Shown here: positions 1 to 64,000 of the stretch, in pieces
Layout of the letters: every line of letters starts with the position of its first letter
Numbering within the stretch: position 1 is the first letter of the stretch
Assembly (NCBI RefSeq): GCF_014648895.1
Contig: NZ_BMRZ01000003.1
Span: 1,054,001-1,118,000 of the forward strand
DNA length: 64,000 nucleotides
Direction: 5' to 3'
From: Streptomyces tanashiensis
GTDB lineage: Bacteria > Actinomycetota > Actinomycetes > Streptomycetales > Streptomycetaceae
Notes under the pieces: model-generated
The model's database searches: none
The model's input: only the letters and a program-made list of their open reading frames with translations
What the model was told of the DNA's origin: nothing
Translations under genes and position numbers: made by a program

Positions 1-123
1 GGGGCCGACCTTGTGCGGGGAGACGGCCAGACCACGGCCGGCGAACGCGGCCATCAGGCCGGTCGCGACCGTGGTCTTGCCCGCGCCGGACGACGGCGCG
101 GCGATGACGAGACGTGCTACCAC
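1..123 (-). CDS. cobB: Cobyrinate a,c-diamide synthase, N-terminal fragment (cut by window edge)
   Basis: Only the first 41 codons are present. They begin with a GTG that overlaps the cobO stop codon (TAG at 117-119), so this is the next gene of the cobalamin operon. The translation shows a P-loop, APSSGAGKTT, followed by a segment ending SPHKVGP. This matches the N-terminus of CobB/CbiA, the ATP-dependent amidotransferase that converts the a and c side chains of cobyrinate to amides in the cytoplasm. The glutaminase half lies outside the window, so the call rests on the P-loop, the family-typical start and the operon position. Confidence 0.85.
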   Translation of the reverse strand, partial: MVARLVIAAPSSGAGKTTVATGLMAAFAGRGLAVSPHKVGP

Positions 124-725
124 TCGATGCCCCGCTGGCCCTTCTGACCGGCGTCCATCGGGTGCTTGACCTTGGACATGTCGGTGACGAGATCGGCGAA
201 GTCGACGAGCTCCTGCGGCGCGTTGCGGCCGGTGATGACGACGTGCTGGTGCCCGGGGCGGTCGCGCAGCACCTCGACGACCTCCTTGACGTCGATCCAG
301 CCCCAGTGCAGCAGATAGGCGAACTCGTCGAGGACGTAGAACTTGTACTTCTCCTCGGCGAGGTCCCGCTTGACCTGCTCCCAGCCCTCGCGGGCCTTCT
401 CCTCGTGCGACTGCTCGCCCTCGGCGACCTCGCGCTGGATCCAGGACCAGCCCTCGCCCATCTTGTTCCAGGTGACCGTGCCGCCCTTGCCGGTCTCGCC
501 GAGCGCCTTGAGGGCGTTCTCCTCGCCGACCTTCCACTTGGCGGACTTGACGAACTGGAACACCCCGATCGGCCAGCCCTGGTTCCAGGCGCGCAGCGCC
601 ATGCCGAACGCGGCGGTCGACTTCCCCTTGCCGACGCCGGTGTGCACCATCACCAGTGCCCGGTTGCGGCGCTGACGGGTGGTGAGACCGTCGTCGGGCA
701 CGACGGTCGGCTGTCCCTGCGGCAT
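117..725 (-). CDS. cobO: Cob(I)yrinic acid a,c-diamide adenosyltransferase
   Basis: CobO/BtuR-family enzyme of 202 residues, the usual length. It transfers the 5'-deoxyadenosyl group of ATP to the cobalt of the corrinoid in the cytoplasm. The family nucleotide-binding loop GVGKGKS is at residues 30-36, and the second half keeps the VLDEFAYLLHWGW stretch typical of the family. The ATG overlaps the TAA stop of the upstream chelatase gene by one base, and its own stop overlaps the cobB start, so the three genes are translationally coupled. Expression is expected to follow the cobalamin riboswitch at the head of the operon. Confidence 0.95.
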   Translation of the reverse strand: MPQGQPTVVPDDGLTTRQRRNRALVMVHTGVGKGKSTAAFGMALRAWNQGWPIGVFQFVKSAKWKVGEENALKALGETGKGGTVTWNKMGEGWSWIQREVAEGEQSHEEKAREGWEQVKRDLAEEKYKFYVLDEFAYLLHWGWIDVKEVVEVLRDRPGHQHVVITGRNAPQELVDFADLVTDMSKVKHPMDAGQKGQRGIEW

Positions 726-2752
726 TAAGCGGCCCTCCTCTTAGTCTGTCCTGCTGCCTGTACGTCTCTGACGAGGCCGGCGATCGAGTCCGCGCGCAGC
801 TCGTCCAAGGTCACTGCGGTGCCGCCGAGTTCGCGCGCCAGCGTCCCGGCGAGCCCGAGCCGCACCGGCCCGGTCTCGCAGTCCACGACCACCGACGCCG
901 TGCCGTCGGCGGCGTGCAGCCGCGCCGCGCGGGCCGCGAGCGCCACCGGGTCGGCGCCGCCGCCGGTCGCCCTTCCGTCGGTCACGACGACGAGCAGCGG
1001 GCGGCGCGAGGGGTCCCGCAACCGTTCGATCCGGAGCACGTCATGGGCCTTGAGCAGCCCGGCGGACAGCGGCGTGCGGCCGCCGGTCGGAAGCTTCTCG
1101 AGCCGGGCGGCGGCCGCGTCCACGGACGAGGTCGGCGGCAGCGCGACCTCGGCGTCCCGCCCCCGGAAGGTGACGAGACCGACCTTGTCGCGCCGCTGGT
1201 AGGCGTCGAGCAGCAGCGAGAGCACCGCGCCCTTCACGGCGCTCATCCGCTGCCGCGCGGCCATGGAACCGGAGGCGTCCACGGCGAACAGCACCAGGTT
1301 GCCCTCGCGGCCCTCCCGGGTCGCCTGCCGCAGGTCGTCCCGGCGGACCACCAGACCGGGCCCGGACCGGCCGCGCGCCCGCTGGTGCGGGGCGGCGGCC
1401 TGCACGGTCGCGGCCAGGTGGAGCTTGGTCAGCGCGCCCCGGGGCCGGGTGGAGCCGGTGGTACGGCCGTGCTCGGTGCGGGCCCGGGAGCGGCGCCCGG
1501 CCGCGCCCTCGCCCAGACCGGGCACGCTCAGCACCTTCGTACGGAAGGGCTCGGCGGCCTTCACGGCCGCGCGCTCACCGGCGCCGGAGCCCTGCGGGGC
1601 CGGTGCGGGCGCGCTCTCCGGAGCCTCGGCGGACTCGGGAGAAGGAGCGTCCGGCCCCTCACCCTGCGGAGGGACACCCCCGCCGCCTCCCGGACCGCCG
1701 TCACCCGGCCCGTCCGGCTCGGGGTCGTCGTCCGGCTCGTCCCCCTTGAACTGCTCCAGGGTCTCGTCGAGCTTGTCCTCGTCGAGGCCGGGCGCGTCGA
1801 AGGGCGAGCGCCGCCGCCGGTGGGGGAGGGCCAGGAGCGCGGCCTGCCGCACGTCCTCCGAGGTCACCTCGGTCCGTCCGGCCCAGGCGGCGAGCGCGGT
1901 CGCCGTGCGGGCCATCACGATGTCGGCGCGCATGCCGTCCACCTCGAACGCGGCGCAGGTCGCGGCGATCTGGAGGAGCACCGCGTCGCCGAGGGTCACC
2001 TCGGGCAGCAACGTCCGCGCGGCGACGATCCGTCCGCGCAGCGCGGTCTCCTCACCGGCCCAGCGCGCGGCGAAGGCGGCCGGGTCGTCCTCGAAGGCCA
2101 GCCGCCGACGGACGACCTCGACCCGCTGCTCCGGGTCGCGGGAGGCGGCGACCTCCACGGTCAGCCCGAACCGGTCGAGCAGCTGCGGCCGCAGCTCGCC
2201 CTCCTCGGGGTTCATGGTCCCTACGAGCAGGAACCGGGCGGCGTGCCGCACGGAGACGCCCTCGCGCTCGACGTGGGAGGCGCCCATGGCGGCGGCGTCG
2301 AGCAGGTGGTCGATCAGGTGGTCGCTCAGCAGGTTGACCTCGTCGACGTAGAGGATCCCCCGGTGCGCGGCGGCGAGGAGCCCCGGCTCGAAGGCCTTCA
2401 CGCCCTCGGCGAGGGCCTTCTCGATGTCCAGCGCGCCGACCAGCCGGTCCTCGGAGGCGCCGACGGGCAGCTCGACCATGCGGGCGGGACGGGCGGAGCC
2501 GGGCGCGTCGCCGTGCGGCCCGTCCGGGCAGCCCGGGTCGGGCGAGGCCGGGTCACAGCTGAACCGGCACCCGGCGACCACCGGCACCTCCGGCAGCAGC
2601 TCGGCGAGCGCGCGGACGGCGGTGGACTTGGCGGTCCCCTTCTCGCCCCGCACGAGCACTCCGCCCACGGCCGGGCTGACGGCGTTCAGCAGCAGCGCGA
2701 GCCGCAGGTCGTCCATGCCGACGACGGCGGTGAACGGATACCGGGTGCTCAT
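725..2752 (-). CDS. ChlI/ChlD-type chelatase subunit (putative cobaltochelatase)
   Basis: This 675-residue protein joins two chelatase modules. Residues 1-330 form an AAA+ ATPase with Walker A GEKGTAKST (36-44) and a Walker B ending YVDEVNLL. An acidic Pro/Gly-rich linker follows, then a von Willebrand A domain with a MIDAS motif DASGS at 492-496. Magnesium and cobalt chelatases use such subunits to drive metal insertion by a large CobN/ChlH partner, which is not in this window. The cobalamin operon context favours cobalt. I chose the ATG at 2752 because GGAAGGAAG lies just upstream; an in-frame start at 2818 would add an unconserved leader. It follows cobQ by 55 bases and overlaps cobO by one. 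Confidence 0.9.
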   Translation of the reverse strand: MSTRYPFTAVVGMDDLRLALLLNAVSPAVGGVLVRGEKGTAKSTAVRALAELLPEVPVVAGCRFSCDPASPDPGCPDGPHGDAPGSARPARMVELPVGASEDRLVGALDIEKALAEGVKAFEPGLLAAAHRGILYVDEVNLLSDHLIDHLLDAAAMGASHVEREGVSVRHAARFLLVGTMNPEEGELRPQLLDRFGLTVEVAASRDPEQRVEVVRRRLAFEDDPAAFAARWAGEETALRGRIVAARTLLPEVTLGDAVLLQIAATCAAFEVDGMRADIVMARTATALAAWAGRTEVTSEDVRQAALLALPHRRRRSPFDAPGLDEDKLDETLEQFKGDEPDDDPEPDGPGDGGPGGGGGVPPQGEGPDAPSPESAEAPESAPAPAPQGSGAGERAAVKAAEPFRTKVLSVPGLGEGAAGRRSRARTEHGRTTGSTRPRGALTKLHLAATVQAAAPHQRARGRSGPGLVVRRDDLRQATREGREGNLVLFAVDASGSMAARQRMSAVKGAVLSLLLDAYQRRDKVGLVTFRGRDAEVALPPTSSVDAAAARLEKLPTGGRTPLSAGLLKAHDVLRIERLRDPSRRPLLVVVTDGRATGGGADPVALAARAARLHAADGTASVVVDCETGPVRLGLAGTLARELGGTAVTLDELRADSIAGLVRDVQAAGQTKRRAA

Positions 2753-2807
2753 CGGGTCTTCCTTCCATCGAGTTCGGTTCGCTGATGTCCCGGAGGACGG
2801 CCCGGCG

Positions 2808-4316
2808 TCACGGCGCACCCGGCGGCACGAACGGCAGGCCCGCCGGAGCGCCCTCCTCGATCAGCCGCAGCAGCGCGTCCGTGTCCGCGTGTTCCTCGAT
2901 CAGGTCGCCGAGGCGGTCGAGCTGCTCCTCCCGGAGCGCGCCGAAGGACGTGTCGGGAGCCGGGACGAACCGCCGCCCCGCCGCCGCCGCGACCTCCCGC
3001 AGGAACGCCCGGCGGAAGCCGTCGCTCTCCAGCGAGCCGTGCCAGTGCGTGCCCCACACGGAGCCGACCCGGCAGCCGTCGAGGAACGGCTCCCCGCCGT
3101 CCACGGTGGCGACTCCGTGGTGGATCTCGTACCCCTCGACCCGCTCGCCGAGGGCCTCGCCGACCGGCCGGGCGAGGGTCTTCTCGACCCCGAACCGCAC
3201 CCGTACGGGCAGCAGCCCGAGCCCGTCGACGACTCCGGCCTTCGACTCGACCTCGTCCTCGATGCGCTCGCCCAGGGCCTGGAAGCCGCCGCAGATGCCG
3301 AGCACCGGGCGGCCCTCGGCGGCGCGCCGCGCGAGGGCGTCCGCGAGGCCCCGCTCCCGCAGCCACGCCAGCGCCTTGACCGTTCCCCGGGTGCCGGGCA
3401 CGACGACGAGGTCGGCGTCGACGAGCTCCTCGGGCCGGTCCACGAACCGGACGACCACGCCCGGTTCGGCGGCGAGCGCGTCGACGTCAGTGAAGTTGGA
3501 CATCAGCGGGACGGCGCAGACGGCGACCCGCAGCACGTCCGCGCCGAGCGGCGGCGCGACGACCGACTCGCGGACGGTGCCCCGCAGGGAGACCCGCAGG
3601 CCGTCCTCCTCGTCGATGCCGAGTCCGTGCGCGTACGGCAGGACACCGAAGGTCCGGCGTCCGGTGAGCCCGTGCAGCATGTCGAGGCCCGGCTCCAGGA
3701 GGGTGACGTCGCCCCGGAACTTGTTCACGAGATAGCCCGCCACGAGCGACTGGTCCTCCGGCGAGAGCAGCGCCGTCGTGCCGAAGAACTGGGCGAAGAC
3801 CCCGCCCCGGTCGATGTCGCCGACGACGACCACGGGCAGCTTCGCGGCCCGCGCGATGCCCATGTTCACGATGTCCGTGCGCCGCAGGTTGATCTCGGCC
3901 GGACTCCCCGCCCCCTCGCAGATCACGGCGTCATACGTGCCCCGGAGTTCCTCCAGGCACGCGAGCACCGGCTCGAAGAGTTCCTTCTGCCGCCCCCCGT
4001 GGTAGCCACGAGCGCTCAGCTCGCCGACCGGCTTGCCCATGAGGACGACCTGGCTGGAGCGGTCGCTGCCGGGCTTGAGCAGCACCGGGTTCATCAGGGC
4101 GGTCGGCTCCACACGGGCCGCCTGCGCCTGCATGGCCTGCGCGCGGCCGATCTCGGCGCCCTCCCGGGTGACGAAGGAGTTCAGGGACATGTTCTGTCCC
4201 TTGAACGGCGCGACCTTGATGCCCTGCCGGACCAGCCAGCGGCAGATGCCGGCCGTGACGACGCTCTTGCCCGCGTCGGACGTGGTCCCGGCGACGAGCA
4301 GCCCCCCACCCCTCAT
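2808..4316 (-). CDS. cobQ: Cobyric acid synthase
   Basis: CobQ/CbiP, 502 residues. It amidates the b, d, e and g side chains of adenosylcobyrinate a,c-diamide using glutamine and ATP. The N-terminal dethiobiotin-synthetase-like domain carries the P-loop TTSDAGKS (11-18) and the FKGQNMSLNS motif. The C-terminal type I glutamine amidotransferase domain has the nucleophile Cys342 in GICGG and the catalytic His in GTHWHG near 426. The start ATG overlaps the cobD stop in an ATGA arrangement (4313-4316), which fixes the start although the frame is open much further upstream. Confidence 0.96.
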   Translation of the reverse strand: MRGGGLLVAGTTSDAGKSVVTAGICRWLVRQGIKVAPFKGQNMSLNSFVTREGAEIGRAQAMQAQAARVEPTALMNPVLLKPGSDRSSQVVLMGKPVGELSARGYHGGRQKELFEPVLACLEELRGTYDAVICEGAGSPAEINLRRTDIVNMGIARAAKLPVVVVGDIDRGGVFAQFFGTTALLSPEDQSLVAGYLVNKFRGDVTLLEPGLDMLHGLTGRRTFGVLPYAHGLGIDEEDGLRVSLRGTVRESVVAPPLGADVLRVAVCAVPLMSNFTDVDALAAEPGVVVRFVDRPEELVDADLVVVPGTRGTVKALAWLRERGLADALARRAAEGRPVLGICGGFQALGERIEDEVESKAGVVDGLGLLPVRVRFGVEKTLARPVGEALGERVEGYEIHHGVATVDGGEPFLDGCRVGSVWGTHWHGSLESDGFRRAFLREVAAAAGRRFVPAPDTSFGALREEQLDRLGDLIEEHADTDALLRLIEEGAPAGLPFVPPGAP

Positions 4317-5287
4317 GCGTTCCTCCGCTTCAGCGCGTTCGCGATCATGCGGCCGCCCACACAGGCGGCCAGGGTCATTCCGGTGACCCGGCGGGACAGC
4401 CGGACCGCGCGGTCGATGTCGGCGACCTCGACGGGCCGCCCCTCCCCGTTGAGGACGGGCCGGTGCTCGACCCGCCCGGCGTACGAGAGGGTTCCCCCGA
4501 GCCGGATGCCGAGGGCGCCCGCGAAGGAGGCCTCGACGGGGCCCGCGTTGGGGCTCGGGTGCTTCGCGGCGTCCGCCCGCCAGGCCCGTACGGCTCCGCG
4601 CGGGTTCCCGCCGGCGACGGTCGCGAGGGCGGCGGTCAGCCGGGCCCCGGGCCAGCCGGCCAGGTCGTCGAGGCGGGCCGAGGCCCAGCCGTACCGTCGG
4701 TAGCGGGGGGACTTGTGGCCGACCATCGCGTCGAGGGTGTTCACCGCACGGAAGCCGACCAGGCCCGGCACGCCCGCGACCGCTCCCCAGAAGAGGGCGC
4801 CCACGACCGCGTCGGAGGTGTTCTCGGCGACGGACTCGACGACCGCGCGGGCCATCGCGGGTCCGTCGAGGGACTGCGGGTCGCGTCCGCACAGGTGCGG
4901 CAGCCGTTCCCGGGCGACCTCCAGGTCTCCCGCGGCGAGGGCCCCGCCGATCGCGCGGGCCTCGCGGCCCAGGGTCGTGCCGCCGACGACGGCCCAGACG
5001 GTGGCGGCGGTGAGCGCGGCGGATCCGGCGCGGCTGCCCCGTACCGTACGGGCGGCGAGGGCGCCGGCCGCGACGGCGGCACCGGCGCAGACGGCGGTGT
5101 GCAGGGCGCCCCACCCGCGGTGGTCGCGCCACAGGGCCTGTTCGACCCGGCCCGCCGCCCGGCCGAACGCGGCGACGGGATGTCCGCGGCGGGGGTCGCC
5201 GACGAGCAGATCGACGGCGAGACCGGCGGTCGCGCCGTACGCGAAGACACCGGTGGTTCTGGAAAGGAGGGGCCTGCGGCCGGGCAT
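4313..5287 (-). CDS. cobD: Adenosylcobinamide-phosphate synthase
   Basis: CobD/CbiB integral membrane protein of 324 residues that attaches (R)-1-aminopropan-2-ol phosphate to adenosylcobyric acid. Diagnostic segments are DLLVGDPRRGHPVAAFG near the N-terminus, the ESVAENTSDAV motif in the middle and PSPNAGPVEASFAGALG in the C-terminal half. It is the first gene of the cobalamin operon, and its ribosome binding site lies just after the cobalamin riboswitch, so it should be the gene most directly controlled by coenzyme B12. It overlaps cobQ by four bases. Confidence 0.95.
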   Translation of the reverse strand: MPGRRPLLSRTTGVFAYGATAGLAVDLLVGDPRRGHPVAAFGRAAGRVEQALWRDHRGWGALHTAVCAGAAVAAGALAARTVRGSRAGSAALTAATVWAVVGGTTLGREARAIGGALAAGDLEVARERLPHLCGRDPQSLDGPAMARAVVESVAENTSDAVVGALFWGAVAGVPGLVGFRAVNTLDAMVGHKSPRYRRYGWASARLDDLAGWPGARLTAALATVAGGNPRGAVRAWRADAAKHPSPNAGPVEASFAGALGIRLGGTLSYAGRVEHRPVLNGEGRPVEVADIDRAVRLSRRVTGMTLAACVGGRMIANALKRRNA

Positions 5288-5289
5288 GG

Positions 5290-5432
5290 CGCTGTGTCCT
5301 CACTCAGGGTCCGCGCCCTGGCTCGACGTGACCGGCGGCGAGAGTTCCTGACTCCCGGACCCTTCGGATCCGGTCACAGTGGCGGGACCGCGCCGGATTC
5401 GCACCGGACTTCCTCTACTGCCGCCGTAATGG
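5290..5432 (-). promoter_or_regulatory. Cobalamin riboswitch
   Basis: Read on the minus strand, the leader contains GGAAGTCCGGTGCGAATCC, then CGGTCCCGCCACTGTGA (the B12 box, with GCCACTG at 5377-5383) and then GGAGTCAGGAACTC. This is the conserved core order of cobalamin riboswitches. The end of the element, with a CAGGG/CCCTG pairing, runs into the AGGA-type ribosome binding site of cobD. Inference: control is by sequestering the ribosome binding site. I see no U-tract terminator between the element and cobD. Exact 5' and 3' limits are estimates. Confidence 0.95.
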
Positions 5433-5533
5433 CCTCGGCAGTCCACCACGGCCCGAGAACAGCCGTCAACTCACCCTTGACCTGCACCGCGTCACTGTGC
5501 GAAGCACCACAAACACGGCGCCCGAAGCGGAAC

Positions 5534-5573
5534 GGCCGGGCGGTCCGCACCCGAAGGTGCGGACCGCCCGGCC
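5534..5573 (-). terminator. Perfect 18-bp hairpin with UUCG loop (terminator of the pit operon)
   Basis: Two perfectly complementary 18-base arms (5534-5551 and 5556-5573) are joined by CGAA, which reads as a C(UUCG)G tetraloop in RNA from the minus strand. It lies 17 bases past the stop of the small membrane protein gene and upstream of the cobalamin leader. There is no T-run. Confidence 0.85.
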
Positions 5574-5589
5574 GAGGTACCGGGGACCG

Positions 5590-5811
5590 TCAGGCGACGA
5601 TCAGGTAGATGCCGTACGCCACGGCCGCCAGGCACAGGGCGAAGCAGGCGTAGGCGCCGGTGCGGGCCAGGGCGGCGGAGCCTCCCTGGGCGGCGGCCTG
5701 CTCCTGCTTGGAGAGGCCGATGACACCGAGGGTGAAGAGGCCCACGAGGGCGACGGTCGCCACGAGGCTGACTCCGAAGACGGAGCCGAGGGCTGCCCAG
5801 TCGATCTTCAT
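5590..5811 (-). CDS. Small two-helix membrane protein, partner of Pit transporter
   Basis: A 73-residue protein with two predicted membrane helices, roughly residues 10-33 and 50-71, joined by a short polar loop containing KQEQAAAQ. It starts 16 bases after the Pit gene stop, so the two are one operon ending at the UUCG hairpin. I do not recognise a catalytic motif. The position suggests a small accessory or stabilising subunit of the phosphate transporter; in S. coelicolor Pit genes are also paired with small accessory genes. Function is inference. Confidence 0.8.
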   Translation of the reverse strand: MKIDWAALGSVFGVSLVATVALVGLFTLGVIGLSKQEQAAAQGGSAALARTGAYACFALCLAAVAYGIYLIVA

Positions 5812-5827
5812 GCTTGGTTCCAGTTCC

Positions 5828-7099
5828 TTAGACCGCGGCGGCGGGGGCCGGGGGAGCGGCCGGGTCCGTGGGGACCGGCGCGGGGATGGTGGTCTTCAGG
5901 TCCTCGTCCGCGACGGCGGCGACGGAGCCGGCCGGCGGCGGGGTGACGGCCGCGATCGCGGTGGTCACGACGCCCGCGGGCTCGGTGTCGCCGTCGAGGT
6001 CGTCGTCCGTGACGTTGTGCTGGTCGACCGGCTTGCGGCGGGACAGCGACCAGATGACGCCCGAGCCGGCGACGAGCAGGACCGCGACGGCCACGATGCC
6101 CCAGGTGCCCTGCTTGGTGAGGAACTCGGCACCGGCGCCGACCAGGCCCGCGGCGGGCAGGGTCAGGCCCCAGGCGACGAACATCCGGGTCGCGGTCGAC
6201 CAGCGGACGACACCGCCCTTGCGGCCGAGGCCGGCACCCATCACGGCACCCGAGCAGGACTGGGTGGTGGAGAGGGAGAAACCGAGGTGCGAGGAGGCGA
6301 GGATGACCGTGGCGGCGCTGGTCTGGGCGGCGAAGCCCTGCTGCGGCCGGAGGTCGGTGAGGCCCTTGCCCATGGTGCGGATGATGCGCCAGCCGCCGAG
6401 GTAGGTGCCGAGCGCGATGGCCACACCGGCGGAGACGATGACCCACAGGGGCGGGTTCGAGCCGGGGGCGACGACACCCTGGGTGACCAGGGCGAGGGTG
6501 ATGATGCCCATCGTCTTCTGGGCGTCGTTGGTGCCGTGGGCGAGGGAGACGAGACCGGCGGAGGCGATCTGGCCGACCCGGTAGCCCTTGGCGGTGTGCT
6601 TCTCGTCGGTCTTCGCGCCGATCTTGTACGTCAGACGCGTGGCCAGCATCGCGGCGAGGCCGGCGACGATGGGCGCGGCGACGGCCGGGATGAGGACCTT
6701 GGTGACGATCGTCGGGGCGTTCACGGCGGACCAGCCGGCCGACATGACCGCGGCGCCGATGAGACCGCCGAAGAGGGCATGGGACGAGCTGGACGGCAGT
6801 CCGAGCAGCCAGGTCAGCAGGTTCCACAGGATGGCGCCCACGAGCGCCGCGAAGATCACTTCTGTACGAATGCCCTCTTCGTTGATGAGCCCGCCGGAGA
6901 TCGTCTTGGCGACCTCCACGGACAGGAACGCGCCGACGAGGTTCAGCACGGCGGACATGGCCACCGCCGTCTTGGGCTTGAGAGCACCGGTCGAGATGGT
7001 CGTGGCCATCGCGTTGGCGGTGTCGTGGAAACCGTTCGTGAAATCGAACACGAGAGCTGTCACGACCACAATGGCGAGCAGCAGCGTGATGTGTTCCAT
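5828..7099 (-). CDS. pitH2: Low-affinity inorganic phosphate transporter, PiT family
   Basis: A 423-residue multi-spanning membrane protein of the PiT family, which takes up phosphate (often as a metal-phosphate complex) with H+ or Na+. Two PiT signature repeats are visible: DFTNGFHDTANAMAT near residue 20, and SLAHGTNDAQKTMG in the second half. The C-terminal 70 residues are a Pro/Ala/Asp-rich cytoplasmic tail. The gene is preceded by a clear PHO box, so it should respond to PhoR-PhoP. By family, context and PHO box it corresponds to S. coelicolor PitH2. Confidence 0.92.
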   Translation of the reverse strand: MEHITLLLAIVVVTALVFDFTNGFHDTANAMATTISTGALKPKTAVAMSAVLNLVGAFLSVEVAKTISGGLINEEGIRTEVIFAALVGAILWNLLTWLLGLPSSSSHALFGGLIGAAVMSAGWSAVNAPTIVTKVLIPAVAAPIVAGLAAMLATRLTYKIGAKTDEKHTAKGYRVGQIASAGLVSLAHGTNDAQKTMGIITLALVTQGVVAPGSNPPLWVIVSAGVAIALGTYLGGWRIIRTMGKGLTDLRPQQGFAAQTSAATVILASSHLGFSLSTTQSCSGAVMGAGLGRKGGVVRWSTATRMFVAWGLTLPAAGLVGAGAEFLTKQGTWGIVAVAVLLVAGSGVIWSLSRRKPVDQHNVTDDDLDGDTEPAGVVTTAIAAVTPPPAGSVAAVADEDLKTTIPAPVPTDPAAPPAPAAAV

Positions 7100-7146
7100 T
7101 TACCCAGGCAATCGTTTGACGTCAGTGGCTCGTCGAACGTAAGCAA

Positions 7147-7168
7147 CCTGGGTGAACGGAAGGTGAAC
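7147..7168 (-). promoter_or_regulatory. PHO box (PhoP binding site) of the pit operon
   Basis: On the minus strand there are two consecutive 11-base direct repeat units, GTTCACCTTCC and GTTCACCCAGG, matching the Streptomyces PhoP direct-repeat consensus G(G/T)TCAYYYR. The box ends 47 bases before the Pit start codon, where PhoP sites usually overlap the -35 region. It lies in the 410-base gap 7100-7509, whose remaining part holds only the short reading frame listed separately. Confidence 0.88.
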
Positions 7169-7378
7169 TGGGGCGGGCGGCGTGGTGTCCCTATCCGGTG
7201 TCAAGAGGTTCCGCTTGTGGCCCCGGAGTGCCCGGGTGTCCACGATGCGGTCACCCGGCAACCACGGGTAATCCCGTGCCTCCCGGGGCACATACGACCT
7301 GCCCCGGTTCCTCCCCCGCCACCCGGTTCCGCTCCCTGGACAGAACCATCCGGCCGGGGGACCCCCAGGAGGAGACCC

Positions 7379-7552
7379 ATGTCACTCCCCCGGGCGAGCC
7401 CTCCGGTTCGTCACCGCACGCGGACGGGTCCGGGTCCCGAGGGGGCGCGACGGGGTCCGTCCGGGTCCGTCCGGTGGCAGCCCCACCCCGCCCTGCCGAC
7501 ACTGGGAGCGTGCGCCCGGCTACAGCGACGGCAGCGGCCGTCACCACCCTGA
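7379..7552 (+). other. Short reading frame behind a strong ribosome binding site
   Basis: An ATG at 7379 sits five bases after a near-ideal GGAGGAG. It opens a 57-codon frame rich in Arg, Pro and Ser that ends at 7552, overlapping the presumed start of the next hydrolase gene by 43 bases in another frame. The composition looks like ordinary high-GC shadow sequence, and I see no domain. It could be a leader peptide coupled to the hydrolase, a remnant of an older start, or chance. Confidence 0.2.
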
Positions 7553-8637
7553 TCGGTGTCGGCGCGGCCGTGATCGCGGCCGGCCGGTACGCCAGCGATG
7601 TCGCCCTCAGGGCGCCGTCCGGACGACCACTGCCCGGAGACCCCAGACTCACCGTGCACGCCACGGGACCCGAGCGGATCACCCTCACCCGCAGCATCGC
7701 CTCGCTGCGCCCCGGCACGTACGGGATGGAGGCCACCGGCCTGCACGCCGTCCTCGGCCCCGTCCTCGACCGGGTCCCGCACACCGCCGACACCGTCGTC
7801 CGCCGCCTGGAGCGGGTCGAGCTCGGCGTCCTCGCACCCGGCGCCCGCGTCCGGCTCACCCCGCAGCTGCACCGGGGCACCCCGATCAGCGCCCTCGGGC
7901 TCGCCCAGGAGGACGTCGAGATCCCCGGCGAACTCGGCCCCCTGCCCGCCTGGCTCGTGGCCGCCCCCCGCACCACCTGGGTGATCGCCCTGCACGGCCT
8001 CGGCACCACCCGCGAGCACCCGCTGAACCTCGTCCCCTTCTACAACCGCCGCAAGATCCCCGTCCTCGTCCCCGCCTACCGGGGCGACGAAGGAGCACCC
8101 CCCTCCCCGGACGGCCTCGCCCACCTCGGCGACTCCGAGTGGCGGGACGTCGACGCCGCCATCCGCTACGCCGTCCGCCGGGGCGCCCGGAAGGTCGTCC
8201 TGCACGGCTGGGGGACCGGCGCCTCGATGGCCCTGCGCGCCGCGGCCGAGTCGGGCGTGCGCGACCGGATCGGCGGCCTCGTCCTCGACTCCCCGGTCCT
8301 CGACTGGGAGGCCACCCTCCGCAACCTCGCGGCGGCCCACCACGTCCCCGGACCCCTGCTGCCGCTCGCCGTCCGCGCGGCCCAGGGCAGGACCGGCCCG
8401 CACGGCGACCTCCTCCAGGCCGTCTCGGAGCCGGACGCCCTGCGCGTCCCGGTCCTCCTCTTCCACGGCCCCGACGACACGATCGCCCCCTGGGAACCCT
8501 CCGTCGAACTCGCCGCCCGCCGCCCCGACGTGGTCAGCCTGCAGACCGTGCGGTACGCGCCGCACGCCTCGATGTGGAACGCCGACCCGGTCCGCTACGA
8601 GGAGTCCCTCCGCCGCTTCCTCACCCCACTGCTCTGA
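7510..8637 (+). CDS. Alpha/beta hydrolase with N-terminal membrane anchor
   Basis: A 375-residue protein with an N-terminal hydrophobic helix (about residues 5-24) and a C-terminal serine-hydrolase-like fold. The order is IALHGLGTTREHPL (oxyanion region), then LHGWGTGAS (nucleophile-elbow position, with Thr where GxSxG would have Ser), DSPVLDW, the acid segment FHGPDDTIAP and a late His in YAPHASMW. The elbow GWGTGA departs from GxSxG, so the nucleophile is uncertain. The frame is open from 7198; I chose GTG 7510 because it leads straight into the signal-anchor, but its ribosome binding site is weak. The substrate is unknown. Confidence 0.8.
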   Translation: MRPATATAAAVTTLIGVGAAVIAAGRYASDVALRAPSGRPLPGDPRLTVHATGPERITLTRSIASLRPGTYGMEATGLHAVLGPVLDRVPHTADTVVRRLERVELGVLAPGARVRLTPQLHRGTPISALGLAQEDVEIPGELGPLPAWLVAAPRTTWVIALHGLGTTREHPLNLVPFYNRRKIPVLVPAYRGDEGAPPSPDGLAHLGDSEWRDVDAAIRYAVRRGARKVVLHGWGTGASMALRAAAESGVRDRIGGLVLDSPVLDWEATLRNLAAAHHVPGPLLPLAVRAAQGRTGPHGDLLQAVSEPDALRVPVLLFHGPDDTIAPWEPSVELAARRPDVVSLQTVRYAPHASMWNADPVRYEESLRRFLTPLL

Positions 8638-8715
8638 CGCCCCCGGCGGCGCCCGATCCGACGGGGCGTCCGATTCCGATTGGGCTTTCGGGCCGTCAGC
8701 GGGAAGACTGCCCCC

Positions 8716-10125
8716 GTGACGTCTCGAAAGCCCGATGAACCATTGGCGCGCAACTCCAGACTCCGACTCGTCCGCCCGCGGGCGCTGGCCACCGCCCGAC
8801 GGGCGGTGACGACCCGGCGCACCCGGCCGGCGCCGAGGCCGCCCGAGGGCACTCCGCCCCGCGCGGAGCTCGCCCGCCAGGCCCGGCACGTCCTCGCCGA
8901 CGCCGTACGGATCGCCCGCTGGGCCGCCGTCGAGCACGGCGCCGACACGGCACTCCGCACCGGCCCCGGAGCCGGCCCCGCCCAGGAACGGGCCGCGGCC
9001 GCACTGGAGCTGACACCCGGCCAGATCCGGGCTGGCTGGGACCGCGCCCGGCTCGCCGGACTCGTCGAGCTGCACGGCGAGACCGCCCGCCCCGGCTGGC
9101 GGCTGCACGCCTGGGACCGCGACGACTCCGCCGTCCTGCGCGGCTGGGTCGCCCTCTTCGACGCCTGGTCCCTGGTGCACCCGGCGCCCGAGGGCGTCGC
9201 CCCGAGCGCCGTCGCCGAGGTCGTCGAGGCCGTCCCGCAGGTGCTCTCGCTGCTCCAGCTCTCCCAGGGCCCGGTCCTCGTCCCCGCCCTCCTCGACCTC
9301 CTCGGCCAGCGCGTCGAGGAGCTCCGCGAGGAGCGCTGCGAGGTCCCCGCGGCCGAGCCGGCGCCCGAGTCCCCGGACGCCCCCGCCGGCGACGGGCTCC
9401 CCACGCTCCTCGACTGGGCGCTCGAAGGTCTGGCGGCCGTCGGCGCGCTCACCCTGGACCCCGGTGCGGAGGGGCGTCACGCCACCCTGACCCCGCTCGG
9501 CAACTGGGCGGTCTGGGTCAAGCTGGAGCAGATCTGCGTCGCCGCGCAGAGCCCCGCCGGGAACATCGAGCAGTCCGCCGAGGACATGCTCCGCGGCTGC
9601 GCCCGGCTCACCCCCGGCCCCGCCCGTGACGAGTACCGCGCCTGGCTCGCCGCCCGCACCCTGTCCAGCGCCGTGAGCGAACTCCTCGCCGTCGCCCGCG
9701 GCGAGGACGCCCTGCTGCGCGGGCTCGCCTTCGAGGCGCTCCGCGTCGTCGGCGCGCCCGCCGAGGCCGAGGTGCGGGCCACCGTCGCGGAGCCCTCCCT
9801 GCGGCCGTACGCGCTGCTCTGGCTCGCCGAGTACGAGGGCGCCGACCCCGACGACGCCCAGGAGGTCCTCACCCGCGAGGAGTCCACCTGGCTCTGGGTG
9901 GACACGGCCGCCGCCGTCGCCGACCACGGGGAGAGCGAGCTGCTCGTCCGGCACCTCGACTCCGCCGTGCAGGGCACCGTCCCGGCGCTGCTCGACGAGA
10001 TCCGCGCCGTCGGCCACCCCCGTACCGTCCAGGTCCTGGTCGCCCTCGCCGCCGCCCACCCGGACCCGGCGCTGGCCAAGGCCGTCCGCCGGGCCGCCTT
10101 CCAGGTCCACACCGGAGGAGCGTGA
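8716..10125 (+). CDS. Conserved hypothetical protein, helical, function unknown
   Basis: A 469-residue Ala/Leu/Glu-rich protein with no signal peptide or membrane helix. The first 60 residues are basic. The segment ELTPGQIRAGWDRARLAGLVELHG looks like a winged-helix-style region, and the C-terminal 150 residues resemble HEAT-like alpha repeats (LLDEIRAVGHPRTVQVLVALAAAHPDPALAKAV). I do not recognise a named family. The GTG at 8716 was chosen over an upstream in-frame start because a GGGAAG precedes it at suitable distance. It is convergent with the VOC gene. Confidence 0.75.
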   Translation: MTSRKPDEPLARNSRLRLVRPRALATARRAVTTRRTRPAPRPPEGTPPRAELARQARHVLADAVRIARWAAVEHGADTALRTGPGAGPAQERAAAALELTPGQIRAGWDRARLAGLVELHGETARPGWRLHAWDRDDSAVLRGWVALFDAWSLVHPAPEGVAPSAVAEVVEAVPQVLSLLQLSQGPVLVPALLDLLGQRVEELREERCEVPAAEPAPESPDAPAGDGLPTLLDWALEGLAAVGALTLDPGAEGRHATLTPLGNWAVWVKLEQICVAAQSPAGNIEQSAEDMLRGCARLTPGPARDEYRAWLAARTLSSAVSELLAVARGEDALLRGLAFEALRVVGAPAEAEVRATVAEPSLRPYALLWLAEYEGADPDDAQEVLTREESTWLWVDTAAAVADHGESELLVRHLDSAVQGTVPALLDEIRAVGHPRTVQVLVALAAAHPDPALAKAVRRAAFQVHTGGA

Positions 10126-10126
10126 C

Positions 10127-10148
10127 GGGATCCCCGCCCCGGGATCCC
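10127..10148. terminator. Short inverted repeat between convergent genes
   Basis: GGGATCC (10127-10133) and GGATCCC (10142-10148) can pair around an 8-base GC-rich loop. The repeat begins two bases after the stop of the upstream plus-strand gene and faces the VOC gene end. It is weaker than the other hairpins in the window. Confidence 0.4.
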
Positions 10149-10175
10149 TGAGGGCACGACCTCCCCGGCGCCCGG

Positions 10176-10577
10176 CTACTCCGCGGCGCCGGGGGTGTAC
10201 GTCCCGAAGCTCCAGATGTTGCCCTCGGCGTCCCGCGCCATGTAGTCCCGCGAGCCGTACTCCTGGTCCTTGGGCGGCATCACGATCTCGACGCCGTGCG
10301 CCACCGCCCGTGCGTGGTGCTCGTCGACGTCGTCCACGTGCACGAACACACCGACCGGGCCGGCGTCGGCCATCAGCTTGTCGAACTCGCTGCCGGTGCC
10401 CTTGCTGCCCAGCATCACCATGCCGTTCCCGTACGACAGCTCGGCGTGCGCCACGCGCCCGTCCTCGGCCTCGTACACGGCGTTCGCCCGGAAGCCGAAG
10501 CCCTCCGTGAGCAGGCTGATCGCCGCCTTCGCGTCCTCGTACGTCAGCGTCGGACAGATGTGGGGAGCCTCAGCCAT
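10176..10577 (-). CDS. VOC superfamily (glyoxalase/bleomycin-resistance-like) protein
   Basis: A 133-residue single-domain protein with paired beta-alpha-beta-beta-beta units: PTLTYEDAKAAISLLTEGFGF, VAHAELSYGNGMVMLGS, VFVHVDDVDEHHARAVAHG and the closing DPEG-like segment YMARDAEGNIWSFGTY. VOC proteins act as metal-dependent lyases, isomerases or ligand-binding proteins, usually as dimers, and the substrate cannot be read from sequence. The ATG at 10577 has AGAGGAAG eight bases upstream. An in-frame GTG three codons earlier would touch that site and is less likely. Confidence 0.85.
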   Translation of the reverse strand: MAEAPHICPTLTYEDAKAAISLLTEGFGFRANAVYEAEDGRVAHAELSYGNGMVMLGSKGTGSEFDKLMADAGPVGVFVHVDDVDEHHARAVAHGVEIVMPPKDQEYGSRDYMARDAEGNIWSFGTYTPGAAE

Positions 10578-10644
10578 CCCGATCACTTCCTCTCGATTCA
10601 GTCGAATGTGACCCAGGTCTCAGTCTGGCAGTCCCCATCGGCAA

Positions 10645-11535
10645 TCAGCGGAAGGTGTTGCACCGGGCCATGTCACCCGTCCGGTAGCCCTCGTAGAACC
10701 ACTGCTGCCGCTGCGCCGCCGAGCCGTGCGTCCAGTTCTCCGGCGTCACCCGGCCCTGGAACCGCTCCTGGATCCGGTCGTCGCCCACGGCCGCCGCCGC
10801 GTCCAGGCCGTCCCGGATGTCCTCGTCGGTGAGCCGGGTGAGCAGCAGCCGGCCCGTCTTCTCGTCCGGCGTGGTCGTCGCGTGCCGCGCCCAGACCCCG
10901 GCGTAGCAGTCGGCCTGGAGCTCGACCCGCACGGCGTTGGAGTTCGCGCCGGTCCGCCCGTCCTGGGCGCGGCTCAGGGTCCCCATCAGGTTCTGGACGT
11001 GATGGCCGTACTCGTGCGCCACCACGTACGCCTGGGCGAAGGGGCCGCCGCTCGACCCGAACGTGGTCCGCAGCTCGTCGAAGAAGTCCAGGTCGAGATA
11101 GACCCGCCGGTCGCCGGGGCAGTAGAAGGGCCCGACCGCCGACGTGGCCGAGCCGCACGCGGTGCCGACCCGCTGGGTGAACATCACGGTGGCGGCGTTC
11201 CCGTAGGTGCCGCCCCGGCGCGGGTACTCGCTCCGCCAGTAGTCCTGGACGCTGTTGACGACGGCGACGATCCGGCAGTCCTGGCGCGTGTTGGCGTCCG
11301 CGCCCTTCCTGCAGCTCTGGTCCACCTGGGCCGCGGACGAGGAGGACGCGACCGGCTCGTCCCCGCCCGAGGAGAGCCCGAGCTGGTCGGGGCCCACCCC
11401 GAAGAGCACGCCCAGGATCAGCGCGATGAGGCCGACGATGCCGCCGCCGACGGTCGCCCTGCCGCCCGGGATGCGGCTGTTCCGGACGTCCCGTACCTCC
11501 GAGGTGTCCAGGTCGGCGTCGTCGTCGAACTGCAC
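10645..11535 (-). CDS. Membrane-anchored neutral zinc metallopeptidase (YpfJ family)
   Basis: A 296-residue protein. A polar N-terminus precedes one membrane helix (about residues 30-50), then an extracytoplasmic domain with the zincin motif HEYGH at 174-178 inside [17 protein letters not shown]. The downstream [24 protein letters not shown] supplies the third, distal ligand region, with Glu-Leu-Gln-Ala-Asp as in the family. Cysteines are present in the exported part. It starts with GTG, preceded by GGAGGGTGG. Its physiological substrates are unknown. Confidence 0.9.
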
Positions 11536-11804
11536 GGTCCACCACCCTCCGCGTCGCTGTCGCGGCGGTGGCCGCCGCCCTGCGCCGAGTATCGGACGAT
11601 CTCCTCCGGTCCGCTCCTTTTATGCCGAGTCGGCAGGAATGTGAGAAAGACCCGAGTTCGTCCCCCGTACCCCGCATGGCCGAAAACCAGTTGCAGACGC
11701 CCGTTAGACTGGCCGCATGGCCATTCTCCTTTGGGTGCATTAGCGGCGTCGAAGCCCGCCACCAGCCGTCCTTCCGCCGTTTCCCACCGCCCTGGAGTCT
11801 GTCC

Positions 11805-13403
<1,599 letters not shown>

Positions 13404-13433
13404 CCCGGAGAAGGGCCTTCAAGCCCCTCGGGT

Positions 13434-13471
13434 GATCATCCCGGGCTGGATCATTCGGCTCATGGGTGATC
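13434..13471 (+). promoter_or_regulatory. Cluster of GATC sites upstream of gbn
   Basis: In the 355-base gap 13404-13758, GATC occurs at 13434, 13449 and 13468, with a fourth at 13716. Three of the four are followed by AT. Gbn is known as a GATC-binding protein, so the cluster is a candidate autoregulatory site. The rest of the gap shows no gene that I can support. Confidence 0.45.
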
Positions 13472-13758
13472 CTTCATCTGAGTGAGGGTCTCTCGTACAT
13501 CCCGGCGCGGTGCTCTGCCGAATCCTTCCGGCAGACCCGCGCCGCACGTGTGTTCCCCCTGCCGCGCTGACCTGGCACTTCCCGTACCGAACGGTCCGGA
13601 GGTGCCGTTTTCGCCGTGCGGAATCTGAGCTTCCGTTCGTGACGACGGCGTACTCGTCCACAAACCCGGCGGCACAGACCTTGTCGAATGGGTGGCCAGG
13701 ACGCACGGGAGGGGTGATCATGAGAAGTCCAGAGCGCACTTCCCATGAGGAGGCACGG

Positions 13759-13980
13759 GTGGCCGAGACTCTGAAGAAGGGCAGCCGGGTGACCGGCGCC
13801 GCGCGCGACAAGCTCGCGGCAGACCTGAAGAAGAAGTACGACTCCGGTGCGAGCATCCGGGCGCTGGCCGAGGAAACCGGCCGCTCCTACGGATTCGTCC
13901 ACCGGATGCTGAGCGAGTCCGGAGTCACGCTGCGTGGACGCGGCGGAGCGACACGGGGCAAGAAGGCGGCCTCGGCCTGA
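13759..13980 (+). CDS. gbn: GATC-binding nucleoid-associated protein Gbn
   Basis: A 73-residue basic protein. It has a Lys-rich N-terminus, a helix-turn-helix covering DLKKKYDSGASIRALAEETG and RSYGFVHRMLSESG, and a basic tail TLRGRGGATRGKKAASA. It matches the small actinobacterial protein Gbn (S. coelicolor SCO1839, from memory), which resembles the DNA-binding domain of Lsr2, binds GATC sites across the chromosome, and influences sporulation and antibiotic production. The GTG at 13759 follows AGGAGG at five-base spacing; an in-frame start further upstream adds an unconserved extension. It stands alone between the ABC-F gene and the enoyl-CoA hydratase gene. Confidence 0.93.
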   Translation: MAETLKKGSRVTGAARDKLAADLKKKYDSGASIRALAEETGRSYGFVHRMLSESGVTLRGRGGATRGKKAASA

Positions 13981-14113
13981 CATCGGGGCGGCTCGACCGG
14001 TCCACCGGGACCTCCCGGTGGGCACCCGGTCGACCCTGCGGTCGGCCAGGTGGTTACTGTGCAGTCACTTAGCATGTCGCATGCAGTGCTGCACCGGAAC
14101 CGGAGGCGCCCCC

Positions 14114-14914
14114 ATGACTACGCTCGACGACTCTGAGCTCGTATTCGACAAGGACGGTGTACGGCTCACCGTCGAGGACGCCGTTGCCACGGTGACCCTG
14201 ACCAACCCGGCGAAGCGCAACGCCCAGTCTCCCGCTCTGTGGCGGGCGTTGACGGAAGCCGGACGGTCGTTGCCCGGCAGCGTGCGGGTCGTCGTTCTGC
14301 GTGGCGAGGGCAAGTCCTTCTCCGCCGGACTCGACCGGCAGGCGTTCACGCCCGAGGGCTTCGACGGCGAGCCGTCCTTCCTCGATCTCGCGCGCGGTTC
14401 CGACGAGGACCTCGACGCGGTCATCGCCGAGTACCAGGAGGCTTTCACCTGGTGGCGCCGGAGCGACCTGGTGTCGATCGCCGCCGTCCAGGGCCACGCC
14501 ATCGGCGCGGGCTTCCAGCTCGCCCTCGCCTGCGACCTGCGGGTCGTCGCCGAGGACGTGCAGTTCGCCATGCGCGAGACCAGCCTGGGTCTCGTCCCGG
14601 ACCTGACGGGGACGCACCCGCTCGTCTCGCTCGTCGGCTACGCCCGCGCGCTGGAGATCTGCGCCACCGGCCGCTTCGTGCACGCGGAGGAGGCGGAGCG
14701 CATCGGCCTCGCCAACCTGTCCGTGCCCGCCGACGAGCTCGACGCGGCGGTACGGGACCTGAGCGCCGCCCTGATCGCGGCGCCCCGCGACGCGGTCACC
14801 GAGACCAAGGCGCTGCTCCAGGGCGTCTCCGGCCGTTCCTACGAGGAGCAGCGCACCGCCGAGCGTGCCGCCCAGGCCCGCCGCCTGCGCGACCTGGCCG
14901 GCCTCGGCGACTGA
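14114..14914 (+). CDS. Enoyl-CoA hydratase/isomerase family protein
   Basis: A 266-residue crotonase-fold protein. The oxyanion-hole segments are visible as GKSFSAGLDRQAF and the AVQGHAIGAGFQLALACDLRVV block. The first catalytic Glu position of hydratases is not obvious in the ETSLGLVPDLTGT stretch, where the family usually reads E-x-x-x-G-x-x-P; here Glu and the Gly-Leu-Val-Pro frame are present. It probably acts on an acyl-CoA, as a hydratase or isomerase, in the cytoplasm. The ATG at 14114 has CGGAGG eight bases upstream. No neighbour suggests a specific pathway. Confidence 0.9.
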   Translation: MTTLDDSELVFDKDGVRLTVEDAVATVTLTNPAKRNAQSPALWRALTEAGRSLPGSVRVVVLRGEGKSFSAGLDRQAFTPEGFDGEPSFLDLARGSDEDLDAVIAEYQEAFTWWRRSDLVSIAAVQGHAIGAGFQLALACDLRVVAEDVQFAMRETSLGLVPDLTGTHPLVSLVGYARALEICATGRFVHAEEAERIGLANLSVPADELDAAVRDLSAALIAAPRDAVTETKALLQGVSGRSYEEQRTAERAAQARRLRDLAGLGD

Positions 14915-14971
14915 CCCGCACGCCGCCGAGCCGGCGCGTGCGGCGGGTACGCGCCCGACCCGCGCACACGC

Positions 14972-15661
14972 TCAGCGCAGCTCCGACACCAGTACCGTGA
15001 CCGCGGTCGCCCCCTCGGCGGCCGCGGTCGCGGCGCTCCGGGCCGCGCGGGCCACGTCCAGCGGCCGGTGACCGGCCGTCACCGCCAGCTCCACCCGCAC
15101 CTGGCCGGGGCCCCGGTGCACCGGCGGCCCCCAGGTGTCCGTCACGCCCGCCACGCCTTCGACCCGCAGGACCGCCAGGGCCACCGGATCGTCCGTCGCC
15201 GGAGCGGGCCGCCCCGGCGGGGGAGCGGCCGCCCCCGTCTCCGGCGGCTCCGCGTCCAGCAGCTCCGTCACCCGCAGGTCCACCGCCGTCACGCGCAGCC
15301 CGAGCCCGTCGCGCGCCGCCCCGAGCAGGGCCGCCCGGAGCTCCTCGGCCAGCTCCGGCAGCGGGCGGCCCGCCACCGCCCCGAAGTCCGCCGTGATCCG
15401 CAGCGCCCCCGGCCCGAGCGCCCCCGGCGGTACCGGGAGGGGCTCGGCCGGTGCCTCCCCGTCGTCCTCGGCCAGCGGGTCGGACCCGACCCGCAGCTCG
15501 CCGGGCACCACCCCCCGCACCGCCGTGGCGGCCGGGGCGAGGACCCCCCGTGCCGCGCGCTCGGTGATCCACGCACCGTCCCCGGCCGCCCCGAGCGGCA
15601 GCAGCCTGCCCGGCGCGAGGCGGTCCCGTACCGCCGCCGTCCAACCCTCAGCCGTCGTCAT
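14972..15661 (-). CDS. Hypothetical protein next to the Asp23 cluster
   Basis: A 229-residue Ala/Gly/Pro-rich cytoplasmic protein with no membrane segment. The C-terminal part (VAGVTDTWGPPVHRGPGQVRVELAVTAGHRPLDVARAARSA, split here by description only) resembles the compact alpha/beta layout of Asp23-type domains, with the phrase GVAGVTD in the position of their conserved Gly-Val stretch. It is transcribed divergently from the Asp23 operon, 91 bases away. The start is the ATG at 15661 behind GGGGGA, rather than an in-frame start at 15700. Function unknown; a role with the adjacent envelope set is inference. Confidence 0.7.
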   Translation of the reverse strand: MTTAEGWTAAVRDRLAPGRLLPLGAAGDGAWITERAARGVLAPAATAVRGVVPGELRVGSDPLAEDDGEAPAEPLPVPPGALGPGALRITADFGAVAGRPLPELAEELRAALLGAARDGLGLRVTAVDLRVTELLDAEPPETGAAAPPPGRPAPATDDPVALAVLRVEGVAGVTDTWGPPVHRGPGQVRVELAVTAGHRPLDVARAARSAATAAAEGATAVTVLVSELR

Positions 15662-15752
15662 TCCCCCAGCCTGCCGCATCCCCGGGGCGGATCGGGGCAA
15701 GCGCCCTTAGTGTGGGCGAGGAACCCCGAAATATCGCAGAAGGGGCTAAATC

Positions 15753-16238
15753 ATGACGGACACCACCCAGTCCGGAGGACTCGCGCCGGACGATCCCCGC
15801 GAACCCCGCCGCACGTCGGTGACCAAGCGCGGCGGCGGCGCGGCGGCCTCCCGGGGCCGCACCACGATCGCCGACGGCGTCGTGGAGAAGATCGCCGGTC
15901 TCGCCGCGCGCGACGTCGTCGGCGTCCACGCCATGGGCAGCGGCCTCTCCCGCACCTTCGGCGCCGTCCGCGACCGGGTCCCCGGCGGAGGCGGCGGCAA
16001 GGCGAACGCCACCCGAGGGGTGAAGGCCGAGGTCGGCGAGGTGCAGACCGCGCTCGACCTGGAGATCGTCGTCGACTACGGCGTCTCCATCGCCGACGTC
16101 GCCGGCGACGTCAGGGAGAACGTCATCACCGCCGTGGAGCGGATGACCGGCCTCGAGGTCGTCGAGGTCAACATCGCGGTCAGCGACGTGAAGCTGCCCG
16201 ACGAAGAGGAAGAGGAGCCGGAGCCCCGGCTCCAGTAG
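15753..16238 (+). CDS. Asp23/Gls24 family envelope stress protein (first copy)
   Basis: A 161-residue protein with a disordered basic N-terminus (1-35) and an Asp23 domain: TTIADGVVEKIAGLAARDVVG, LEIVVDYGVSIADVAGDVREN and MTGLEVVEVNIAVSDV. It has an acidic tail, DEEEEEPEP. Asp23 proteins are cytosolic, membrane-associated through a partner anchor (AmaP in Staphylococcus), and linked to cell-envelope stress. It heads a five-gene operon in which a small membrane protein, a second Asp23 protein and two further membrane proteins follow closely. Confidence 0.92.
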   Translation: MTDTTQSGGLAPDDPREPRRTSVTKRGGGAAASRGRTTIADGVVEKIAGLAARDVVGVHAMGSGLSRTFGAVRDRVPGGGGGKANATRGVKAEVGEVQTALDLEIVVDYGVSIADVAGDVRENVITAVERMTGLEVVEVNIAVSDVKLPDEEEEEPEPRLQ

Positions 16239-16280
16239 TCGTCGGAACCCCGGCGACCAGGGTCAGGAAAGGGGCTCGGA

Positions 16281-16472
16281 ATGAGTATGGCGGTGGTCGG
16301 CCTGGTGGCCGGCATGGCTCTCGGCTTCGCCGGATACTTCGGCGGCTTCGGAGCGTTCGTCCTGGTCGCGGCTCTCGGCGCGATCGGCTTCGTGGCAGGC
16401 CGGTTCCTCGACGGAGACCTCGAACCCGGCGATCTGTTCCGGGGACGCGACCGCGGCGACCGGCGGCGGTGA
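16281..16472 (+). CDS. Small membrane protein of the Asp23 operon
   Basis: A 63-residue protein with two closely spaced Gly/Ala-rich hydrophobic helices (about residues 3-22 and 24-42) and a charged tail rich in Asp and Arg. Small DUF2273-like proteins of this form often accompany Asp23 genes. GGAAAGGGG lies upstream of the ATG. It ends seven bases before the second Asp23 gene. Probably a membrane partner; function inferred from context only. Confidence 0.8.
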   Translation: MSMAVVGLVAGMALGFAGYFGGFGAFVLVAALGAIGFVAGRFLDGDLEPGDLFRGRDRGDRRR

Positions 16473-16478
16473 CCCGGG

Positions 16479-16847
16479 GTGGTGACGGATCTGGCAGACG
16501 GCCCGGTACGGGACGGGGCGCGGAACCGCGGGGCGACCAGCATCGCCGACCGGGTCGTCGCGAAGATCGCCGCCCAGGCGGCCCGAGAGGCCGTCGACGC
16601 CGTCCCCGAAGGAGGATCCAAGCCCCACGCCTCGGTCGTCGTCCACCGGGAGATCGCCCGCGTCTCGGTGAGCCTCGACCTCGACTACCCCTCCGACGTC
16701 GGCCGCCAGTGCGGCGCCGTCCGGAGCCGGGTACGCACGCGCGTGGAGGAGCTCGCCGGTCTGGAGGTCCACGAGGTGACCGTCCACGTCGAGCGCCTCC
16801 ACTCCGCGCACACCCGCCACGCCACGCCGAGGGGCCGCCTCGCATGA
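16479..16847 (+). CDS. Asp23/Gls24-like protein (second copy)
   Basis: A 122-residue protein with the same core as the first Asp23 protein: TSIADRVVAKIAAQAAREAV, a beta segment ARVSVSLDLDYPSDVG, and the closing LAGLEVHEVTVHVERL. It lacks the long disordered head and the acidic tail. Two adjacent GTG codons (16479 and 16482) can start it. Its stop overlaps the ATG of the next gene (ATGA), so translation is coupled. Two divergent Asp23 copies in one operon suggest hetero-oligomers. Confidence 0.88.
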   Translation: MVTDLADGPVRDGARNRGATSIADRVVAKIAAQAAREAVDAVPEGGSKPHASVVVHREIARVSVSLDLDYPSDVGRQCGAVRSRVRTRVEELAGLEVHEVTVHVERLHSAHTRHATPRGRLA

Positions 16848-17491
16848 CCACCACCCCGCGACCGGACACCGAGCCCCCCGAAGGCACCCCGGAGCCGGGG
16901 GGCACCGCGCCCCTCCCGGACGACGTGCCCGCACCGCCCGCCCGCCGCTTCTGGGCCGTACGCCGCATCCCCGCCGCCCTCCTCGCGGCCGTCGTCCTCG
17001 GCGGGGCCGGGCTGCTCCTCTACGACGTCGCGGCCGTACGGGCCGACCGCTCCGCGATGTCCTGGCGGCGCGAGCTCGCCGACGCCCTGGCGACCCGGCC
17101 GCTCGACGACACGGTGATCGTCGTCGGCGCGGCCGTCGCCGTGCTGCTCGGCGTCTGGCTCCTCGTCCTGGCCGCCACCCCGGGGCTGCGCGACGTCCTC
17201 CCGATGCGCCGCGAGCACACCGACGTGAGGGCGGGACTCGACCGCGAGGCCGCAGCCTTCACCCTGCGGGACCGCGTCATGGAGGTCTCCGGAGTGCAGT
17301 CCGTCCGGGTGCGCGTCGGCCGCTCCAAGGTCGGCGTCCGGGCGGTGTCCCACTTCCGGGCCCTCGACGAGGTCCGCGCCGACGTGGAGACGGTGCTCGC
17401 CACCGGCGTCGGCGAGCTCGGTCTCGCCCGCCCGCCCGCGCTGACGGTCCGGGTGACCCGGCCGGCACGGAAGGAAGGGAAGGCCGCATGA
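16844..17491 (+). CDS. DUF6286-like membrane protein of the Asp23 operon
   Basis: A 215-residue protein with a Pro-rich cytoplasmic head (1-35), two membrane helices (about 45-65 and 90-112), then a C-terminal soluble domain with a beta-rich pattern, VMEVSGVQSVRVRVGRSKVGVRA, that resembles the Asp23-partner fold. The start ATG overlaps the preceding stop. It ends overlapping the next gene (GCATGA). The domain name is given from the general arrangement of Streptomyces Asp23 loci and was not checked. Confidence 0.78.
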   Translation: MTTTPRPDTEPPEGTPEPGGTAPLPDDVPAPPARRFWAVRRIPAALLAAVVLGGAGLLLYDVAAVRADRSAMSWRRELADALATRPLDDTVIVVGAAVAVLLGVWLLVLAATPGLRDVLPMRREHTDVRAGLDREAAAFTLRDRVMEVSGVQSVRVRVGRSKVGVRAVSHFRALDEVRADVETVLATGVGELGLARPPALTVRVTRPARKEGKAA

Positions 17492-18075
17492 CCGTCGTCC
17501 TCCGGCGCGTCAACCGCGCCCTGCTCGGGCTCGCCGGGCTGCTCCTCGTCCTCGGCGGCGGCGCCGTCATCGCCGCCGCCGTCGACCTGCCCGTGCCGTC
17601 CTGGTGGCCCTGGTCGGGCCCCTCCGACGTGCTGCTCTCCACCGCCGACCGGCAGCGCTGGCGGGACGAGAGCTGGTGGTGGCCGGTCGTCATCGCCGTC
17701 CTCGGGCTCGTCGTCCTGCTCGCCCTCTGGTGGCTGCTCGTCCAGTTCCGGCGGGCCCGGCTCGCCGAGGTCCTCGTCGACACCGGCGACGGCGAGGCGG
17801 CGGTGCTGCGGGGCAGGGCGCTGGAGGGCGTCCTGGAGGCGGACGCCGCCGCGCAGGACGGCGTCGCCCGGGCCAAGGTCGCCCTCACGGGCCGCCGCAC
17901 CGCCCCCCGGACCCGGATCGCGCTCCTCCTGGAGCCGTACGCCTCCCCGGGGGACGCCCTGACCTCCCTCAGCACCGAGGCCCTCGCCCACGCCCGCACG
18001 TCGGCGGGGCTTCCCGCACTGCCCACCGAGGCGCGCCTGCGCGCGGTGAAGCACCGCGCCCGCAGGGTCGCCTGA
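17488..18075 (+). CDS. AmaP-like alkaline-shock membrane anchor protein
   Basis: A 195-residue protein with the AmaP layout: two membrane helices (about residues 12-33 and 64-86) flank a short Trp-rich loop, DLPVPSWWPWSG and RDESWWWP. A cytoplasmic alpha/beta domain follows in the C-terminal half. In Staphylococcus AmaP anchors Asp23 at the membrane, and the same role fits here because the gene closes the operon. It overlaps the upstream gene by four bases and converges on the SDR gene with three bases between stops. Confidence 0.82.
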   Translation: MTVVLRRVNRALLGLAGLLLVLGGGAVIAAAVDLPVPSWWPWSGPSDVLLSTADRQRWRDESWWWPVVIAVLGLVVLLALWWLLVQFRRARLAEVLVDTGDGEAAVLRGRALEGVLEADAAAQDGVARAKVALTGRRTAPRTRIALLLEPYASPGDALTSLSTEALAHARTSAGLPALPTEARLRAVKHRARRVA

Positions 18076-18078
18076 GGG

Positions 18079-18834
18079 TCAGAACCCGGAGCGGGCCCCG
18101 CCGTCCACCGGCAGCATCAGACCCGTCAGGTACGAGGCGGCCGGCGAGAGCAGGAAGGCCGCCGTGCGCCCGAACTCCTCCGGAGTGCCGTAGCGGCGCA
18201 GCGGGATCGTGAGCTCGTTCGCCGCGCGGGCCGCGTCGGCGTCCCCGGAGAGCGCGTCCAGCGAGCGGACCCGGTCCGTGTCGATCCGGCTCGGCAGCAG
18301 GCCGACGACCCGGATGCCGCGCGGGCCCAGGTCGTTGGCGAGGGACTTGGCGAAGCCGGCAAGCCCCGGGCGCAGCCCGTTGGAGATGGTCAGGCCCGGG
18401 ATCGGCTCGTGGACCGAACCGGACAGGACGAAGCCGATGACCCCGCCCTCGGTGAGGGTCTCGGCGGCCGCACGGGCCAGCCGTACCGCTCCCAGGAAGA
18501 CCGTGTCGAAGGCGGCCGCCCACTCCTCGTCGGTGTTGTCCGCCGCGAAGCCGGGCGCCGGGCCGCCGACGCTGATCAGGATGCCGTCGAAGCCGCCGAA
18601 GCGGGCCCGCGCCTCGGCGATCAGCCGGGCCGGGGTCCCCGGGTCGGTGTTGTCGGCGGCGATCCCGGCCGCGCCCTCGCCCAGCTCGGCCACCGCGTCG
18701 GCGACCGTCTTCTCCTCGCGCCCGGTGATCAGCACCTTCGCGCCCTCCGCGAGCAGCGCCTCGGCGGAGGCCCGGCCGAGCCCCCGCGTCGCACCGGTCA
18801 CCACGTACACACGGTCCTTCAGTCCCAGATCCAT
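18079..18834 (-). CDS. Atypical short-chain dehydrogenase/reductase without the YxxxK motif
   Basis: A 251-residue SDR. The NAD(P)-binding motif TGATRGLG is near residue 14, and ISVGGPAPG stands where NNAG is usual. The catalytic region has Ser in VLSGSVHEPIPGL, but the usual Tyr-x-x-x-Lys is replaced by SNGLR in LTISNGLRPGLAGFAKSL. A subgroup of SDRs with an SNxxR pattern at this place exists; their activity is poorly defined. The start ATG at 18834 is four bases after the GH15 stop, so the two are co-transcribed. It could be a reductase using another proton donor, or a non-catalytic NAD-binding protein. Confidence 0.85.
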   Translation of the reverse strand: MDLGLKDRVYVVTGATRGLGRASAEALLAEGAKVLITGREEKTVADAVAELGEGAAGIAADNTDPGTPARLIAEARARFGGFDGILISVGGPAPGFAADNTDEEWAAAFDTVFLGAVRLARAAAETLTEGGVIGFVLSGSVHEPIPGLTISNGLRPGLAGFAKSLANDLGPRGIRVVGLLPSRIDTDRVRSLDALSGDADAARAANELTIPLRRYGTPEEFGRTAAFLLSPAASYLTGLMLPVDGGARSGF

Positions 18835-18838
18835 GGGC

Positions 18839-20623
18839 CTATCCTGCCGTCTCCTCGGCGGCGAGCGCGATGGCGGTCCCCACAAGCCCGATGTGGCTGA
18901 ACGCCTGCGGGAAGTTCCCCAGCTGACGCCCCGACACCGGGTCGTACTCCTCGGCGAGGAGCCCCACGTCGTTGGTGAGCGCGACGAGCCGCTCGAAGAG
19001 CGCGCGCGCCTCCTCCGTGCGCCCGGTCAGACGCAGCGCGTCCGCCAGCCAGAACGAGCAGACCAGGAAGGTGCCCTCCTGGCCCGGCAGCCCGTCCACG
19101 GCCGTCGAGCCGGGGCTGTACCGGCGCAGGAACCCGCCGTGCATGAGCTCGTCCCGTACGGCGTCCACGGTCCCCACCACGCGGGGGTCGTCCGGCGGCA
19201 GGAAGCCGACCTGCGGGATGAGGAGGGTGGCGGCGTCCAGCTCGGGCGAGCCGTACGCCTGGGTGAAGGTGTTCCGCACGGGGTCGTACGCCCGCGCGCA
19301 CACCTGGGCGTGGATCTCGTCCCGCATCGCCCGCCACCGCGCCGCGTCCCCCGGCAGCGAGGGATCGGCCTCCAGGGTGCGGACCGCGCGGTCGGCGGCG
19401 ACCCAGGCCATCACCTTCGAGTGGGTGAAGTGGCGGCGCGGCCCGCGGACCTCCCACAGGCCCTCGTCGGGCTCCCGCCAGGTGGACTCCAGGAAGCCGA
19501 GCAGGCTCAGCTGGAGGTTCCAGGCGTGCCGCTCCGCCGGGATCCCGGCCTCGTGCGCGCGGTGGAGGGAGTCCATGACCTCGCCGTACACGTCGAGCTG
19601 GAACTGGTCCACCGCCGCGTTCCCGGTCCGTACCGGCGCCGAGCCGGCGTAGCCGCGCAGCCAGGGCAGGCTCGTCTCCGGCAGCCGGCGCTCCCCGGCC
19701 GGTCCGTACATGATCTGCAGGTCGGCGGGGTCGCCCGCGACGGAGCGCAGCAGCCAGTCGCGCCAGGCGGCCGCCTCCTCGTCGTACCCGGCGGCGAGCA
19801 GCGCGCCGAGGGTGAGGGAGGAGTCGCGCAGCCAGCAGGCCCGGTAGTCCCAGTTGCGCACGCCGCCGAGCTCCTCCGGCAGGGAGGTGGTGGGGGCGGC
19901 CATGATCCCGCCCGTGGGGGCGTACGTGAGGGCCTTGAGGGTGATCAGGGAGCGCAGCACCGCGGCCCGGTAGGGGCCCTCGTAGGTGCAGCGGGCCGAC
20001 CACTCCCGCCAGTCCGCGAGGCACTGCTCCAGGGCGTCGAAGGGGTCGACGAGCTCCGGGCGCGGCTCGTGCGAGGGGTGCCAGGTCAGGACGAAGGCCA
20101 CCTTCTCGCCGGCGGCGACGGTGAAGGCGGACTGGGTGGAGAACTGCTGGCCCCAGGTCTTCACGTGCGGCTCGCTGCGCAGCCAGACCGAGTCCGGCCC
20201 GGCGATCGCGACCCGGTGGCCGTCGGCCCGGCGCACCCAGGGCACGATCGAGCCGTAGTCGAAGCGGAGCCGCAGCACGGAGGTCATCTCGACACTGCCG
20301 CTGATCCCCTCCACGATCCGCATCAGGTCCGGGGACCTGTCCCGCTGCGGCATGAAGTCGACGACCTTGACCGTGCCCGTACGGGTCTCCCAGGAGGTCT
20401 CCAGGACGAGGGAGTCCTCGGCGTAGCGGCGGCTGGTGCAGCTGGTGGCGCCCTTGGGCGCGATCGTCCAGTGGCCGTTGTTCTCGTCGCCGAGGATGGC
20501 GGCGAAGCAGGCGGCGGAATCGAAGCGGGGCAGACACAGCCAGTCGACCGACCCGTCGCGGCCGATGAGCGCGGCGGTCTGGAGATCGCCGATGAGGGCG
20601 TAGTCGTCGATACGTTGCGTCAC
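18839..20623 (-). CDS. Glycoside hydrolase family 15 protein (glucoamylase/trehalase type)
   Basis: A 594-residue cytoplasmic protein with the GH15 plan. The N-terminal beta domain begins IDDYALIGDLQTAALIGRDG and DWLCLPRFDS, followed by an (alpha/alpha)6 barrel containing NWDYRACWLRDSSLTLGALL, the general-acid region EGLWEVRGPRRHFTHSKVMAW, and the general-base region AEEYDPVSGRQLGNFPQAFSH. Actinobacterial members of this form include trehalases as well as alpha-glucan hydrolases; sequence alone does not decide. It starts with GTG 34 bases after the SURF1 gene and is followed by the SDR gene. Confidence 0.92.
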   Translation of the reverse strand: MTQRIDDYALIGDLQTAALIGRDGSVDWLCLPRFDSAACFAAILGDENNGHWTIAPKGATSCTSRRYAEDSLVLETSWETRTGTVKVVDFMPQRDRSPDLMRIVEGISGSVEMTSVLRLRFDYGSIVPWVRRADGHRVAIAGPDSVWLRSEPHVKTWGQQFSTQSAFTVAAGEKVAFVLTWHPSHEPRPELVDPFDALEQCLADWREWSARCTYEGPYRAAVLRSLITLKALTYAPTGGIMAAPTTSLPEELGGVRNWDYRACWLRDSSLTLGALLAAGYDEEAAAWRDWLLRSVAGDPADLQIMYGPAGERRLPETSLPWLRGYAGSAPVRTGNAAVDQFQLDVYGEVMDSLHRAHEAGIPAERHAWNLQLSLLGFLESTWREPDEGLWEVRGPRRHFTHSKVMAWVAADRAVRTLEADPSLPGDAARWRAMRDEIHAQVCARAYDPVRNTFTQAYGSPELDAATLLIPQVGFLPPDDPRVVGTVDAVRDELMHGGFLRRYSPGSTAVDGLPGQEGTFLVCSFWLADALRLTGRTEEARALFERLVALTNDVGLLAEEYDPVSGRQLGNFPQAFSHIGLVGTAIALAAEETAG

Positions 20624-20657
20624 GCTTTGGGCTGTTCCCGGAAGCGACGACGGTCAA

Positions 20658-21473
20658 TCAGCGGGACGGGGTGGCCTGGGCCTCGGCCGTGTCGCTCTCC
20701 GGGGATGCGGGGACGTCGGAGGCGGTCCCGGCCTCCCGGTCGTGCTTCTCCCGGCGCACCAGGATCACCCAGCCGACGGGTACCCCGGCGGCGAAGAGCC
20801 ACCACTGCACCGCGTACGCCATATGGGCGCCGATCGAGTCGTGGTCCGGCTCGGGGATCATCTCGGGGGTGCCGCCGGCCGCTTCGGGCGCGGTCTGCTC
20901 CAGGTAGCCGCCGAGCACCTCGCGGCCGATGAGCTCGGCCTGCTGCCGGCTGCTGATGAGCATGACCTGGCGGTCCGGCAGGCCCTTCAGGTCCTTGATG
21001 CCGCTGGCGCCCGTCGTCTCGTCCGCCTTGAGCCGGCCGGTGACGGTCACCTCGCCCTTGGGGGCCGGAGGCACCGGCGGGTAGGAGTGCTGGTCGGCGG
21101 CGGCCGGGATCCAGCCGCGGTTGACCAGGACCACCCGCCCGTCGCGCAGCACCAGCGGCGTCAGGACGTGCATGCCGACCCGGTCGTCGGAGGAGGTGCG
21201 GCGGCGGACGACCACCTCGTGGGCGGTGTCGAAGGTGCCGGTGGCGGTGACCGGGCGCCAGTAGTCGGCGCGCGGGACGGTGTGGCCGGGGGAGGTGAGT
21301 TCCTCGACCGGGAGCGGCTTCGCCCCGAGGTTGTCCGCGATCAGGGCGTTCTGGGCGACCCGGCGTTCGTGCCGGTGGAACTGCCAGAAGCCCAGCTCGA
21401 TCATCGTCGGGACGAGGACGAGGGCGATGAGGGTGAGGATCACCCACTGCCGGGACAACAGGAAGCGGTACAC
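20658..21473 (-). CDS. SURF1 family cytochrome oxidase assembly protein
   Basis: A 271-residue protein with one helix near each end (about residues 8-28 and 212-232). The family signature parts are GFWQFHRHERR, RTSSDDRVGMHVLTPLVLRDGRVVLVNRGWIP and a C-terminal HMAYAVQWWLFA. SURF1 helps heme insertion or maturation of the aa3-type oxidase in the membrane. A charged tail of about 35 residues follows. The GTG at 21473 begins right at the N-terminal helix; its ribosome binding site is weak, and the frame is open upstream, so the start carries some doubt. Confidence 0.9.
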   Translation of the reverse strand: MYRFLLSRQWVILTLIALVLVPTMIELGFWQFHRHERRVAQNALIADNLGAKPLPVEELTSPGHTVPRADYWRPVTATGTFDTAHEVVVRRRTSSDDRVGMHVLTPLVLRDGRVVLVNRGWIPAAADQHSYPPVPPAPKGEVTVTGRLKADETTGASGIKDLKGLPDRQVMLISSRQQAELIGREVLGGYLEQTAPEAAGGTPEMIPEPDHDSIGAHMAYAVQWWLFAAGVPVGWVILVRREKHDREAGTASDVPASPESDTAEAQATPSR

Positions 21474-21546
21474 GCCGTCGACGGTACATTGCGGCGAAAG
21501 GCCCCCTTGCGGCGGGTGCCGCAGGGGGGCCTGGAGCGGTTCGGGG

Positions 21547-21780
21547 TCACACCCTGTCGACGATGCCCACCTTTCCCTCCGCGCGGGCGCAGTGGCCGCC
21601 GCAGTACCAGCTGCCCTCGACCTCGACGCCCTGTCCGATGATCTGGACCCGGCAGTGCTCGCAGATGGGCGCCATGCGGTGGATGGCGCAGGCGAAGCAG
21701 TCGAAGACGTGCACCGCGCCCTGCGCGTGCACCTCGAAGGACATGCCGTAATCGTTTCCGCAGACCTCACAACGTGCCAT
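21547..21780 (-). CDS. Small cysteine-rich zinc-binding protein
   Basis: A 77-residue protein with a zinc-ribbon or metallothionein-like spacing of ligands: CEVCGND near the start, FDCFACAIH, ICEHC and WYCGGHC. Eight cysteines and several histidines suggest two metal sites. Such proteins are common in Streptomyces without a known role. It lies between the exonuclease and SURF1 genes on the same strand. Cytoplasmic; no signal peptide. Confidence 0.85.
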   Translation of the reverse strand: MARCEVCGNDYGMSFEVHAQGAVHVFDCFACAIHRMAPICEHCRVQIIGQGVEVEGSWYCGGHCARAEGKVGIVDRV

Positions 21781-21843
21781 GCGCCACAGGGTGGAGCGCC
21801 CGGCGGGCGCGCGCAGCTCGGCACGCCCGCAGGGCCGGGGGCG

Positions 21844-22818
21844 TCACCCGTCTGCCGGGGTCACGTCCCGCAGCAGCTGGGTGTAGGCGGCCTCGTCGAC
21901 GACCGGGGTGCCGAAGGATCTGGCCTTGAGGGTCTTGGAGGTGGCGGAGTCCGGGTCGTTGGTGACGAGGAGGCTCGTCAGCCGGGAGACGCTGCCGGCG
22001 ACGTGGAGACCGGCCTCGACGGTGCGGTCCTCCAGGAGCTCGCGATCGACGGAGGTGTCGCCGGAGAAGGCCACCCGCATGCCCTGCTTGAGTGGTTTGT
22101 CCGACTCGTAGCGCCCGGGGTTGGGGTACGGGCACGGCGGGCGCTTCCGCGAGGGGCGCCAGCTGCCCGCCCGGTAGGAGGACTGCCGGCCGATCGTCGG
22201 CTGCGTGGGCGCCGAGGCCCACTCGGTCAGCGGCCGGCACTCCAGGAGCGGCAGCCGTACGTTCCGCTCGGCCGCCGCGTGCAGGCTCGGCCGGAACGCC
22301 TCGGCGAGCACCCGCGCGTCGTCGAGCGCGTTGTGCGCGCGCTGCTGCACGACACCGAAGTGCGCGGCGAGCGACTCCAGCTTGTGGTTGGGCAGCGGCA
22401 GCGACAGCTCCTTGGCGAGCGCGATCGTGCAGAGCCGCTGGCGCACGGGCGCGGCGGACTCCGCGCGCGCGTACTCCCGGGCGATCATCTGCCAGTCGAA
22501 CATCGCGTTGTGCGCGACGAGCACCCGGCCGTCGAGCCGCGCCGCGAACTCCGCCGCGATCTCCGGGAAGAGCGGCGCGCCCTCCAGGACGTCGCTGGTC
22601 AGCCCGTGGATCCAGACCGGACCCGGGTCCCGCTCGGGGTTGACGAGCGTGTACCAGTGGTCCTCGACGTTCCCCTGGGCGTCCAGCCGGTAGACGGCAG
22701 CCGACACTATCCGGTCGTCCCGTGCGAGTCCGGTGGTCTCCACGTCGACGACCGCGTACCCCTGCGGGTAGGCGGCCGGCCACATCGCTGCTGTCGTACG
22801 GTCGTCAAGCACGGTCAC
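21844..22818 (-). CDS. DEDDh 3'-5' exonuclease with C-terminal BRCT domain
   Basis: A 324-residue protein. The exonuclease domain (about 20-180) has D25-x-E27 in VVDVETTGL, Asp108 in VAHNAMFDWQM, and His162/Asp167 in RAHNALDDARV, the four acidic ligands plus the DEDDh histidine. A Pro-rich linker leads to a BRCT domain (about 245-320) with VAFSGDTSVDRELLEDRTVEAG. This resembles DnaQ-like proteins outside the main replicase, probably acting in repair. The GTG start overlaps the TetR gene stop (GTGA at 22815-22818), so the two are translationally coupled. Confidence 0.9.
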   Translation of the reverse strand: MTVLDDRTTAAMWPAAYPQGYAVVDVETTGLARDDRIVSAAVYRLDAQGNVEDHWYTLVNPERDPGPVWIHGLTSDVLEGAPLFPEIAAEFAARLDGRVLVAHNAMFDWQMIAREYARAESAAPVRQRLCTIALAKELSLPLPNHKLESLAAHFGVVQQRAHNALDDARVLAEAFRPSLHAAAERNVRLPLLECRPLTEWASAPTQPTIGRQSSYRAGSWRPSRKRPPCPYPNPGRYESDKPLKQGMRVAFSGDTSVDRELLEDRTVEAGLHVAGSVSRLTSLLVTNDPDSATSKTLKARSFGTPVVDEAAYTQLLRDVTPADG

Positions 22819-23483
22819 TGAGAATACGGCCCGCGACCGACACTCCCGTCCCCGGTGCCCCCGGAGGCGTCGGCGAGCAGGCCGTCCACCAGGGCCCGTA
22901 CGGAGTCGGCGAAGAGCCGCTCGGTGTCGATCGGCGCGGACAGGGCCCGCGCGAGGGGCCCGTCGGCCTCGGCGTCCTCCCCGCGCCACAGCTCCTCCTC
23001 GGCGGGGGACTGGGCGGGGGCCCGCTCGCGGTTGCGCTCCACCAGGACGTAGCCGACGACCTGGAACTGCACGGCCCGGACGGCCCGGGCCGCGCGCGCC
23101 CCGCGGAGCCCCGCCGCGTGCGCCTCGTGGACCAGGGCGCGCTGGGCCGGCAGGAACATGCGCTCCGTCAGCCCCCGTTCGTGGACCATCGCCACCAGGT
23201 GCGGGCGCTCGCGCAGCGCGTGGCGCAGCGCGCGGGCCACCGAGACGATCCGCTCGGCCGGGGTCGCGCCCCGGGGGCGGATCGTGCCGAGGTCGGCGAC
23301 CGTGCGGGCGACGAGGGCGTCGAGGAGCGACTCGCGGTTGCCGACGTGCCAGTAGATCGAGGTGACCGCGGTCCCCAGCTCGGCGGCGAGCCGGCGCATC
23401 GTGAGCGCGTCCGGGCCGTGCTCCCTCACCAGGGCGGCCGCGGTGTCCAGGACCTCGTCGCGGGTCAGCGCGGAGCGTGCCAT
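22815..23483 (-). CDS. TetR family transcriptional regulator
   Basis: A 222-residue TetR-family repressor. The N-terminal helix-turn-helix is clear: ALTRDEVLDTAAALVREHG, ALTMRRLAAELG and AVTSIYWHVGNRESLLDAL. The C-terminal ligand domain is Ala/Arg-rich, with VQFQVVGYVLVERNRE, and resembles the TetR_C group of tetracycline-repressor-like proteins. It is divergent from the decarboxylase-like operon, with a perfect palindrome between them, so it probably controls that operon and itself. The ATG at 23483 has GGGGGAA upstream. It also leads the minus-strand run through the exonuclease gene. Confidence 0.92.
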   Translation of the reverse strand: MARSALTRDEVLDTAAALVREHGPDALTMRRLAAELGTAVTSIYWHVGNRESLLDALVARTVADLGTIRPRGATPAERIVSVARALRHALRERPHLVAMVHERGLTERMFLPAQRALVHEAHAAGLRGARAARAVRAVQFQVVGYVLVERNRERAPAQSPAEEELWRGEDAEADGPLARALSAPIDTERLFADSVRALVDGLLADASGGTGDGSVGRGPYSQ

Positions 23484-23536
23484 CGGTTCCCCCAACTCCT
23501 CTGCGTGCACACCTCTTTACCCTTCGGCGGCCGCGG

Positions 23537-23551
23537 TGTAACTGTGTTACA
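23537..23551. promoter_or_regulatory. Palindromic operator between tetR and the decarboxylase-like operon
   Basis: TGTAAC (23537-23542), TGT, GTTACA (23546-23551) form a perfect inverted repeat with a three-base centre. It lies in the 96-base divergent intergenic region, 28 bases before the ATG at 23580 and 53 bases before the tetR start. Size and place fit a TetR-type operator. Confidence 0.75.
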
Positions 23552-23579
23552 GGCCGACGATCCCGAAGGGTGGTACGTC

Positions 23580-24377
23580 ATGGCACGAGTACGGTACGGG
23601 GCGCGCAGCGACGCGGAGGCGGCGGCGGCCCGCGAGCGGTCCGCCAAGCTCCCCGACATCTGGTCCACCGGTGTGGTCGCCGTCTGGGAGACCGACCCGG
23701 ACGTCGTGGCGGCGGTCCTGCCGCCCCCGCTGAAACCCACCGCGCGCCCCCTCGTGCGCGCCAACATCAGCAAGGTCGACCTGCCCGGCTATCCGCTCGG
23801 CGCCGGCTCGGTGGCGGTGGCCGCCGCCCACGGCGACCGGGAGGGCTGGTACCCGCTGGTCATGCCGATGACCCACGAGCGGGCCCTGATCGGCGGGCGC
23901 GAGGTCTTCGGCGAGCCGAAGAAGCTGGGCGAGGTCACGGTCGAGCGCGAGGGGCTCGTCGTGCGCGCCGCCCTCGCCCGGCACGGCATCGCCTTCGTGG
24001 AGGTGCGCGGCGCGGTCTCCGGACCGCTGCCGCTGCCGGAGCCCGTCGAGAAGACCGACTTCTACTTCAAGTTCCTCCCCGGCGTCGAGGGCACCGGCTT
24101 CGACGCCGACCCCGTCCTGGTCCACTGCGTCCGCAACGAGAAGGTGCGGAGGCTGGAGCGGATCACCGGCGACGTCGTCCTGCGCGAGTCCATGTACGAC
24201 CCGGTCGCCGACCTCCCCGTGCGCCGCCTCGTCGAGATCACGATCGGCGAGAAGACCACCGACCAGAAGGGCACCGTCGCCGAACGCGTCTCCGCCCGGG
24301 ACCTGCTGCCCTTCGTCCACCAGCGGTACGACGACCCGCTCCAGATCCTCGACGGACCCCCGGAAGGAAGTGCCTGA
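23580..24377 (+). CDS. Acetoacetate decarboxylase family protein
   Basis: A 265-residue protein of the ADC superfamily. The Lys-Lys segment that in clostridial acetoacetate decarboxylase carries the Schiff-base lysine is visible in GREVFGEPKKLGEV (about residues 105-118). VLPPPLKPTARPLVRANI and the Phe/Tyr-rich FYFKFLPGVEG are also typical. Family members decarboxylate beta-keto acids or act as aldolase-dehydratases through a lysine imine. It is the first gene of a four-gene operon, and its TGA overlaps the ATG of the SDR gene. GAAGGGTGG precedes the ATG. Confidence 0.88.
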   Translation: MARVRYGARSDAEAAAARERSAKLPDIWSTGVVAVWETDPDVVAAVLPPPLKPTARPLVRANISKVDLPGYPLGAGSVAVAAAHGDREGWYPLVMPMTHERALIGGREVFGEPKKLGEVTVEREGLVVRAALARHGIAFVEVRGAVSGPLPLPEPVEKTDFYFKFLPGVEGTGFDADPVLVHCVRNEKVRRLERITGDVVLRESMYDPVADLPVRRLVEITIGEKTTDQKGTVAERVSARDLLPFVHQRYDDPLQILDGPPEGSA

Positions 24378-25261
24378 TGGAGCTGCGTGAGGGGCAGGTC
24401 GCCGTCGTCACGGGCGCGGCGAGCGGCATCGGGCTCGCGATGGCCCGCCGCTTCGCCGCCGAGGGGCTCGCCGTCGTCCTCGGGGACGTCGAGCGGGCCG
24501 CGCTGGAGGAGGCCGCCGACGAGCTGACGGCGAGCGGGGCGCGGGTCCTCGCCCGGACGGTCGACGTCTCCGACCCCGACGACGTGCGGGCCTTCGCGGA
24601 GGCCGCGTACGACGCCTTCGGCGCCGTCCACGTCCTCTGCAACAACGCGGGCGTCGGCTCCGGCGCCGAGGGCCGCATGTGGGAGCACGAGCCGAACGAC
24701 TGGAAGTGGGCCTTCTCCGTCAACGTCTGGGGTGTCTTCCACGGCATCCAGGCCTTCGTCCCGCGCATGCTCGCGGGCGGCGAACCCGGCCACGTCGTGA
24801 ACACCTCCTCCGGCGACGGCGGCATCGCCCCGCTGCCCACCGCCTCCGTGTACGCGGTCACCAAGGCGGCCGTCGTCACCATGACCGAGTCCCTGTACGC
24901 GCACCTGAGGGCGGAGCACGCGCGCGTGGGCGCCTCCGTCCTCTTCCCGGGCCCCCACATGCTCCGCACCGGTCTGTGGGAGTCGCACCGCAACCGCCCC
25001 GAGCGTTACGCCAAGCAGAAGCCGCGCAGGACCCCGTACCGCAGCCTCGACCAGTGGGAGTCGGCGATGAAGGAGGCCGGGCACGAGGTCGCCTTCACAC
25101 CGGTCGAGGACGTCGCCGAGCACGTCGTCGAGGGCATCCGCGCCGACCGTTTCTGGATGCTGCCGGAGAGCGAGCACAGCGACCGCCAGATCAGGGCGCG
25201 CTCGCGGTCCATGCTCGACCGCGCCAACCCGTCGTACCTGGAGAGCTTCATCCTCGACTGA
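24377..25261 (+). CDS. Short-chain dehydrogenase/reductase
   Basis: A 294-residue classical SDR with TGAASGIG (about 14-21), NNAG in LCNNAGVGSGAEG, the catalytic Ser in NTSSGDGG and Tyr-x-x-x-Lys in SVYAVTKAA. It has a longer C-terminal substrate loop than FabG-type enzymes (LWESHRNRPERYAKQKPRRTPYRSL split across residues 205-235) and a tail containing RARSRSMLDR. The long loop suggests a bulky substrate. It is coupled to the ADC-family gene by TGATG and followed 21 bases later by the first amidohydrolase. Confidence 0.9.
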   Translation: MELREGQVAVVTGAASGIGLAMARRFAAEGLAVVLGDVERAALEEAADELTASGARVLARTVDVSDPDDVRAFAEAAYDAFGAVHVLCNNAGVGSGAEGRMWEHEPNDWKWAFSVNVWGVFHGIQAFVPRMLAGGEPGHVVNTSSGDGGIAPLPTASVYAVTKAAVVTMTESLYAHLRAEHARVGASVLFPGPHMLRTGLWESHRNRPERYAKQKPRRTPYRSLDQWESAMKEAGHEVAFTPVEDVAEHVVEGIRADRFWMLPESEHSDRQIRARSRSMLDRANPSYLESFILD

Positions 25262-25282
25262 CCCGCCTGAGGGGGCTGCACG

Positions 25283-26563
25283 ATGAGCTACGAGGACCCG
25301 TATCTGATCATCTCGTCCGACTGCCACGCCGGGCTTCCCACCGAGGAGTACCGGCCCTATCTCGACCCCCGCTTCCACCGGGACTTCGACGACTTCCTGG
25401 CGGGGCGCGAGGCCCGCCGGGAGGCCATGACCCGGCTCGGGGTGCGCAACGAGGCCTTCGCGAACAAGTGGTTCAGCGACAACGAGGAAGGTCTGCGCGG
25501 CGGCTGGGACGCCGCCCGGCGCATCAAGGAGCTCGACGGCGACGGGGTGGCCGCCGAGGTCGTCTTCCCCGACGCGGACGCCGTCGACAGCCAGACCGCC
25601 GCGCCCTTCGGTGTCGGCCTCGGACTCTCCGGCGACCAGGACCCGGAGCTCGGCATGGCGGGCGCGAAGGCGCACAACCGCTGGCTCGCCGAGTTCGTCT
25701 CCGCGAACCCCGCACGGCACTGCGGGGTCGCCCTCCTCCCCGTCACCGCGGACGTCCGCGAGGTCGTCGCCGAGATCCACCGGGCCAAGGAGTCCGGGCT
25801 CGGCGCGCTCATGATCCCCTCCATGTGGGTGGACAAGGCCCCGTACCACGACCGGCGCTACGACCCGGTGTGGGCGGCGGCGGCCGAGACCGGCATGCCG
25901 GTCGTCACCCACTCCGGGGCGGCGCCGCGCGAGGAGTACGGCGACCACCTCGGCATCTACGTCTCCGAGGTCACCTGGTGGCCGGCCAGGCCGCTGTGGT
26001 TCCTGCTCTGGTCGGGCGTCTTCGAGCGCCACCCCAGCCTCCGGTTCGGGGTCGCCGAGTCCGGCTGCTGGTGGCTGCCGAACCTGCTCTGGTTCATGGA
26101 CCGGCTCTACCTGGGCGCGCACGGCGGCAAGAAGCTGTCCCCGTTCGCGGAGCTGAAGCGGCCGCCGAGCGAGTACCTGGACCGGCAGGTCTTCGTGTGC
26201 GCCACCAACACCAAGCGGCGCGAGCTCGCCCAGCGGTACGAGATCGGCGTCGACAACATCCTGTGGGGCTCGGACTTCCCGCACCCTGAGGGCACCTGGC
26301 CCGACACGCGCGCGTGGCTGCGGAAGACCTTCCACGACATTCCGGTCGAGGAGACCCGGCGGATGCTGGGCCTCGCCGCCGCCGAGGTCTTCGGATTCGA
26401 CGTCCCCACACTGGATCCGATCGCCCGCCGGATCGGCCCCACCCCCGCCGACCTCGGCCAGCCCGCCGACCAGACCGCCGTCGAAGCCTCCTGGGCCCGC
26501 TCGCGCGAGGTCGGCCGGCACTGGCTCACCGACCACGAGTTCCCGGTCATCGGAGCGAACTGA
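25283..26563 (+). CDS. Amidohydrolase-related TIM-barrel metal hydrolase (copy 1)
   Basis: A 426-residue Amidohydro_2-type protein. Metal-ligand segments are SSDCHAG near residue 11 (Asp-Cys-His in place of the usual His-x-His), a central His in VVTHSGAAP, and the C-terminal WGSDFPHPEG with the conserved Asp. Relatives include ACMSD-like decarboxylases and C-C hydrolases. It shares its layout with the next gene, and the two look like tandem paralogues. The stop overlaps the following ATG (TGATG). Its substrate is unknown, but co-expression with an ADC-family protein and an SDR points to a short catabolic route. Confidence 0.88.
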   Translation: MSYEDPYLIISSDCHAGLPTEEYRPYLDPRFHRDFDDFLAGREARREAMTRLGVRNEAFANKWFSDNEEGLRGGWDAARRIKELDGDGVAAEVVFPDADAVDSQTAAPFGVGLGLSGDQDPELGMAGAKAHNRWLAEFVSANPARHCGVALLPVTADVREVVAEIHRAKESGLGALMIPSMWVDKAPYHDRRYDPVWAAAAETGMPVVTHSGAAPREEYGDHLGIYVSEVTWWPARPLWFLLWSGVFERHPSLRFGVAESGCWWLPNLLWFMDRLYLGAHGGKKLSPFAELKRPPSEYLDRQVFVCATNTKRRELAQRYEIGVDNILWGSDFPHPEGTWPDTRAWLRKTFHDIPVEETRRMLGLAAAEVFGFDVPTLDPIARRIGPTPADLGQPADQTAVEASWARSREVGRHWLTDHEFPVIGAN

Positions 26564-27798
26564 TGGACAGGCCGATGGACAGATACACCGTCATCTCCGC
26601 CGACTGCCACGCGGGCGCCGACCTCCTCGACTACAGGCCGTACCTGGAGAAGAAGCACCACGACGACTTCGACGCCTGGGCCGCGACCTACGTCAACCCG
26701 TACGAGGACCTGCTCGCCGACACCGCCGACCGCAACTGGAACTCGCGGCGCCGGCTGCGCGAGCTGGAGGCGGACGGCATCGTCGCCGAGGTCGTCTTCC
26801 CCAACACCATCCCGCCGTTCTTCCCCAAGGCCTCCCTGATGGCCCAGCCGCCCACCCGCGCCGAGTACGAGCAGCGCTGGGCCGGGCTCCAGGCGCACAA
26901 CCGCTGGCTGGCCGACTTCTGCGCGGACGCCCCGGGACGCAGGGCCGGAGTGGCGCAGATCCTCCTCAACGACGTGGACGCGGCGGTCGCGGAGATCCGC
27001 CGCGCCCGCGAGGCCGGACTCACCGGGGGCATCCTGCTGCCCGGAGTCCCGCCGGGCTCGCCCGTCCCCGAGCTGTACTCCGAGGCGTACGACCCGATCT
27101 GGGCCGTCTGCGCCGAGCTCGACGTCCCGGTCAACCACCACGGCGGCTCCGCGTCACCGCCGCTCGGGGACGAACCGGCCGCCCGGGCGGTGTTCATGGT
27201 GGAGACCACCTGGTTCTCCCACCGGGCCCTGTGGCACCTGATCTTCGGCGGCGCCTTCCGGCGCCACCCGGGGCTCAAGCTGGTCCTGACCGAGCAGGGC
27301 TCGGGCTGGATCCCGGGCGTGCTCGACATGCTGGACTACTACCACCGGCGCCTGGTGTCGGCCGCGACGCGGGCCGCCACCGCCGAGTCCAAGTTCGGCG
27401 CCGGGCTCGCGGAGTCCATGGGCAAGGGCCCCGGCGAGGTCTGGCGGGACAACTGCTTCGTCGGCGCGAGCTTCATGCGCCCCCACGAGGTGCCGCTGCG
27501 CGACCGGATCGGCCTCGACAAGATCATGTGGGGCAGCGACTACCCGCACGACGAGGGCACCACCCCGTACTCCCGCGAAGGCCTCCGCATCGCCTACGCG
27601 GGACTGCCCCGGGAGGAGGTCGCGGCCATGGTCGGCGGGAACGCCGCCCGGGTCTACGGCTTCGACCTCGCCCTCCTCGACCGCCTCGCCGCCGTCCACG
27701 GACCGGCCGTCGAGGAGATCGCCCAGCCCCTGAAGGAGGTCCCCGAGGGCGCCACCAGCCCGGCCTTCGCCCCGGGCGGGTCGGTCCGCGTCTGGTGA
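26563..27798 (+). CDS. Amidohydrolase-related TIM-barrel metal hydrolase (copy 2)
   Basis: A 411-residue paralogue of the preceding protein: SADCHAG near the start, LEADGIVAEVVFPN, VNHHGGSASPP in the middle and MWGSDYPHDEGTTPYSREG at the C-terminal metal site. The first 30 residues and the last motif match copy 1 closely, whereas the middle differs, so the pair may form a heteromer or act in successive steps. The ATG at 26563 overlaps the upstream stop. A second Met four codons later could also serve. It is the last gene of the operon; a VIT gene follows after 24 bases. Confidence 0.88.
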   Translation: MDRPMDRYTVISADCHAGADLLDYRPYLEKKHHDDFDAWAATYVNPYEDLLADTADRNWNSRRRLRELEADGIVAEVVFPNTIPPFFPKASLMAQPPTRAEYEQRWAGLQAHNRWLADFCADAPGRRAGVAQILLNDVDAAVAEIRRAREAGLTGGILLPGVPPGSPVPELYSEAYDPIWAVCAELDVPVNHHGGSASPPLGDEPAARAVFMVETTWFSHRALWHLIFGGAFRRHPGLKLVLTEQGSGWIPGVLDMLDYYHRRLVSAATRAATAESKFGAGLAESMGKGPGEVWRDNCFVGASFMRPHEVPLRDRIGLDKIMWGSDYPHDEGTTPYSREGLRIAYAGLPREEVAAMVGGNAARVYGFDLALLDRLAAVHGPAVEEIAQPLKEVPEGATSPAFAPGGSVRVW

Positions 27799-27822
27799 GC
27801 CGCCGGGTGCGACCCTCCTGAC

Positions 27823-28548
27823 GTGACGTCACCCCCCGCGCCCGACCCGGCCCACGACGAGGCCCACGGCGGCGGCCTCGGCGCCCGTCTCAACTGGCTC
27901 CGGGCCGCCGTGCTCGGAGCCAACGACGGCGTCGTCTCCACCGCCGGCCTCGTCGTCGGCGTCGCCGGCGCCACCGAGTCCCGGGCCGCCCTGCTCACCG
28001 CCGGCCTCTCGGGGCTGCTCGCCGGCTCGATGTCGATGGCGGCGGGGGAGTACGTCTCGGTCTCCAGCCAGCGCGACTCCGAGAAGGCCGCGCTCGCCCA
28101 GGAGAAGCGCGAGCTGCGCGAGCGGCCGGAGGCCGAGCTCGACGAACTCACCGGCCTGCTCGCCGCCCGAGGCCTCTCCCCGGACGTGGCCCGCGAGGCC
28201 GCCGAACAGCTCACCGCCCGCGACGCGCTGCGCGCCCACGCGCGCGTGGAGCTCGGCATCGACCCCGACGCCCTCACCAACCCCTGGCACGCGGCCGGCG
28301 CCAGCTTCCTCGCCTTCACCGTCGGCGCCCTGCTCCCGCTCCTCGCGATCGTCCTCCCGCCGGCCTCCGCACGCCTCTGGGTCACGGTCCTGTCCGTGCT
28401 CGCGGCCCTCACCTTCACCGGCTGGTGGAGCGCCCGCCTCGGCAGCGCCCCCACGGGCCCCGCGATCCTCCGCAACGCGGCGGGCGGAGCCCTCGCCATG
28501 GCGGTCACCTACGGCGCGGGGTCCCTCCTGGGAGCGGCGGGGGTGTAG
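27823..28548 (+). CDS. VIT1/CCC1 family metal (iron/manganese) transporter
   Basis: A 241-residue membrane protein. The first helix carries LRAAVLGANDGVVSTAGLVVGVAGA, the VIT signature; the second carries GLLAGSMSMAAGEYVSVSSQRDSE. A cytoplasmic helical Glu-rich region (about 88-145) with ARVELGID is the metal-binding domain, followed by three more helices. Family members export Fe2+ or Mn2+ from the cytoplasm. It starts with GTG 24 bases after the amidohydrolase gene. Whether it belongs to that operon is unclear. Confidence 0.9.
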   Translation: MTSPPAPDPAHDEAHGGGLGARLNWLRAAVLGANDGVVSTAGLVVGVAGATESRAALLTAGLSGLLAGSMSMAAGEYVSVSSQRDSEKAALAQEKRELRERPEAELDELTGLLAARGLSPDVAREAAEQLTARDALRAHARVELGIDPDALTNPWHAAGASFLAFTVGALLPLLAIVLPPASARLWVTVLSVLAALTFTGWWSARLGSAPTGPAILRNAAGGALAMAVTYGAGSLLGAAGV

Positions 28549-28570
28549 GGCCTGTCTTTCGGATCAGGCC
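28549..28570 (+). terminator. Hairpin after the VIT gene
   Basis: GGCCTG (28549-28554) and CAGGCC (28565-28570) pair around a ten-base loop containing TCTTTCGGAT, directly after the VIT stop codon. A short GGATCAGG direct repeat follows. The stem is only six pairs, so this is a tentative terminator. Confidence 0.45.
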
Positions 28571-28679
28571 GGATCAGGGGGCTTGTCGGAAGGTGCCAAA
28601 GCTTGCTGACAAGTCGTCTCGCATACTTGTTGGTAACCACGTCTATCCGTGCCCGGCCCGCGCCTCTACCGTCGACGGC

Positions 28680-29570
28680 ATGCCGAACCTGCCCGATGTC
28701 GTGCTCTGGTCCATACCGGCGTTCGTCCTGCTCACCGTCGTGGAGATGGTCAGCCACCGGATCCACCCCGACGAGGACGCCGCCGGGTACGAGGCCAAGG
28801 ACGCCGCCACCAGCATCGGCATGGGCCTGGGAAGCCTCTTCTTCGACGCGCTGTGGAAGATCCCCGTGGTCGCGATCTACACCGCCGTCTACGAGCTGAC
28901 CCCGCTCCGCGTCCCCGTCCTCTGGTGGACGATCCCGCTCATGCTGCTCGCGCAGGACTTCTTCTACTACTGGCAGCACCGCGGACACCACGTCATCCGC
29001 ATCCTCTGGGCCTGCCACGTCGTCCACCACAGCAGCCGGAAGTACAACCTCAGCACCGCCCTGCGGCAGCCGTGGACCGGCGTCACGGGCTGGCCCTTCT
29101 ACCTGCCGGTGATCGCCCTCGGCGTCCACCCCGCGGCCCTGGCCTTCTGCTACTCGGTCAACCTCGTCTACCAGTTCTGGATCCACACCGAGCGCATCGG
29201 CAAGCTGCCCCGCCCCTTCGAGTACGTCCTCAACACCCCCTCGCACCACCGGGTCCACCACGCCTCCCAGGGCGGCTACCTGGACCGGAACTTCGGCGGC
29301 ATCCTCATCGTCTGGGACCGGGTGTTCGGCTCCTGGGTCGGCGAGACCGAGCGGCCCGTCTACGGGCTCACCAAGAACATCGAGACCTACAACCCGCTGC
29401 GCGTCGCCACCCACGAGTACGCCGCCATCGCCCGCGACCTGCGCGCCGCGCACGACTGGCGCGAACGGGCCGGACGGCTCTTCCGCGGCCCCGGCTGGCA
29501 GCCCGCGCCCGCCGGCGGCGGGACCCCCGACGCCGGCACCGGACCCGCCGCCCCCGAGGCCGCCGCGTGA
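28680..29570 (+). CDS. Sterol desaturase / fatty acid hydroxylase family membrane protein
   Basis: A 296-residue di-iron membrane oxygenase. The eight-histidine pattern is present: FYYWQHRGHH (HxxxHH type), VVHHSS with a preceding His, and the late cluster TPSHHRVHHASQGG. At least four hydrophobic segments surround them. The superfamily includes sterol C4/C5 oxidases, fatty-acid hydroxylases and alkylglycerol monooxygenase. A disordered Pro/Gly/Ala tail ends the protein. It overlaps the lysoplasmalogenase-like gene by four bases (GTGA), which points to lipid, perhaps ether-lipid, chemistry. ATG 28680 was chosen at the first hydrophobic helix. Confidence 0.9.
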   Translation: MPNLPDVVLWSIPAFVLLTVVEMVSHRIHPDEDAAGYEAKDAATSIGMGLGSLFFDALWKIPVVAIYTAVYELTPLRVPVLWWTIPLMLLAQDFFYYWQHRGHHVIRILWACHVVHHSSRKYNLSTALRQPWTGVTGWPFYLPVIALGVHPAALAFCYSVNLVYQFWIHTERIGKLPRPFEYVLNTPSHHRVHHASQGGYLDRNFGGILIVWDRVFGSWVGETERPVYGLTKNIETYNPLRVATHEYAAIARDLRAAHDWRERAGRLFRGPGWQPAPAGGGTPDAGTGPAAPEAAA

Positions 29571-30199
29571 AGACGTCCTCCCGCGCGCTGCTCGCCGCCT
29601 TCGCGCTCGCGGCCGCCGTCGACCTGGTCTCCCTGCTCGCCGGCGCCGAGCTCGGCCACCAGATCGCCAAACCGCTCCTGATGCCCCTGCTCGCCGCGTA
29701 CGCCGTCACCCTCGGCGCCCCGCGGCTGCTGACCGCCGCGCTCCTCCTCGGCTGGGGCGGTGACGTCCTCCTGCTCTCCGACGCCGACTGGGCCTTCCTC
29801 GTCGGCATGGGCTCCTTCGCCGCCGGACACGTCTGCTACCTCGTCCTCTTCGGCCGGAGGCGTACGTCCCCGGCGCTCGGCGCCCTCTACACGGCCGCGC
29901 TCGTGGGCACCGTCGCGCTCCTCTGGCCCGACCTCCCCGCCGAGCTGCGGATCCCCGTCGCCGGGTACTCCCTGCTGCTCACCGCGATGGCCTACCGCTC
30001 CAGCGCCCTCGGGCTCCTGGCCGGCCTCGGCGGCGCGCTGTTCCTGCTGTCCGACACCCTGATCGCCACCGGCGTCGCCGAGTGGCCCCAGCTGCCCGCG
30101 CCCGACTTCTGGGTCATGCTGACCTACATCGCGGCGCAGTACCTGCTGACGGCGGGAGCGCTCCGCGCGATGTACGGTGAACGTCGTACAACCGTCTGA
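29567..30199 (+). CDS. YhhN/TMEM86 family (lysoplasmalogenase-like) membrane protein
   Basis: A 210-residue protein with about eight short hydrophobic helices. Family markers are the early KPLLMPLLAAY, then LLGWGGDVLLL (conserved Asp), FLVGMGSFAAGHVCYLVLF, LLLTAMAYRSS and the second Asp in LFLLSDTLIA. The characterised mammalian member TMEM86B hydrolyses the vinyl-ether bond of lysoplasmalogen. The GTG start lies inside the upstream stop (GTGA), so both proteins should be made together. The activity in bacteria is inferred by family. Confidence 0.88.
   Translation: MKTSSRALLAAFALAAAVDLVSLLAGAELGHQIAKPLLMPLLAAYAVTLGAPRLLTAALLLGWGGDVLLLSDADWAFLVGMGSFAAGHVCYLVLFGRRRTSPALGALYTAALVGTVALLWPDLPAELRIPVAGYSLLLTAMAYRSSALGLLAGLGGALFLLSDTLIATGVAEWPQLPAPDFWVMLTYIAAQYLLTAGALRAMYGERRTTV
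30171..30190. promoter_or_regulatory. Inverted repeat upstream of the alcohol dehydrogenase gene
   Basis: TGTACG (30171-30176) and CGTACA (30185-30190) flank eight bases. The repeat ends 27 bases before the alcohol dehydrogenase ATG and overlaps the last codons of the YhhN gene. This is a candidate operator for the dehydrogenase promoter. Confidence 0.4.
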
Positions 30200-30217
30200 C
30201 AGCAAGGACCGCCCCTC

Positions 30218-31261
30218 ATGCGCGCCACCACCATCCACGCCCCGTTCGACATGCGCGTGGAGGACGTGCCCGACCCGGTGATCCAGGACTCCACGGACGT
30301 CGTCCTGCGGGTCCTGCGGGCCTGCATCTGCGGCAGCGACCTGTGGGCCTACCGCGGCGAGTCCGCCCGTCAGCCCGGCCAGCGCATCGGCCACGAGTTC
30401 CTCGGCATCGTCGAGGCGGCCGGCTCCGACGTCACCGGCTTCGCCGCCGGCGACCTCGTCGTCGCCCCCTTCGTCTGGTCCGACGGCACCTGCGAGTACT
30501 GCGCCGAGGGCCTCCACACCTCCTGCCCGCGCGGTGGCTTCTGGGGCTCGGTCGGCTCCGACGGCGGCCAGGGCGAGGCCGTCCGCGTCCCCTTCGCCGA
30601 CGGCACCCTCGTCAAGCTGCCCGCCGAGGCGGCCGGCGACGACCGCCTGCTCACCGCACTGCTCGCGCTCTCCGACGTCCTCGGCACCGGCCACCACGCC
30701 GCCCTCGGCGCGGGCGTGAAGCCCGGCTCCACCGTCGCCGTCGTCGGCGACGGGGCCGTCGGCCTGTGCGGCGTCCTCGCCGCCAAGCGCCTCGGCGCCG
30801 AGCGGATCATCGCCCTCGGCCGGCACACCGCCCGTACCGACATCGCCCGCGCCTTCGGCGCCACCGACGTCGTCGCCGAGCGCGGCGAGGCCGCCGAGGC
30901 CGCCGTCCGCGAGCTCACCGGCGGGCAGGGCGCCCACGGCGTCATCGAGGCCGTCGGCACCGAGCAGTCCATGCGCACGGCCGTCGCGATCGCCCGCGAC
31001 GGCGGCTCCATCGGCTACGTCGGCGTCCCGCACGGCAGCGGCACCGGCCTCGACCTCTCGGTCATGTTCGACCGCAACATCGCCCTCCGCGGCGGCGTCG
31101 CCCCCGTGCGCGCGTACATCCCGGAACTCCTCCCGGACGTCCTGGACGGCACCATCGACCCGTCCCCGGTCTTCGACCTGACGGTCGGCCTGGACGGCGT
31201 CCCGGCCGGCTACAAGGCGATGGACGACCGCACGGCCCTGAAGGTCCTGGTCAAGCCGTAA
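30218..31261 (+). CDS. Zinc-dependent alcohol dehydrogenase family protein
   Basis: A 347-residue medium-chain dehydrogenase. Catalytic-zinc ligands are Cys38 in CICGSD and His59-Glu60 in GHEFLG. The structural zinc lobe has Cys92, Cys95 and Cys103 (TCEYCAEGLHTSC), one short of the classical four. The Rossmann motif is VAVVGDGAVGLCGVLAAK. Related to threonine and sorbitol dehydrogenases; the substrate is unknown. It probably has its own promoter, near the inverted repeat just upstream. Confidence 0.92.
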   Translation: MRATTIHAPFDMRVEDVPDPVIQDSTDVVLRVLRACICGSDLWAYRGESARQPGQRIGHEFLGIVEAAGSDVTGFAAGDLVVAPFVWSDGTCEYCAEGLHTSCPRGGFWGSVGSDGGQGEAVRVPFADGTLVKLPAEAAGDDRLLTALLALSDVLGTGHHAALGAGVKPGSTVAVVGDGAVGLCGVLAAKRLGAERIIALGRHTARTDIARAFGATDVVAERGEAAEAAVRELTGGQGAHGVIEAVGTEQSMRTAVAIARDGGSIGYVGVPHGSGTGLDLSVMFDRNIALRGGVAPVRAYIPELLPDVLDGTIDPSPVFDLTVGLDGVPAGYKAMDDRTALKVLVKP

Positions 31262-31339
31262 CACCCCCGGCGCCGGGCTCACGTCCGGCCCACCCCGACC
31301 CACAGGGACCGGGGCGGGCCGGACGGAGCCCCGGGCCCG

Positions 31340-32638
31340 TCAGGCCCCGGCCCACTCCGGCGCGTCCGCCCCCGCGACGCCCGGCGGCCGGGACCAGGCC
31401 GTCGGTCCGCCCTCGTACGAGACCGGCGACAGCGCGTGCCGCAGGTGGCCCAGCGGCCCGTCCGACTCCGTGACGTACCGCTCCGGCTCGTACCGCGGCA
31501 GCGCGTGCGTCAGCCAGTGGCCCGTCTGCGCGAGGGCCAGGCGGACGAGCCGGCCACCGCCCTCCGTGCGCTGCTCCGTCAGCGACCGCAGCACCGCCGC
31601 CGCGAGCAGATACCCCGTGCCGTGGTCCAGCGCCTGCGCCGGCAGCGCGCCCGGCTCCGCGACCGAGCCCTCCGTCGCCGCGATGCCCGTCGCCACCTGC
31701 ACCAGGGAGTCGAAGCCCCGCCGTCCGCCCCACGGCCCGTAGTCGCCCCAGGCGGAGAGCCGGGCCGTCACCAGACCCGGCCGCTCCAGGTCGAAGCGGT
31801 CGAGGGCGCCCGGCCGGTAGCCGGTGACCAGCACATCGGCGGAGTCGAGGAGTTCCTCGAAGGCGCGCCGGTCCGAGGGCCGGTCCAGATCGAGCGCGGA
31901 CGTCCGCTTGCCGACGTTCGTGTCCGCGTGCTGGTCCGGCAGTTCGGGGTTGCCCGGCGGGTCGATCCGCAGCACGTCCGCGCCGAGCAGCGCCAGCGTG
32001 CGGGTCGCGATCGGCCCCGCGATCACCCGGGTCAGGTCCAGGACGCGCAGCGGACCCGTATGCCGCCGGGGCGCGGCCTCGTCCAGCCGCTCCCGGGTCA
32101 GCAGCGGGCGCGCCGCCACCTCCCGGCCCTGCTCGCCCGCGGCCCACTCCTCGGGCGTGCGCAGGGCGACGGCCAGGCCCCCGGCCGCGTACACGGCCGT
32201 CTCGACCTCGACGGCCTTCCGCTCGCCGATCGCCGCCGCGACGGCCTCGACGGAGTCGGAGGCGTCCAGGGCGGCGAGCAACGCCGCCTTGTGATGGGGG
32301 TAGTTGGCGTGCGTACGGACCCAGCCGTCGGCGGCCCGCCAGAACCGGGAGAGGGGCGCGAAGCTCACCGGCGCCCGCCCGTCGACCCGAAGGTGGCGCT
32401 CGCTCACGAAGGCGGTGGCGACGGCCCCGTCGTCGACCCGTACCGGCCCGGGCAGCCCCGCGTGCTCCGCCGCGGCCAGCGAGCAGGCCGCGACCGCGCC
32501 GCGCGCCAGGTCCATCACCGGGAGCCGCGCGGGCAGCAGCCCGGAGACCCCGCCGTACTCCACGCGGTCGACGAGGGCGGGATCGCCGCCCAGGGCCGAC
32601 CACAGCAACTCCGTTGCGGTACGCACTGTGTTGTCCAT
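31340..32638 (-). CDS. Family III (CaiB/BaiF) CoA-transferase
   Basis: A 432-residue protein of the formyl-CoA transferase family, which moves CoA between organic acids through an aspartyl-CoA intermediate. The core is visible in VLDLTRVIAGPIATRTLALLGADVLRIDPPG. The catalytic Asp region is less clear than in Frc, with GYLLAAAVLRSLTEQR in the second half. A 190-residue N-terminal part precedes the core, an arrangement seen in fused or two-lobed members. The ATG at 32638 lacks a strong ribosome binding site and lies ten bases after a perfect palindrome. Substrate unknown. Confidence 0.88.
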   Translation of the reverse strand: MDNTVRTATELLWSALGGDPALVDRVEYGGVSGLLPARLPVMDLARGAVAACSLAAAEHAGLPGPVRVDDGAVATAFVSERHLRVDGRAPVSFAPLSRFWRAADGWVRTHANYPHHKAALLAALDASDSVEAVAAAIGERKAVEVETAVYAAGGLAVALRTPEEWAAGEQGREVAARPLLTRERLDEAAPRRHTGPLRVLDLTRVIAGPIATRTLALLGADVLRIDPPGNPELPDQHADTNVGKRTSALDLDRPSDRRAFEELLDSADVLVTGYRPGALDRFDLERPGLVTARLSAWGDYGPWGGRRGFDSLVQVATGIAATEGSVAEPGALPAQALDHGTGYLLAAAVLRSLTEQRTEGGGRLVRLALAQTGHWLTHALPRYEPERYVTESDGPLGHLRHALSPVSYEGGPTAWSRPPGVAGADAPEWAGA

Positions 32639-32648
32639 GATCGCAGTG

Positions 32649-32663
32649 TGGCACCGAGTGCCA
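32649..32663. promoter_or_regulatory. Palindromic site in front of the CoA-transferase gene
   Basis: TGGCAC (32649-32654), CGA, GTGCCA (32658-32663) form a perfect inverted repeat with a three-base centre. It is only ten bases upstream of the CoA-transferase start codon, where a bound repressor would block initiation. No regulator gene is adjacent. Confidence 0.5.
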
Positions 32664-32668
32664 TGCGA

Positions 32669-32704
32669 AAGGGCCCCGGTGTGGCGCACCACACCAGGAC
32701 CCTT
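32669..32704 (-). terminator. Hairpin after the subtilase gene
   Basis: The arms AAGGG-CC-GGTGTGG and CCACACC-GG-CCCTT pair around CGCA with two single mismatches. The hairpin begins 19 bases past the subtilase stop codon and ends against the palindrome of the CoA-transferase leader. Confidence 0.75.
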
Positions 32705-32723
32705 CCTCACCGGACCGCGGTCG

Positions 32724-34259
32724 TTACCAGCGGACGGCGTCGAGCGCGTCGATCAGACCGGCTCCGTAGAAGCCGTTCTTGTTCTTGCCACCCTCGCAGA
32801 CGGCGTCGATCTTGCCGTCGCCCTCGATGTCGTACGGGTTGGTGCAGGCGCGGTCGTCGGCCTGCGCGTACAGCAGCGCCTTCAGCGCCGCCGGGCTCGC
32901 GTAGGGGTGCGTCGACTTGATGAGCGCCAGGACACCCGCCGCGTGCGGCGAGGCCATCGACGTACCGGCCTTGTAGTTGTAGCCGCCGTTGACCGTGGTC
33001 GACAGGATGCGGCCGTTGACCGCCGGGGCGTCCGGCGTCTGGTACTCGGTGCGGTCACCGCCGGGGGCGGCGATGTCGATCACGCCGAGACCGTAGTTGG
33101 AGTAGGACGCCTTGAGGTCCTTGGCGCCGGTCGCGGAGACCGTCACGACGCCCGGCAGCATGGCCGGGTAGTCGAAGCACTCCTTCGGGTCGATGACCCG
33201 GTCGCCCGGCGTGGTGTCGTTCGGGCTGCTGTTGTCGAGGATCGAGTCGGCAGCGAGGTCGAACTTCGAGTTGCCGGCCGCGGCGACGTTGACCGTGCCC
33301 TTGCGCTCCGCGTAGCGGGTCGCGCGGGTGACCGCCTCGATGAGGGCCTTCTGGTCCTCGTCGTTCTTGCAGGCGAACATCCACGGGTCGGTGTAGTAGC
33401 TGTTGTTCGTGATGTCGACGCCGTGCTCGGCCGCCCACACGAAGCCGCAGACCACGGCCTCGGTGTAGAAGAAGCCGTCCGGGGTGGACACCTTGATGCC
33501 GGAGACCTTCACGCCCGGGGCGACACCGGTGATGCCGACGCCGTTCTTGGCGGCGGCGATGGTGCCGGCGACGTGCGTGCCGTGGTCGCTCTCGCCCGGG
33601 TTCGGACGCCACGAGCCGGCGGTGGTGTCCGGCTTGCCGGACACGCAGTTGGCGGAGGCGGCGGCGTCGAAGTTCGGCGCCAGGTCCGGGTGGGTGTCGT
33701 CGACACCCGTGTCGATGACGCCGACGGTGACGCGCTTGCTGCCGAGCGTCTTCTGGTGGGCCTTGTCGGCCTTGATCGCCGGGAGGTCCCACTGCAGGGG
33801 CTCCAGCGGGTCCTGCTCGTCCGTCGCCCGGGCGGCGGCGGCCTTCGCCTCGGCCGCGGACAGCGTCTGCGCGCCCTCGTCGACGGAGTCGTCGGACTGG
33901 ACGGAGAGCGGGGCGGTCCGGGTCGAACCGGCCGACACCACGCCGCGCGCCTGACGGATCGTCTTCGCGAACTCGGGGTTCTGCGAGTGGACGACTATCA
34001 CGCCTATCTGGTCGTACGAGATGACCACTTCACCGCCCGCGGCGGCGATGGCCTTCTTCACCGAGGCGGCGGTCCAGCGGCCACCCTCGACGTTGACGAC
34101 GTACGAGAGCTTCGGGCCGTTCGTGGCCACGGTGGCCGGAGCGTCGCTCAGTTCCGCGGCGGAGGCGGCGCCGGGGGCAAGGAAGCCGAGCGAGGCCGTG
34201 AGCGCGAGACCAACCGGCAGAGCGAGAGCTCGGCCGCGCCTCGATCCCAGATGAGCCAT
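32724..34259 (-). CDS. Secreted subtilisin-like serine protease (S8)
   Basis: A 511-residue preproprotease. A signal peptide (about 1-34, with cleavage near ASA/AEL) and an inhibitor-like prodomain (about 50-110) precede the catalytic domain. The triad is Asp183 in VIDTGVDDTHPDL, His226 in DHGTHVAGTI and Ser434 in GTSMASPHAAG; the oxyanion Asn is in AAAGNSKFD. Cysteines in the mature part suggest disulfides. It has a single-gene transcription unit, flanked by a hairpin downstream and an AT-richer leader with small palindromes upstream. Confidence 0.95.
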   Translation of the reverse strand: MAHLGSRRGRALALPVGLALTASLGFLAPGAASAAELSDAPATVATNGPKLSYVVNVEGGRWTAASVKKAIAAAGGEVVISYDQIGVIVVHSQNPEFAKTIRQARGVVSAGSTRTAPLSVQSDDSVDEGAQTLSAAEAKAAAARATDEQDPLEPLQWDLPAIKADKAHQKTLGSKRVTVGVIDTGVDDTHPDLAPNFDAAASANCVSGKPDTTAGSWRPNPGESDHGTHVAGTIAAAKNGVGITGVAPGVKVSGIKVSTPDGFFYTEAVVCGFVWAAEHGVDITNNSYYTDPWMFACKNDEDQKALIEAVTRATRYAERKGTVNVAAAGNSKFDLAADSILDNSSPNDTTPGDRVIDPKECFDYPAMLPGVVTVSATGAKDLKASYSNYGLGVIDIAAPGGDRTEYQTPDAPAVNGRILSTTVNGGYNYKAGTSMASPHAAGVLALIKSTHPYASPAALKALLYAQADDRACTNPYDIEGDGKIDAVCEGGKNKNGFYGAGLIDALDAVRW

Positions 34260-34348
34260 GGGTTCTCCACATCATCCGTATGTACTGTCCACGCGCGGGT
34301 TTACGCGGGGACAGGTGCATGACGAGTGAAGCTATCGCTGATCTTCCC

Positions 34349-34381
34349 GAAGCTTCAATGAGTTGAGAAGACTTCATGAAG
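34349..34381. promoter_or_regulatory. Two small palindromes in the divergent subtilase/symporter region
   Basis: GAAGCTTC (34349-34356) and CTTCATGAAG (34372-34381) are perfect palindromes 15 bases apart in an AT-richer part of the 273-base intergenic region. They could be operator half sites for the subtilase promoter. No matching known motif comes to mind. Confidence 0.4.
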
Positions 34382-34446
34382 ATATGTTCAAAGAAATCCC
34401 TCGGATGAACCGCGTCGCTTCCGGCTCCGTGCCGTTGGTCAGGGGA

Positions 34447-34466
34447 GGGGCTCCGCTCGGAGCCCC
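34447..34466 (+). repeat. Leader hairpin upstream of the DUF485 gene
   Basis: GGGGCTCCG (34447-34455) and CGGAGCCCC (34458-34466) are separated by two bases, forming a tight GC-rich stem 66 bases before the DUF485 start. It may be an attenuator or the end of a divergent transcript. Role unknown. Confidence 0.5.
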
Positions 34467-34532
34467 GCTTCCCGCACCCCTGGTGAGGCCCCCTTGACCA
34501 TGCCGTCCGTCCCCGCGTCACGAGGAGATTCC

Positions 34533-34907
34533 GTGGCTACCGAAGCACCGCCGCCGCCCAGAAACGGCACGGAGACCGACCACGGTCCCGCGTCGCCCAC
34601 GACGGAGCAGTTCATCGAGGTGCAGGAAGGAGCGGAGTTCGGCGAACTGCGCCGCACGTACCGCTCCTTCGCCTTCCCCCTCACCCTGGCCTTCATCGCC
34701 TGGTACCTGCTGTACGTGCTGCTCTCCAACTACGCGGGCGGCTTCATGGGCACCAAGGTCTTCGGCAACATCAACGTGGCCCTGATCCTCGGCCTCGGCC
34801 AGTTCCTCACCACGTTCCTCATCGCCTGGCTCTACTCGCGGCACGCGGCACGCCGGCTCGACCCCCGCGCCGAGGCCATCAGAACCCGTATGGAGGGCGA
34901 CGCATGA
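34533..34907 (+). CDS. DUF485 membrane protein, partner of the symporter
   Basis: A 124-residue protein with a disordered head and two membrane helices (about residues 56-76 and 88-110). The FGELRRTYRSFAFPLTLAFIAWYLLYVLLSNYA stretch (in two parts) is typical of DUF485. DUF485 proteins precede acetate/monocarboxylate symporter genes in many bacteria (YjcH beside ActP in E. coli). GTG 34533 follows GAGGAGA at good spacing. Its stop overlaps the symporter ATG (ATGA). Confidence 0.92.
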   Translation: MATEAPPPPRNGTETDHGPASPTTEQFIEVQEGAEFGELRRTYRSFAFPLTLAFIAWYLLYVLLSNYAGGFMGTKVFGNINVALILGLGQFLTTFLIAWLYSRHAARRLDPRAEAIRTRMEGDA

Positions 34908-36529
34908 GCACCCCCGTCCTGCTCGCGGCCGGCAACGCCACCACCGAGCACCGGCCCCTGATCATCGCCCTGTTCGGCGCCTTCGTCGTCGCCACCCTCG
35001 CCATCACCGTCTGGGCCGGCCGCCAGACGAAGAGCGCCGCCGACTTCTACGCCGGCGGACGCCAGTTCACCGGCTTCCAGAACGGCCTCGCGATCTCCGG
35101 CGACTACATGTCCGCCGCGTCCTTCCTCGGCATCGCCGGCGCCATCGCCCTCTTCGGCTACGACGGCTTCCTGTACTCGATCGGCTTCCTCGTCGCCTGG
35201 CTCGTCGCCCTGCTCCTGGTCGCCGAACCGCTCCGCAACTCCGGCCGGTTCACCATGGGCGACGTCCTCGCCTACCGGATGCGCCAGCGGCCCGTCCGCA
35301 CCGCCGCCGGCACCTCGACGATCGTCGTGTCCATCTTCTACCTGCTCGCCCAGATGGCGGGCGCCGGCGTCCTCGTCTCGCTGCTGCTCGGCATCACCAG
35401 CGACGGCGGCAAGGTCGCGATCGTCGCCCTGGTCGGCCTCCTGATGATCGTGTACGTGACGATCGGCGGCATGAAGGGCACCACCTGGGTGCAGATGGTC
35501 AAGGCGGTCCTGCTCATCGCGGGCACCCTCCTCATCACCTTCCTCATCCTCCTCAAGTTCCACTTCAACGTCTCCGAGCTGCTCGGCGCCGCCGCCACCA
35601 ACAGCGGCAAGGGCGCGGCCTTCCTGGAGCCCGGCCTCAAGTACGGCGCCACCGCCACCTCCAAGCTGGACTTCCTCTCGCTCGGCATCGCGCTCGTCCT
35701 CGGCACCGCCGGCCTGCCGCACATCCTCATCCGCTTCTACACGGTGCCGACCGCCAAGGCCGCCCGTAAGTCCGTGAACTGGGCCATCGGCATCATCGGC
35801 GCCTTCTACCTGATGACGATCGTCCTCGGCTTCGGCGCCGCCGCCCTCCTCAAGAACAGCGACATCGTCGCCTCCAACAAGGCCGGCAACACGGCCGCCC
35901 CGCTCGCGGCCCTGGAGATCGGCGGCGGCGCCGACTCCACCGGAGGCGCGATCCTGCTCGCCGTCATCTCCGCCGTGGCCTTCGCGACCATCCTTGCCGT
36001 CGTCGCCGGCCTGACCCTGGCCTCCTCGTCGTCCTTCGCGCACGACATCTACGCCAACGTCATCCGGCGCGGGAAGGCCACCGAGAAGGAGGAGGTGCGG
36101 GCCGCCCGCTGGGCGACCGTCCTCATCGGCATCGTCTCCATCGCGCTCGGCGCCCTCGCCCGCGACCTCAACGTCGCCGGCCTGGTCGCCCTCGCCTTCG
36201 CGGTCGCCGCCTCGGCCAACCTGCCGACGATCCTCTACTCGCTCTTCTGGAAGCGGTTCACCACCCAGGGCGCGCTGTGGTCGATCTACGGCGGCCTGAT
36301 CTCCGCCGTCGTCCTCGTGCTCTTCTCGCCCGTCGTCTCCGGCAAGCCCACGTCGATGTTCAAGACGGCCGACTTCTACTGGTTCCCGCTGGAGAACCCC
36401 GGCCTCGTCTCCATCCCGCTCGGCTTCCTGCTCGGCTGGCTCGGCTCGATCCTCTCCAAGGAGGAGCCGGACAAGGGCAAGTACGCGGAGCTGGAGGTCA
36501 AGTCCCTCACCGGAGTCGGAGCGCACTGA
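34904..36529 (+). CDS. Solute:sodium symporter, acetate/monocarboxylate type
   Basis: A 541-residue protein of the SSS family with about 13 membrane helices. The family motif region GRQTKSAADFYAGGRQFTGFQNGLAISGDYMSAASFLG (residues about 37-75) and the later GTAGLPHILIRFYTVPTAKAARKS closely follow ActP (acetate permease). It likely imports acetate or related short acids with Na+ or H+. The first residues MSTPVLLAAGN form an external N-terminus. It is coupled to the DUF485 gene, and a 30-base inverted repeat closes the operon. Confidence 0.92.
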   Translation: MSTPVLLAAGNATTEHRPLIIALFGAFVVATLAITVWAGRQTKSAADFYAGGRQFTGFQNGLAISGDYMSAASFLGIAGAIALFGYDGFLYSIGFLVAWLVALLLVAEPLRNSGRFTMGDVLAYRMRQRPVRTAAGTSTIVVSIFYLLAQMAGAGVLVSLLLGITSDGGKVAIVALVGLLMIVYVTIGGMKGTTWVQMVKAVLLIAGTLLITFLILLKFHFNVSELLGAAATNSGKGAAFLEPGLKYGATATSKLDFLSLGIALVLGTAGLPHILIRFYTVPTAKAARKSVNWAIGIIGAFYLMTIVLGFGAAALLKNSDIVASNKAGNTAAPLAALEIGGGADSTGGAILLAVISAVAFATILAVVAGLTLASSSSFAHDIYANVIRRGKATEKEEVRAARWATVLIGIVSIALGALARDLNVAGLVALAFAVAASANLPTILYSLFWKRFTTQGALWSIYGGLISAVVLVLFSPVVSGKPTSMFKTADFYWFPLENPGLVSIPLGFLLGWLGSILSKEEPDKGKYAELEVKSLTGVGAH

Positions 36530-36556
36530 ACCGTATACGGTCCGCGACCGACGGAC

Positions 36557-36586
36557 GGCCGCGTCGTAGAGTTCTACGACGCGGCC
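36557..36586 (+). terminator. 14-bp perfect inverted repeat after the symporter gene
   Basis: GGCCGCGTCGTAGA (36557-36570) and its exact complement (36573-36586) are separated by GT. The repeat lies 27 bases past the symporter stop and about 95 bases before moaA. No T-run follows. Confidence 0.75.
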
Positions 36587-36681
36587 TCGCCGGTCCTCGT
36601 GACAATCTGCCCTGCTCGTTGTCCGTGCGCTCACGTAGGCTCGAGAACACACGCAACCGGAATCCGGGGAGGGGGCCCACA

Positions 36682-37671
36682 GTGCTCATCGACACATACG
36701 GCCGAGTAGCCACTGACCTGCGCGTCTCGCTCACGGACCGGTGCAATCTGCGCTGCACGTACTGCATGCCGGAGGAGGGCCTCCAGTGGCTCGCCAAGCC
36801 GGACCTCCTCACCGACGACGAGATCGTCCGGCTGATCCGCATCGCCGTCACCGACCTCGGCGTCACCGAGGTCCGCTTCACCGGCGGTGAGCCGCTGCTC
36901 CGCCCCGGCCTCGTCGGGATCGTCGAGCGCTGCGCCGCCCTGGAGCCCCGCCCCCGGATGTCGCTCACGACCAACGGCATCGGGCTCAAGCGCACCGCCG
37001 CCGCGCTCAAGGCGGCGGGCCTCGACCGGGTCAACGTCTCCCTCGACACCCTGCGCCCCGAGGTCTTCAAGACCCTCACCCGGCGCGACCGCCACCAGGA
37101 CGTCCTCGACGGCATGGCCGCCGCCCGCGAGGCCGGCCTCACCCCGGTCAAGGTCAACGCCGTCCTGATGCCCGGGCTCAACGCCGACGAGGCCCCCGAC
37201 CTCCTCGCCTGGGCCATCCAGGAGGGGTACGAGCTCCGCTTCATCGAGCAGATGCCGCTCGACGCCCAGCACGGCTGGAAGCGCGACGGCATGATCACCG
37301 CCGGGGACATCCTGGAGTCCCTGCGCACCCGCTTCACCCTGACGCCGGAGGGCTCCGAGGAGCGCGGCTCGGCCCCCGCCGAGCGCTGGGTGGTCGACGG
37401 CGGACCGCACACGGTCGGCGTCATCGCCTCCGTCACCCGCCCGTTCTGCCGGGCCTGCGACCGCACCCGGCTCACCGCCGACGGACAGGTGCGCACCTGC
37501 CTCTTCGCCACCGAGGAGACGGACCTGCGGGCCGCGCTCCGCTCCGACGTCCCCGACGAGACGGTCGCGGAGCTCTGGAAGAAGGCCATGTGGGGCAAGA
37601 AGGCCGGCTCGGGCCTCGACGACCCGAGCTTCCTCCAGCCCGACCGCCCGATGTCAGCTATCGGCGGCTGA
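36682..37671 (+). CDS. moaA: GTP 3',8-cyclase (molybdopterin biosynthesis)
   Basis: A 329-residue radical SAM enzyme that starts molybdenum cofactor synthesis from GTP. The SAM cluster ligands are Cys21, Cys25 and Cys28 (CNLRCTYC). The second cluster uses Cys256, Cys259 and Cys273 in the C-terminal part. The protein ends in the Gly-Gly tail (328-329) needed in the family for catalysis. It starts with GTG behind GGGGAGGGGG. Its last 18 bases overlap the 3' end of the convergent small gene. Confidence 0.96.
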   Translation: MLIDTYGRVATDLRVSLTDRCNLRCTYCMPEEGLQWLAKPDLLTDDEIVRLIRIAVTDLGVTEVRFTGGEPLLRPGLVGIVERCAALEPRPRMSLTTNGIGLKRTAAALKAAGLDRVNVSLDTLRPEVFKTLTRRDRHQDVLDGMAAAREAGLTPVKVNAVLMPGLNADEAPDLLAWAIQEGYELRFIEQMPLDAQHGWKRDGMITAGDILESLRTRFTLTPEGSEERGSAPAERWVVDGGPHTVGVIASVTRPFCRACDRTRLTADGQVRTCLFATEETDLRAALRSDVPDETVAELWKKAMWGKKAGSGLDDPSFLQPDRPMSAIGG

Positions 37672-37872
37672 GTCCCACTCGTTCAGAGGGACGACGTCCT
37701 TCAGGAAACCCCGGACACCCAGGAACTGGGAGAGGTGTTCGCGGTGCTCCTCGCACGCGAGCCAGGTCTTGCGACGCTCGGGCGTGTGCAGCTTGGGGTT
37801 GTTCCACGCGAGGACCCAGACGGCGTCGGCGCGGCACCCCTTGGCGGAACAGATCGGCTTCTCTTCGCTCAC
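37654..37872 (-). CDS. Small conserved protein with possible zinc ligands
   Basis: A 72-residue cytoplasmic protein conserved in Streptomyces as far as I recall. Potential metal ligands are ICSAKGC near the start and LACEEHREH in the middle. The segment WVLAWNNPKLHTPERRKTW is distinctive. I do not recognise a function. The GTG at 37872 gives the compact form; a GTG five codons upstream is an alternative. It overlaps moaA tail to tail by 18 bases. Confidence 0.75.
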   Translation of the reverse strand: MSEEKPICSAKGCRADAVWVLAWNNPKLHTPERRKTWLACEEHREHLSQFLGVRGFLKDVVPLNEWDSAADS

Positions 37873-38021
37873 GGGACCATTGATCACCCGATCATTGTCC
37901 AGCAAGGGCGATGCCGGGCAGCCACGGGGGGAGCTGCCCGGCATCGGTCCGTCGCTCCGACGGGGGATGCGGAGCGCGTGAGCAGTATGTCACGGCACAT
38001 GGGGTGCGGTGCACAGGATCG

Positions 38022-38348
38022 TCATGATTGATCTGAGCTTTTCTTGAGGTTTGGGGCGTCGATCTCAGGGCGTGCCGGAGTCGGGACGAAAGTGGAGGGA
38101 AGGGACGGAGTCGACTCGCGTCCCGCGTTGGCGATCACCACGGCGACATAGGGGAGCAGGATGCCCAGCGCCAGCGCCACGAAGGCCACGTGCCGCTCGA
38201 TGTTCCACAGGACCGCGGCGGCGATCACGGAGAGCGTCCGCACCGTCATCGAGATGACATAGCGCCGCTGCCGTCCCCGGACGTCGTCGGCGAGCCCCTG
38301 CCGGGCTCCCGTGATCCGGAAGACCTCGGTCCCGCCACGCTTCGTCAT
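38022..38348 (-). CDS. DUF3099 family membrane protein
   Basis: A 108-residue protein. The N-terminal motif VFRITGARQGLADDVRGRQRRY leads into two membrane helices (about residues 33-50 and 54-74), followed by a Pro/Ser-rich cytoplasmic tail. This is the DUF3099 pattern of actinobacteria; the function is unknown. The ATG at 38348 has a GGTGG upstream; the frame is open far beyond, but the sequence there shows no conservation. It is divergent from the GlsB-like gene. Confidence 0.8.
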   Translation of the reverse strand: MTKRGGTEVFRITGARQGLADDVRGRQRRYVISMTVRTLSVIAAAVLWNIERHVAFVALALGILLPYVAVVIANAGRESTPSLPSTFVPTPARPEIDAPNLKKSSDQS

Positions 38349-38516
38349 CACCGTCCACCACCCGCGCTCGTGCCGGACCCTCCCCGGTCCGGTCCTCATT
38401 CCACGGTACGCCCGCCCCGCCGGGCCGACGAGACCGGGGCACGTGCGGCGCTGTCCGACATGCGCCGTATGGCGGATGGGCCGAGACTGGGCGCACATGC
38501 GCACTAGGAGGCGACG

Positions 38517-38792
38517 ATGAGTTGGTTGTGGGCGATCATCGTGGGATTCGTCCTCGGTCTGATCGCGAAGGCGATCCTGCCCGGGAAGCAGCAGATCCCC
38601 CTGTGGCTGACGACCGTGTTCGGCATTCTCGGCAGCGTGCTCGGCAACGCGGTCGCGACCTGGATCGGAGTCAACGACACCAAGGGGATCGACTGGACCC
38701 GGCACCTGCTCCAGCTGATCGGCGCCGTCGCCGTCGTCGGCGTGGGGGACATGCTCTGGGCCTCGATCAAGGGCAACAAGCAGCGCGCCTGA
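38517..38792 (+). CDS. GlsB/YeaQ/YmgE family stress-response membrane protein
   Basis: A 91-residue protein with three hydrophobic helices. The family start MSWLWAIIVGFVLGLIAKAILPG is nearly canonical, and the Gly pattern FGILGSVLGNAVATWIG follows. Members are small transglycosylase-associated or stress proteins of unknown mechanism. AGGAGG is seven bases before the ATG. A strong hairpin lies 20 bases after the stop. Confidence 0.9.
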   Translation: MSWLWAIIVGFVLGLIAKAILPGKQQIPLWLTTVFGILGSVLGNAVATWIGVNDTKGIDWTRHLLQLIGAVAVVGVGDMLWASIKGNKQRA

Positions 38793-38811
38793 GAAAACCT
38801 GAGAAGAACAA

Positions 38812-38850
38812 GGAGGCCCGGTGGGCGCAGTGCGCGCCCACCGGGCCTCC
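38812..38850. terminator. Bidirectional hairpin between the GlsB-like gene and tyrS
   Basis: Perfect 17-base arms (38812-38828 and 38834-38850) surround AGTGC. The hairpin lies between two convergent stops, 20 and 14 bases away, so it can serve both genes. Confidence 0.88.
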
Positions 38851-38863
38851 CGTCATGATCCCT

Positions 38864-40129
38864 CTAGCCGGCGAACTCGATCGCCGCCAGGTTCTTCTTG
38901 CCGCGCCGCAGCACCAGCCAGCGGCCGTGCAGCAGGTCCTCGGCCGCCACCTCGGCGTCCTCGGCGGTCACCTTCGCGTTGTTCACGTAGGCCCCGCCCT
39001 CCTTCACCGTGCGGCGCGCCGCCGACTTGCTCGCCACGAGACCGACCTCGGCGAACAGGTCCACCACCTGGCCCAGCTCGGACACGCGCGCGTGCGGCAG
39101 CTCGGACAGCGCGGCGGCGAGCGTCGGCTCGTCCAGCTCGGCCAGGTCGCCCTGCCCGAACAGCGCCTTGGAGGCGTTGATGACGGCCGCGCACTGCTCG
39201 GCGCCGTGCACCAGAGTGGTGAGCTCCTCGGCGAGCGCCCGCTGGGCGGCGCGCGCCTGCGGCCGCTCGGCGGTCTGCGCCTCCAGCTCCTCCAGCTCCG
39301 CACGGGACTTGAAGGACAGGATCCGCATGTACGTCGAGATGTCCCGGTCGTCCACGTTCAGCCAGAACTGGTAGAACGCGTACGGCGTGGTCATCTCCGG
39401 GTCCAGCCAGACGGCCCCGCCCTCGGTCTTGCCGAACTTGGTGCCGTCCGCCTTGACCATCAGCGGGGTCGCGAGCGCGTGCGCCTCCGCACCCGGCTCC
39501 AGGCGGTGGATCAGGTCGAGGCCGGCCACCAGGTTGCCCCACTGGTCCGAGCCGCCCTGCTGGAGCGTGCAGCCGTAGCGGCGGTACAGCTCCAGGAAGT
39601 CCATGCCCTGGAGCAGCTGGTAGCTGAACTCGGTGTAGCTGATGCCCTGCTCGGACTCCAGGCGCCGGGCGACGGAGTCCTTGGTCAGCATCTTGTTGAC
39701 CCGGAAGTGCTTGCCGATGTCCCGCAGGAACTCGATCGCCGACATCCCGGCGGTCCAGTCCAGGTTGTTCACCATGACCGCGGCGTTCTCCCCCTCGAAG
39801 GAGAGGAAGGGCTCGATCTGCGAGCGCAGTCGGTTCACCCAGTTCGCGACCGTCTCGGGGTCGTTCAGGGTGCGCTCGGCCGTCGGCCGCGGGTCACCGA
39901 TCTGCCCGGTGGCCCCGCCGACCAGCGCCAGCGGCCGGTGACCGGCCTGCTGGAGCCGGCGGACGGTGAGGACCTGGACCAGGTGGCCGACGTGGAGACT
40001 GGCCGCGGTCGGGTCGAAACCGCAATAGAACGTGACGGGACCGTCCGCGAGAGCCTTGCGCAGTGCGTCCTCATCGGTGGACTGGGCGAAGAGCCCGCGC
40101 CACTTCAGCTCGTCGACGATGTCCGTCAC
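38864..40129 (-). CDS. tyrS: Tyrosyl-tRNA synthetase
   Basis: A 421-residue class I synthetase that charges tRNA-Tyr. The HIGH-type motif is HVGH (46-49), the KMSKS-type loop is KFGKT (231-235), and the tyrosine-binding helix is seen in [14 protein letters not shown] and [11 protein letters not shown]-terminal S4 RNA-binding domain (about 355-420) ends the protein. A 56-base gap separates it from pmbA upstream. I see no T-box in that leader. Confidence 0.97.
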
Positions 40130-40184
40130 GATCGTCCGTCTCCTCAGAAAGTTGTCAGTGGTACGACGACTCAGTCTAGGCGGG

Positions 40185-41576
40185 TCAGACCCCCTTGCTG
40201 ACCGAGCTCATGTTGAAGTCCGGCACCCGCAGGGCGGGCATCGCGGCGCGGGTGAACCAGTCGCTCCACTCGCGCGGCAGCGTCTTCTCCGTACGGCCCG
40301 CCTCCGAGGCCCGCGACAGCAGGTCCACCGGGGACTCGTTGAACCGGAAGTTGTTCACCTCGCCGACCACCTCGCCGTTCTCCACGAGGTAGACGCCGTC
40401 CCGGGTCAGCCCGGTCAGCAGCAGCGTCGCCGGGTCGACCTCGCGGATGTACCAGAGGCAGGTCAGCAGCAGTCCGCGCTCGGTCGAGGCGACCATCTCC
40501 TCCAGGGAGCGCTCGCCGCCGCCGTCCAGGATCAGGTTCCCCGCTCCCGGCGCCACGGGCAACCGAGTAAGCCCCGCCGTGTGCCGGGTGGTGATCAGGT
40601 GCGCCAGGGCGCCGGCCTTCACCCAGTCCACCGGCCCGACCGGCAGACCGTTGTCGAAGACGGAGGAGTCGTCGCCGGAGGAGTGCGCGATCACGAACGG
40701 CGCGGACTCCAGACCCGGCTCGTTCGGGTCGCTGCGCAGCGTCAGCGGCAGCGGGGAGAGCGTCTCGCCGAGCCGGGTGCCGCCGCCGGGCTTGGAGAAG
40801 ACCGTCCGGCCCTCCACCGCGTCCCGGGCCGTCGAGGACCACAGCTGGTAGATCAGCAGGTCGGCCACGGCGGTCGGCGGCAGCAGCGTCTCGTACCGGC
40901 CGGCCGGAAGCTCGATCCTCCGCTCCGCCCAGCCGAGCCGGGTCGCCAGCTCCGCGTCGAGCGCGGCCGGGTCGACGTCCTTGAAGTCCCGGGTCGAGCG
41001 CCCGGCCCAGGCGGAGCGCGAGCGGTCGGGCGACTTGGCGTTGAGCTCCAGCGTCCCGTTGGGCTGGTCGTGCCGGAGCCGCAGCCCCGTGGACGAGCCC
41101 AGGTAGGTGGAGGTCAGCTCGTGGTTGGCGAAGCCGTACAGCTCCCGGCCGCCCGCACGCGCGCGTGCGAAGGCCTCGCCGAGCGCCGGGGCGAAGTCGG
41201 TGAAGACGGCGGAGGACGTCTCCGCCGGGGCGTCCGTGAAGTCGGGCGAGACGGGCACGCCCTCCACCAGGGGCTGCGCGTCCTCGGCGGGCCCGGCGGC
41301 GCGGGCCGCGGCCTCGGCGGCCCGGACCAGGGGCTCCAGGTCGTCCACGGTCACGGCGGAGCGCGAGACGACACCGGAGGCGGTGCCCTGGGCACCGTCG
41401 ACGGTCGCGATCACGGTGAGCGTCCGGCCGCGGGTCACACCGTTCGTGGTGAGCGCGTTCCCGGCCCAGCGCAGATTGGCCGAGGACTCCTCGTCGGCGA
41501 TGACGACACACCCGTCGGCACGGGACAGCTCAAGGGCCCGCTCGACGATCTCGTACGGCTTGCTGACGCGGCTCAT
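40185..41576 (-). CDS. pmbA: TldD/PmbA family protein, PmbA-like subunit
   Basis: A 463-residue protein of the PmbA (TldE) type, which lacks the metal motif of TldD and acts as its partner in a peptidase complex that matures small modified peptides in some bacteria. Family parts are [19 protein letters not shown]-like C-terminal [17 protein letters not shown] and the [13 protein letters not shown] core. The ATG at 41576 is preceded by AGGAGG. The gap to tldD carries a short hairpin insert between 30-base direct repeats (see that entry). Confidence 0.9.
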
Positions 41577-41688
41577 CGACCGGCCTCCTGCGTCGTGTTC
41601 AGACTGTGCTTGCCCGGGGGACGACCCCCGGACCCCCAGCAAAGGTCGTGGCGGGCGTTCATCGTCCGGCCTCCTGCGTCGTGTTCAG
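41573..41688 (-). repeat. 30-base direct repeats flanking a 56-base hairpin insert at the tldD-pmbA junction
   Basis: Bases 41573-41602 and 41659-41688 are the same apart from one position (A at 41579, T at 41665). The second copy is the true end of tldD with its stop; the first is the leader and start of pmbA. The 56 bases between hold CCGGGGG-TCGT-CCCCCGG on the minus strand. Removing one repeat and the insert would restore a simple ATGA overlap between tldD and pmbA. Confidence 0.8.
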
Positions 41689-43182
41689 GATGTTGACGCC
41701 CCGGAAGAGGGCGGAGGGGCAGCCGTGCGAGACGGCGGCGACCTGGCCCGGCTGGGCCTTGCCGCAGTTGAAGGCGCCACCGAGGACGTACGTCTGCGGG
41801 CCGCCGACCTGCTCCATCGACCCCCAGAAGTCGGTGGTCGTCGCCTGGTACGCCACGTCCCGCAGCTGTCCGGCGAGGCGACCGTTCTCGATGCGGAAGA
41901 AGCGCTGGCCGGTGAACTGGAAGTTGTAGCGCTGCATGTCGATCGACCAGGACCGGTCGCCGACCACGTAGATGCCGCGCTCCACGCCGCCGATCAGATC
42001 CTCCGTCGACAGGCCGCCCGGGTCCGGCTGGAGCGAGACGTTCGCCATCCGCTGCACCGGCACGTGCGCGGGGGAGTCGGCGAAGGCGCAGCCGTTCGAC
42101 CGGCCGAGGCCGGTGAGCTTCGCGATCCGCCGGTCCGTCTGGTAGCCGACGAGCGTGCCGTCCTTCACCAGGTCCCAGCTCTGCGCCTCGACGCCCTCGT
42201 CGTCGAAGCCGACGGTGGCGAGACCGTGCTCGGCGGTCCGGTCACCCGTCACGTTCATGATCGAGGAGCCGTACGCCAGCTTGCCCAGCTGGTCGAAGGT
42301 GGCGAAGGAGGTGCCCGCGTAGGCCGCCTCGTAGCCGAGCGCCCGGTCGAGCTCGGTGGCGTGGCCGATGGACTCGTGGATGGTGAGCCAGAGGTTCGAC
42401 GGGTCCACGACCAGGTCGTACCGTCCCGCCTCCACGCTCGGCGCCCGCATCTTCTCGGCGAGCAGCCCCGGGATCTCGTCGAGCTCCTTGTCCCAGTCCC
42501 AGCCGGTCCCCGTCAGGTACTCCCAGCCCCGCCCGACCGGCGGCGCGATCGTCCGCATCGAGTCGAACTCGCCGGTCGTCTCGTCCACGGCGACCGCCGT
42601 GAGCTGAGGGTGCAGCCGGACGCGCTGCTGGGTGGTCACCGTGCCGGCCGTGTCCGCGTAGAACTTGTTCTCGTGGACGGTGAGCAGCGAGGCGTCCACA
42701 TGCGCCACGCCCTCCGCCCCGAGCAGCCGCGCGCTCCAGTCCGCGAGCAGCGCGCTCTTCTCCTCGGCGGGGACGGAGAACGGGTCGATCTCGTACGAGG
42801 AGACCCAGGTCCGCTCCGCGTGCACGGGCTCCGCCGCCAGCTCCACGCGCTCGGAGGAACCCGCCGCCGCGATCACCTTCGCCGACAGCTTGGCCATGGC
42901 GACGGCCTGCGAGGCGACCCGCGCCGCCCCGTCCATGGTCAGGTCGACGCCGGACGCGAAGCCCCAGGCCCCGCCGTGCACGACCCGCACCGCGTAGCCG
43001 AGGTCCGTGGTGTCCGAGGACCCGGACGGTTTGGCGTCGCGCAGCCGCCACGAGGCGCTGCGCACCCGCTCCAGGCGGAAGTCCGCGTGCTCGGCACCGA
43101 GCGCGCGCGCTCGGGCGAGCGCCGCGTCGGCGAGCGCCCGCAACGGCAGCGCGACGAACGAAGGGTCGATCTGATGGACCAC
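41659..43182 (-). CDS. tldD: TldD family metalloprotease
   Basis: A 507-residue zinc protease subunit. The HExxxH motif is HESIGH at 269-274 inside LTIHESIGHATELDRALGYE, and the Cys/His-rich C-terminal GGAFNCGKAQPGQVAAVSHGC closes the site. TldD with its PmbA partner degrades or processes small peptides. The frame is open to 43242, but GTG 43182 has GAGCGAGG upstream and fits the usual length. It ends in the repeated sequence described for the tldD-pmbA junction. Confidence 0.92.
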   Translation of the reverse strand: MVHQIDPSFVALPLRALADAALARARALGAEHADFRLERVRSASWRLRDAKPSGSSDTTDLGYAVRVVHGGAWGFASGVDLTMDGAARVASQAVAMAKLSAKVIAAAGSSERVELAAEPVHAERTWVSSYEIDPFSVPAEEKSALLADWSARLLGAEGVAHVDASLLTVHENKFYADTAGTVTTQQRVRLHPQLTAVAVDETTGEFDSMRTIAPPVGRGWEYLTGTGWDWDKELDEIPGLLAEKMRAPSVEAGRYDLVVDPSNLWLTIHESIGHATELDRALGYEAAYAGTSFATFDQLGKLAYGSSIMNVTGDRTAEHGLATVGFDDEGVEAQSWDLVKDGTLVGYQTDRRIAKLTGLGRSNGCAFADSPAHVPVQRMANVSLQPDPGGLSTEDLIGGVERGIYVVGDRSWSIDMQRYNFQFTGQRFFRIENGRLAGQLRDVAYQATTTDFWGSMEQVGGPQTYVLGGAFNCGKAQPGQVAAVSHGCPSALFRGVNILNTTQEAGR

Positions 43183-43592
43183 GAGCGGCCTCGCTCTCGG
43201 CGATCGGAAGACGGCGGTTGAACTGTCCCGGAAGTCAATCACGGGACGGGCGGCCGAGTCGGCGCATTGGAGTCCGCCCCCGGCGAACCCGCCGCAACGG
43301 ACCCTCGCGCGGCGGGCATCGGCGGGGAGGATCCCCGGCGGGACCCGGGCGGGGGCGGCTCCCCGCCATGGCGAGAAACGTACGCGCGCGGCGCTCGGCG
43401 CCGTACGCCGATCCCGCGATCCGGGCGCCCGGGACCATGGTCCGCGGGCCGCGCCCGGTCACCCGGCTCGGCCCCCGAGCTGTAGGGATCCGACAGTGAG
43501 GCCCCTACGCCACTGTGGGAGGTCGATTCCTCATGTCGGGAGCGATACCGATAGGTTTTCGGCTACCAGACCGCTATCGAAAGGGTGATCCG
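43183..43592. other. 410-base divergent intergenic region, tldD/fabG
   Basis: Very GC-rich, with no supported gene. Before fabG there is a loose GTAGGG...CCCTAC pairing near 43484-43510 and a more AT-rich stretch (GATACCGATAGGTTTTCGG, 43545-43563) that may hold the fabG promoter. I could not assign -35/-10 boxes with confidence. Confidence 0.4.
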
Positions 43593-44312
43593 TTGAGCCG
43601 CTCGGTTCTCGTCACCGGAGGAAACCGGGGCATCGGCCTCGCCATCGCCCGCGCGTTCGCCGAGGCCGGCGACAAGGTCGCGATCACGTACCGCTCCGGC
43701 GAGCCCCCGGCCGCCCTGGTCGAGCTCGGCTGCCTTCCCGTCAAGTGCGACATCACCGACGCGGAGCAGGTGGAGACGGCCTACAAGGAGATCGAGGAGA
43801 AGCACGGCCCGGTGGAGGTCCTCGTGGCCAACGCCGGCGTGACGAAGGACCAGCTCCTCATGCGCATGACCGAGGAGGACTTCACGTCCGTCCTCGACAC
43901 CAACCTCACCGGCACCTTCCGGGTCGTCAAGCGTGCCAACCGCGGCATGCTGCGCGCAAAGAAGGGCCGCGTCGTCCTGATCTCCTCGGTCGTCGGCCTG
44001 CTGGGCTCCGCGGGCCAGGCCAACTACGCCGCCTCCAAGGCCGGCCTGGTCGGTTTCGCCCGTTCCCTCGCGCGTGAGCTGGGCTCGCGCAACATCACCT
44101 TCAACGTCGTCGCCCCCGGCTTCGTCGACACCGACATGACCGCGGTGCTCACCGACGAGCAGCGCGCGGGCATCGTGTCCCAGGTGCCGCTGGGCCGCTA
44201 CGCGCAGCCGGAGGAGATCGCCGCGGCGGTGAAGTTCCTCGCCTCCGACGACGCCTCGTACATCACTGGAGCCGTCATCCCGGTTGACGGCGGATTGGGC
44301 ATGGGTCACTGA
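43593..44312 (+). CDS. fabG: 3-oxoacyl-ACP reductase
   Basis: A 239-residue SDR that reduces beta-ketoacyl-ACP with NADPH in fatty acid synthesis. TGGNRGIG is near residue 8, VANAGVTKDQLL matches the NNAG region, the catalytic Ser is in LISSVVGLLG and Tyr-x-x-x-Lys is ANYAASKAGL; the protein ends in VIPVDGGLGMGH. The start is a TTG at 43593 behind AAGGGTGA; in-frame codons further upstream lengthen a non-conserved leader. fabI begins five bases after the stop, so the two are one operon. Confidence 0.94.
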   Translation: MSRSVLVTGGNRGIGLAIARAFAEAGDKVAITYRSGEPPAALVELGCLPVKCDITDAEQVETAYKEIEEKHGPVEVLVANAGVTKDQLLMRMTEEDFTSVLDTNLTGTFRVVKRANRGMLRAKKGRVVLISSVVGLLGSAGQANYAASKAGLVGFARSLARELGSRNITFNVVAPGFVDTDMTAVLTDEQRAGIVSQVPLGRYAQPEEIAAAVKFLASDDASYITGAVIPVDGGLGMGH

Positions 44313-44317
44313 TCACC

Positions 44318-45094
44318 ATGAGCGGAATTCTCGAGGGCAAGCGCATCCTCATCACCGGTGTGCTGATGGAGTCCTCCATCGCCTTCCACGCCGCGAAGCT
44401 GGCCCAGGAGCAGGGTGCGGAGATCATCCTCACCGCCTGGCCCCGGCCGACGCTCACCGAGCGCATCGCCAAGAAGCTGCCCCACCCCGACAAGGTGAAG
44501 GTCCTGGAGCTCGACGTCTCCAACGACGAGCACCTCGCCCGCCTCGAGGGCCAGGTCCGCGAGCACCTGGGCGACCGTCTCGACGGTGTCGTCCACTCCA
44601 TCGGCTTCGCGCCGCAGGACGCGCTCGGCGGCAACTTCCTGAACACGCCGTTCGAGTCCGTGGCCACCGCCATGCACGTCTCCGCCTTCTCCCTGAAGTC
44701 GCTGACCATGGCGCTGCTGCCGCTGATGTCCGAGGGCGGTTCGGTGGTCGGCCTGACCTTCGACGCGCAGTTCGCCTGGCCGCAGTACGACTGGATGGGC
44801 CCGGCCAAGGCCGCCCTGGAGGCCACCAGCCGCTACATGGCGCGCGACCTCGGCAAGCAGAACATCCGTTGCAACCTGATCTCGGCGGGCCCGCTCGGCT
44901 CCATGGCCGCGAAGTCCATCCCGGGCTTCGGCGAGCTGGCCTCGGTCTGGGACACCCGTTCCCCGCTGGCGTGGGACCTCGCGGACCCGGAGCCGGCCGG
45001 CCGCGGCATCGTCGCGCTGCTCTCCGACTGGTTCCCGAAGACCACGGGCGAGATCATCCACGTCGACGGCGGTCTGCACGCGATCGGCGCGTAA
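44318..45094 (+). CDS. fabI: Enoyl-ACP reductase (NADH), InhA-like
   Basis: A 258-residue divergent SDR that performs the last reduction of fatty acid elongation. Markers are ILITGVLMESSIAFHAAKLA at the NAD site, HSIGFAPQDALGG, and the active-site YDWMGPAKAALEA with Tyr and Lys spaced Yx6K as in FabI/InhA. The C-terminal IHVDGGLHAIGA is conserved. It is the target class of isoniazid and triclosan. It is co-transcribed with fabG, and a strong hairpin terminator lies 18 bases past the stop. Confidence 0.95.
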   Translation: MSGILEGKRILITGVLMESSIAFHAAKLAQEQGAEIILTAWPRPTLTERIAKKLPHPDKVKVLELDVSNDEHLARLEGQVREHLGDRLDGVVHSIGFAPQDALGGNFLNTPFESVATAMHVSAFSLKSLTMALLPLMSEGGSVVGLTFDAQFAWPQYDWMGPAKAALEATSRYMARDLGKQNIRCNLISAGPLGSMAAKSIPGFGELASVWDTRSPLAWDLADPEPAGRGIVALLSDWFPKTTGEIIHVDGGLHAIGA

Positions 45095-45112
45095 CCGCTC
45101 GGGACAGCAGGT

Positions 45113-45153
45113 GAGGGCCGTGTGTCCGCCCAGGTGGCGGACACACGGCCCTC
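45113..45153 (+). terminator. Terminator of fabG-fabI
   Basis: Perfect 18-base arms, 45113-45130 (GAGGGCCGTGTGTCCGCC) and 45136-45153, around a five-base loop. It lies 18 bases after the fabI stop. Confidence 0.88.
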
Positions 45154-45252
45154 GCCGTTCCGCAACTCCTGCACGGGTCGAAAAGTAGCCCGAATGACCC
45201 CAGACTGAGGCAGAGCGTGATGTTCTGCTGCTGACGGGGAGGAGGTGCGGGC

Positions 45253-45681
45253 ATGCGCGCGATACCTCAGGGCTTCGGGGCGATCGCCGCCGTCGCCGTA
45301 CTGATCACCGGGACAGCCGTGGCCGCCGAGCTGCGGACCGTTCCCGCCCCTGCCGACGAGCCCCCCGCCACCGCCCCGGCGGCCGAGGGGCCGGAGAACT
45401 TCGGAGCCTCCTGCCGCACCGACGTCGAGGGCTCCCGCGTCACCGCGCACTGCAGCAATCCGTACCCCCGCACCGACCGGATCCGCCTCCACGTCGAGTG
45501 CGACCGCTGGTGGGACGTCGACAGCGACAGCGCCCCCGTGGAGGTCGGACCCGCCGACTACGCCCAGGTCACCGGCCGCTGCTGGAAGGAGGTCCGGTCC
45601 GCCTGGATCACGCACCAGCCCGCGGATCCGGCTCCCGCTCCGGCCCCTGCTCCCGGCTCTCCTCCGGTACGGGGCTCCTGA
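45253..45681 (+). CDS. Secreted small protein with four cysteines
   Basis: A 142-residue protein with a signal peptide (about 1-25, ending TAVAAE). The mature part has a Pro/Ala-rich spacer, then a compact domain with four Cys (SCRTD, AHCSN, VECDRWW and GRCWKE) that can form two disulfides, and a Pro/Ala tail. No family recognised. GGAGGAGG precedes the ATG. Its last 74 bases overlap the 3' end of the FadR-type gene on the other strand. Confidence 0.8.
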   Translation: MRAIPQGFGAIAAVAVLITGTAVAAELRTVPAPADEPPATAPAAEGPENFGASCRTDVEGSRVTAHCSNPYPRTDRIRLHVECDRWWDVDSDSAPVEVGPADYAQVTGRCWKEVRSAWITHQPADPAPAPAPAPGSPPVRGS

Positions 45682-46339
45682 GGCACATGAAGGGGTAGCC
45701 GGCCGCCTCCGTGCCGGCCCGCTCGGCGTCGCCCTCGCGGATCGCGTCCACCAGGCGCGCGTGGTCCATGTGGTTCTCGGGCCGCAGCACCTGCCCCACG
45801 TCGTCGCGCAGCCAGTCCCGCAGCAGATCGCCCAGGTCCGCGTAGAGCTCCGTCAGCACCTCGTTCCCCGAGGCGGCGACGACCGCGTGGTGGAAGGCCG
45901 CGTCGACCGTCACGAACCGCTCCGCGTCCCCGGACTCCCACGCCTCCTCGCGCCGCACGAGCAGCGCGTCCAGCTGCTTCAGGTCCCGCTCCGTGCGCCG
46001 CCCGGCCGCGAACCGGGCCGCGGCGGACTCCAGCGTGGAGCGCAGCTCGGCGACGTGCCGGGGGTCGGAGCCGGCGAAGCGCCGGTGCATGACGCCCGCC
46101 AGCTCGCTGGTGGCGACGACATACGTCCCCGAGCCCTGCCGGATGTCGAGCAGGCCGTTGTGCGCGAGCGCGCGGACCGCCTCGCGCACGGTGTTGCGGG
46201 CGACGCCCAGCTGCTCGACCAGTTCGGGTTCGGTCGGGATGCGCGAACCCACCGGCCACTCGCCGGAGGTGATCTGGTTCCGCAGCTCGGCGATCACCTG
46301 GTCGGAGAGACCGGTGCGCCGGGGGTGACCGAGGGCCAT
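45608..46339 (-). CDS. GntR family regulator, FadR/FCD subfamily
   Basis: A 243-residue regulator. The winged helix (about 10-75) has GLSDQVIAELRNQITSGEWPVGSRIPTEPELVEQLGVARNTVREAVRAL, read in parts, and the wing QGSGTYV. The FCD ligand domain has FVTVDAAFHHAVVAASGN, with the metal/ligand His pair, and a late His in ENHMDHARLVDAI. The last 25 residues are a charged extension overlapping the secreted-protein gene. ATG 46339 has GGAAGG upstream. It is divergent from an MFS gene, with palindromes between, so it probably regulates that transporter. Confidence 0.92.
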   Translation of the reverse strand: MALGHPRRTGLSDQVIAELRNQITSGEWPVGSRIPTEPELVEQLGVARNTVREAVRALAHNGLLDIRQGSGTYVVATSELAGVMHRRFAGSDPRHVAELRSTLESAAARFAAGRRTERDLKQLDALLVRREEAWESGDAERFVTVDAAFHHAVVAASGNEVLTELYADLGDLLRDWLRDDVGQVLRPENHMDHARLVDAIREGDAERAGTEAAGYPFMCLRSPVPEESREQGPEREPDPRAGA

Positions 46340-46363
46340 GGAGCGCCTTCCCATTCGTTCGAG

Positions 46364-46388
46364 ATTGGACAACCAATCATCCCATGAT
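46364..46388. promoter_or_regulatory. Overlapping palindromes between the FadR-type regulator and the MFS gene
   Basis: ATTGG-ACAA-CCAAT (46364-46377) overlaps ATCAT-CCC-ATGAT (46376-46388) in the 63-base divergent region. The first resembles the TGGxxxxCCA core of many FadR-type operators. The sites lie just upstream of the transporter ATG at 46403. Confidence 0.6.
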
Positions 46389-46402
46389 TCTATGATGGCC
46401 TC

Positions 46403-47707
46403 ATGCCTGACGAGCCGAAGACCCTCGACCCCGCCGCACGACCGGCCGGGACCGCCACGGCGGCGCCCACCACAGCCGGGGATTCTCCCGCACCGGACCG
46501 TGCCGCCCCGGCACGCCCCTGGACCCTCGGCCTCGTGTCCGTCGGACTCGTCCTGGCCGCCCTCAACCTGCGCCCCGCGATCACCAGCCTCGGCGCCCTC
46601 CTCGAAGAGGTCAGCGCGGACCTCCACATGAGCGGCACCGTCGCCGGCGTCCTCACCTCGGTGCCCCCGCTGTGCTTCGCGGTCTTCGGCATCACCGCGC
46701 CCCGGCTCGCCCGCCGCTTCGGCCCCGCCGCCGTCGTCTGCGCGGGCATGGCAGCGATCTTCACCGGCCTCGTCCTGCGGCCCTTCGCGACCGGCACCGC
46801 CGCCTTCCTCGCCGCCAGCGCCCTCGCCCTCATGGGCATCGCCGTCAGCAACGTCCTGATGCCCGTCATCGTCAAGCGGTACTTCCCCGACCGCGTCGGC
46901 AGCATGACCGGCCTCTACTCCATGGCGCTCGCCCTCGGCACCTCCGTCGCCGCGGCGGCCACCGTCCCCCTCACCGACGCCCTCGGCGACGGCTGGCGAC
47001 TCGGCCTGGGCGTCTGGGCGGTCATCGCCGCGCTCGCCGTACTGCCCTGGCTCCCGCTCCTGCGCGACCGGGGCGGGAACACGGCACTCCCGGCCGCCGC
47101 CCCCGAAGCCGCACCGGGGGCGCCCGCGCCGCGCATCACCCGCAGCCGCACGGCCTGGGCGCTCGGCGTCTTCTTCGGCCTCCAGGCCACCGGCGCCTAC
47201 ATCACCATGGGCTGGATGCCGCAGATCTTCCGCGACTCCGGCGTCCCCGCCACCACCGCGGGCGTCCTCCTCGCCGTCACCATGGTCATGGGCGTCCCGC
47301 TCGCCTTCGTCATCCCCCGCCTCGCGACCCGGATGAAGAACCAGGGCCCGATCGTCGTCGCGCTCGGCCTGTGCGGGCTCACCGGCTACACCGGACTCTT
47401 CCTCGCCCCCTCCGCCGGAGCCTGGGTCTGGGCGGTGCTCCTCGGCATCTCCAACTGCTCCTTCCCGCTCGCCCTCACGATGATCGGCATGCGCTCGCGC
47501 ACCGGCGCCGGCGTCGTCCGGCTCTCCGCCTTCGCGCAGAGCGTCGGCTACCTCATCTCGATCCCCGGCCCCCTCCTCGTCGGCGTGCTCTACCAGCACA
47601 GCGGCGGCTGGGGACTGCCCATCGCGCTCATGGGCGGGCTGATGGTGCCGCAGATGATCATCGGGTCGCTGGCGGGGAGGGACCGGACGGTCGAGGACGA
47701 ATGCTGA
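46403..47707 (+). CDS. MFS transporter, CynX/NimT type
   Basis: A 434-residue permease with a disordered 40-residue head and 12 helices. VGLVLAALNLRPAITSLGALLEEV is the hallmark of the CynX/NimT (cyanate, 2-nitroimidazole) group; the second half opens TAWALGVFFGLQATGAYITMGWMPQIF. The substrate is unknown. It is divergent from the FadR-type regulator and followed by a 38-residue membrane protein. Confidence 0.92.
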   Translation: MPDEPKTLDPAARPAGTATAAPTTAGDSPAPDRAAPARPWTLGLVSVGLVLAALNLRPAITSLGALLEEVSADLHMSGTVAGVLTSVPPLCFAVFGITAPRLARRFGPAAVVCAGMAAIFTGLVLRPFATGTAAFLAASALALMGIAVSNVLMPVIVKRYFPDRVGSMTGLYSMALALGTSVAAAATVPLTDALGDGWRLGLGVWAVIAALAVLPWLPLLRDRGGNTALPAAAPEAAPGAPAPRITRSRTAWALGVFFGLQATGAYITMGWMPQIFRDSGVPATTAGVLLAVTMVMGVPLAFVIPRLATRMKNQGPIVVALGLCGLTGYTGLFLAPSAGAWVWAVLLGISNCSFPLALTMIGMRSRTGAGVVRLSAFAQSVGYLISIPGPLLVGVLYQHSGGWGLPIALMGGLMVPQMIIGSLAGRDRTVEDEC

Positions 47708-47724
47708 GATGCGAGACTGTTCGC

Positions 47725-47841
47725 ATGCCAGTCCTCGAACCGAATCCCCAGAACGGTCAGAAGAAGCTGCTCGTCGTGCTCGGCGCGATGCTCGGCATCT
47801 CGGTCGTCATCGCCGTCATCGCCTCGTTCGCCTCCCCGTGA
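47725..47841 (+). CDS. 38-residue membrane protein associated with the MFS transporter
   Basis: A very short protein with a polar head (MPVLEPNPQNGQKK) and one hydrophobic helix. I recall a small Streptomyces family described as SGM_5486 transporter-associated that has this form and place; not checked. It starts 17 bases after the transporter stop. It may stabilise or modulate the permease. Confidence 0.75.
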   Translation: MPVLEPNPQNGQKKLLVVLGAMLGISVVIAVIASFASP

Positions 47842-47882
47842 GGTGACCCCCTGAGGTGATCCCCTGAGATCCCCTGAGGTGA
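47839..47882 (+). repeat. Short imperfect tandem repeat TGAGGTGAYCCCC
   Basis: TGAGGTGA begins at 47839, 47852 and 47875, with a shortened TGAGAT unit at 47865, each followed by CCC-rich bases. The first unit includes the stop codon of the 38-residue protein. Confidence 0.7.
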
Positions 47883-47884
47883 TG

Positions 47885-47907
47885 CGCCCCTCGTGCGACG
47901 AGGGGCG
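47885..47907 (+). terminator. Terminator after the MFS operon
   Basis: CGCCCCTCGT (47885-47894) and ACGAGGGGCG (47898-47907) pair perfectly around GCG. It directly follows the tandem repeat and ends the transporter operon. Confidence 0.78.
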
Positions 47908-48052
47908 AGCCCCCGAGGTGGGGCTAACCCCCGCATCCCCTAGGGGGCGGGTCTCAGGGTGAAGTGGGTGGATCACCGGATGGGCCGGAGGACGCGCGGT
48001 CCGTACGTTGGTGACAACGGCGAAAGCGCGGAACTCACCCACGGAGGCGGCC

Positions 48053-48256
48053 ATGTCGGCCCCCACACACCCCGGCATCCGGACCACGGCCACCGGCGTC
48101 GACACCCGGCTGCCCTGGTGGGCCCTCCTCCTCCCGGCAGCCGCCTTCCTCGCCCTCCTGGTGCTCATGGCCGGGTCGGGAGAGGCCCAGGCGACCACGG
48201 GTGACCCCGCGGTCGGCCGGGTCCTCCAGCACCTCTGGCAAACGCTCTCTCTCTGA
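48053..48256 (+). CDS. Small single-helix membrane protein
   Basis: A 67-residue protein with one hydrophobic helix (about residues 20-40, LPWWALLLPAAAFLALLVLM) and a short tail. GGAGG sits six bases before the ATG; an in-frame GTG at 48008 is less likely. Nothing else recognised. It precedes sixA by 35 bases and may be co-transcribed with it. Confidence 0.7.
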   Translation: MSAPTHPGIRTTATGVDTRLPWWALLLPAAAFLALLVLMAGSGEAQATTGDPAVGRVLQHLWQTLSL

Positions 48257-48291
48257 GTCGAAGTGGCCTGTTTCGTGCGAAGCTGTGGACC

Positions 48292-48810
48292 ATGAGCGTC
48301 GATACACCCCGCAGCATCGTGCTCCTCCGGCACGCGAAGGCAGACTGGAACGACGGGTCGGACCACGAGCGACCGCTCGCCGACCGAGGCCGCACGGACG
48401 CCCCCGTGGCCGGCCGCAAGCTCTCCGACAGCGGCATCGCCTTCGACCTGGCCCTCTGCTCGACCGCCGCCCGTACCCGCGAGACCTGGAAACTGGCCGT
48501 CCACGAACTGCCCGTGCGCCCCAAGACGGTGTACGAGGAGCGGATGTACGAGGCCTCCCTCGGCGAGCTCATCGCCCTGGTCAACGAGACCCCGGACACC
48601 GTGAACAACCTTCTGCTCATCGGCCACAACCCCGGCATGCACGCCCTCGCCGACGCCCTGGCGGGCGAATCCGAAGGCGACGTCCTGCCCCGGATGAACC
48701 GCAGCGGCTTCCCGACCTCCGCGTTCGCCGTCGTCACCTTCAACGGCTCCTGGAAGTCCGTGGAGCACGGCGTGGGCAGGCTCGTCGACTTCTGGACCCC
48801 GCACGCCTGA
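48292..48810 (+). CDS. SixA-like histidine phosphatase
   Basis: A 172-residue histidine phosphatase-superfamily protein. The phosphorylated His14 lies in LLRHAKADW (Arg13-His14-Ala), Glu/Arg in LCSTAARTRETW, and the second active-site His in LLIGHNPGMH. It removes phosphate from phosphohistidine or small phospho-substrates; E. coli SixA acts on phosphotransfer proteins. It ends before a strong hairpin shared with serB. Confidence 0.9.
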   Translation: MSVDTPRSIVLLRHAKADWNDGSDHERPLADRGRTDAPVAGRKLSDSGIAFDLALCSTAARTRETWKLAVHELPVRPKTVYEERMYEASLGELIALVNETPDTVNNLLLIGHNPGMHALADALAGESEGDVLPRMNRSGFPTSAFAVVTFNGSWKSVEHGVGRLVDFWTPHA

Positions 48811-48821
48811 TCCCGTACCCC

Positions 48822-48873
48822 GTACGAGGGAGGGCCCGGGTGTCGTCCGACGCCCGGGCCCTCCCTCTCGTAC
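48822..48873. terminator. Long hairpin between sixA-like gene and serB
   Basis: Arms of about 24-26 bases (48822-48845 and 48848-48873) pair with a two-base bulge and one G-T pair. It lies between two convergent stop codons, 12 and 10 bases away. Confidence 0.85.
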
Positions 48874-48882
48874 TCCCCGCGC

Positions 48883-50100
48883 TCAGTGCGGCAGGTCCTC
48901 CTCGCCGATGTCCGCGGCCTCGACCTCTTCGCGCGTGATGCCGAGCAGGTACAGCACGGTGTCCAGGAACGGCACGTTCACCGCCGTGTGCGCCGCCCGA
49001 CGCACCACCGGCTTCGCGTTGAACGCCACGCCGAGCCCGGCCGCGTTCAGCATGTCCAGGTCGTTGGCCCCGTCGCCGATGGCGACGGTCTGCGCCAGCG
49101 GCACCCCCGCCTCCGTGGCGAACCGGCGCAGCAGCCGCGCCTTGCCCGCACGGTCGACGATCTCGCCGGTCACCCGGCCGGTGAGCTTCCCGTCCACGAT
49201 CTCCAGCGTGTTGGCGGAGGCGAAGTCGAGTCCGAGACGCTCCTTCAGGTCGTCCGTGACCTGCGTGAACCCGCCGGAGACGACGCCCACCTGGTAGCCG
49301 AGGCGCTTCAGCGTGCGGATCAGGGTGCGGGCACCGGGTGTCAGACGCACCTCGGAGCGGACCTTGTCGACCACCGAGGCGTCGAGGCCCGCGAGCAGCT
49401 CCACGCGCGCGTGGAGCGACTGCTCGAAGTCCAGCTCGCCGCGCATCGCCGCCGCCGTCACCTCGGCGACCTTGTCCTCGCAGCCCGCGTGCGCGGCGAA
49501 GAGCTCGATCACCTCGTCCTGGATGAGGGTCGAGTCCACGTCCATGACCACGAGCCGCTGGGCCCGCCGGTGCAGACCGGCCGAGACCACGGCCACGTCG
49601 ACCCCGATGCTGTGCGCCTCGGTGGCCAGGGCGGTCCGCAGCGGCTCGGTCCCGCAGCCCGAGACGGCGAACTCGACGGCCGTCACCGGGTACTTCGCGA
49701 GGCGGAAGATGCGGTCGATGTTGCCGCCGCTCTCCGCGATCCTGGCCGCTATGGCCGCCGTCTGCTCGGCGGTGAGCGGGTTGCCGAGCACGGTGACGTG
49801 CGAGCGTCCCTCACCGCGGGGACGGTTGTCGCCCGTGCCGGAGATGATCTCGGCCTGGAGCTTCAGCGACTCGGCCCAGCTGTGGATGGTGGCCCGGAGT
49901 TCGCCCTGCGAGGCGACGGTCGGCTCGGTGACGAGCGCGCACAGGACGAGGCGGCCCCGGGAGACCACCTGCTCGATGTCCACGACGTCGACGGAGTAGG
50001 CGGCGAGGGTGTCGAAGAGTCCCGCGGTGATCCCGGGACGGTCCTTCCCGAAGATCTTGACGAGAAGGGTGGGAACGTCTGAGGTCTGCGATGCGCTCAT
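48883..50100 (-). CDS. serB: Phosphoserine phosphatase with N-terminal ACT domain
   Basis: A 405-residue enzyme catalysing the last step of serine synthesis. An ACT domain (about 10-90, starting TLLVKIFGKDRPGITAGLFD) and a second ACT-like segment (about 100-172) precede the HAD domain. There the nucleophile is Asp187 and the acid Asp189 in MDVDSTLIQDE; GVVSGGFTQV carries motif II, and GDGANDLDML motif III. The ACT part suggests amino-acid feedback. ATG 50100 gives the full ACT domain. Confidence 0.94.
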   Translation of the reverse strand: MSASQTSDVPTLLVKIFGKDRPGITAGLFDTLAAYSVDVVDIEQVVSRGRLVLCALVTEPTVASQGELRATIHSWAESLKLQAEIISGTGDNRPRGEGRSHVTVLGNPLTAEQTAAIAARIAESGGNIDRIFRLAKYPVTAVEFAVSGCGTEPLRTALATEAHSIGVDVAVVSAGLHRRAQRLVVMDVDSTLIQDEVIELFAAHAGCEDKVAEVTAAAMRGELDFEQSLHARVELLAGLDASVVDKVRSEVRLTPGARTLIRTLKRLGYQVGVVSGGFTQVTDDLKERLGLDFASANTLEIVDGKLTGRVTGEIVDRAGKARLLRRFATEAGVPLAQTVAIGDGANDLDMLNAAGLGVAFNAKPVVRRAAHTAVNVPFLDTVLYLLGITREEVEAADIGEEDLPH

Positions 50101-50309
50101 GGTGGTTCCACCGTATCGGGCACCGTGTGCCACCCGACTCCCCGTCCCGCCCTGCGGACACCCGAGTGGTCCAGGGCTTGACCCGAAGGTCTTCACGCGG
50201 CCCGACTTTCCGATACGGGACCGGGCCTGAAATAGTTCCCCAGGATGATTCGCCATCCCTGGACTCCCGAAGACGGGGGTACATCGGGGGACAAGTAGTG
50301 GGGCATGGA

Positions 50310-52877
50310 GTGCCAGAACTCGTACTGGAATTGAACGGCAGGACCTGGACGCTCGATCCGTCCCGGTCGTACACCCTGGGCAGGGACCCTCAGGGTGACC
50401 TGGTCATCGACGACGCCAGGGTCTCGTGGCGCCACGCCACCATCAGCTGGGGCGGCCGGAGCTGGGTCATCGAGGACCACGGCTCCACGAACGGCACCTT
50501 CGTCCAGGGCCAGAGGATCCACCAGGTGGAGATCGGCCCCGGTTCGGCCGTCCACCTCGGCAACGCGACCGACGGCCCGCGGCTGAATCTCGCCGCCGGC
50601 GCCGCGGCTCCTCACCAGCAGGCGCCTCAGCAGCAGGCCCCGGCCCAGGCCCAGCAGGCCCCCGCCCATCAGGCCGCCGGCGCGGCCGCCGCGGCCCAGG
50701 CCGACTGGGCCACGCACCAGGCGCCGCCGCAGCACCAGGCGCCGCAGCAGCAGGGCTGGCAGCAGCCGCCCGCCCAGCAGCAGGTCCCGCACCAGCAGGT
50801 CCCGCACCAGCAGGGACCCGGGCAGGGACACCCCGGTGCCGCCGCGGGCGCGTCGTCGGCCTACGCCGACCGCAGCCCCACCACGTTCCACCAGCTGTCC
50901 CTCGGCCACGTCATGCGGATCGGCCGTGCCCTCGAGAACGAACTGGTCGTCTCCGACCTCCAGGTCTCGCGGCACCACGCCGAGTTCCACGCGACGCCCG
51001 ACGGCCGCTTCGAGATCCGCGATCTCGGCTCGCACAACGGCACGTACGTCAACGGTCAGCCGATCCCCAAGGGCGGCTCGGCCCTCCTCGGCCCGCAGGA
51101 CATCGTCGGCGTCGGCCACTCGACCTTCCGCATCGTCGGCGGCCAGCTGGAAGAGTTCGTCGACACCGGTTCGGTCTCCTTCTCGGCCCGCCACCTCACG
51201 GTCACGGTCGACGGCGGCAAGCAGATCCTCAAGGACGTCACCTTCGGCGTCCCGGAGAAGTCGCTGATCGGCGTCATCGGCCCGTCGGGCTCCGGCAAGT
51301 CCACCCTGCTCAAGGCGCTGACCGGCTACCGCCCGGCCAACGAGGGCGACGTCCTCTACGACAACCGCAGCCTCTACAAGCAGTTCGCCGAGCTGCGCCA
51401 GCGCATCGGTCTGGTCCCGCAGGACGACATCCTGCACAAGGAACTGACGGTCGTGAAGGCGCTGCGCTACGCGGCCAAGCTCCGCTTCCCCGGCGACACC
51501 GCCACGGCCGAGCGCGAGGCCCGCATCGACGAGGTGCTGCGCGAGCTCAAGCTCGACATCCACAAGGAGAAGAAGGTCACCTCCCTCTCCGGTGGCCAGC
51601 GCAAGCGCGTCTCCGTCGCCCTGGAGCTCCTCACCAAGCCCTCGCTGATCTTCCTGGACGAGCCGACCTCCGGCCTCGACCCGGGCATGGACCGCGATGT
51701 CATGCAGCTGCTCCGCGGCCTCGCGGACGACGGCCGCACGGTCCTCGTCGTCACCCACTCGGTGGCCGAGCTGGGCCTCTGCGACAAGCTGCTCGTCATG
51801 GCGCCCGGCGGCTCCGTGGCGTACTTCGGCCCGCCGGAGGAGGCGCTGAACTTCTTCGGCTACTCCACCTGGGCCGACGTCTTCTCCGCCTTCGAGAACT
51901 ACCGCGACTACGACTGGGCGGGCCGCTGGAAGGGCTCGCAGCACTACCAGATGTACGCCGCGGACATCGACGCCGTCGCCGCGCAGCCCGTCCAGATGCC
52001 GCAGCAGGCGATGGCCAGGCCGCCGAAGCCGCAGGGCTGGGGCTCGCAGCTGTGGACCCTGATCCGCCGTTACGTGTCGGTGATCGCCTCCGACAAGGGC
52101 TTCATGGCCCTGATGGTGATCCTGCCGGCCGTCCTCGGCGCGGTGTCCGTCGTCATCCCGGCCGACTTCGGCCTCGGGAAGCCCACGCCGCCGTCCCGCT
52201 TCAACGGCGACGCCGGCACGATCATGCTGATCCTCGCGGTCGGCATGTGCTTCTCCGGCGCGGCCAACTCCGTCCGAGAGCTGATCAAGGAACGGGTCAT
52301 CTACGAGCGGGAACGCGCCGTCGGCCTGTCCCGCTCCGCGTACCTGATGTCCAAGGTGATCGTCCTCGGCGTGATCACGGCCTTCCAGGGCGTGATCATC
52401 TGCGGCATCGGCTTCTCCACGCGCGCGCTGCCCGAAGAGGGCCTGTTCATGCCGCCGGCCGTCGAGCTGTGCATCCAGGTGATCGCACTGGGCCTGACCT
52501 CGATGATGGTCGGCCTGGTCATCTCCGCGCTGGTGAAGACCGCCGAGAAGACCATGCCGCTGCTCGTCATGTTCGCGATCATCCAGGTCGTGTTCACCGG
52601 CATCCTCTTCCAGGTGTACGGCTCGCCCGGCCTGGAGCAGTTCGCCTGGCTCATGCCGTCCCGCTGGGGCATCGCCGGCGCCGGCACCACCCTGGACCTG
52701 GCGCACCTGATGCCGCCGTGGGACCACAAGGACCCCACGAACACCGACCCGCTGTGGGAGCACACGGTCGGCCAGTGGAGCCTCGACCTCGGCATCCAGC
52801 TGTTCATGGCCGCGGTCTGCTGCGTCCTCGTGGCGCGGCTGCTGCGCCGCCACGAGCCCGAGGTCATGCGCAAGTAA
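50310..52877 (+). CDS. FHA-FHA-ABC transporter, Rv1747-like
   Basis: An 855-residue fusion. The first FHA domain (about 12-85) shows YTLGRDPQGDLVIDDARVSWRHATI and GSTNGTFV. A Gln/Ala/Pro-rich linker (about 95-185) follows, with repeated HQQVP units. The second FHA domain (about 200-275) has IGRALENELVVSDLQVSRHHAEF and GSHNGTYVNG. The ABC domain has GPSGSGKST near 325, LSGGQRKR near 426 and FLDEPTSGLDP, followed by an ABC2 membrane part of about six helices. Mycobacterial Rv1747 has this order and is controlled by Ser/Thr kinases. GTG 50310 was chosen; 50298 is possible. Confidence 0.92.
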   Translation: MPELVLELNGRTWTLDPSRSYTLGRDPQGDLVIDDARVSWRHATISWGGRSWVIEDHGSTNGTFVQGQRIHQVEIGPGSAVHLGNATDGPRLNLAAGAAAPHQQAPQQQAPAQAQQAPAHQAAGAAAAAQADWATHQAPPQHQAPQQQGWQQPPAQQQVPHQQVPHQQGPGQGHPGAAAGASSAYADRSPTTFHQLSLGHVMRIGRALENELVVSDLQVSRHHAEFHATPDGRFEIRDLGSHNGTYVNGQPIPKGGSALLGPQDIVGVGHSTFRIVGGQLEEFVDTGSVSFSARHLTVTVDGGKQILKDVTFGVPEKSLIGVIGPSGSGKSTLLKALTGYRPANEGDVLYDNRSLYKQFAELRQRIGLVPQDDILHKELTVVKALRYAAKLRFPGDTATAEREARIDEVLRELKLDIHKEKKVTSLSGGQRKRVSVALELLTKPSLIFLDEPTSGLDPGMDRDVMQLLRGLADDGRTVLVVTHSVAELGLCDKLLVMAPGGSVAYFGPPEEALNFFGYSTWADVFSAFENYRDYDWAGRWKGSQHYQMYAADIDAVAAQPVQMPQQAMARPPKPQGWGSQLWTLIRRYVSVIASDKGFMALMVILPAVLGAVSVVIPADFGLGKPTPPSRFNGDAGTIMLILAVGMCFSGAANSVRELIKERVIYERERAVGLSRSAYLMSKVIVLGVITAFQGVIICGIGFSTRALPEEGLFMPPAVELCIQVIALGLTSMMVGLVISALVKTAEKTMPLLVMFAIIQVVFTGILFQVYGSPGLEQFAWLMPSRWGIAGAGTTLDLAHLMPPWDHKDPTNTDPLWEHTVGQWSLDLGIQLFMAAVCCVLVARLLRRHEPEVMRK

Positions 52878-52888
52878 CGACCGAGGCC

Positions 52889-52937
52889 GTACGCCCGAGG
52901 GCGGCACCCCGCACGGGGGTGCCGCCCTTCGGCGTAC
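52889..52937. terminator. 22-bp hairpin after the FHA-ABC gene
   Basis: Arms 52889-52910 and 52916-52937 pair with two mismatches around GCACG. The hairpin lies between the transporter stop and the convergent transglycosylase gene end, 12 and 14 bases away. Confidence 0.86.
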
Positions 52938-52950
52938 AGCGGCCCGGTGA

Positions 52951-53727
52951 TCAGTAGGCGCTGTTGACGTTGTCGATCGAGCCGTAGCGGTCGGCCGCGT
53001 AGTTGGCGGCGGCGACGATGTTGGCGACCGGGTCGTACTGGTCGAACTTGGTGCCGGGCACGTGGTACGCCTTGAAGGTCGGGTAGATCACCTGGAGCAG
53101 GCCCTTGGACGGGACGCCGTTGATGGCGTTGATGTCCCAGTTGTTGATGGCGTACGGGTTGCCGCTGGACTCGCGCATGATGTTCTTGTGCAGGCCGTTG
53201 TACGTGCCCGGGATGTCGTGCTTGTCCATGATGTAGAGCGCCTCGCGGATCCAGCCGTCGAGGTTGTTCGCGAAGACCGGCGTGCGGGCGACGGAACGGC
53301 TCGCGGCTGCCTTCTCCGCGGCGCGCTTCTTCGCGGCGACCTTGGCCTTCGCGGCGGCCTTCGCCTTCGCCTCGGCCTTGGCCTTGGCGGCCGCCTTGGC
53401 CTTCGCGTCGGCCTTCGCCTTGGCGGCGGCCTTGGCCTTCGCGTCGGCCTTGGCCTTCGCCTCGGCCTCCTGCTTGGCCTTCAGGCCGATGGTGGACTGC
53501 TGGGCTTCGATGCCGGCCGCCAGCGCCTTCGCCTGCGGGCTGCTCGCGTCGTACGACCAGGCGACCTGCTGGGTGCCGGAGAGAGCCTGCGGCTCGGTCT
53601 CGGTGCTGCCGTTGCCGGACACGAGGGAGAGGGTGAGGGCTGCGGCGCCCAGAGCGGCGACGCCGGCGATCGTGGCCTTGTGGGTCTTCTTCAGACCACG
53701 ACTGTGGCCAGGGGTGTTCGCAGACAT
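52951..53727 (-). CDS. Secreted transglycosylase-like protein with Lys/Ala repeat
   Basis: A 258-residue protein. A signal-anchor (about 18-42) precedes a long coiled or extended region (about 80-145) built of repeated KAKAxA units. The C-terminal SLT-like domain has the catalytic Glu in HKNIMRESSGNPYAINNWD, followed by SKGLLQVIYPTF and YDPVANIVAAANYAADRYG. It should cleave peptidoglycan glycans outside the membrane. The basic Lys/Ala stretch may bind wall polymers. Starts with ATG 53727; alone on its strand. Confidence 0.88.
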   Translation of the reverse strand: MSANTPGHSRGLKKTHKATIAGVAALGAAALTLSLVSGNGSTETEPQALSGTQQVAWSYDASSPQAKALAAGIEAQQSTIGLKAKQEAEAKAKADAKAKAAAKAKADAKAKAAAKAKAEAKAKAAAKAKVAAKKRAAEKAAASRSVARTPVFANNLDGWIREALYIMDKHDIPGTYNGLHKNIMRESSGNPYAINNWDINAINGVPSKGLLQVIYPTFKAYHVPGTKFDQYDPVANIVAAANYAADRYGSIDNVNSAY

Positions 53728-54000
53728 GCAGGACTACCTCTTCGAATCGCTGGGGGTCGCTCGGCCGGGGCGGCGCTGCGCCTGCTCGGCGGCGACGGGG
53801 GCAATTCTTAGCGGCAGCAAAATCCCGTGGCAAAGGTGTGACGTACGATCCCGGGTAGTGGATCAGGGGCCTGTGCACGGGCCACACAAAGCCCCCTGTG
53901 GCCTATTTCCTCCGCCCAAATCGGGCATCTGGTATCCACTAGGGGGCTTCGTAAGTGACGTGCGTCCTATGCGCGGCCTCACATCGGGCCCGTAACGAAC

Positions 54001-55161
54001 TCACCAGGCGTTGCGTGAGCAATGCGCACGGTGAGGCTCCTCCTCCGGAAGGAGGAGATGGACGTCGCCGAACTCGTGCCAGAGGTAGCGCTCCCTCACC
54101 GCGGCGGCGTACGCGCTCCGCAGCGCCGGCCGCCCCGCGACCGCCTCCAGCATCAGCAGGTGGGAGGCCTCCGGCTCGTGCAGCCCGGTGAGCAGCCCGT
54201 CCACCACCCGTACCCCCCGCGCGGGCGTCACCACCAGACCGGTCCAGCCGGCGCGGGCACGCACCGGCCCCTCGACCCCTTCCGCCGAGGCCGCCGCGCC
54301 GGCCTCCGTCCGCCGGGACGGCCCGGCCGCCGCCGATTCCAGCGCCCGGACCACCGTCGTACCCACCGCGATGATCCGGCCGCCCTCGGCGCGGGCCGCG
54401 TTCACCAGGGCGGCCGTCGCCGCCGGGACCTCGAAGCGCTCCGGGTACGGCGGCTCGTGCGCCTCCGCCGACGCCACCCCCGTATGAAGGGAGAGCGGAG
54501 CGATCCGCACGCCCCGGTCCACCAGCTCCGCCACCAGCCGGGCCGTGAAGGGCCGCCCCGCGCTCGGCATCTCCGCCGAACCCGCCCCGTCGGGGGAGGG
54601 GCGCGCGAAGACCGTCCGGTACGCCGACAGGGGCTGGTCCCGCTCCGTGTACCCGTACCGGATGGCCCGCCCGTACCGCCCGAGGAGCCCCGGCACGTCC
54701 GCGTCCACCCGCGCCCACCACAGCCGCCCGCTCCCGGGCACCAGCGGCACCACGAGCACCAGCCGCGCCCCTCCCGGCAGCCGGACCACCGCCCCCGCCG
54801 GACCGCCCCCACGCGGGCGCGTAGTGCCCGACCCGTCCGGCGCCCGCAGCTCCACGGCCCACCGCCCGTCGTCCCCGCGGGTCGAGAAGTGCACCACCAC
54901 CGGCTCACCGCCGGGCTCCGCCCCCAGCCGCCCGTCCACGGCCGCCGCCAGCGTCGTCGACGTGTTGACGACGAGCACGTCCCCGGCCCGCAGCAGCGCG
55001 GGCAGCTCCCGGAAGGCGTGGTGCGACACCGCCTCGCCCCGCGACACGAGCAGCCGCACGTCGTCCCGGCCCCGCCCGGGCCCCCGCTGCTCGGCCGGCA
55101 CCCGCGCCGACAGCTCGGCCGGGACCCTCAGCTCCTCCAGCCCGTCGGACAGCACGCTCAC
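54001..55161 (-). CDS. queA: S-adenosylmethionine:tRNA ribosyltransferase-isomerase homologue
   Basis: A 386-residue QueA-family protein, which in queuosine synthesis transfers the ribosyl part of SAM to preQ1 in tRNA. Family parts are RLLVSRG, GDVLVVNTSTTLAAAVDG, IRYGYTERDQPLSAYRTVFARP, AGRPFTARLVAELVDRGVRIAPLSLHTG (in parts), and a late LMLEAVAG with YLWHEFGDVHLLL. A variable 25-residue insert (about 270-295) is present. The GTG start overlaps the SDR stop (GTGA). No other queuosine gene is in the window. Confidence 0.88.
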   Translation of the reverse strand: MSVLSDGLEELRVPAELSARVPAEQRGPGRGRDDVRLLVSRGEAVSHHAFRELPALLRAGDVLVVNTSTTLAAAVDGRLGAEPGGEPVVVHFSTRGDDGRWAVELRAPDGSGTTRPRGGGPAGAVVRLPGGARLVLVVPLVPGSGRLWWARVDADVPGLLGRYGRAIRYGYTERDQPLSAYRTVFARPSPDGAGSAEMPSAGRPFTARLVAELVDRGVRIAPLSLHTGVASAEAHEPPYPERFEVPAATAALVNAARAEGGRIIAVGTTVVRALESAAAGPSRRTEAGAAASAEGVEGPVRARAGWTGLVVTPARGVRVVDGLLTGLHEPEASHLLMLEAVAGRPALRSAYAAAVRERYLWHEFGDVHLLLPEEEPHRAHCSRNAW

Positions 55162-55868
55162 CGGACCGCCTCCGCCAGTTCCGGCGCCGTGTACCGCCCG
55201 CTCGCAGGCCGCTCGTCGAGCAGCCGCAGGAAGGCGGGGACGACCTCGGCCGGAGCGGGCGTCCCCGACAGGTCCTCGCCGGGCTCCGCGGCGGCCAGCA
55301 TGTCCGTCCGCATACTGCCCGGGTCCACCCACCAGACCCGCAGCCCCGGCTCCTCCACCGCCAGGACCCCCGACATCAGGTCGAGCGCGGCCTTCGTCGC
55401 CCCGTACCCGCCCCAGGTCCGGTACGCCGTCACGGCCGCGTCCGAACTCAGACCGATCACCGCACCGGCGGGCGCCGCGCGCAGCAGCGGCAGCGCCTCC
55501 TGCAGCAGCCCCAGCGGCGCCACCACGTTGACCTCCAGAGCGGCCCGGAAACCGTCCAGCGGCTGATCGCCGAGCGGCACCAGCGGCTCCACGCCCAGGA
55601 TCGCCGCGTTGTTCACCAGCAGATCGAGCCCGCCGAGCTCCCGCGCCGCCGCCACGAGCTCCCGCCGGTGCGCCGCGTCCGTCACGTCCCCGGCCCGCGC
55701 CACCACCCGTGCGCCCCGCGCACGTGCCGCCTCCGCGCTCTCCTCCAACCCGTCCGCCGTACGGGCGTCGAGCACCAGGTCCCAGCCCCGCCCGGCCAGC
55801 GCCGAGGCCAGCGCCCGCCCCAGACCCCTCGACGCCCCCGTGACGATCGCGACAGCCATGACGTCCAT
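55158..55868 (-). CDS. Short-chain dehydrogenase/reductase coupled to queA
   Basis: A 236-residue SDR with TGASRGLG (about residues 10-17), LVNNAAILG, catalytic Ser in GLSSDAAV and Tyr-x-x-x-Lys in GGYGATKAALD. It is short at the C-terminus. GGGAG is five bases before the ATG at 55868; a second ATG three codons in is possible. The stop overlaps the queA GTG, so the two proteins are co-translated. Substrate unknown. Confidence 0.9.
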   Translation of the reverse strand: MDVMAVAIVTGASRGLGRALASALAGRGWDLVLDARTADGLEESAEAARARGARVVARAGDVTDAAHRRELVAAARELGGLDLLVNNAAILGVEPLVPLGDQPLDGFRAALEVNVVAPLGLLQEALPLLRAAPAGAVIGLSSDAAVTAYRTWGGYGATKAALDLMSGVLAVEEPGLRVWWVDPGSMRTDMLAAAEPGEDLSGTPAPAEVVPAFLRLLDERPASGRYTAPELAEAVR

Positions 55869-56032
55869 CCCCTCTCCCTCTCGGATGGCTCAAGCCTCCG
55901 GCCGCGGCCCCGCCCACCGCCTCGTCCCCGGGCCCGGACCGCCCAGGGCACTTCGACCTAGGTCCCGGGACCCGCCCCGCCCTCGTCCCCAGGCGGATAC
56001 GGACCGTCACACCCCGCCGGTACCGTGAACAC

Positions 56033-57178
56033 ATGAGCCATCGACCGAGCTCCGGCCTCGCCGCCGTGAGCACCGCCCTGCTGGCGATGAGCCGCCACCT
56101 GGAGGTCCGCGACGTCCTCAAGACGATCGTGGCCTCCGCGCGTGAGCTGCTCGACGCCGAGTACGCGGCCCTGGGCGTCCCCGACGACCACGGCGGCTTC
56201 GCCCAGTTCGTGGTCGACGGCGTCAGCGACGAGCAGTGGAAGGCGATCGGCCCCCTGCCCCGGCAGCACGGCATCCTCGCCTCGATGCTCCACAAGGCCG
56301 AGCCCGAGCGGCTCGCCGACGTCCGCCAGGACCCCCGCTTCGAGGGCTGGCCGGACGCCCACCCCGAGATGTCCGACTTCCTCGGCCTGCCCGTCCGGGA
56401 CGGCGACGAGATCCTCGGAGCCCTCTTCCTCGCCAACAAGCGCTGCCCCAGGCCCGACGGAGGCTGCGGCTTCACCGCCGAGGACGAGGCACTCCTCGCG
56501 ATCCTCGCCCAGCACGCGGCGATCGCCCTCACCAACGCGCGCCTGTACGAGCGCAGCCGTGAGCTCACCATCGCCGAGGAACGCTCCCGCCTCGCCCACG
56601 AGCTCCACGACGCCGTCAGCCAGAAGCTCTTCTCGCTGCGGCTGACCGCGCAGGCCGCCGCCGCCCTCGTCGACCGCGACCCGGCCCGGGCCAAGGGCGA
56701 GCTCCAGCAGGTCGCCGCGCTCGCCGCCGAGGCCGCCGACGAGCTGCGCGCCGCCGTCGTCGAGCTCCGGCCCGCCGCCCTCGACGAGGACGGCCTCGTC
56801 CACACGCTCCGCACCCAGATCCAGGTCCTCGACCGCGCCCACTCCGCCCGGGTCACCTTCGAGAGCCCGGGGACCCGGGCCCTGCCGGCCGCCCAGGAGG
56901 AGGCCGTCCTCCGGGTCGCGCAGGAGGCCCTGCACAACGCCCTGCGGCACGCGGACGCCGAGCTGGTCGAGGTCTCCCTCACCCGCAGCGGCCAGGGCGC
57001 GCGGCTCACCGTCACCGACGACGGCAAGGGATTCGACCCGCGGACGGTCCGCAGCGCCGGACGCCACCTCGGCCTGGTCTCCATGCGGGACCGGGCGGGC
57101 GGCGTCGGCGGCCGGCTCACCGTGACCTCGGTCCCGGGCGAGGGCACCACGATCCAGATGGAGGTTCCCGGTGGCTGA
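56033..57178 (+). CDS. GAF-domain sensor histidine kinase
   Basis: A 381-residue cytosolic kinase. The GAF domain (about 25-170) includes LLDAEYAALGVPDDHGGFAQFV and GLPVRDGDEILGALFLANK. The HisKA_3 dimerisation helix has ERSRLAHELHDAVSQ, with His192 as the phosphorylation site. The HATPase domain has VAQEALHNALRHADA (N box), VTDDGKGFDP (G1) and GLVSMRDRAGGVGGRL (G2). It has no membrane segment, so the signal is internal, perhaps redox or a small ligand in GAF. It overlaps its response regulator gene by eight bases. Confidence 0.94.
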   Translation: MSHRPSSGLAAVSTALLAMSRHLEVRDVLKTIVASARELLDAEYAALGVPDDHGGFAQFVVDGVSDEQWKAIGPLPRQHGILASMLHKAEPERLADVRQDPRFEGWPDAHPEMSDFLGLPVRDGDEILGALFLANKRCPRPDGGCGFTAEDEALLAILAQHAAIALTNARLYERSRELTIAEERSRLAHELHDAVSQKLFSLRLTAQAAAALVDRDPARAKGELQQVAALAAEAADELRAAVVELRPAALDEDGLVHTLRTQIQVLDRAHSARVTFESPGTRALPAAQEEAVLRVAQEALHNALRHADAELVEVSLTRSGQGARLTVTDDGKGFDPRTVRSAGRHLGLVSMRDRAGGVGGRLTVTSVPGEGTTIQMEVPGG

Positions 57179-57815
57179 CAAGCCGATCCGTGTCCTGCTG
57201 GTCGACGACCACCAGGTCGTCCGCCGAGGCCTGCGCACCTTCCTGGAAGTGCAGGACGACATAGAGGTCGTGGGGGAGGCCTCCGACGGTGCCGAGGGCG
57301 TCGCCCGGGCCGAGGAGCTCCGCCCCGACGTGGTCCTCATGGACGTGAAGATGCCGGGCACGGACGGCATCGAGGCGCTCAAGCGGCTCCGCGAGCTCGC
57401 CAACCCCGCGAGGGTCCTCATCGTCACCAGCTTCACCGAGCAGCGGACGGTCGTCCCCGCGCTCCGCGCCGGCGCCTCCGGATACGTCTACAAGGACATC
57501 GACCCCGACGCCCTGGCCGGCGCGATCCGCTCCGTCCACGCGGGGCACGTCCTGCTCCAGCCCGAGGTCGCGGGCGCGCTCCTCGCCCAGGAGGACTCCC
57601 ACGGGGGCACGGGGCGGGGCTCGACGCTCACGGAGCGGGAGCGCGAGGTCCTCGGCCTGATCGCGGACGGCCGGTCCAACCGGGAGATCGCCCGCGCGCT
57701 CGTCCTCTCCGAGAAGACGGTCAAGACCCACGTCTCGAACATCCTGATGAAGCTCGACCTCGCGGACCGCACCCAGGCGGCGCTCTGGGCGGTACGGCAC
57801 GGCCTCACCAACTGA
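57171..57815 (+). CDS. LuxR/NarL-type response regulator
   Basis: A 214-residue partner of the preceding kinase. The receiver domain has the acidic pair in LLVDDHQVVRRG, phosphorylatable Asp58 in VVLMDVKMPG, the conserved Ser/Thr in IVTSF and Lys in YVYKDID. The C-terminal helix-turn-helix (about 148-205) has LTEREREVLGLIADGRSNREIA and LSEKTVKTHVSNILMKL. It starts with GTG inside the kinase gene. chpE begins 155 bases downstream on the same strand. Confidence 0.95.
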   Translation: MADKPIRVLLVDDHQVVRRGLRTFLEVQDDIEVVGEASDGAEGVARAEELRPDVVLMDVKMPGTDGIEALKRLRELANPARVLIVTSFTEQRTVVPALRAGASGYVYKDIDPDALAGAIRSVHAGHVLLQPEVAGALLAQEDSHGGTGRGSTLTEREREVLGLIADGRSNREIARALVLSEKTVKTHVSNILMKLDLADRTQAALWAVRHGLTN

Positions 57816-57969
57816 CGCGCCCCCCTCGCGCGCCGGGCGCACGACCGTTCAGTCCTTCATACCGTCGTGTGTATGTCCCCCGTTCGGCGCAACCCGACGG
57901 GGGGTGCGGCGTTCTCCATGGCGTGCTGCGGCGGACCTGCCGCAGCGATTGACCAGGAGGATGTACCAA

Positions 57970-58209
57970 GTGAAGAACCTCAAGAAGGCCGCTGCCCTCA
58001 CCATGGTCGCCGGTGGCATCGTCGCCGCCGGTGCGGGTGTCGCCTCCGCGAACGCGGACGCCGACGGGCAGGCCCTCCACTCGCCGGGCGTCGCGTCCGG
58101 CAACCTGGTGCAGGTCCCGGTCCACGTCCCCGTGAACGTCTCCGGCAACACGGTCAACGTGATCGGCCTGCTCAACCCGGCCTTCGGCAACGGCGCCTAC
58201 AACGGCTGA
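57970..58209 (+). CDS. chpE: Short chaplin without cysteines, ChpE type
   Basis: A 79-residue secreted protein. A signal peptide (about 1-27, ending GVASA) precedes a single chaplin domain: SPGVASGNLVQVPVHVPVNV, then SGNTVNVIGLLNPAFGN. The two cysteines of other short chaplins are replaced (Ser in VNVSGNT, Gly at the end), which is characteristic of ChpE. Chaplins assemble as amyloid fibres that coat aerial hyphae. The GTG at 57970 has AGGAGG nine bases upstream; an ATG at 57961 lies too close to that site. A GC-rich hairpin follows. Confidence 0.9.
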   Translation: MKNLKKAAALTMVAGGIVAAGAGVASANADADGQALHSPGVASGNLVQVPVHVPVNVSGNTVNVIGLLNPAFGNGAYNG

Positions 58210-58220
58210 CCCCCCCCACG

Positions 58221-58259
58221 AACCCCCGGCCCCGGACGATCCCCCCGGGCCCGGGGGTT
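58221..58259 (+). terminator. Terminator after chpE
   Basis: AACCCCCGG (58221-58229) and CCGGGGGTT (58251-58259) pair, with further pairing inside (CCCCGG with CCGGG). A TTT follows. It lies 12 bases after the chpE stop. Confidence 0.8.
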
Positions 58260-58274
58260 TGCCGTGGCCGGGCC

Positions 58275-58597
58275 TCAGAACCCCCGGTCCCGTTCCCTCT
58301 CCTCGACGTACGCGTTGTACGCGGCGACCTGCGCCCGCCTGGCCACCCGTTCCACCGGCCGCAGCGCCTCCCCCCGCGCCGCCAGCCCCTTTCCTGACGC
58401 GGCTCTCGCGCCGCTCGGCGCCGGGGCGCCTCGCGGGCTTCGGGCCGCTGCGTCGGACTCCGTCCGCCGGGCCGGAGGGCGCGGGTCTCAGAACCCCCGG
58501 TCCCGTTCCCTCTCCTCGACGTACGCGTTGTACGCGGCGACCTGCGCCCGCCTGGCCACCCGTTCCACCGGCCGCAGCGCCTCCCCCCGCGCCGCCA
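58275..58597 (-). repeat. Exact 110-base direct repeat of a gene 3' end around a 103-base GC-rich insert
   Basis: Bases 58275-58384 and 58488-58597 are identical by eye. The second copy is the last 110 bases, stop included, of the unknown minus-strand gene; the first is a detached copy downstream of that stop. The 103 bases between (58385-58487) are rich in small inverted repeats such as GCGCCG-CT-CGGCGC and GGCGCC-GG-GGCGCC. The 58210-58487 gap otherwise holds only the chpE terminator. Confidence 0.85.
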
Positions 58598-59279
58598 TCT
58601 CCGAGGCGCTCACCGCACCCCCGTGACCGTGGTCGTACGCCAGGTCCACGAGCAGGCCGATCCGCTGCGCCAGTTCCAGGACCCGCACCGCACGCGGCGG
58701 ATAGCCCGGGGCCAGCACCTCGCGTCCGACCTCCGCCCGCGCCCGGTAGGCCTCGCGCGCCGCGTCCGCCGCGGGGCCCGAGGCCGCCACGTCCAGCCGG
58801 GTCAGCACCGTCGTCGCGTCCCGCAGCGCCTCCGCCAGCTCACGCTCCGCCTCACCGAGGGACGGCACATCCGCGGGCGGAGCCTCCCGTACCGCCAGGC
58901 AGTGCCAGGCCACCGAGACGTGCACATCGCCCGCCGGCCCCGCCTCCGTGACCTCCGGCACGAGACCGTACGGCGCGCCGAAGCCCACCACCGCCTCCTC
59001 CGCCTCCAACGCGCGCGCGTTGAAGTCCGGCGGACCGCTCAGCCCCAGCGGATGCCCCGGCGCCGGCAGCGCGACCCGCCACCCGGTCACCCCGAGACGC
59101 CGCAGCCGGCCCAGCGCGAGCGTCAGCCCCACCGGCCCCGCCTCACCCGGCAGCCCCTCGACGCGGTGCACCGCGTCCTCCCCGACAATCGCCGTCGCCG
59201 CCTCGTCGGGCGACACCGCCCCGGCCAGCAGGGCATTGCCCCAGGCGGCCAGACGTCCTGAACGTGGTTCCGCAAGCAT
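58488..59279 (-). CDS. Conserved hypothetical protein with duplicated 3' end
   Basis: A 263-residue cytoplasmic protein, Ala/Glu/Arg-rich. The N-terminal half has an alpha/beta look (GRLRRLGVTGWRVALPAPGHPLGL); the C-terminal half is helical with VERVARRAQVAAYNAYVEERERDRGF. I do not recognise a family. A GGGGGG precedes the ATG. A 110-base copy of the end of this gene lies just beyond its stop (see the repeat entry). Divergent from the ABC ATPase gene. Confidence 0.75.
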   Translation of the reverse strand: MLAEPRSGRLAAWGNALLAGAVSPDEAATAIVGEDAVHRVEGLPGEAGPVGLTLALGRLRRLGVTGWRVALPAPGHPLGLSGPPDFNARALEAEEAVVGFGAPYGLVPEVTEAGPAGDVHVSVAWHCLAVREAPPADVPSLGEAERELAEALRDATTVLTRLDVAASGPAADAAREAYRARAEVGREVLAPGYPPRAVRVLELAQRIGLLVDLAYDHGHGGAVSASEMAARGEALRPVERVARRAQVAAYNAYVEERERDRGF

Positions 59280-59311
59280 CCCCCCAGACTAAGGACTCAA
59301 AGGAAGCCCTA

Positions 59312-59323
59312 CGGACCGGTCCG
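59312..59323. promoter_or_regulatory. 12-base palindrome in the divergent region
   Basis: CGGACCGGTCCG is a perfect palindrome at 59312-59323, between two divergent starts (59279 and 59415). A possible operator; no regulator is adjacent. Confidence 0.4.
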
Positions 59324-59414
59324 CTCCGTCGATAACGTAGGTTTTCCCCTGGACGCCGCGCCCATCGGCGCAAGGCGACGACAAGACTCGACCGCAAGGG
59401 GAGACAACGCGCTC

Positions 59415-60212
59415 ATGAGCGATGTACTGGAGCTGGTGGACGTATCCGTGGTCCGCGACGGACGGGCTCTGGTGGACGAGGTCTCCTGGTCGGTCAAGGA
59501 GGGCGAGCGCTGGGTGATCCTCGGACCCAACGGCGCCGGCAAGACCACCCTTCTGAACATCGCCTCCAGTTACCTCTTCCCCACCAAGGGCACCGCCCAC
59601 ATCCTGGGCGAACAGCTGGGCGGCGTCGGCACGGACGTCTTCGAGCTCCGCCCCCGCATCGGCATGGCCGGCATCGCCATGGCGGAGAAGCTCCCCAAGC
59701 GCCAGACCGTCCTGCAGACCGTCCTCACCGCCGCGTACGGCATGACCGCCACCTGGCACGAGGACTACGACCCGGTCGACGAGGAGCGCGCCAAGGCCTT
59801 CCTCGACCGGCTCGGCATGAACGACTACCTGGACCGGAAGTTCGGCACCCTCTCCGAGGGCGAGCGCAAGCGCACCCTGATCGCCCGCGCGATGATGACC
59901 GACCCCGAGCTCCTCCTCCTCGACGAGCCCGCCGCCGGCCTCGACCTCGGCGGCCGCGAGGACCTGGTCCGCCGTCTCGGCCGCCTCGCCCGCGACCCGT
60001 ACGCCCCCTCCATGATCATGGTCACCCACCATGTCGAGGAGATCGCCCCCGGCTTCACCCACGTCCTGATGATCCGCCAGGGCAAGGTCCTCGCCGCGGG
60101 CCCCGTGGAGACCGAGCTCACCTCCCGCAACCTCTCGCACTGCTTCGGCCTGCCGCTCGTCGTCGAGCGCGTCGGCGACCGCTGGACCGCGCACGGCCTG
60201 CCCCTGAAGTGA
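59415..60212 (+). CDS. Orphan ABC transporter ATP-binding protein
   Basis: A 265-residue ABC ATPase with Walker A GPNGAGKTT (about 39-47), signature LSEGERKR, Walker B LLLLDEPAAGLD and switch His in MVTHHVEE. No permease gene is beside it, so it either pairs with a distant permease or works as a soluble ATPase. GGGGAG precedes the ATG. The NfeD-like gene follows after 76 bases. Confidence 0.9.
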   Translation: MSDVLELVDVSVVRDGRALVDEVSWSVKEGERWVILGPNGAGKTTLLNIASSYLFPTKGTAHILGEQLGGVGTDVFELRPRIGMAGIAMAEKLPKRQTVLQTVLTAAYGMTATWHEDYDPVDEERAKAFLDRLGMNDYLDRKFGTLSEGERKRTLIARAMMTDPELLLLDEPAAGLDLGGREDLVRRLGRLARDPYAPSMIMVTHHVEEIAPGFTHVLMIRQGKVLAAGPVETELTSRNLSHCFGLPLVVERVGDRWTAHGLPLK

Positions 60213-60288
60213 CCGGCCGGGGCACCGGCGACCCGCACAGCCGCCCGCGCCCTGTCCCGGAAGGACCCCACCGCCCTACCATGACCAC

Positions 60289-60717
60289 GTGGACATCGAC
60301 GCGTGGGTCTGGTGGCTGATCGGCGCGGTGGGGCTCGGCATTCCGCTGGTCCTGACCGCGATGCCGGAGTTCGGCATGTTCTCCGTCGGAGCGGTCGCCG
60401 GGGCGGTGACCGCCGCCCTCGGCTTCGGCGTCGTCCCCCAGGTGCTCGTCTTCGTCGTCGTCTCCGTGGCACTCGTCGCGGTGGTGCGCCCGATCGCCGC
60501 CCGCCACCGCGACGGCAGACCCGGACTCGCCACCGGCGTCGACGCCCTGAAGGGCCGTCAGGCCGTCGTCCTGGAACGGGTCGACGGCAGCGGAGGCCGC
60601 ATCAAGCTCGCCGGCGAGGTCTGGTCCGCCCGCACGCTCGACATCGGCCAGACCTTCGAACCGGGCGAACAGGTCGACGTCGTGGACATCGACGGGGCGA
60701 CCGCCGTGGTCATGTGA
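60289..60717 (+). CDS. NfeD-like membrane protein
   Basis: A 142-residue protein with three close hydrophobic helices (about residues 5-65) and a C-terminal OB-fold domain: GRQAVVLERVDGSGGRIKLAGEVWSAR and FEPGEQVDVVDIDGATAVV. This is the short NfeD1b form that pairs with SPFH proteins; an SPFH gene follows 93 bases later on the same strand. It starts with GTG. The pair probably shapes membrane microdomains. Confidence 0.92.
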   Translation: MDIDAWVWWLIGAVGLGIPLVLTAMPEFGMFSVGAVAGAVTAALGFGVVPQVLVFVVVSVALVAVVRPIAARHRDGRPGLATGVDALKGRQAVVLERVDGSGGRIKLAGEVWSARTLDIGQTFEPGEQVDVVDIDGATAVVM

Positions 60718-60810
60718 CCGAACCTCACCCATGACGCTCCGTCATCTGGGAAACTGGATCATCTGAAGAAACCCGGCAGACAACCGGCAGCGAAGGGCAC
60801 GGGGAACACG

Positions 60811-61752
60811 ATGTCAGCAGTCATCATCGTCCTGATCATTCTGGTGGTGCTCGTCTTCATCGCCCTGATCAAGACGATCCAGGTCATCCCGCAGGCGAGT
60901 GCGGCGATCGTGGAGCGCTTCGGCCGCTACACCCGCACACTCAACGCCGGACTGAACATCGTCGTCCCGTTCATCGACTCGATCCGCAACAGGATCGACC
61001 TCCGTGAGCAGGTCGTCCCGTTCCCGCCGCAGCCGGTGATCACCCAGGACAACCTGGTCGTCAACATCGACACGGTCATCTACTACCAGGTGACCGACGC
61101 CCGCGCCGCGACCTACGAGGTCGCCAGCTACATCCAGGCGATCGAGCAGCTCACCGTCACCACCCTGCGCAACATCATCGGCGGCATGGACCTGGAGCGG
61201 ACCCTCACCTCCCGCGAGGAGATCAACGCGGCTCTGCGCGGCGTCCTCGACGAGGCCACCGGCAAGTGGGGCATCCGCGTCAACCGCGTCGAGCTCAAGG
61301 CCATCGAGCCGCCGACCTCCATCCAGGACTCGATGGAGAAGCAGATGCGCGCCGAGCGCGACAAGCGCGCCGCGATCCTGACCGCCGAGGGCACCCGCCA
61401 GTCGGCCATCCTCACCGCCGAGGGTGAGAAGCAGTCCGCGATCCTCCGCGCGGAGGGTGAGTCCAAGGCCGCCGCGCTGCGCGCCGAGGGCGAGGCCCAG
61501 GCCGTCCGCACGGTCTTCGAGGCCATCCACGCCGGCGACCCGGACCAGAAGCTCCTCTCGTACCAGTACCTCCAGATGCTCCCGAAGATCGCCGAGGGCG
61601 ACGCGAACAAGCTCTGGATCGTGCCCAGCGAGATCGGCGACGCCCTCAAGGGCCTCTCCGGAGCCCTCGGCAACGCGGGCGGCGGCGTCCCCGGCTTCAA
61701 CGTCAAGGGCGACGTGCCGTCCGCACGGCGAGACGAACCGACGGTTGACTGA
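60811..61752 (+). CDS. SPFH/stomatin family protein
   Basis: A 313-residue membrane-attached protein. An N-terminal helix (about 2-22) leads to the SPFH domain (about 25-180) with VERFGRYTRTLNAGLNIVVPFIDSI and ERTLTSREEINAALRGVLDEAT. A coiled-coil of AEGxxQ/SAIL repeats follows (about 190-235). It belongs to the slipin/QmcA group, which forms large rings on membranes and usually partners NfeD, as found just upstream. A Gly-rich tail ends the protein. Confidence 0.94.
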   Translation: MSAVIIVLIILVVLVFIALIKTIQVIPQASAAIVERFGRYTRTLNAGLNIVVPFIDSIRNRIDLREQVVPFPPQPVITQDNLVVNIDTVIYYQVTDARAATYEVASYIQAIEQLTVTTLRNIIGGMDLERTLTSREEINAALRGVLDEATGKWGIRVNRVELKAIEPPTSIQDSMEKQMRAERDKRAAILTAEGTRQSAILTAEGEKQSAILRAEGESKAAALRAEGEAQAVRTVFEAIHAGDPDQKLLSYQYLQMLPKIAEGDANKLWIVPSEIGDALKGLSGALGNAGGGVPGFNVKGDVPSARRDEPTVD

Positions 61753-61844
61753 CACGTACACGTAATCCTCGTGCATGATCGGTGCGAGCCCCTCGACCCC
61801 GGCGACGCCAGGGCGGGGAGGCGACTCACTGACCATGTAAGGAG

Positions 61845-62618
61845 ATGGCGTTGTCCATCTGGGAAGCCCTGGCAGTCTTCGCCGCCGGCATCGGCGCCGG
61901 CACCATCAACACCATCGTCGGTTCGGGAACGCTGATCACGTTCCCGGTCCTCCTCGCGACCGGACTCCCCCCGATCACCGCGAACGTCTCCAACGCCCTC
62001 GGTCTCGTCCCCGGTTCGATCAGCGGGGCCATCGGCTACCGCCGCGAGCTCAAGGGCCAGAAGAACCGCGTCCTGCGACTCGGCGCCGTCGCCCTCCTCG
62101 GCGGCCTCATCGGCGCCATCCTGCTCCTGGCCCTTCCGTCCCAGGCCTTCGACGCGATCGTCCCCGTCCTCATCGGCCTCGCGCTCGTCCTGGTCCTCTT
62201 CCAGCCCCGCATCGCCGCCGCCGTGAAGCGCCGCCGCGAACAGACCGGCACCGAGGCCCACCCCGACGGCGGCCCCGTCCTCCTCGGCGGCCTCTTCTTC
62301 GCCAGCATGTACGGCGGATACTTCGGCGCCGCCCAGGGAGTCCTCTACCTCTCCCTCATGGGCCTGCTGCTCCACGACGACCTGCAGCGCATCAACGCCG
62401 TCAAGAACGTCCTCGGCGCCCTGGTCAACGGAGTCGCCGCCGTCTTCTTCCTCTTCGTCGCCGACTTCGACTGGACGGCCGTCCTCCTCATCGCCGTCGG
62501 CTCCACCCTCGGCGGTCAGCTCGGCGCCAAGGTCGGCCGCCGACTGCCCCCCGCGGTCCTGCGCGGAGTGATCATCGCGGTCGGCATCGTGGCGATCCTC
62601 CAGCTCACCCTCGGCTGA
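61845..62618 (+). CDS. TSUP (TauE/SafE) family permease
   Basis: A 257-residue protein with about eight helices. The repeat motifs GAGTINTIVGSGTLITFPVLLATG and GGLFFASMYGGYFGAAQGVLYLSLMGLL mark the sulfite-exporter/anion-permease family. Its substrate is probably a small sulfur- or carbon-containing anion. The start is uncertain: the ATG at 61845 touches the GGAG site, whereas the TTG at 61851 lies at ideal spacing. A strong hairpin follows. Confidence 0.9.
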   Translation: MALSIWEALAVFAAGIGAGTINTIVGSGTLITFPVLLATGLPPITANVSNALGLVPGSISGAIGYRRELKGQKNRVLRLGAVALLGGLIGAILLLALPSQAFDAIVPVLIGLALVLVLFQPRIAAAVKRRREQTGTEAHPDGGPVLLGGLFFASMYGGYFGAAQGVLYLSLMGLLLHDDLQRINAVKNVLGALVNGVAAVFFLFVADFDWTAVLLIAVGSTLGGQLGAKVGRRLPPAVLRGVIIAVGIVAILQLTLG

Positions 62619-62627
62619 GCCCGTGAA

Positions 62628-62669
62628 CGGAAGGGCCCGTCTCCCCACCGGGGGAGACGGGCCCTTCCG
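62628..62669. terminator. Hairpin between TSUP and HNH genes
   Basis: Arms of 19 bases (62628-62646 and 62651-62669) pair perfectly around ACCG. Placed between convergent stops ten and 21 bases away. Confidence 0.88.
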
Positions 62670-62689
62670 CACAGCTGCGGATCACGCGT

Positions 62690-63196
62690 CTACGCGGCCG
62701 AGTTGGCCAGCCACTCCGGCAGCTCGGACCGCTCGCTCGCCCGCATCGCGAGCAGCATCGCGTCCGCCGGGGTCGGCTCGAACGGCTGGTGCAGCAGCGG
62801 CATCCCCGCCTGCTCCGGCGTCCGGTCGGCCTTGCGGTGGTTGTCCTCGGCACAGGAAGCGACCGTGTTCAGCCAGCTGTCCCCACCACCCTGGGCCCGT
62901 GGCACGACATGGTCGACCGTCGTCGCCCGCCGCCCGCAGTACGCGCACCGGTGCTGGTCCCGGACCAGCACCCCCCGCCTCGACCACGGGGCCTGTCTTC
63001 GGAACGGCACCCGTACGTACCGGCAGAGCCTGATCACCCGCGGCACCGGGAGATCGACGGCGGCACCTCGCACCCTCAGCTCCGGATGGGCCTGCTCGAC
63101 GACGGCCTTGTCCTGCAGGACAAGCACCACCGCACGGTTGAGTGTGACCGTCGAAAGCGGCTCGAAGCTCGCGTTGAGTACCAGCGTGTCCCGCAT
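62690..63196 (-). CDS. HNH endonuclease
   Basis: A 168-residue protein. The N-terminal MRDTLVLNASFEPLSTVTLNRAVVL (in two parts) and the HNH core are visible: CAYCGRRATTVDHVVPRAQGG, then NTVASCAEDNHRKADRTP, with four cysteines or histidines for structural zinc. Such small HNH proteins are widespread in actinobacteria, with undefined DNA targets. ATG 63196 has GGGAGGTGGG upstream; an in-frame start at 63346 is less likely. Confidence 0.9.
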   Translation of the reverse strand: MRDTLVLNASFEPLSTVTLNRAVVLVLQDKAVVEQAHPELRVRGAAVDLPVPRVIRLCRYVRVPFRRQAPWSRRGVLVRDQHRCAYCGRRATTVDHVVPRAQGGGDSWLNTVASCAEDNHRKADRTPEQAGMPLLHQPFEPTPADAMLLAMRASERSELPEWLANSAA

Positions 63197-63308
63197 GTTG
63201 CCCACCTCCCGTGTGCCGGCCCCAGCCCCGGAAGGGGACTTCGGGCTTGGATCAACGATGGCCGGGCCGGCCGGGTCGGACAACGCAATTTTCCTGCGCA
63301 ACAAAAGA

Positions 63309-63345
63309 TGCCCGCTTCTGATCTCTCCAAGACCAGAAGCGGGCA
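63309..63345 (-). terminator. Intrinsic terminator with T-rich tail after the PEBP gene
   Basis: TGCCCGCTTCTG (63309-63320) and CAGAAGCGGGCA (63334-63345) pair, and the minus-strand sequence that follows reads TCTTTTGTT. A classical intrinsic terminator, unusual here for its T-run. Confidence 0.88.
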
Positions 63346-63361
63346 AACAACAAACGAACGA

Positions 63362-63898
63362 TCAGACCGCCGCAGGAGCCGCGTACTCACCGACCAACTG
63401 GGCACGGCCGAGCGTGTGGAACCGCAGATTGAACCCGACGGCCGCCGGCGACGTGTCGGCGTCCGGACCGAGCTTCTCCTGGTCCACCGCGTACACCGTG
63501 AAGACGTACCGGTGCGACTCCCCCGCCGGGGGAGCCGCGCCGCCGAAGTCCTTCGAGCCGTAGTCGTTCCGCGCGTGCACGGCACCGGCCGGCAGCCCCT
63601 CGAACGACCCGGACCCGGCACCCTCCGCCAGCTCCGTCACCGACGCCGGGATGTCGAACAGCACCCAGTGCCAGAACCCGCTGCCCGTCGGAGCGTCCGG
63701 GTCGAAGCAGGTCACGGCGAAGCTCTTCGTCCCCGCCGGGAACCCCTCCCAGCTCAGCCGCGGCGAGGTGTTCCCCTTCGCGTACACCTGAGCGTCCTTC
63801 AGGACCCCACCCGGCGCGACGTCGTCGCTCACCACGGTGAACGCCGCCACCGGCGGATGGAAGTCGTGGGGGAGCGGCGCCCTCTTGCCCTCGGACAC
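63362..63898 (-). CDS. YbhB/YbcL family Raf-kinase-inhibitor-like (PEBP) protein
   Basis: A 178-residue PEBP-fold protein. Conserved ligand-pocket parts are SPRLSWEGFPAGTKSFAVTCFDPDAPTGSGFWHWVLFDIP (residues about 45-85, in two motifs DPDAP and FWHWVLF), GSKDFGGAAPPAGESHRYVFTVYAV and the C-terminal helix. Bacterial members have no settled function. GTG 63898 lies seven bases after GGAGGT, which fixes the start. Ends at a T-tailed terminator. Confidence 0.92.
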   Translation of the reverse strand: MSEGKRAPLPHDFHPPVAAFTVVSDDVAPGGVLKDAQVYAKGNTSPRLSWEGFPAGTKSFAVTCFDPDAPTGSGFWHWVLFDIPASVTELAEGAGSGSFEGLPAGAVHARNDYGSKDFGGAAPPAGESHRYVFTVYAVDQEKLGPDADTSPAAVGFNLRFHTLGRAQLVGEYAAPAAV

Positions 63899-63942
63899 GT
63901 CGAGTACCTCCGAATCGTCCGTCAACGCTGACGCTGCCGAGC

Positions 63943-64000
63943 CTAGAGCCAGTTGCGACGGCCGCCGACCTCGGCGAGCCACTGGTTCAGGTACGCCGCC
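63943..64000 (-). CDS. 3' end of an unidentified gene (cut by window edge)
   Basis: The minus-strand frame reads ...AAYLNQWLAEVGGRRNWL followed by TAG at 63943-63945. The coherent hydrophilic ending, 44 bases before the PEBP start, suggests the last 18 codons of an upstream gene on the same strand. Too short to identify. Confidence 0.5.
   Translation of the reverse strand, partial: AAYLNQWLAEVGGRRNWL

Follow-up and report, generated by a model that had tools for sequence, protein, structure and literature searches.

A TetR-flanked Streptomyces operon that probably encodes two dinuclear, oxygen-using proteins of the amidohydrolase fold beside an SDR and an ADC-like protein

What is the function of a compact set of four enzyme genes divergent from a TetR gene in Streptomyces tanashiensis, and are the two amidohydrolase-family proteins encoded by it hydrolases at all? 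The locus was analyzed in a window of 64,000 nucleotides, that is, the whole stretch of DNA under study. An earlier note on this DNA had placed four enzyme genes opposite a TetR gene with a palindrome in the gap between them, and its coordinates and features hold. The TetR-family repressor gene (222 aa; 22815..23483, minus strand; Pfam TetR_N and TetR_C_1, both above cut-off) is followed by a gap of 96 bases (23484-23579) containing a putative operator palindrome, TGTAACTGTGTTACA (TGTAAC-TGT-GTTACA; 23537..23551). The enzyme genes, all on the plus strand, encode an ADC-superfamily protein (265 aa; 23580..24377; Pfam PF06314, 160 bits), a classical SDR (294 aa; 24377..25261) and two PF04909 proteins, AH1 (25283..26563; 81 bits) and AH2 (26563..27798; 145.5 bits; Pfam cut-off 26.4 for both). 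TGATG overlaps join the ADC and SDR genes (24375-24379) and the AH1 and AH2 genes (26561-26565), as had been reported, but the proposed coupling of all four genes is interrupted at the SDR-AH1 junction, which is a 21-base gap. A VIT1-family gene (27823..28548, plus strand; PF01988, 230 bits) lies 24 nt downstream of AH2. An Rfam scan of window positions 20000-30000 gave no match, and searches of 23400-23700 and 27700-28700 for promoter and terminator consensus sequences were likewise negative.

The neighbourhood is conserved. In the best 80 of 283 Streptomyces loci, the sample compared throughout, the four enzyme genes are found together in 80 of 80, and a survey of 197 genomes from the order finds AH1 in exactly the 64 that also have the ADC protein. 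Two of the 80 loci are damaged or misassembled: the TetR, AH1 and AH2 matches of L009 are split into several pieces, and the SDR match of L028 is partial. In line with the earlier impression that no known pathway has this exact set, literature searches, several results of which consisted of a title and the start of an abstract only, returned no description of an ADC/SDR/AH1/AH2/TetR combination. The piperine pathway of a soil actinomycete, which includes a hydrolase of the amidohydrolase superfamily (PMC12753220), was considered and rejected as a different system; the excerpted text of that source contains none of the terms 'acetoacetate decarboxylase', 'short-chain dehydrogenase' and 'PF04909'. 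The five-gene cluster, common to many soil actinobacteria, probably breaks down a natural compound under its own repressor.

Control by TetR, also proposed earlier, is supported by comparison of the loci. A divergent TetR relative is present in 74 of the 80 Streptomyces loci (best 80 of 283), and precisely these carry an exact TGTAACN3GTTACA, while the other six have neither, so that gene and palindrome agree in 80 of 80. The 9.0-Mb genome contains a single copy of the palindrome, even when one mismatch is tolerated. Its 15-base flanks have a mean identity to the window of 65% and 36% in the loci comparison; single in the genome and exact in 74 of 80 loci (best 80 of 283) between diverged flanks, the palindrome is therefore more than a chance occurrence. 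Located beside the operon and inherited with the TetR gene, it has the properties of a local repressor's operator. The pairing extends beyond Streptomyces: the exact palindrome is also found at L144, L152, L153 and L154, TetR and palindrome travel together in other families, and in one of these, where TetR is the last gene of the cluster, the palindrome still precedes the first gene. The six TetR-less loci of the 80 (best 80 of 283) retain the enzyme genes, indicating that the repressor is not essential to the gene set.

More distant relatives were compared in 29 loci from 26 genomes, some stretches being short; of 23 non-Streptomyces AH1 places, 19 were retrieved. Their genes were called by a purpose-built codon model and carry BLAST-based labels except for those scanned with Pfam. 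AH1 and AH2 occur together with no KshA-type gene in 18 of the 29, and in seven a KshA-type Rieske oxygenase is present and AH2 absent. KshA is known for its steroid role. Both AH1 without AH2 and AH2 without AH1 are found, and in one family (f83) the ADC and SDR genes stand between AH2 and AH1. Since the AH1 proteins of the KshA-type loci form distinct branches and an AH2-like protein is encoded elsewhere in six of the seven genomes concerned, the seeming replacement of AH2 by a KshA-type enzyme may compare different pathways. Relatives of CoA ligase, acyl-CoA dehydrogenase, enoyl-CoA hydratase or CoA-transferase genes lie near 12 of the 29 loci (labels partly from BLAST) and branched-chain-type ABC transporter genes near seven; the Streptomyces operon itself contains no CoA-linked genes. 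A CoA-transferase gene in the window (31343-32638, minus strand), considered because CaiB genes adjoin some distant copies, was rejected as a member of the system, as it occurs in 41 of 64 genomes that have the operon and in 81 of 133 that lack it.

VIT1-family proteins are Fe/Mn transporters. In 48 of the 80 Streptomyces loci (best 80 of 283) the VIT1-family gene lies no more than 150 nt from AH2 and on its strand. Counted at any location, it occurs in 59 of 64 genomes that have the operon against 61 of 133 that lack it; as the genomes are related to one another, this contrast is an imperfect test. It is possibly the last gene of the transcript; although it is enriched with the operon, obligate membership is not supported, given its presence in operon-less genomes. 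A motif scan of 81 stretches revealed no recognisable Rieske ferredoxin next to the Streptomyces operon; it picked up a zinc-ribbon-like gene in 78, with two others among the matches listed, and Pfam detected no electron-transfer protein among six window neighbours.

The first enzyme had been described as an ADC-family protein acting through a lysine imine, and its residues are consistent with this: the ADC-type Schiff-base lysine K114 is kept in 104/104 aligned proteins and its neighbour K115 in 102/104. The Pfam family and both lysines are shared with acetoacetate decarboxylase and MppR. It is not, however, a typical acetoacetate decarboxylase. In profile alignments with PDB sequences, N62 and G76 stand where the closest three solved ADCs have two conserved glutamates, which we take to be the catalytic E61 and E76 of acetoacetate decarboxylase. 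In the 104 ADC-like proteins, residue 62 varies among N, T, Q, R, G, S and A, while position 76 holds G, A or a gap; Glu occurs at neither. MppR is described in the excerpted source as an ADC-superfamily member that acts as an aldolase (PMC7820114). The SDR had also been recognised correctly, with 382.9 bits against NCBIfam NF004843 (PRK06194; cut-off 308) and S145, Y159 and K163 retained in 100 of 101 aligned proteins, the odd row being L028.

AH1 and AH2 share 35% identity across 413 aligned columns, and DCHAG and WGSD[FY]PHxEG motifs occur in both. Each has the ligands of a dinuclear monooxygenase, D-x-H, H, E and D-x-x-H plus an extra acid, giving predicted dinuclear sites at D13, H15, H210, E259, D331, H334 and E336 in AH1 and at D14, H16, H193, E244, D326, H329 and E331 in AH2. 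When distant proteins of at least 40% identity are included, all seven positions are invariant in 108 AH1 and 104 AH2 proteins, except in L009, which is gapped at the first two; the acid linked to the second metal is present throughout (E336, 108/108; E331, 104/104). The six dinuclear ligands known for AibH2 and LynB7 from excerpts of PMC7782822 and PMC10127204 align with D-x-H, H, E and D-x-x-H of both proteins, and the acid two residues past the last His is, according to the excerpt of PMC7782822, conserved only in binuclear members.

The ranking of relatives points in the same direction. PtmU3, a nonheme diiron monooxygenase (PDB 6omp), was the top match in a profile search of PDB sequences (AH1, 4.5e-41; AH2, 8.4e-44), followed by DitZ of Rhodococcus rhodochrous (PDB 8uyr, Mn-substituted; 7.9e-30 and 2e-39). 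The same two fill the first two places among predicted-fold matches of either protein (AH1 against 6omp, Z 32.0, rmsd 3.2, 326 aligned; AH2 against 8uyr, Z 33.8, rmsd 3.2, 351 aligned, and against 6omp, Z 33.4, rmsd 3.1, 332 aligned). Both proteins have the PF04909 domain of an amidohydrolase-related dinuclear oxygenase (ARO) and AROs as their nearest solved relatives, DitZ being classed as an ARO by similarity. PtmU3 is 28-29% identical to them in the fold alignments and shares the PHxEGT stretch and the acid two residues past His; DitZ has Asp in that place (DYPHSD), whereas AH1 and AH2 have Glu. A literature search, with some results limited to title and abstract start, found no paper on DitZ. 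Two further PF04909 proteins of the same genome, L004 and L005, have ARO-like ends and lie nearer DitZ in the tree, at an open fork; given these ends, AH1 and AH2 are not the sole oxygenase-like proteins of the genome. On the evidence of their ligands and of both rankings, by profile and by fold, AH1 and AH2 are probably oxygen-using dinuclear enzymes, and the designation of the pair as hydrolases in the earlier note is probably wrong.

An operon that hydrolyses and decarboxylates an oxidised intermediate, with AH1 and AH2 as mononuclear-metal hydrolases or decarboxylases of the ACMSD, LigW or gamma-resorcylate decarboxylase type, would draw on the same Pfam family, and 5-carboxyvanillate decarboxylase and ACMSD do appear in the profile lists. 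Decarboxylase folds are within a few Z units (ACMSD, Z 30.3 for AH2 and 28.7 for AH1), and in the AH1 list they are intermixed with oxygenases from rank 8 on. In a tree of 38 rows, built with partial PDB sequences and open at its deep forks, the known oxygenases are not one clade and the decarboxylase LigW pairs with SfbO at 94/92. We nevertheless regard this explanation as unlikely on account of the metal ligands and the scores. AH1 and AH2 have D-x-H where four paralogues from the same genome have H-x-H (the motif search for such paralogues caught only some of them and missed L004 and L005), a Glu replaces the LigW His, and D-x-x-H-x-E stands where LigW reads DYPYQP; moreover, PtmU3 reaches 144 and 153 profile bits with AH1 and AH2, respectively, against 64 and 75 for the best decarboxylase.

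If both proteins are oxygenases, as we prefer, they might still be the catalytic and structural subunits of a single heteromer, a heteromeric pair having been suggested in the earlier note. The genes are adjoining, translationally coupled paralogues, as is reminiscent of 2-aminoisobutyrate monooxygenase AibH1H2, a heterotetramer of two neighbouring PF04909 paralogues with 28% identity, AibH2 having the same six ligands (excerpts of PMC7782822). AibH1, however, lacks the acid two residues past His that AH1 and AH2 both possess, and AibH1H2 comes with a ferredoxin (AibG) and a reductase (AibF) of its own and includes one mononuclear subunit (same excerpts), none of which was recognised here; no dedicated Rieske ferredoxin and reductase emerged from the operon genes, the six neighbours or the motif scan. 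As AH1 and AH2 also each occur alone in some distant clusters and are separated in family f83, such a heteromer appears improbable. PtmU3, according to the excerpt of PMC10401708, needs no auxiliary paralogue, whereas here two paralogues accompany an SDR and an ADC-like protein. PtmU3 itself is a tailoring enzyme of platensimycin and platencin biosynthesis with a diterpenoid-CoA substrate (excerpts of PMC10127204), and a small TetR-gated operon would suit a tailoring cassette too. Still, Pfam finds no polyketide, peptide or terpene synthase among the six window neighbours scanned, and the acyl-CoA metabolism and transporter genes near distant loci speak for catabolism, so that a role in specialised-metabolite biosynthesis seems quite doubtful.

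We therefore favour, with a probability of roughly 0.6, a route of oxidative C-C cleavage in which the dinuclear oxygenases AH1 and AH2, the SDR and the ADC-like lyase act under TetR control; its O2 chemistry, order of steps, substrate and electron source are what we infer, while the comparisons establish the gene set and its co-conservation, the pairing of TetR and operator, the ligand residues and the fold ranking. TetR would bind the palindrome at 23537-23551 and keep the operon off until a ligand frees it. AH1 and AH2, as PtmU3-like, O2-dependent dinuclear (Fe/Fe or Mn/Fe) monooxygenases on an amidohydrolase barrel, would introduce hydroxyl groups into a bulky substrate, either at two sites or in two successive steps. 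An alcohol so formed would be oxidised to a ketone by the SDR, and the ADC-like protein may cleave or decarboxylate the product through a Schiff base on K114. Overall, a terpenoid- or steroid-like compound, perhaps bound to CoA as a thioester, would undergo oxidative C-C cleavage; the bulky keto substrate suggested earlier fits loosely with the KshA-type oxygenases beside AH1 relatives. More tentatively, and with the odds somewhat against it, the operon may exemplify a widespread actinobacterial mode of C-C cleavage, in which two independent dinuclear (Fe/Fe or Mn/Fe) monooxygenases of the amidohydrolase fold act one after the other with house-keeping electron donors, a KshA-type enzyme is able to replace the second, and the last cleavage of a terpenoid- or steroid-like substrate falls to an ADC-fold lyase.

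Characterised dinuclear oxygenases with the amidohydrolase fold are few: the partly excerpted literature covered names PtmU3, AibH2, SfbO and LynB7, and in it AibH1H2 is the only cooperating PF04909 pair. In the operon, two ARO-like proteins come with a clear-cut regulator and a compact gene set, and orthologues exist in numerous named Streptomyces strains, all of which makes substrate and cofactor directly testable. TetR and its putative operator may furnish a practical sensor for the operon's inducer, and the oxygenase reading would put right the annotation as 'amidohydrolase' that many genomes carry.

The TetR gene (22815-23483, minus strand; Pfam TetR_N/TetR_C_1) faces a rightward run of genes on the plus strand of the 9.0-Mb host genome. 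This run starts with the acetoacetate decarboxylase (ADC)-family gene (23580-24377; Pfam ADC), followed by the SDR gene (24377-25261; Pfam adh_short plus related SDR models) and the genes for two Amidohydro_2 (PF04909) proteins sharing 35% identity, AH1 (25283-26563) and AH2 (26563-27798). The earlier note described four coupled genes; this holds for the TGATG overlaps at 24375 (ADC/SDR) and 26561 (AH1/AH2), but SDR and AH1 are separated by a 21-base gap. Against NCBIfam, PRK06194, which has no stated function, was the only model over cut-off among the best 25 listed for the SDR, and no model matched AH1 or AH2 at 1e-3.

Conservation of the gene set, the neighbourhood check put forward in the earlier note, was confirmed by tblastn in 80 Streptomyces loci, the best of 283 and a non-random sample picked by ADC similarity: ADC, SDR, AH1 and AH2 occur together in all 80, and a TetR relative is found in 74. 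One locus, L009, gave several fragments for each of the TetR, AH1 and AH2 matches, likely due to a frameshift or assembly error. A less biased comparison used 197 genomes of the order (threshold 1e-60 for both AH1 and ADC): AH1 was detected in 64 (best AH1 matches 1e-214 or lower), these 64 are also the ones with ADC, and no genome is discordant, any probability for this concordance being inflated by the shared ancestry of the genomes. The overlap is looser in a phylum sample of 296 genomes, where AH1 has matches at 1e-40 in 13, some of them AH2-like, and ADC at 1e-20 in seven, six of which are common to both sets. In two genomes, G451 and G482, weaker ADC relatives below this 1e-20 threshold adjoin AH1.

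The palindrome TGTAACN3GTTACA (23537-23551) occurs once in the genome, allowing up to one mismatch. In agreement with the proposed TetR control, the TetR-ADC gap carries an exact copy both in the window and in all 74 TetR-bearing Streptomyces loci, starting 38 to 89 bases upstream of the ADC start, and the palindrome is absent from all six loci lacking TetR, where the closest match has 5 or 6 mismatches. Identity to the window is 99% for the site, and 65% and 36% for the flanking 15-mers. The strongest evidence tying TetR to the palindrome comes from groups outside Streptomyces. The TetR-ADC gap contains the exact palindrome in L144, a locus from another family of the order, and a version differing by one base in L145, from another genus of the family. 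In L152, L153 and L154 (family f83), the gene order is AH2-ADC-SDR-AH1-TetR and the exact palindrome is located immediately upstream of the called AH2 start, although TetR comes last; a palindrome-like site with two mismatches lies upstream of AH2 in L138 and L139, where TetR is likewise the terminal gene. No site with two or fewer mismatches was found in seven further loci, of which six carry IclR in place of TetR and one, L143, has a divergent TetR. Because the palindrome accompanies TetR across groups, even where TetR is the last gene, both are well supported as a conserved candidate repressor-operator pair. The six Streptomyces loci that keep the enzyme genes while missing both TetR and palindrome (L028, L030, L033, L039, L045 and L081) constitute a natural test of replacement control.

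AH1 and AH2, previously taken for hydrolases, are probably dinuclear oxygenases, judging from their ligand set and from sequence and fold rankings. PtmU3 (PDB 6omp) ranked first and DitZ (PDB 8uyr) second for both, whether phmmer was run with single proteins or profiles were built from 11 AH1 and 10 AH2 relatives. Likewise, PtmU3 and DitZ took the top two places when AlphaFold2 models (mean pLDDT 80.2 for AH1 and 86.8 for AH2) were compared with the 1000 PDB chains ranked highest by Foldseek. Below these two, the AH2 ranking continues with ten rows of other dinuclear oxygenases, AibH1H2 entries and the uncharacterised 4dzi before ACMSD is reached (Z 30.3, 3.5 below the top row); in the AH1 ranking, ACMSD stands at rank 8 (Z 28.7, 3.3 below the top row), no more than about one unit from ranks 3 to 7. 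Dinuclear ligands are given for AibH2 (PMC7782822) and LynB7 (PMC10127204), and the predicted counterparts are D13, H15, H210, E259, D331, H334 and E336 in AH1 and D14, H16, H193, E244, D326, H329 and E331 in AH2. These include the acid two residues past the last His, described as conserved only with a binuclear site (PMC7782822), and are invariant in 108 and 104 aligned proteins, respectively, except for the first two positions in the broken L009. The decarboxylase LigW has His where AH1 and AH2 have Glu; neither the final His nor the acid is present in it. In a 38-row tree, the AH1 (100/99) and AH2 (97/96) clades are sisters (98/99); since known oxygenases do not form one clade in this tree, assignment to the amidohydrolase-related dinuclear oxygenases (PMC10811679) rests on ligands and ranking. 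Two other PF04909 proteins of the same genome, L004 (C1:1074139-1075029) and L005 (C20:88974-89897), carry D-x-H and ETDYPH[VS]D motifs, group near DitZ and are probably further dinuclear oxygenases.

In the ADC-family protein, called lysine-imine decarboxylase-like in the earlier note, the lysine pair is kept, with K114 in 104 of 104 aligned proteins. Where the closest solved ADCs have two glutamates, however, this protein has N62 and G76, and none of the 104 relatives has Glu at either position, so the protein is not classed as an acetoacetate decarboxylase. As MppR, of the same superfamily, is described as an aldolase (PMC7820114), retro-aldol C-C cleavage would be as likely as decarboxylation. 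Of 101 aligned SDR proteins, 100 have S145, Y159 and K163, and only the broken L028 deviates.

AH1 and AH2 share a cluster in 18 of 29 distant loci (26 genomes), with rearranged gene orders: SDR-ADC-AH2-AH1 and AH1-AH2-ADC beside IclR, AH2-ADC-SDR-AH1-TetR, the window's own order, and AH2-AH1-TetR with acyl-CoA dehydrogenases and CoA ligases. Seven others combine an AH1 relative and SDR, and in five cases also ADC, with a KshA-type Rieske oxygenase gene, without AH2 (KshA_C scores of 86-100 bits in the five tested; two assigned by BLAST); four fit neither pattern. AH2 never occurs with a KshA-type gene in the 29 loci, and L150 carries a different, VanA-like Rieske gene. Six of the seven genomes bearing KshA-type loci encode an AH2-like protein elsewhere, G687 having none besides its AH1, and most AH1s of these loci form a separate branch of the 38-row tree. 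As the simplest reading, we infer that the Rieske enzyme would perform in one version the oxygenation that AH2 performs in the other. Genes of acyl-CoA metabolism (CoA-transferase, enoyl-CoA hydratase, CoA ligase, acyl-CoA dehydrogenase) near 12 of the 29 loci, with none near 17, and branched-chain-type ABC transporter genes near seven suggest acyl-CoA chemistry and substrate uptake where such neighbours occur.

A VIT1-family gene (27823-28548, plus strand) starts 24 nt past AH2, and lies on the same strand within 150 nt of AH2 in 48 of the 80 Streptomyces loci; VIT1 occurs anywhere in the genome in 59 of 64 operon genomes versus 61 of 133 others. If this family handles Fe/Mn, VIT1 may serve the two metal enzymes. 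Two genes 3' of AH2, a FA_hydroxylase-family (sterol desaturase-like) gene (28680-29570, plus strand) recurs in 73 of 80 loci, reflecting an operon link or mere synteny. A motif search over 81 stretches picked up a small conserved CxxC/CEHC zinc-ribbon-like gene (21547-21843, minus strand) in 78 of them.

In the proposed mechanism, an inducer would free TetR from the operon, AH1 and AH2 would hydroxylate the substrate, the SDR would form a ketone in the beta position to the scissile bond, and the ADC-like lysine would make a Schiff base, after which that bond would break. KshA is known for its role in steroid metabolism. The PtmU3 substrate is described as a CoA-linked diterpenoid (PMC10127204), and both links hint at a polycyclic, terpenoid-like substrate for the operon. 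Weak points of this predicted mechanism are that no electron donor was found near the operon (motif scan of 81 stretches; Pfam on six window neighbours) and that the Streptomyces operon itself contains no CoA-related gene. As the earlier note had supposed, no pathway with this set was found in the open-licence papers searched, so that a description may possibly be published elsewhere. AH1- and AH2-type enzymes appear to represent new subfamilies within a class that was defined only recently.
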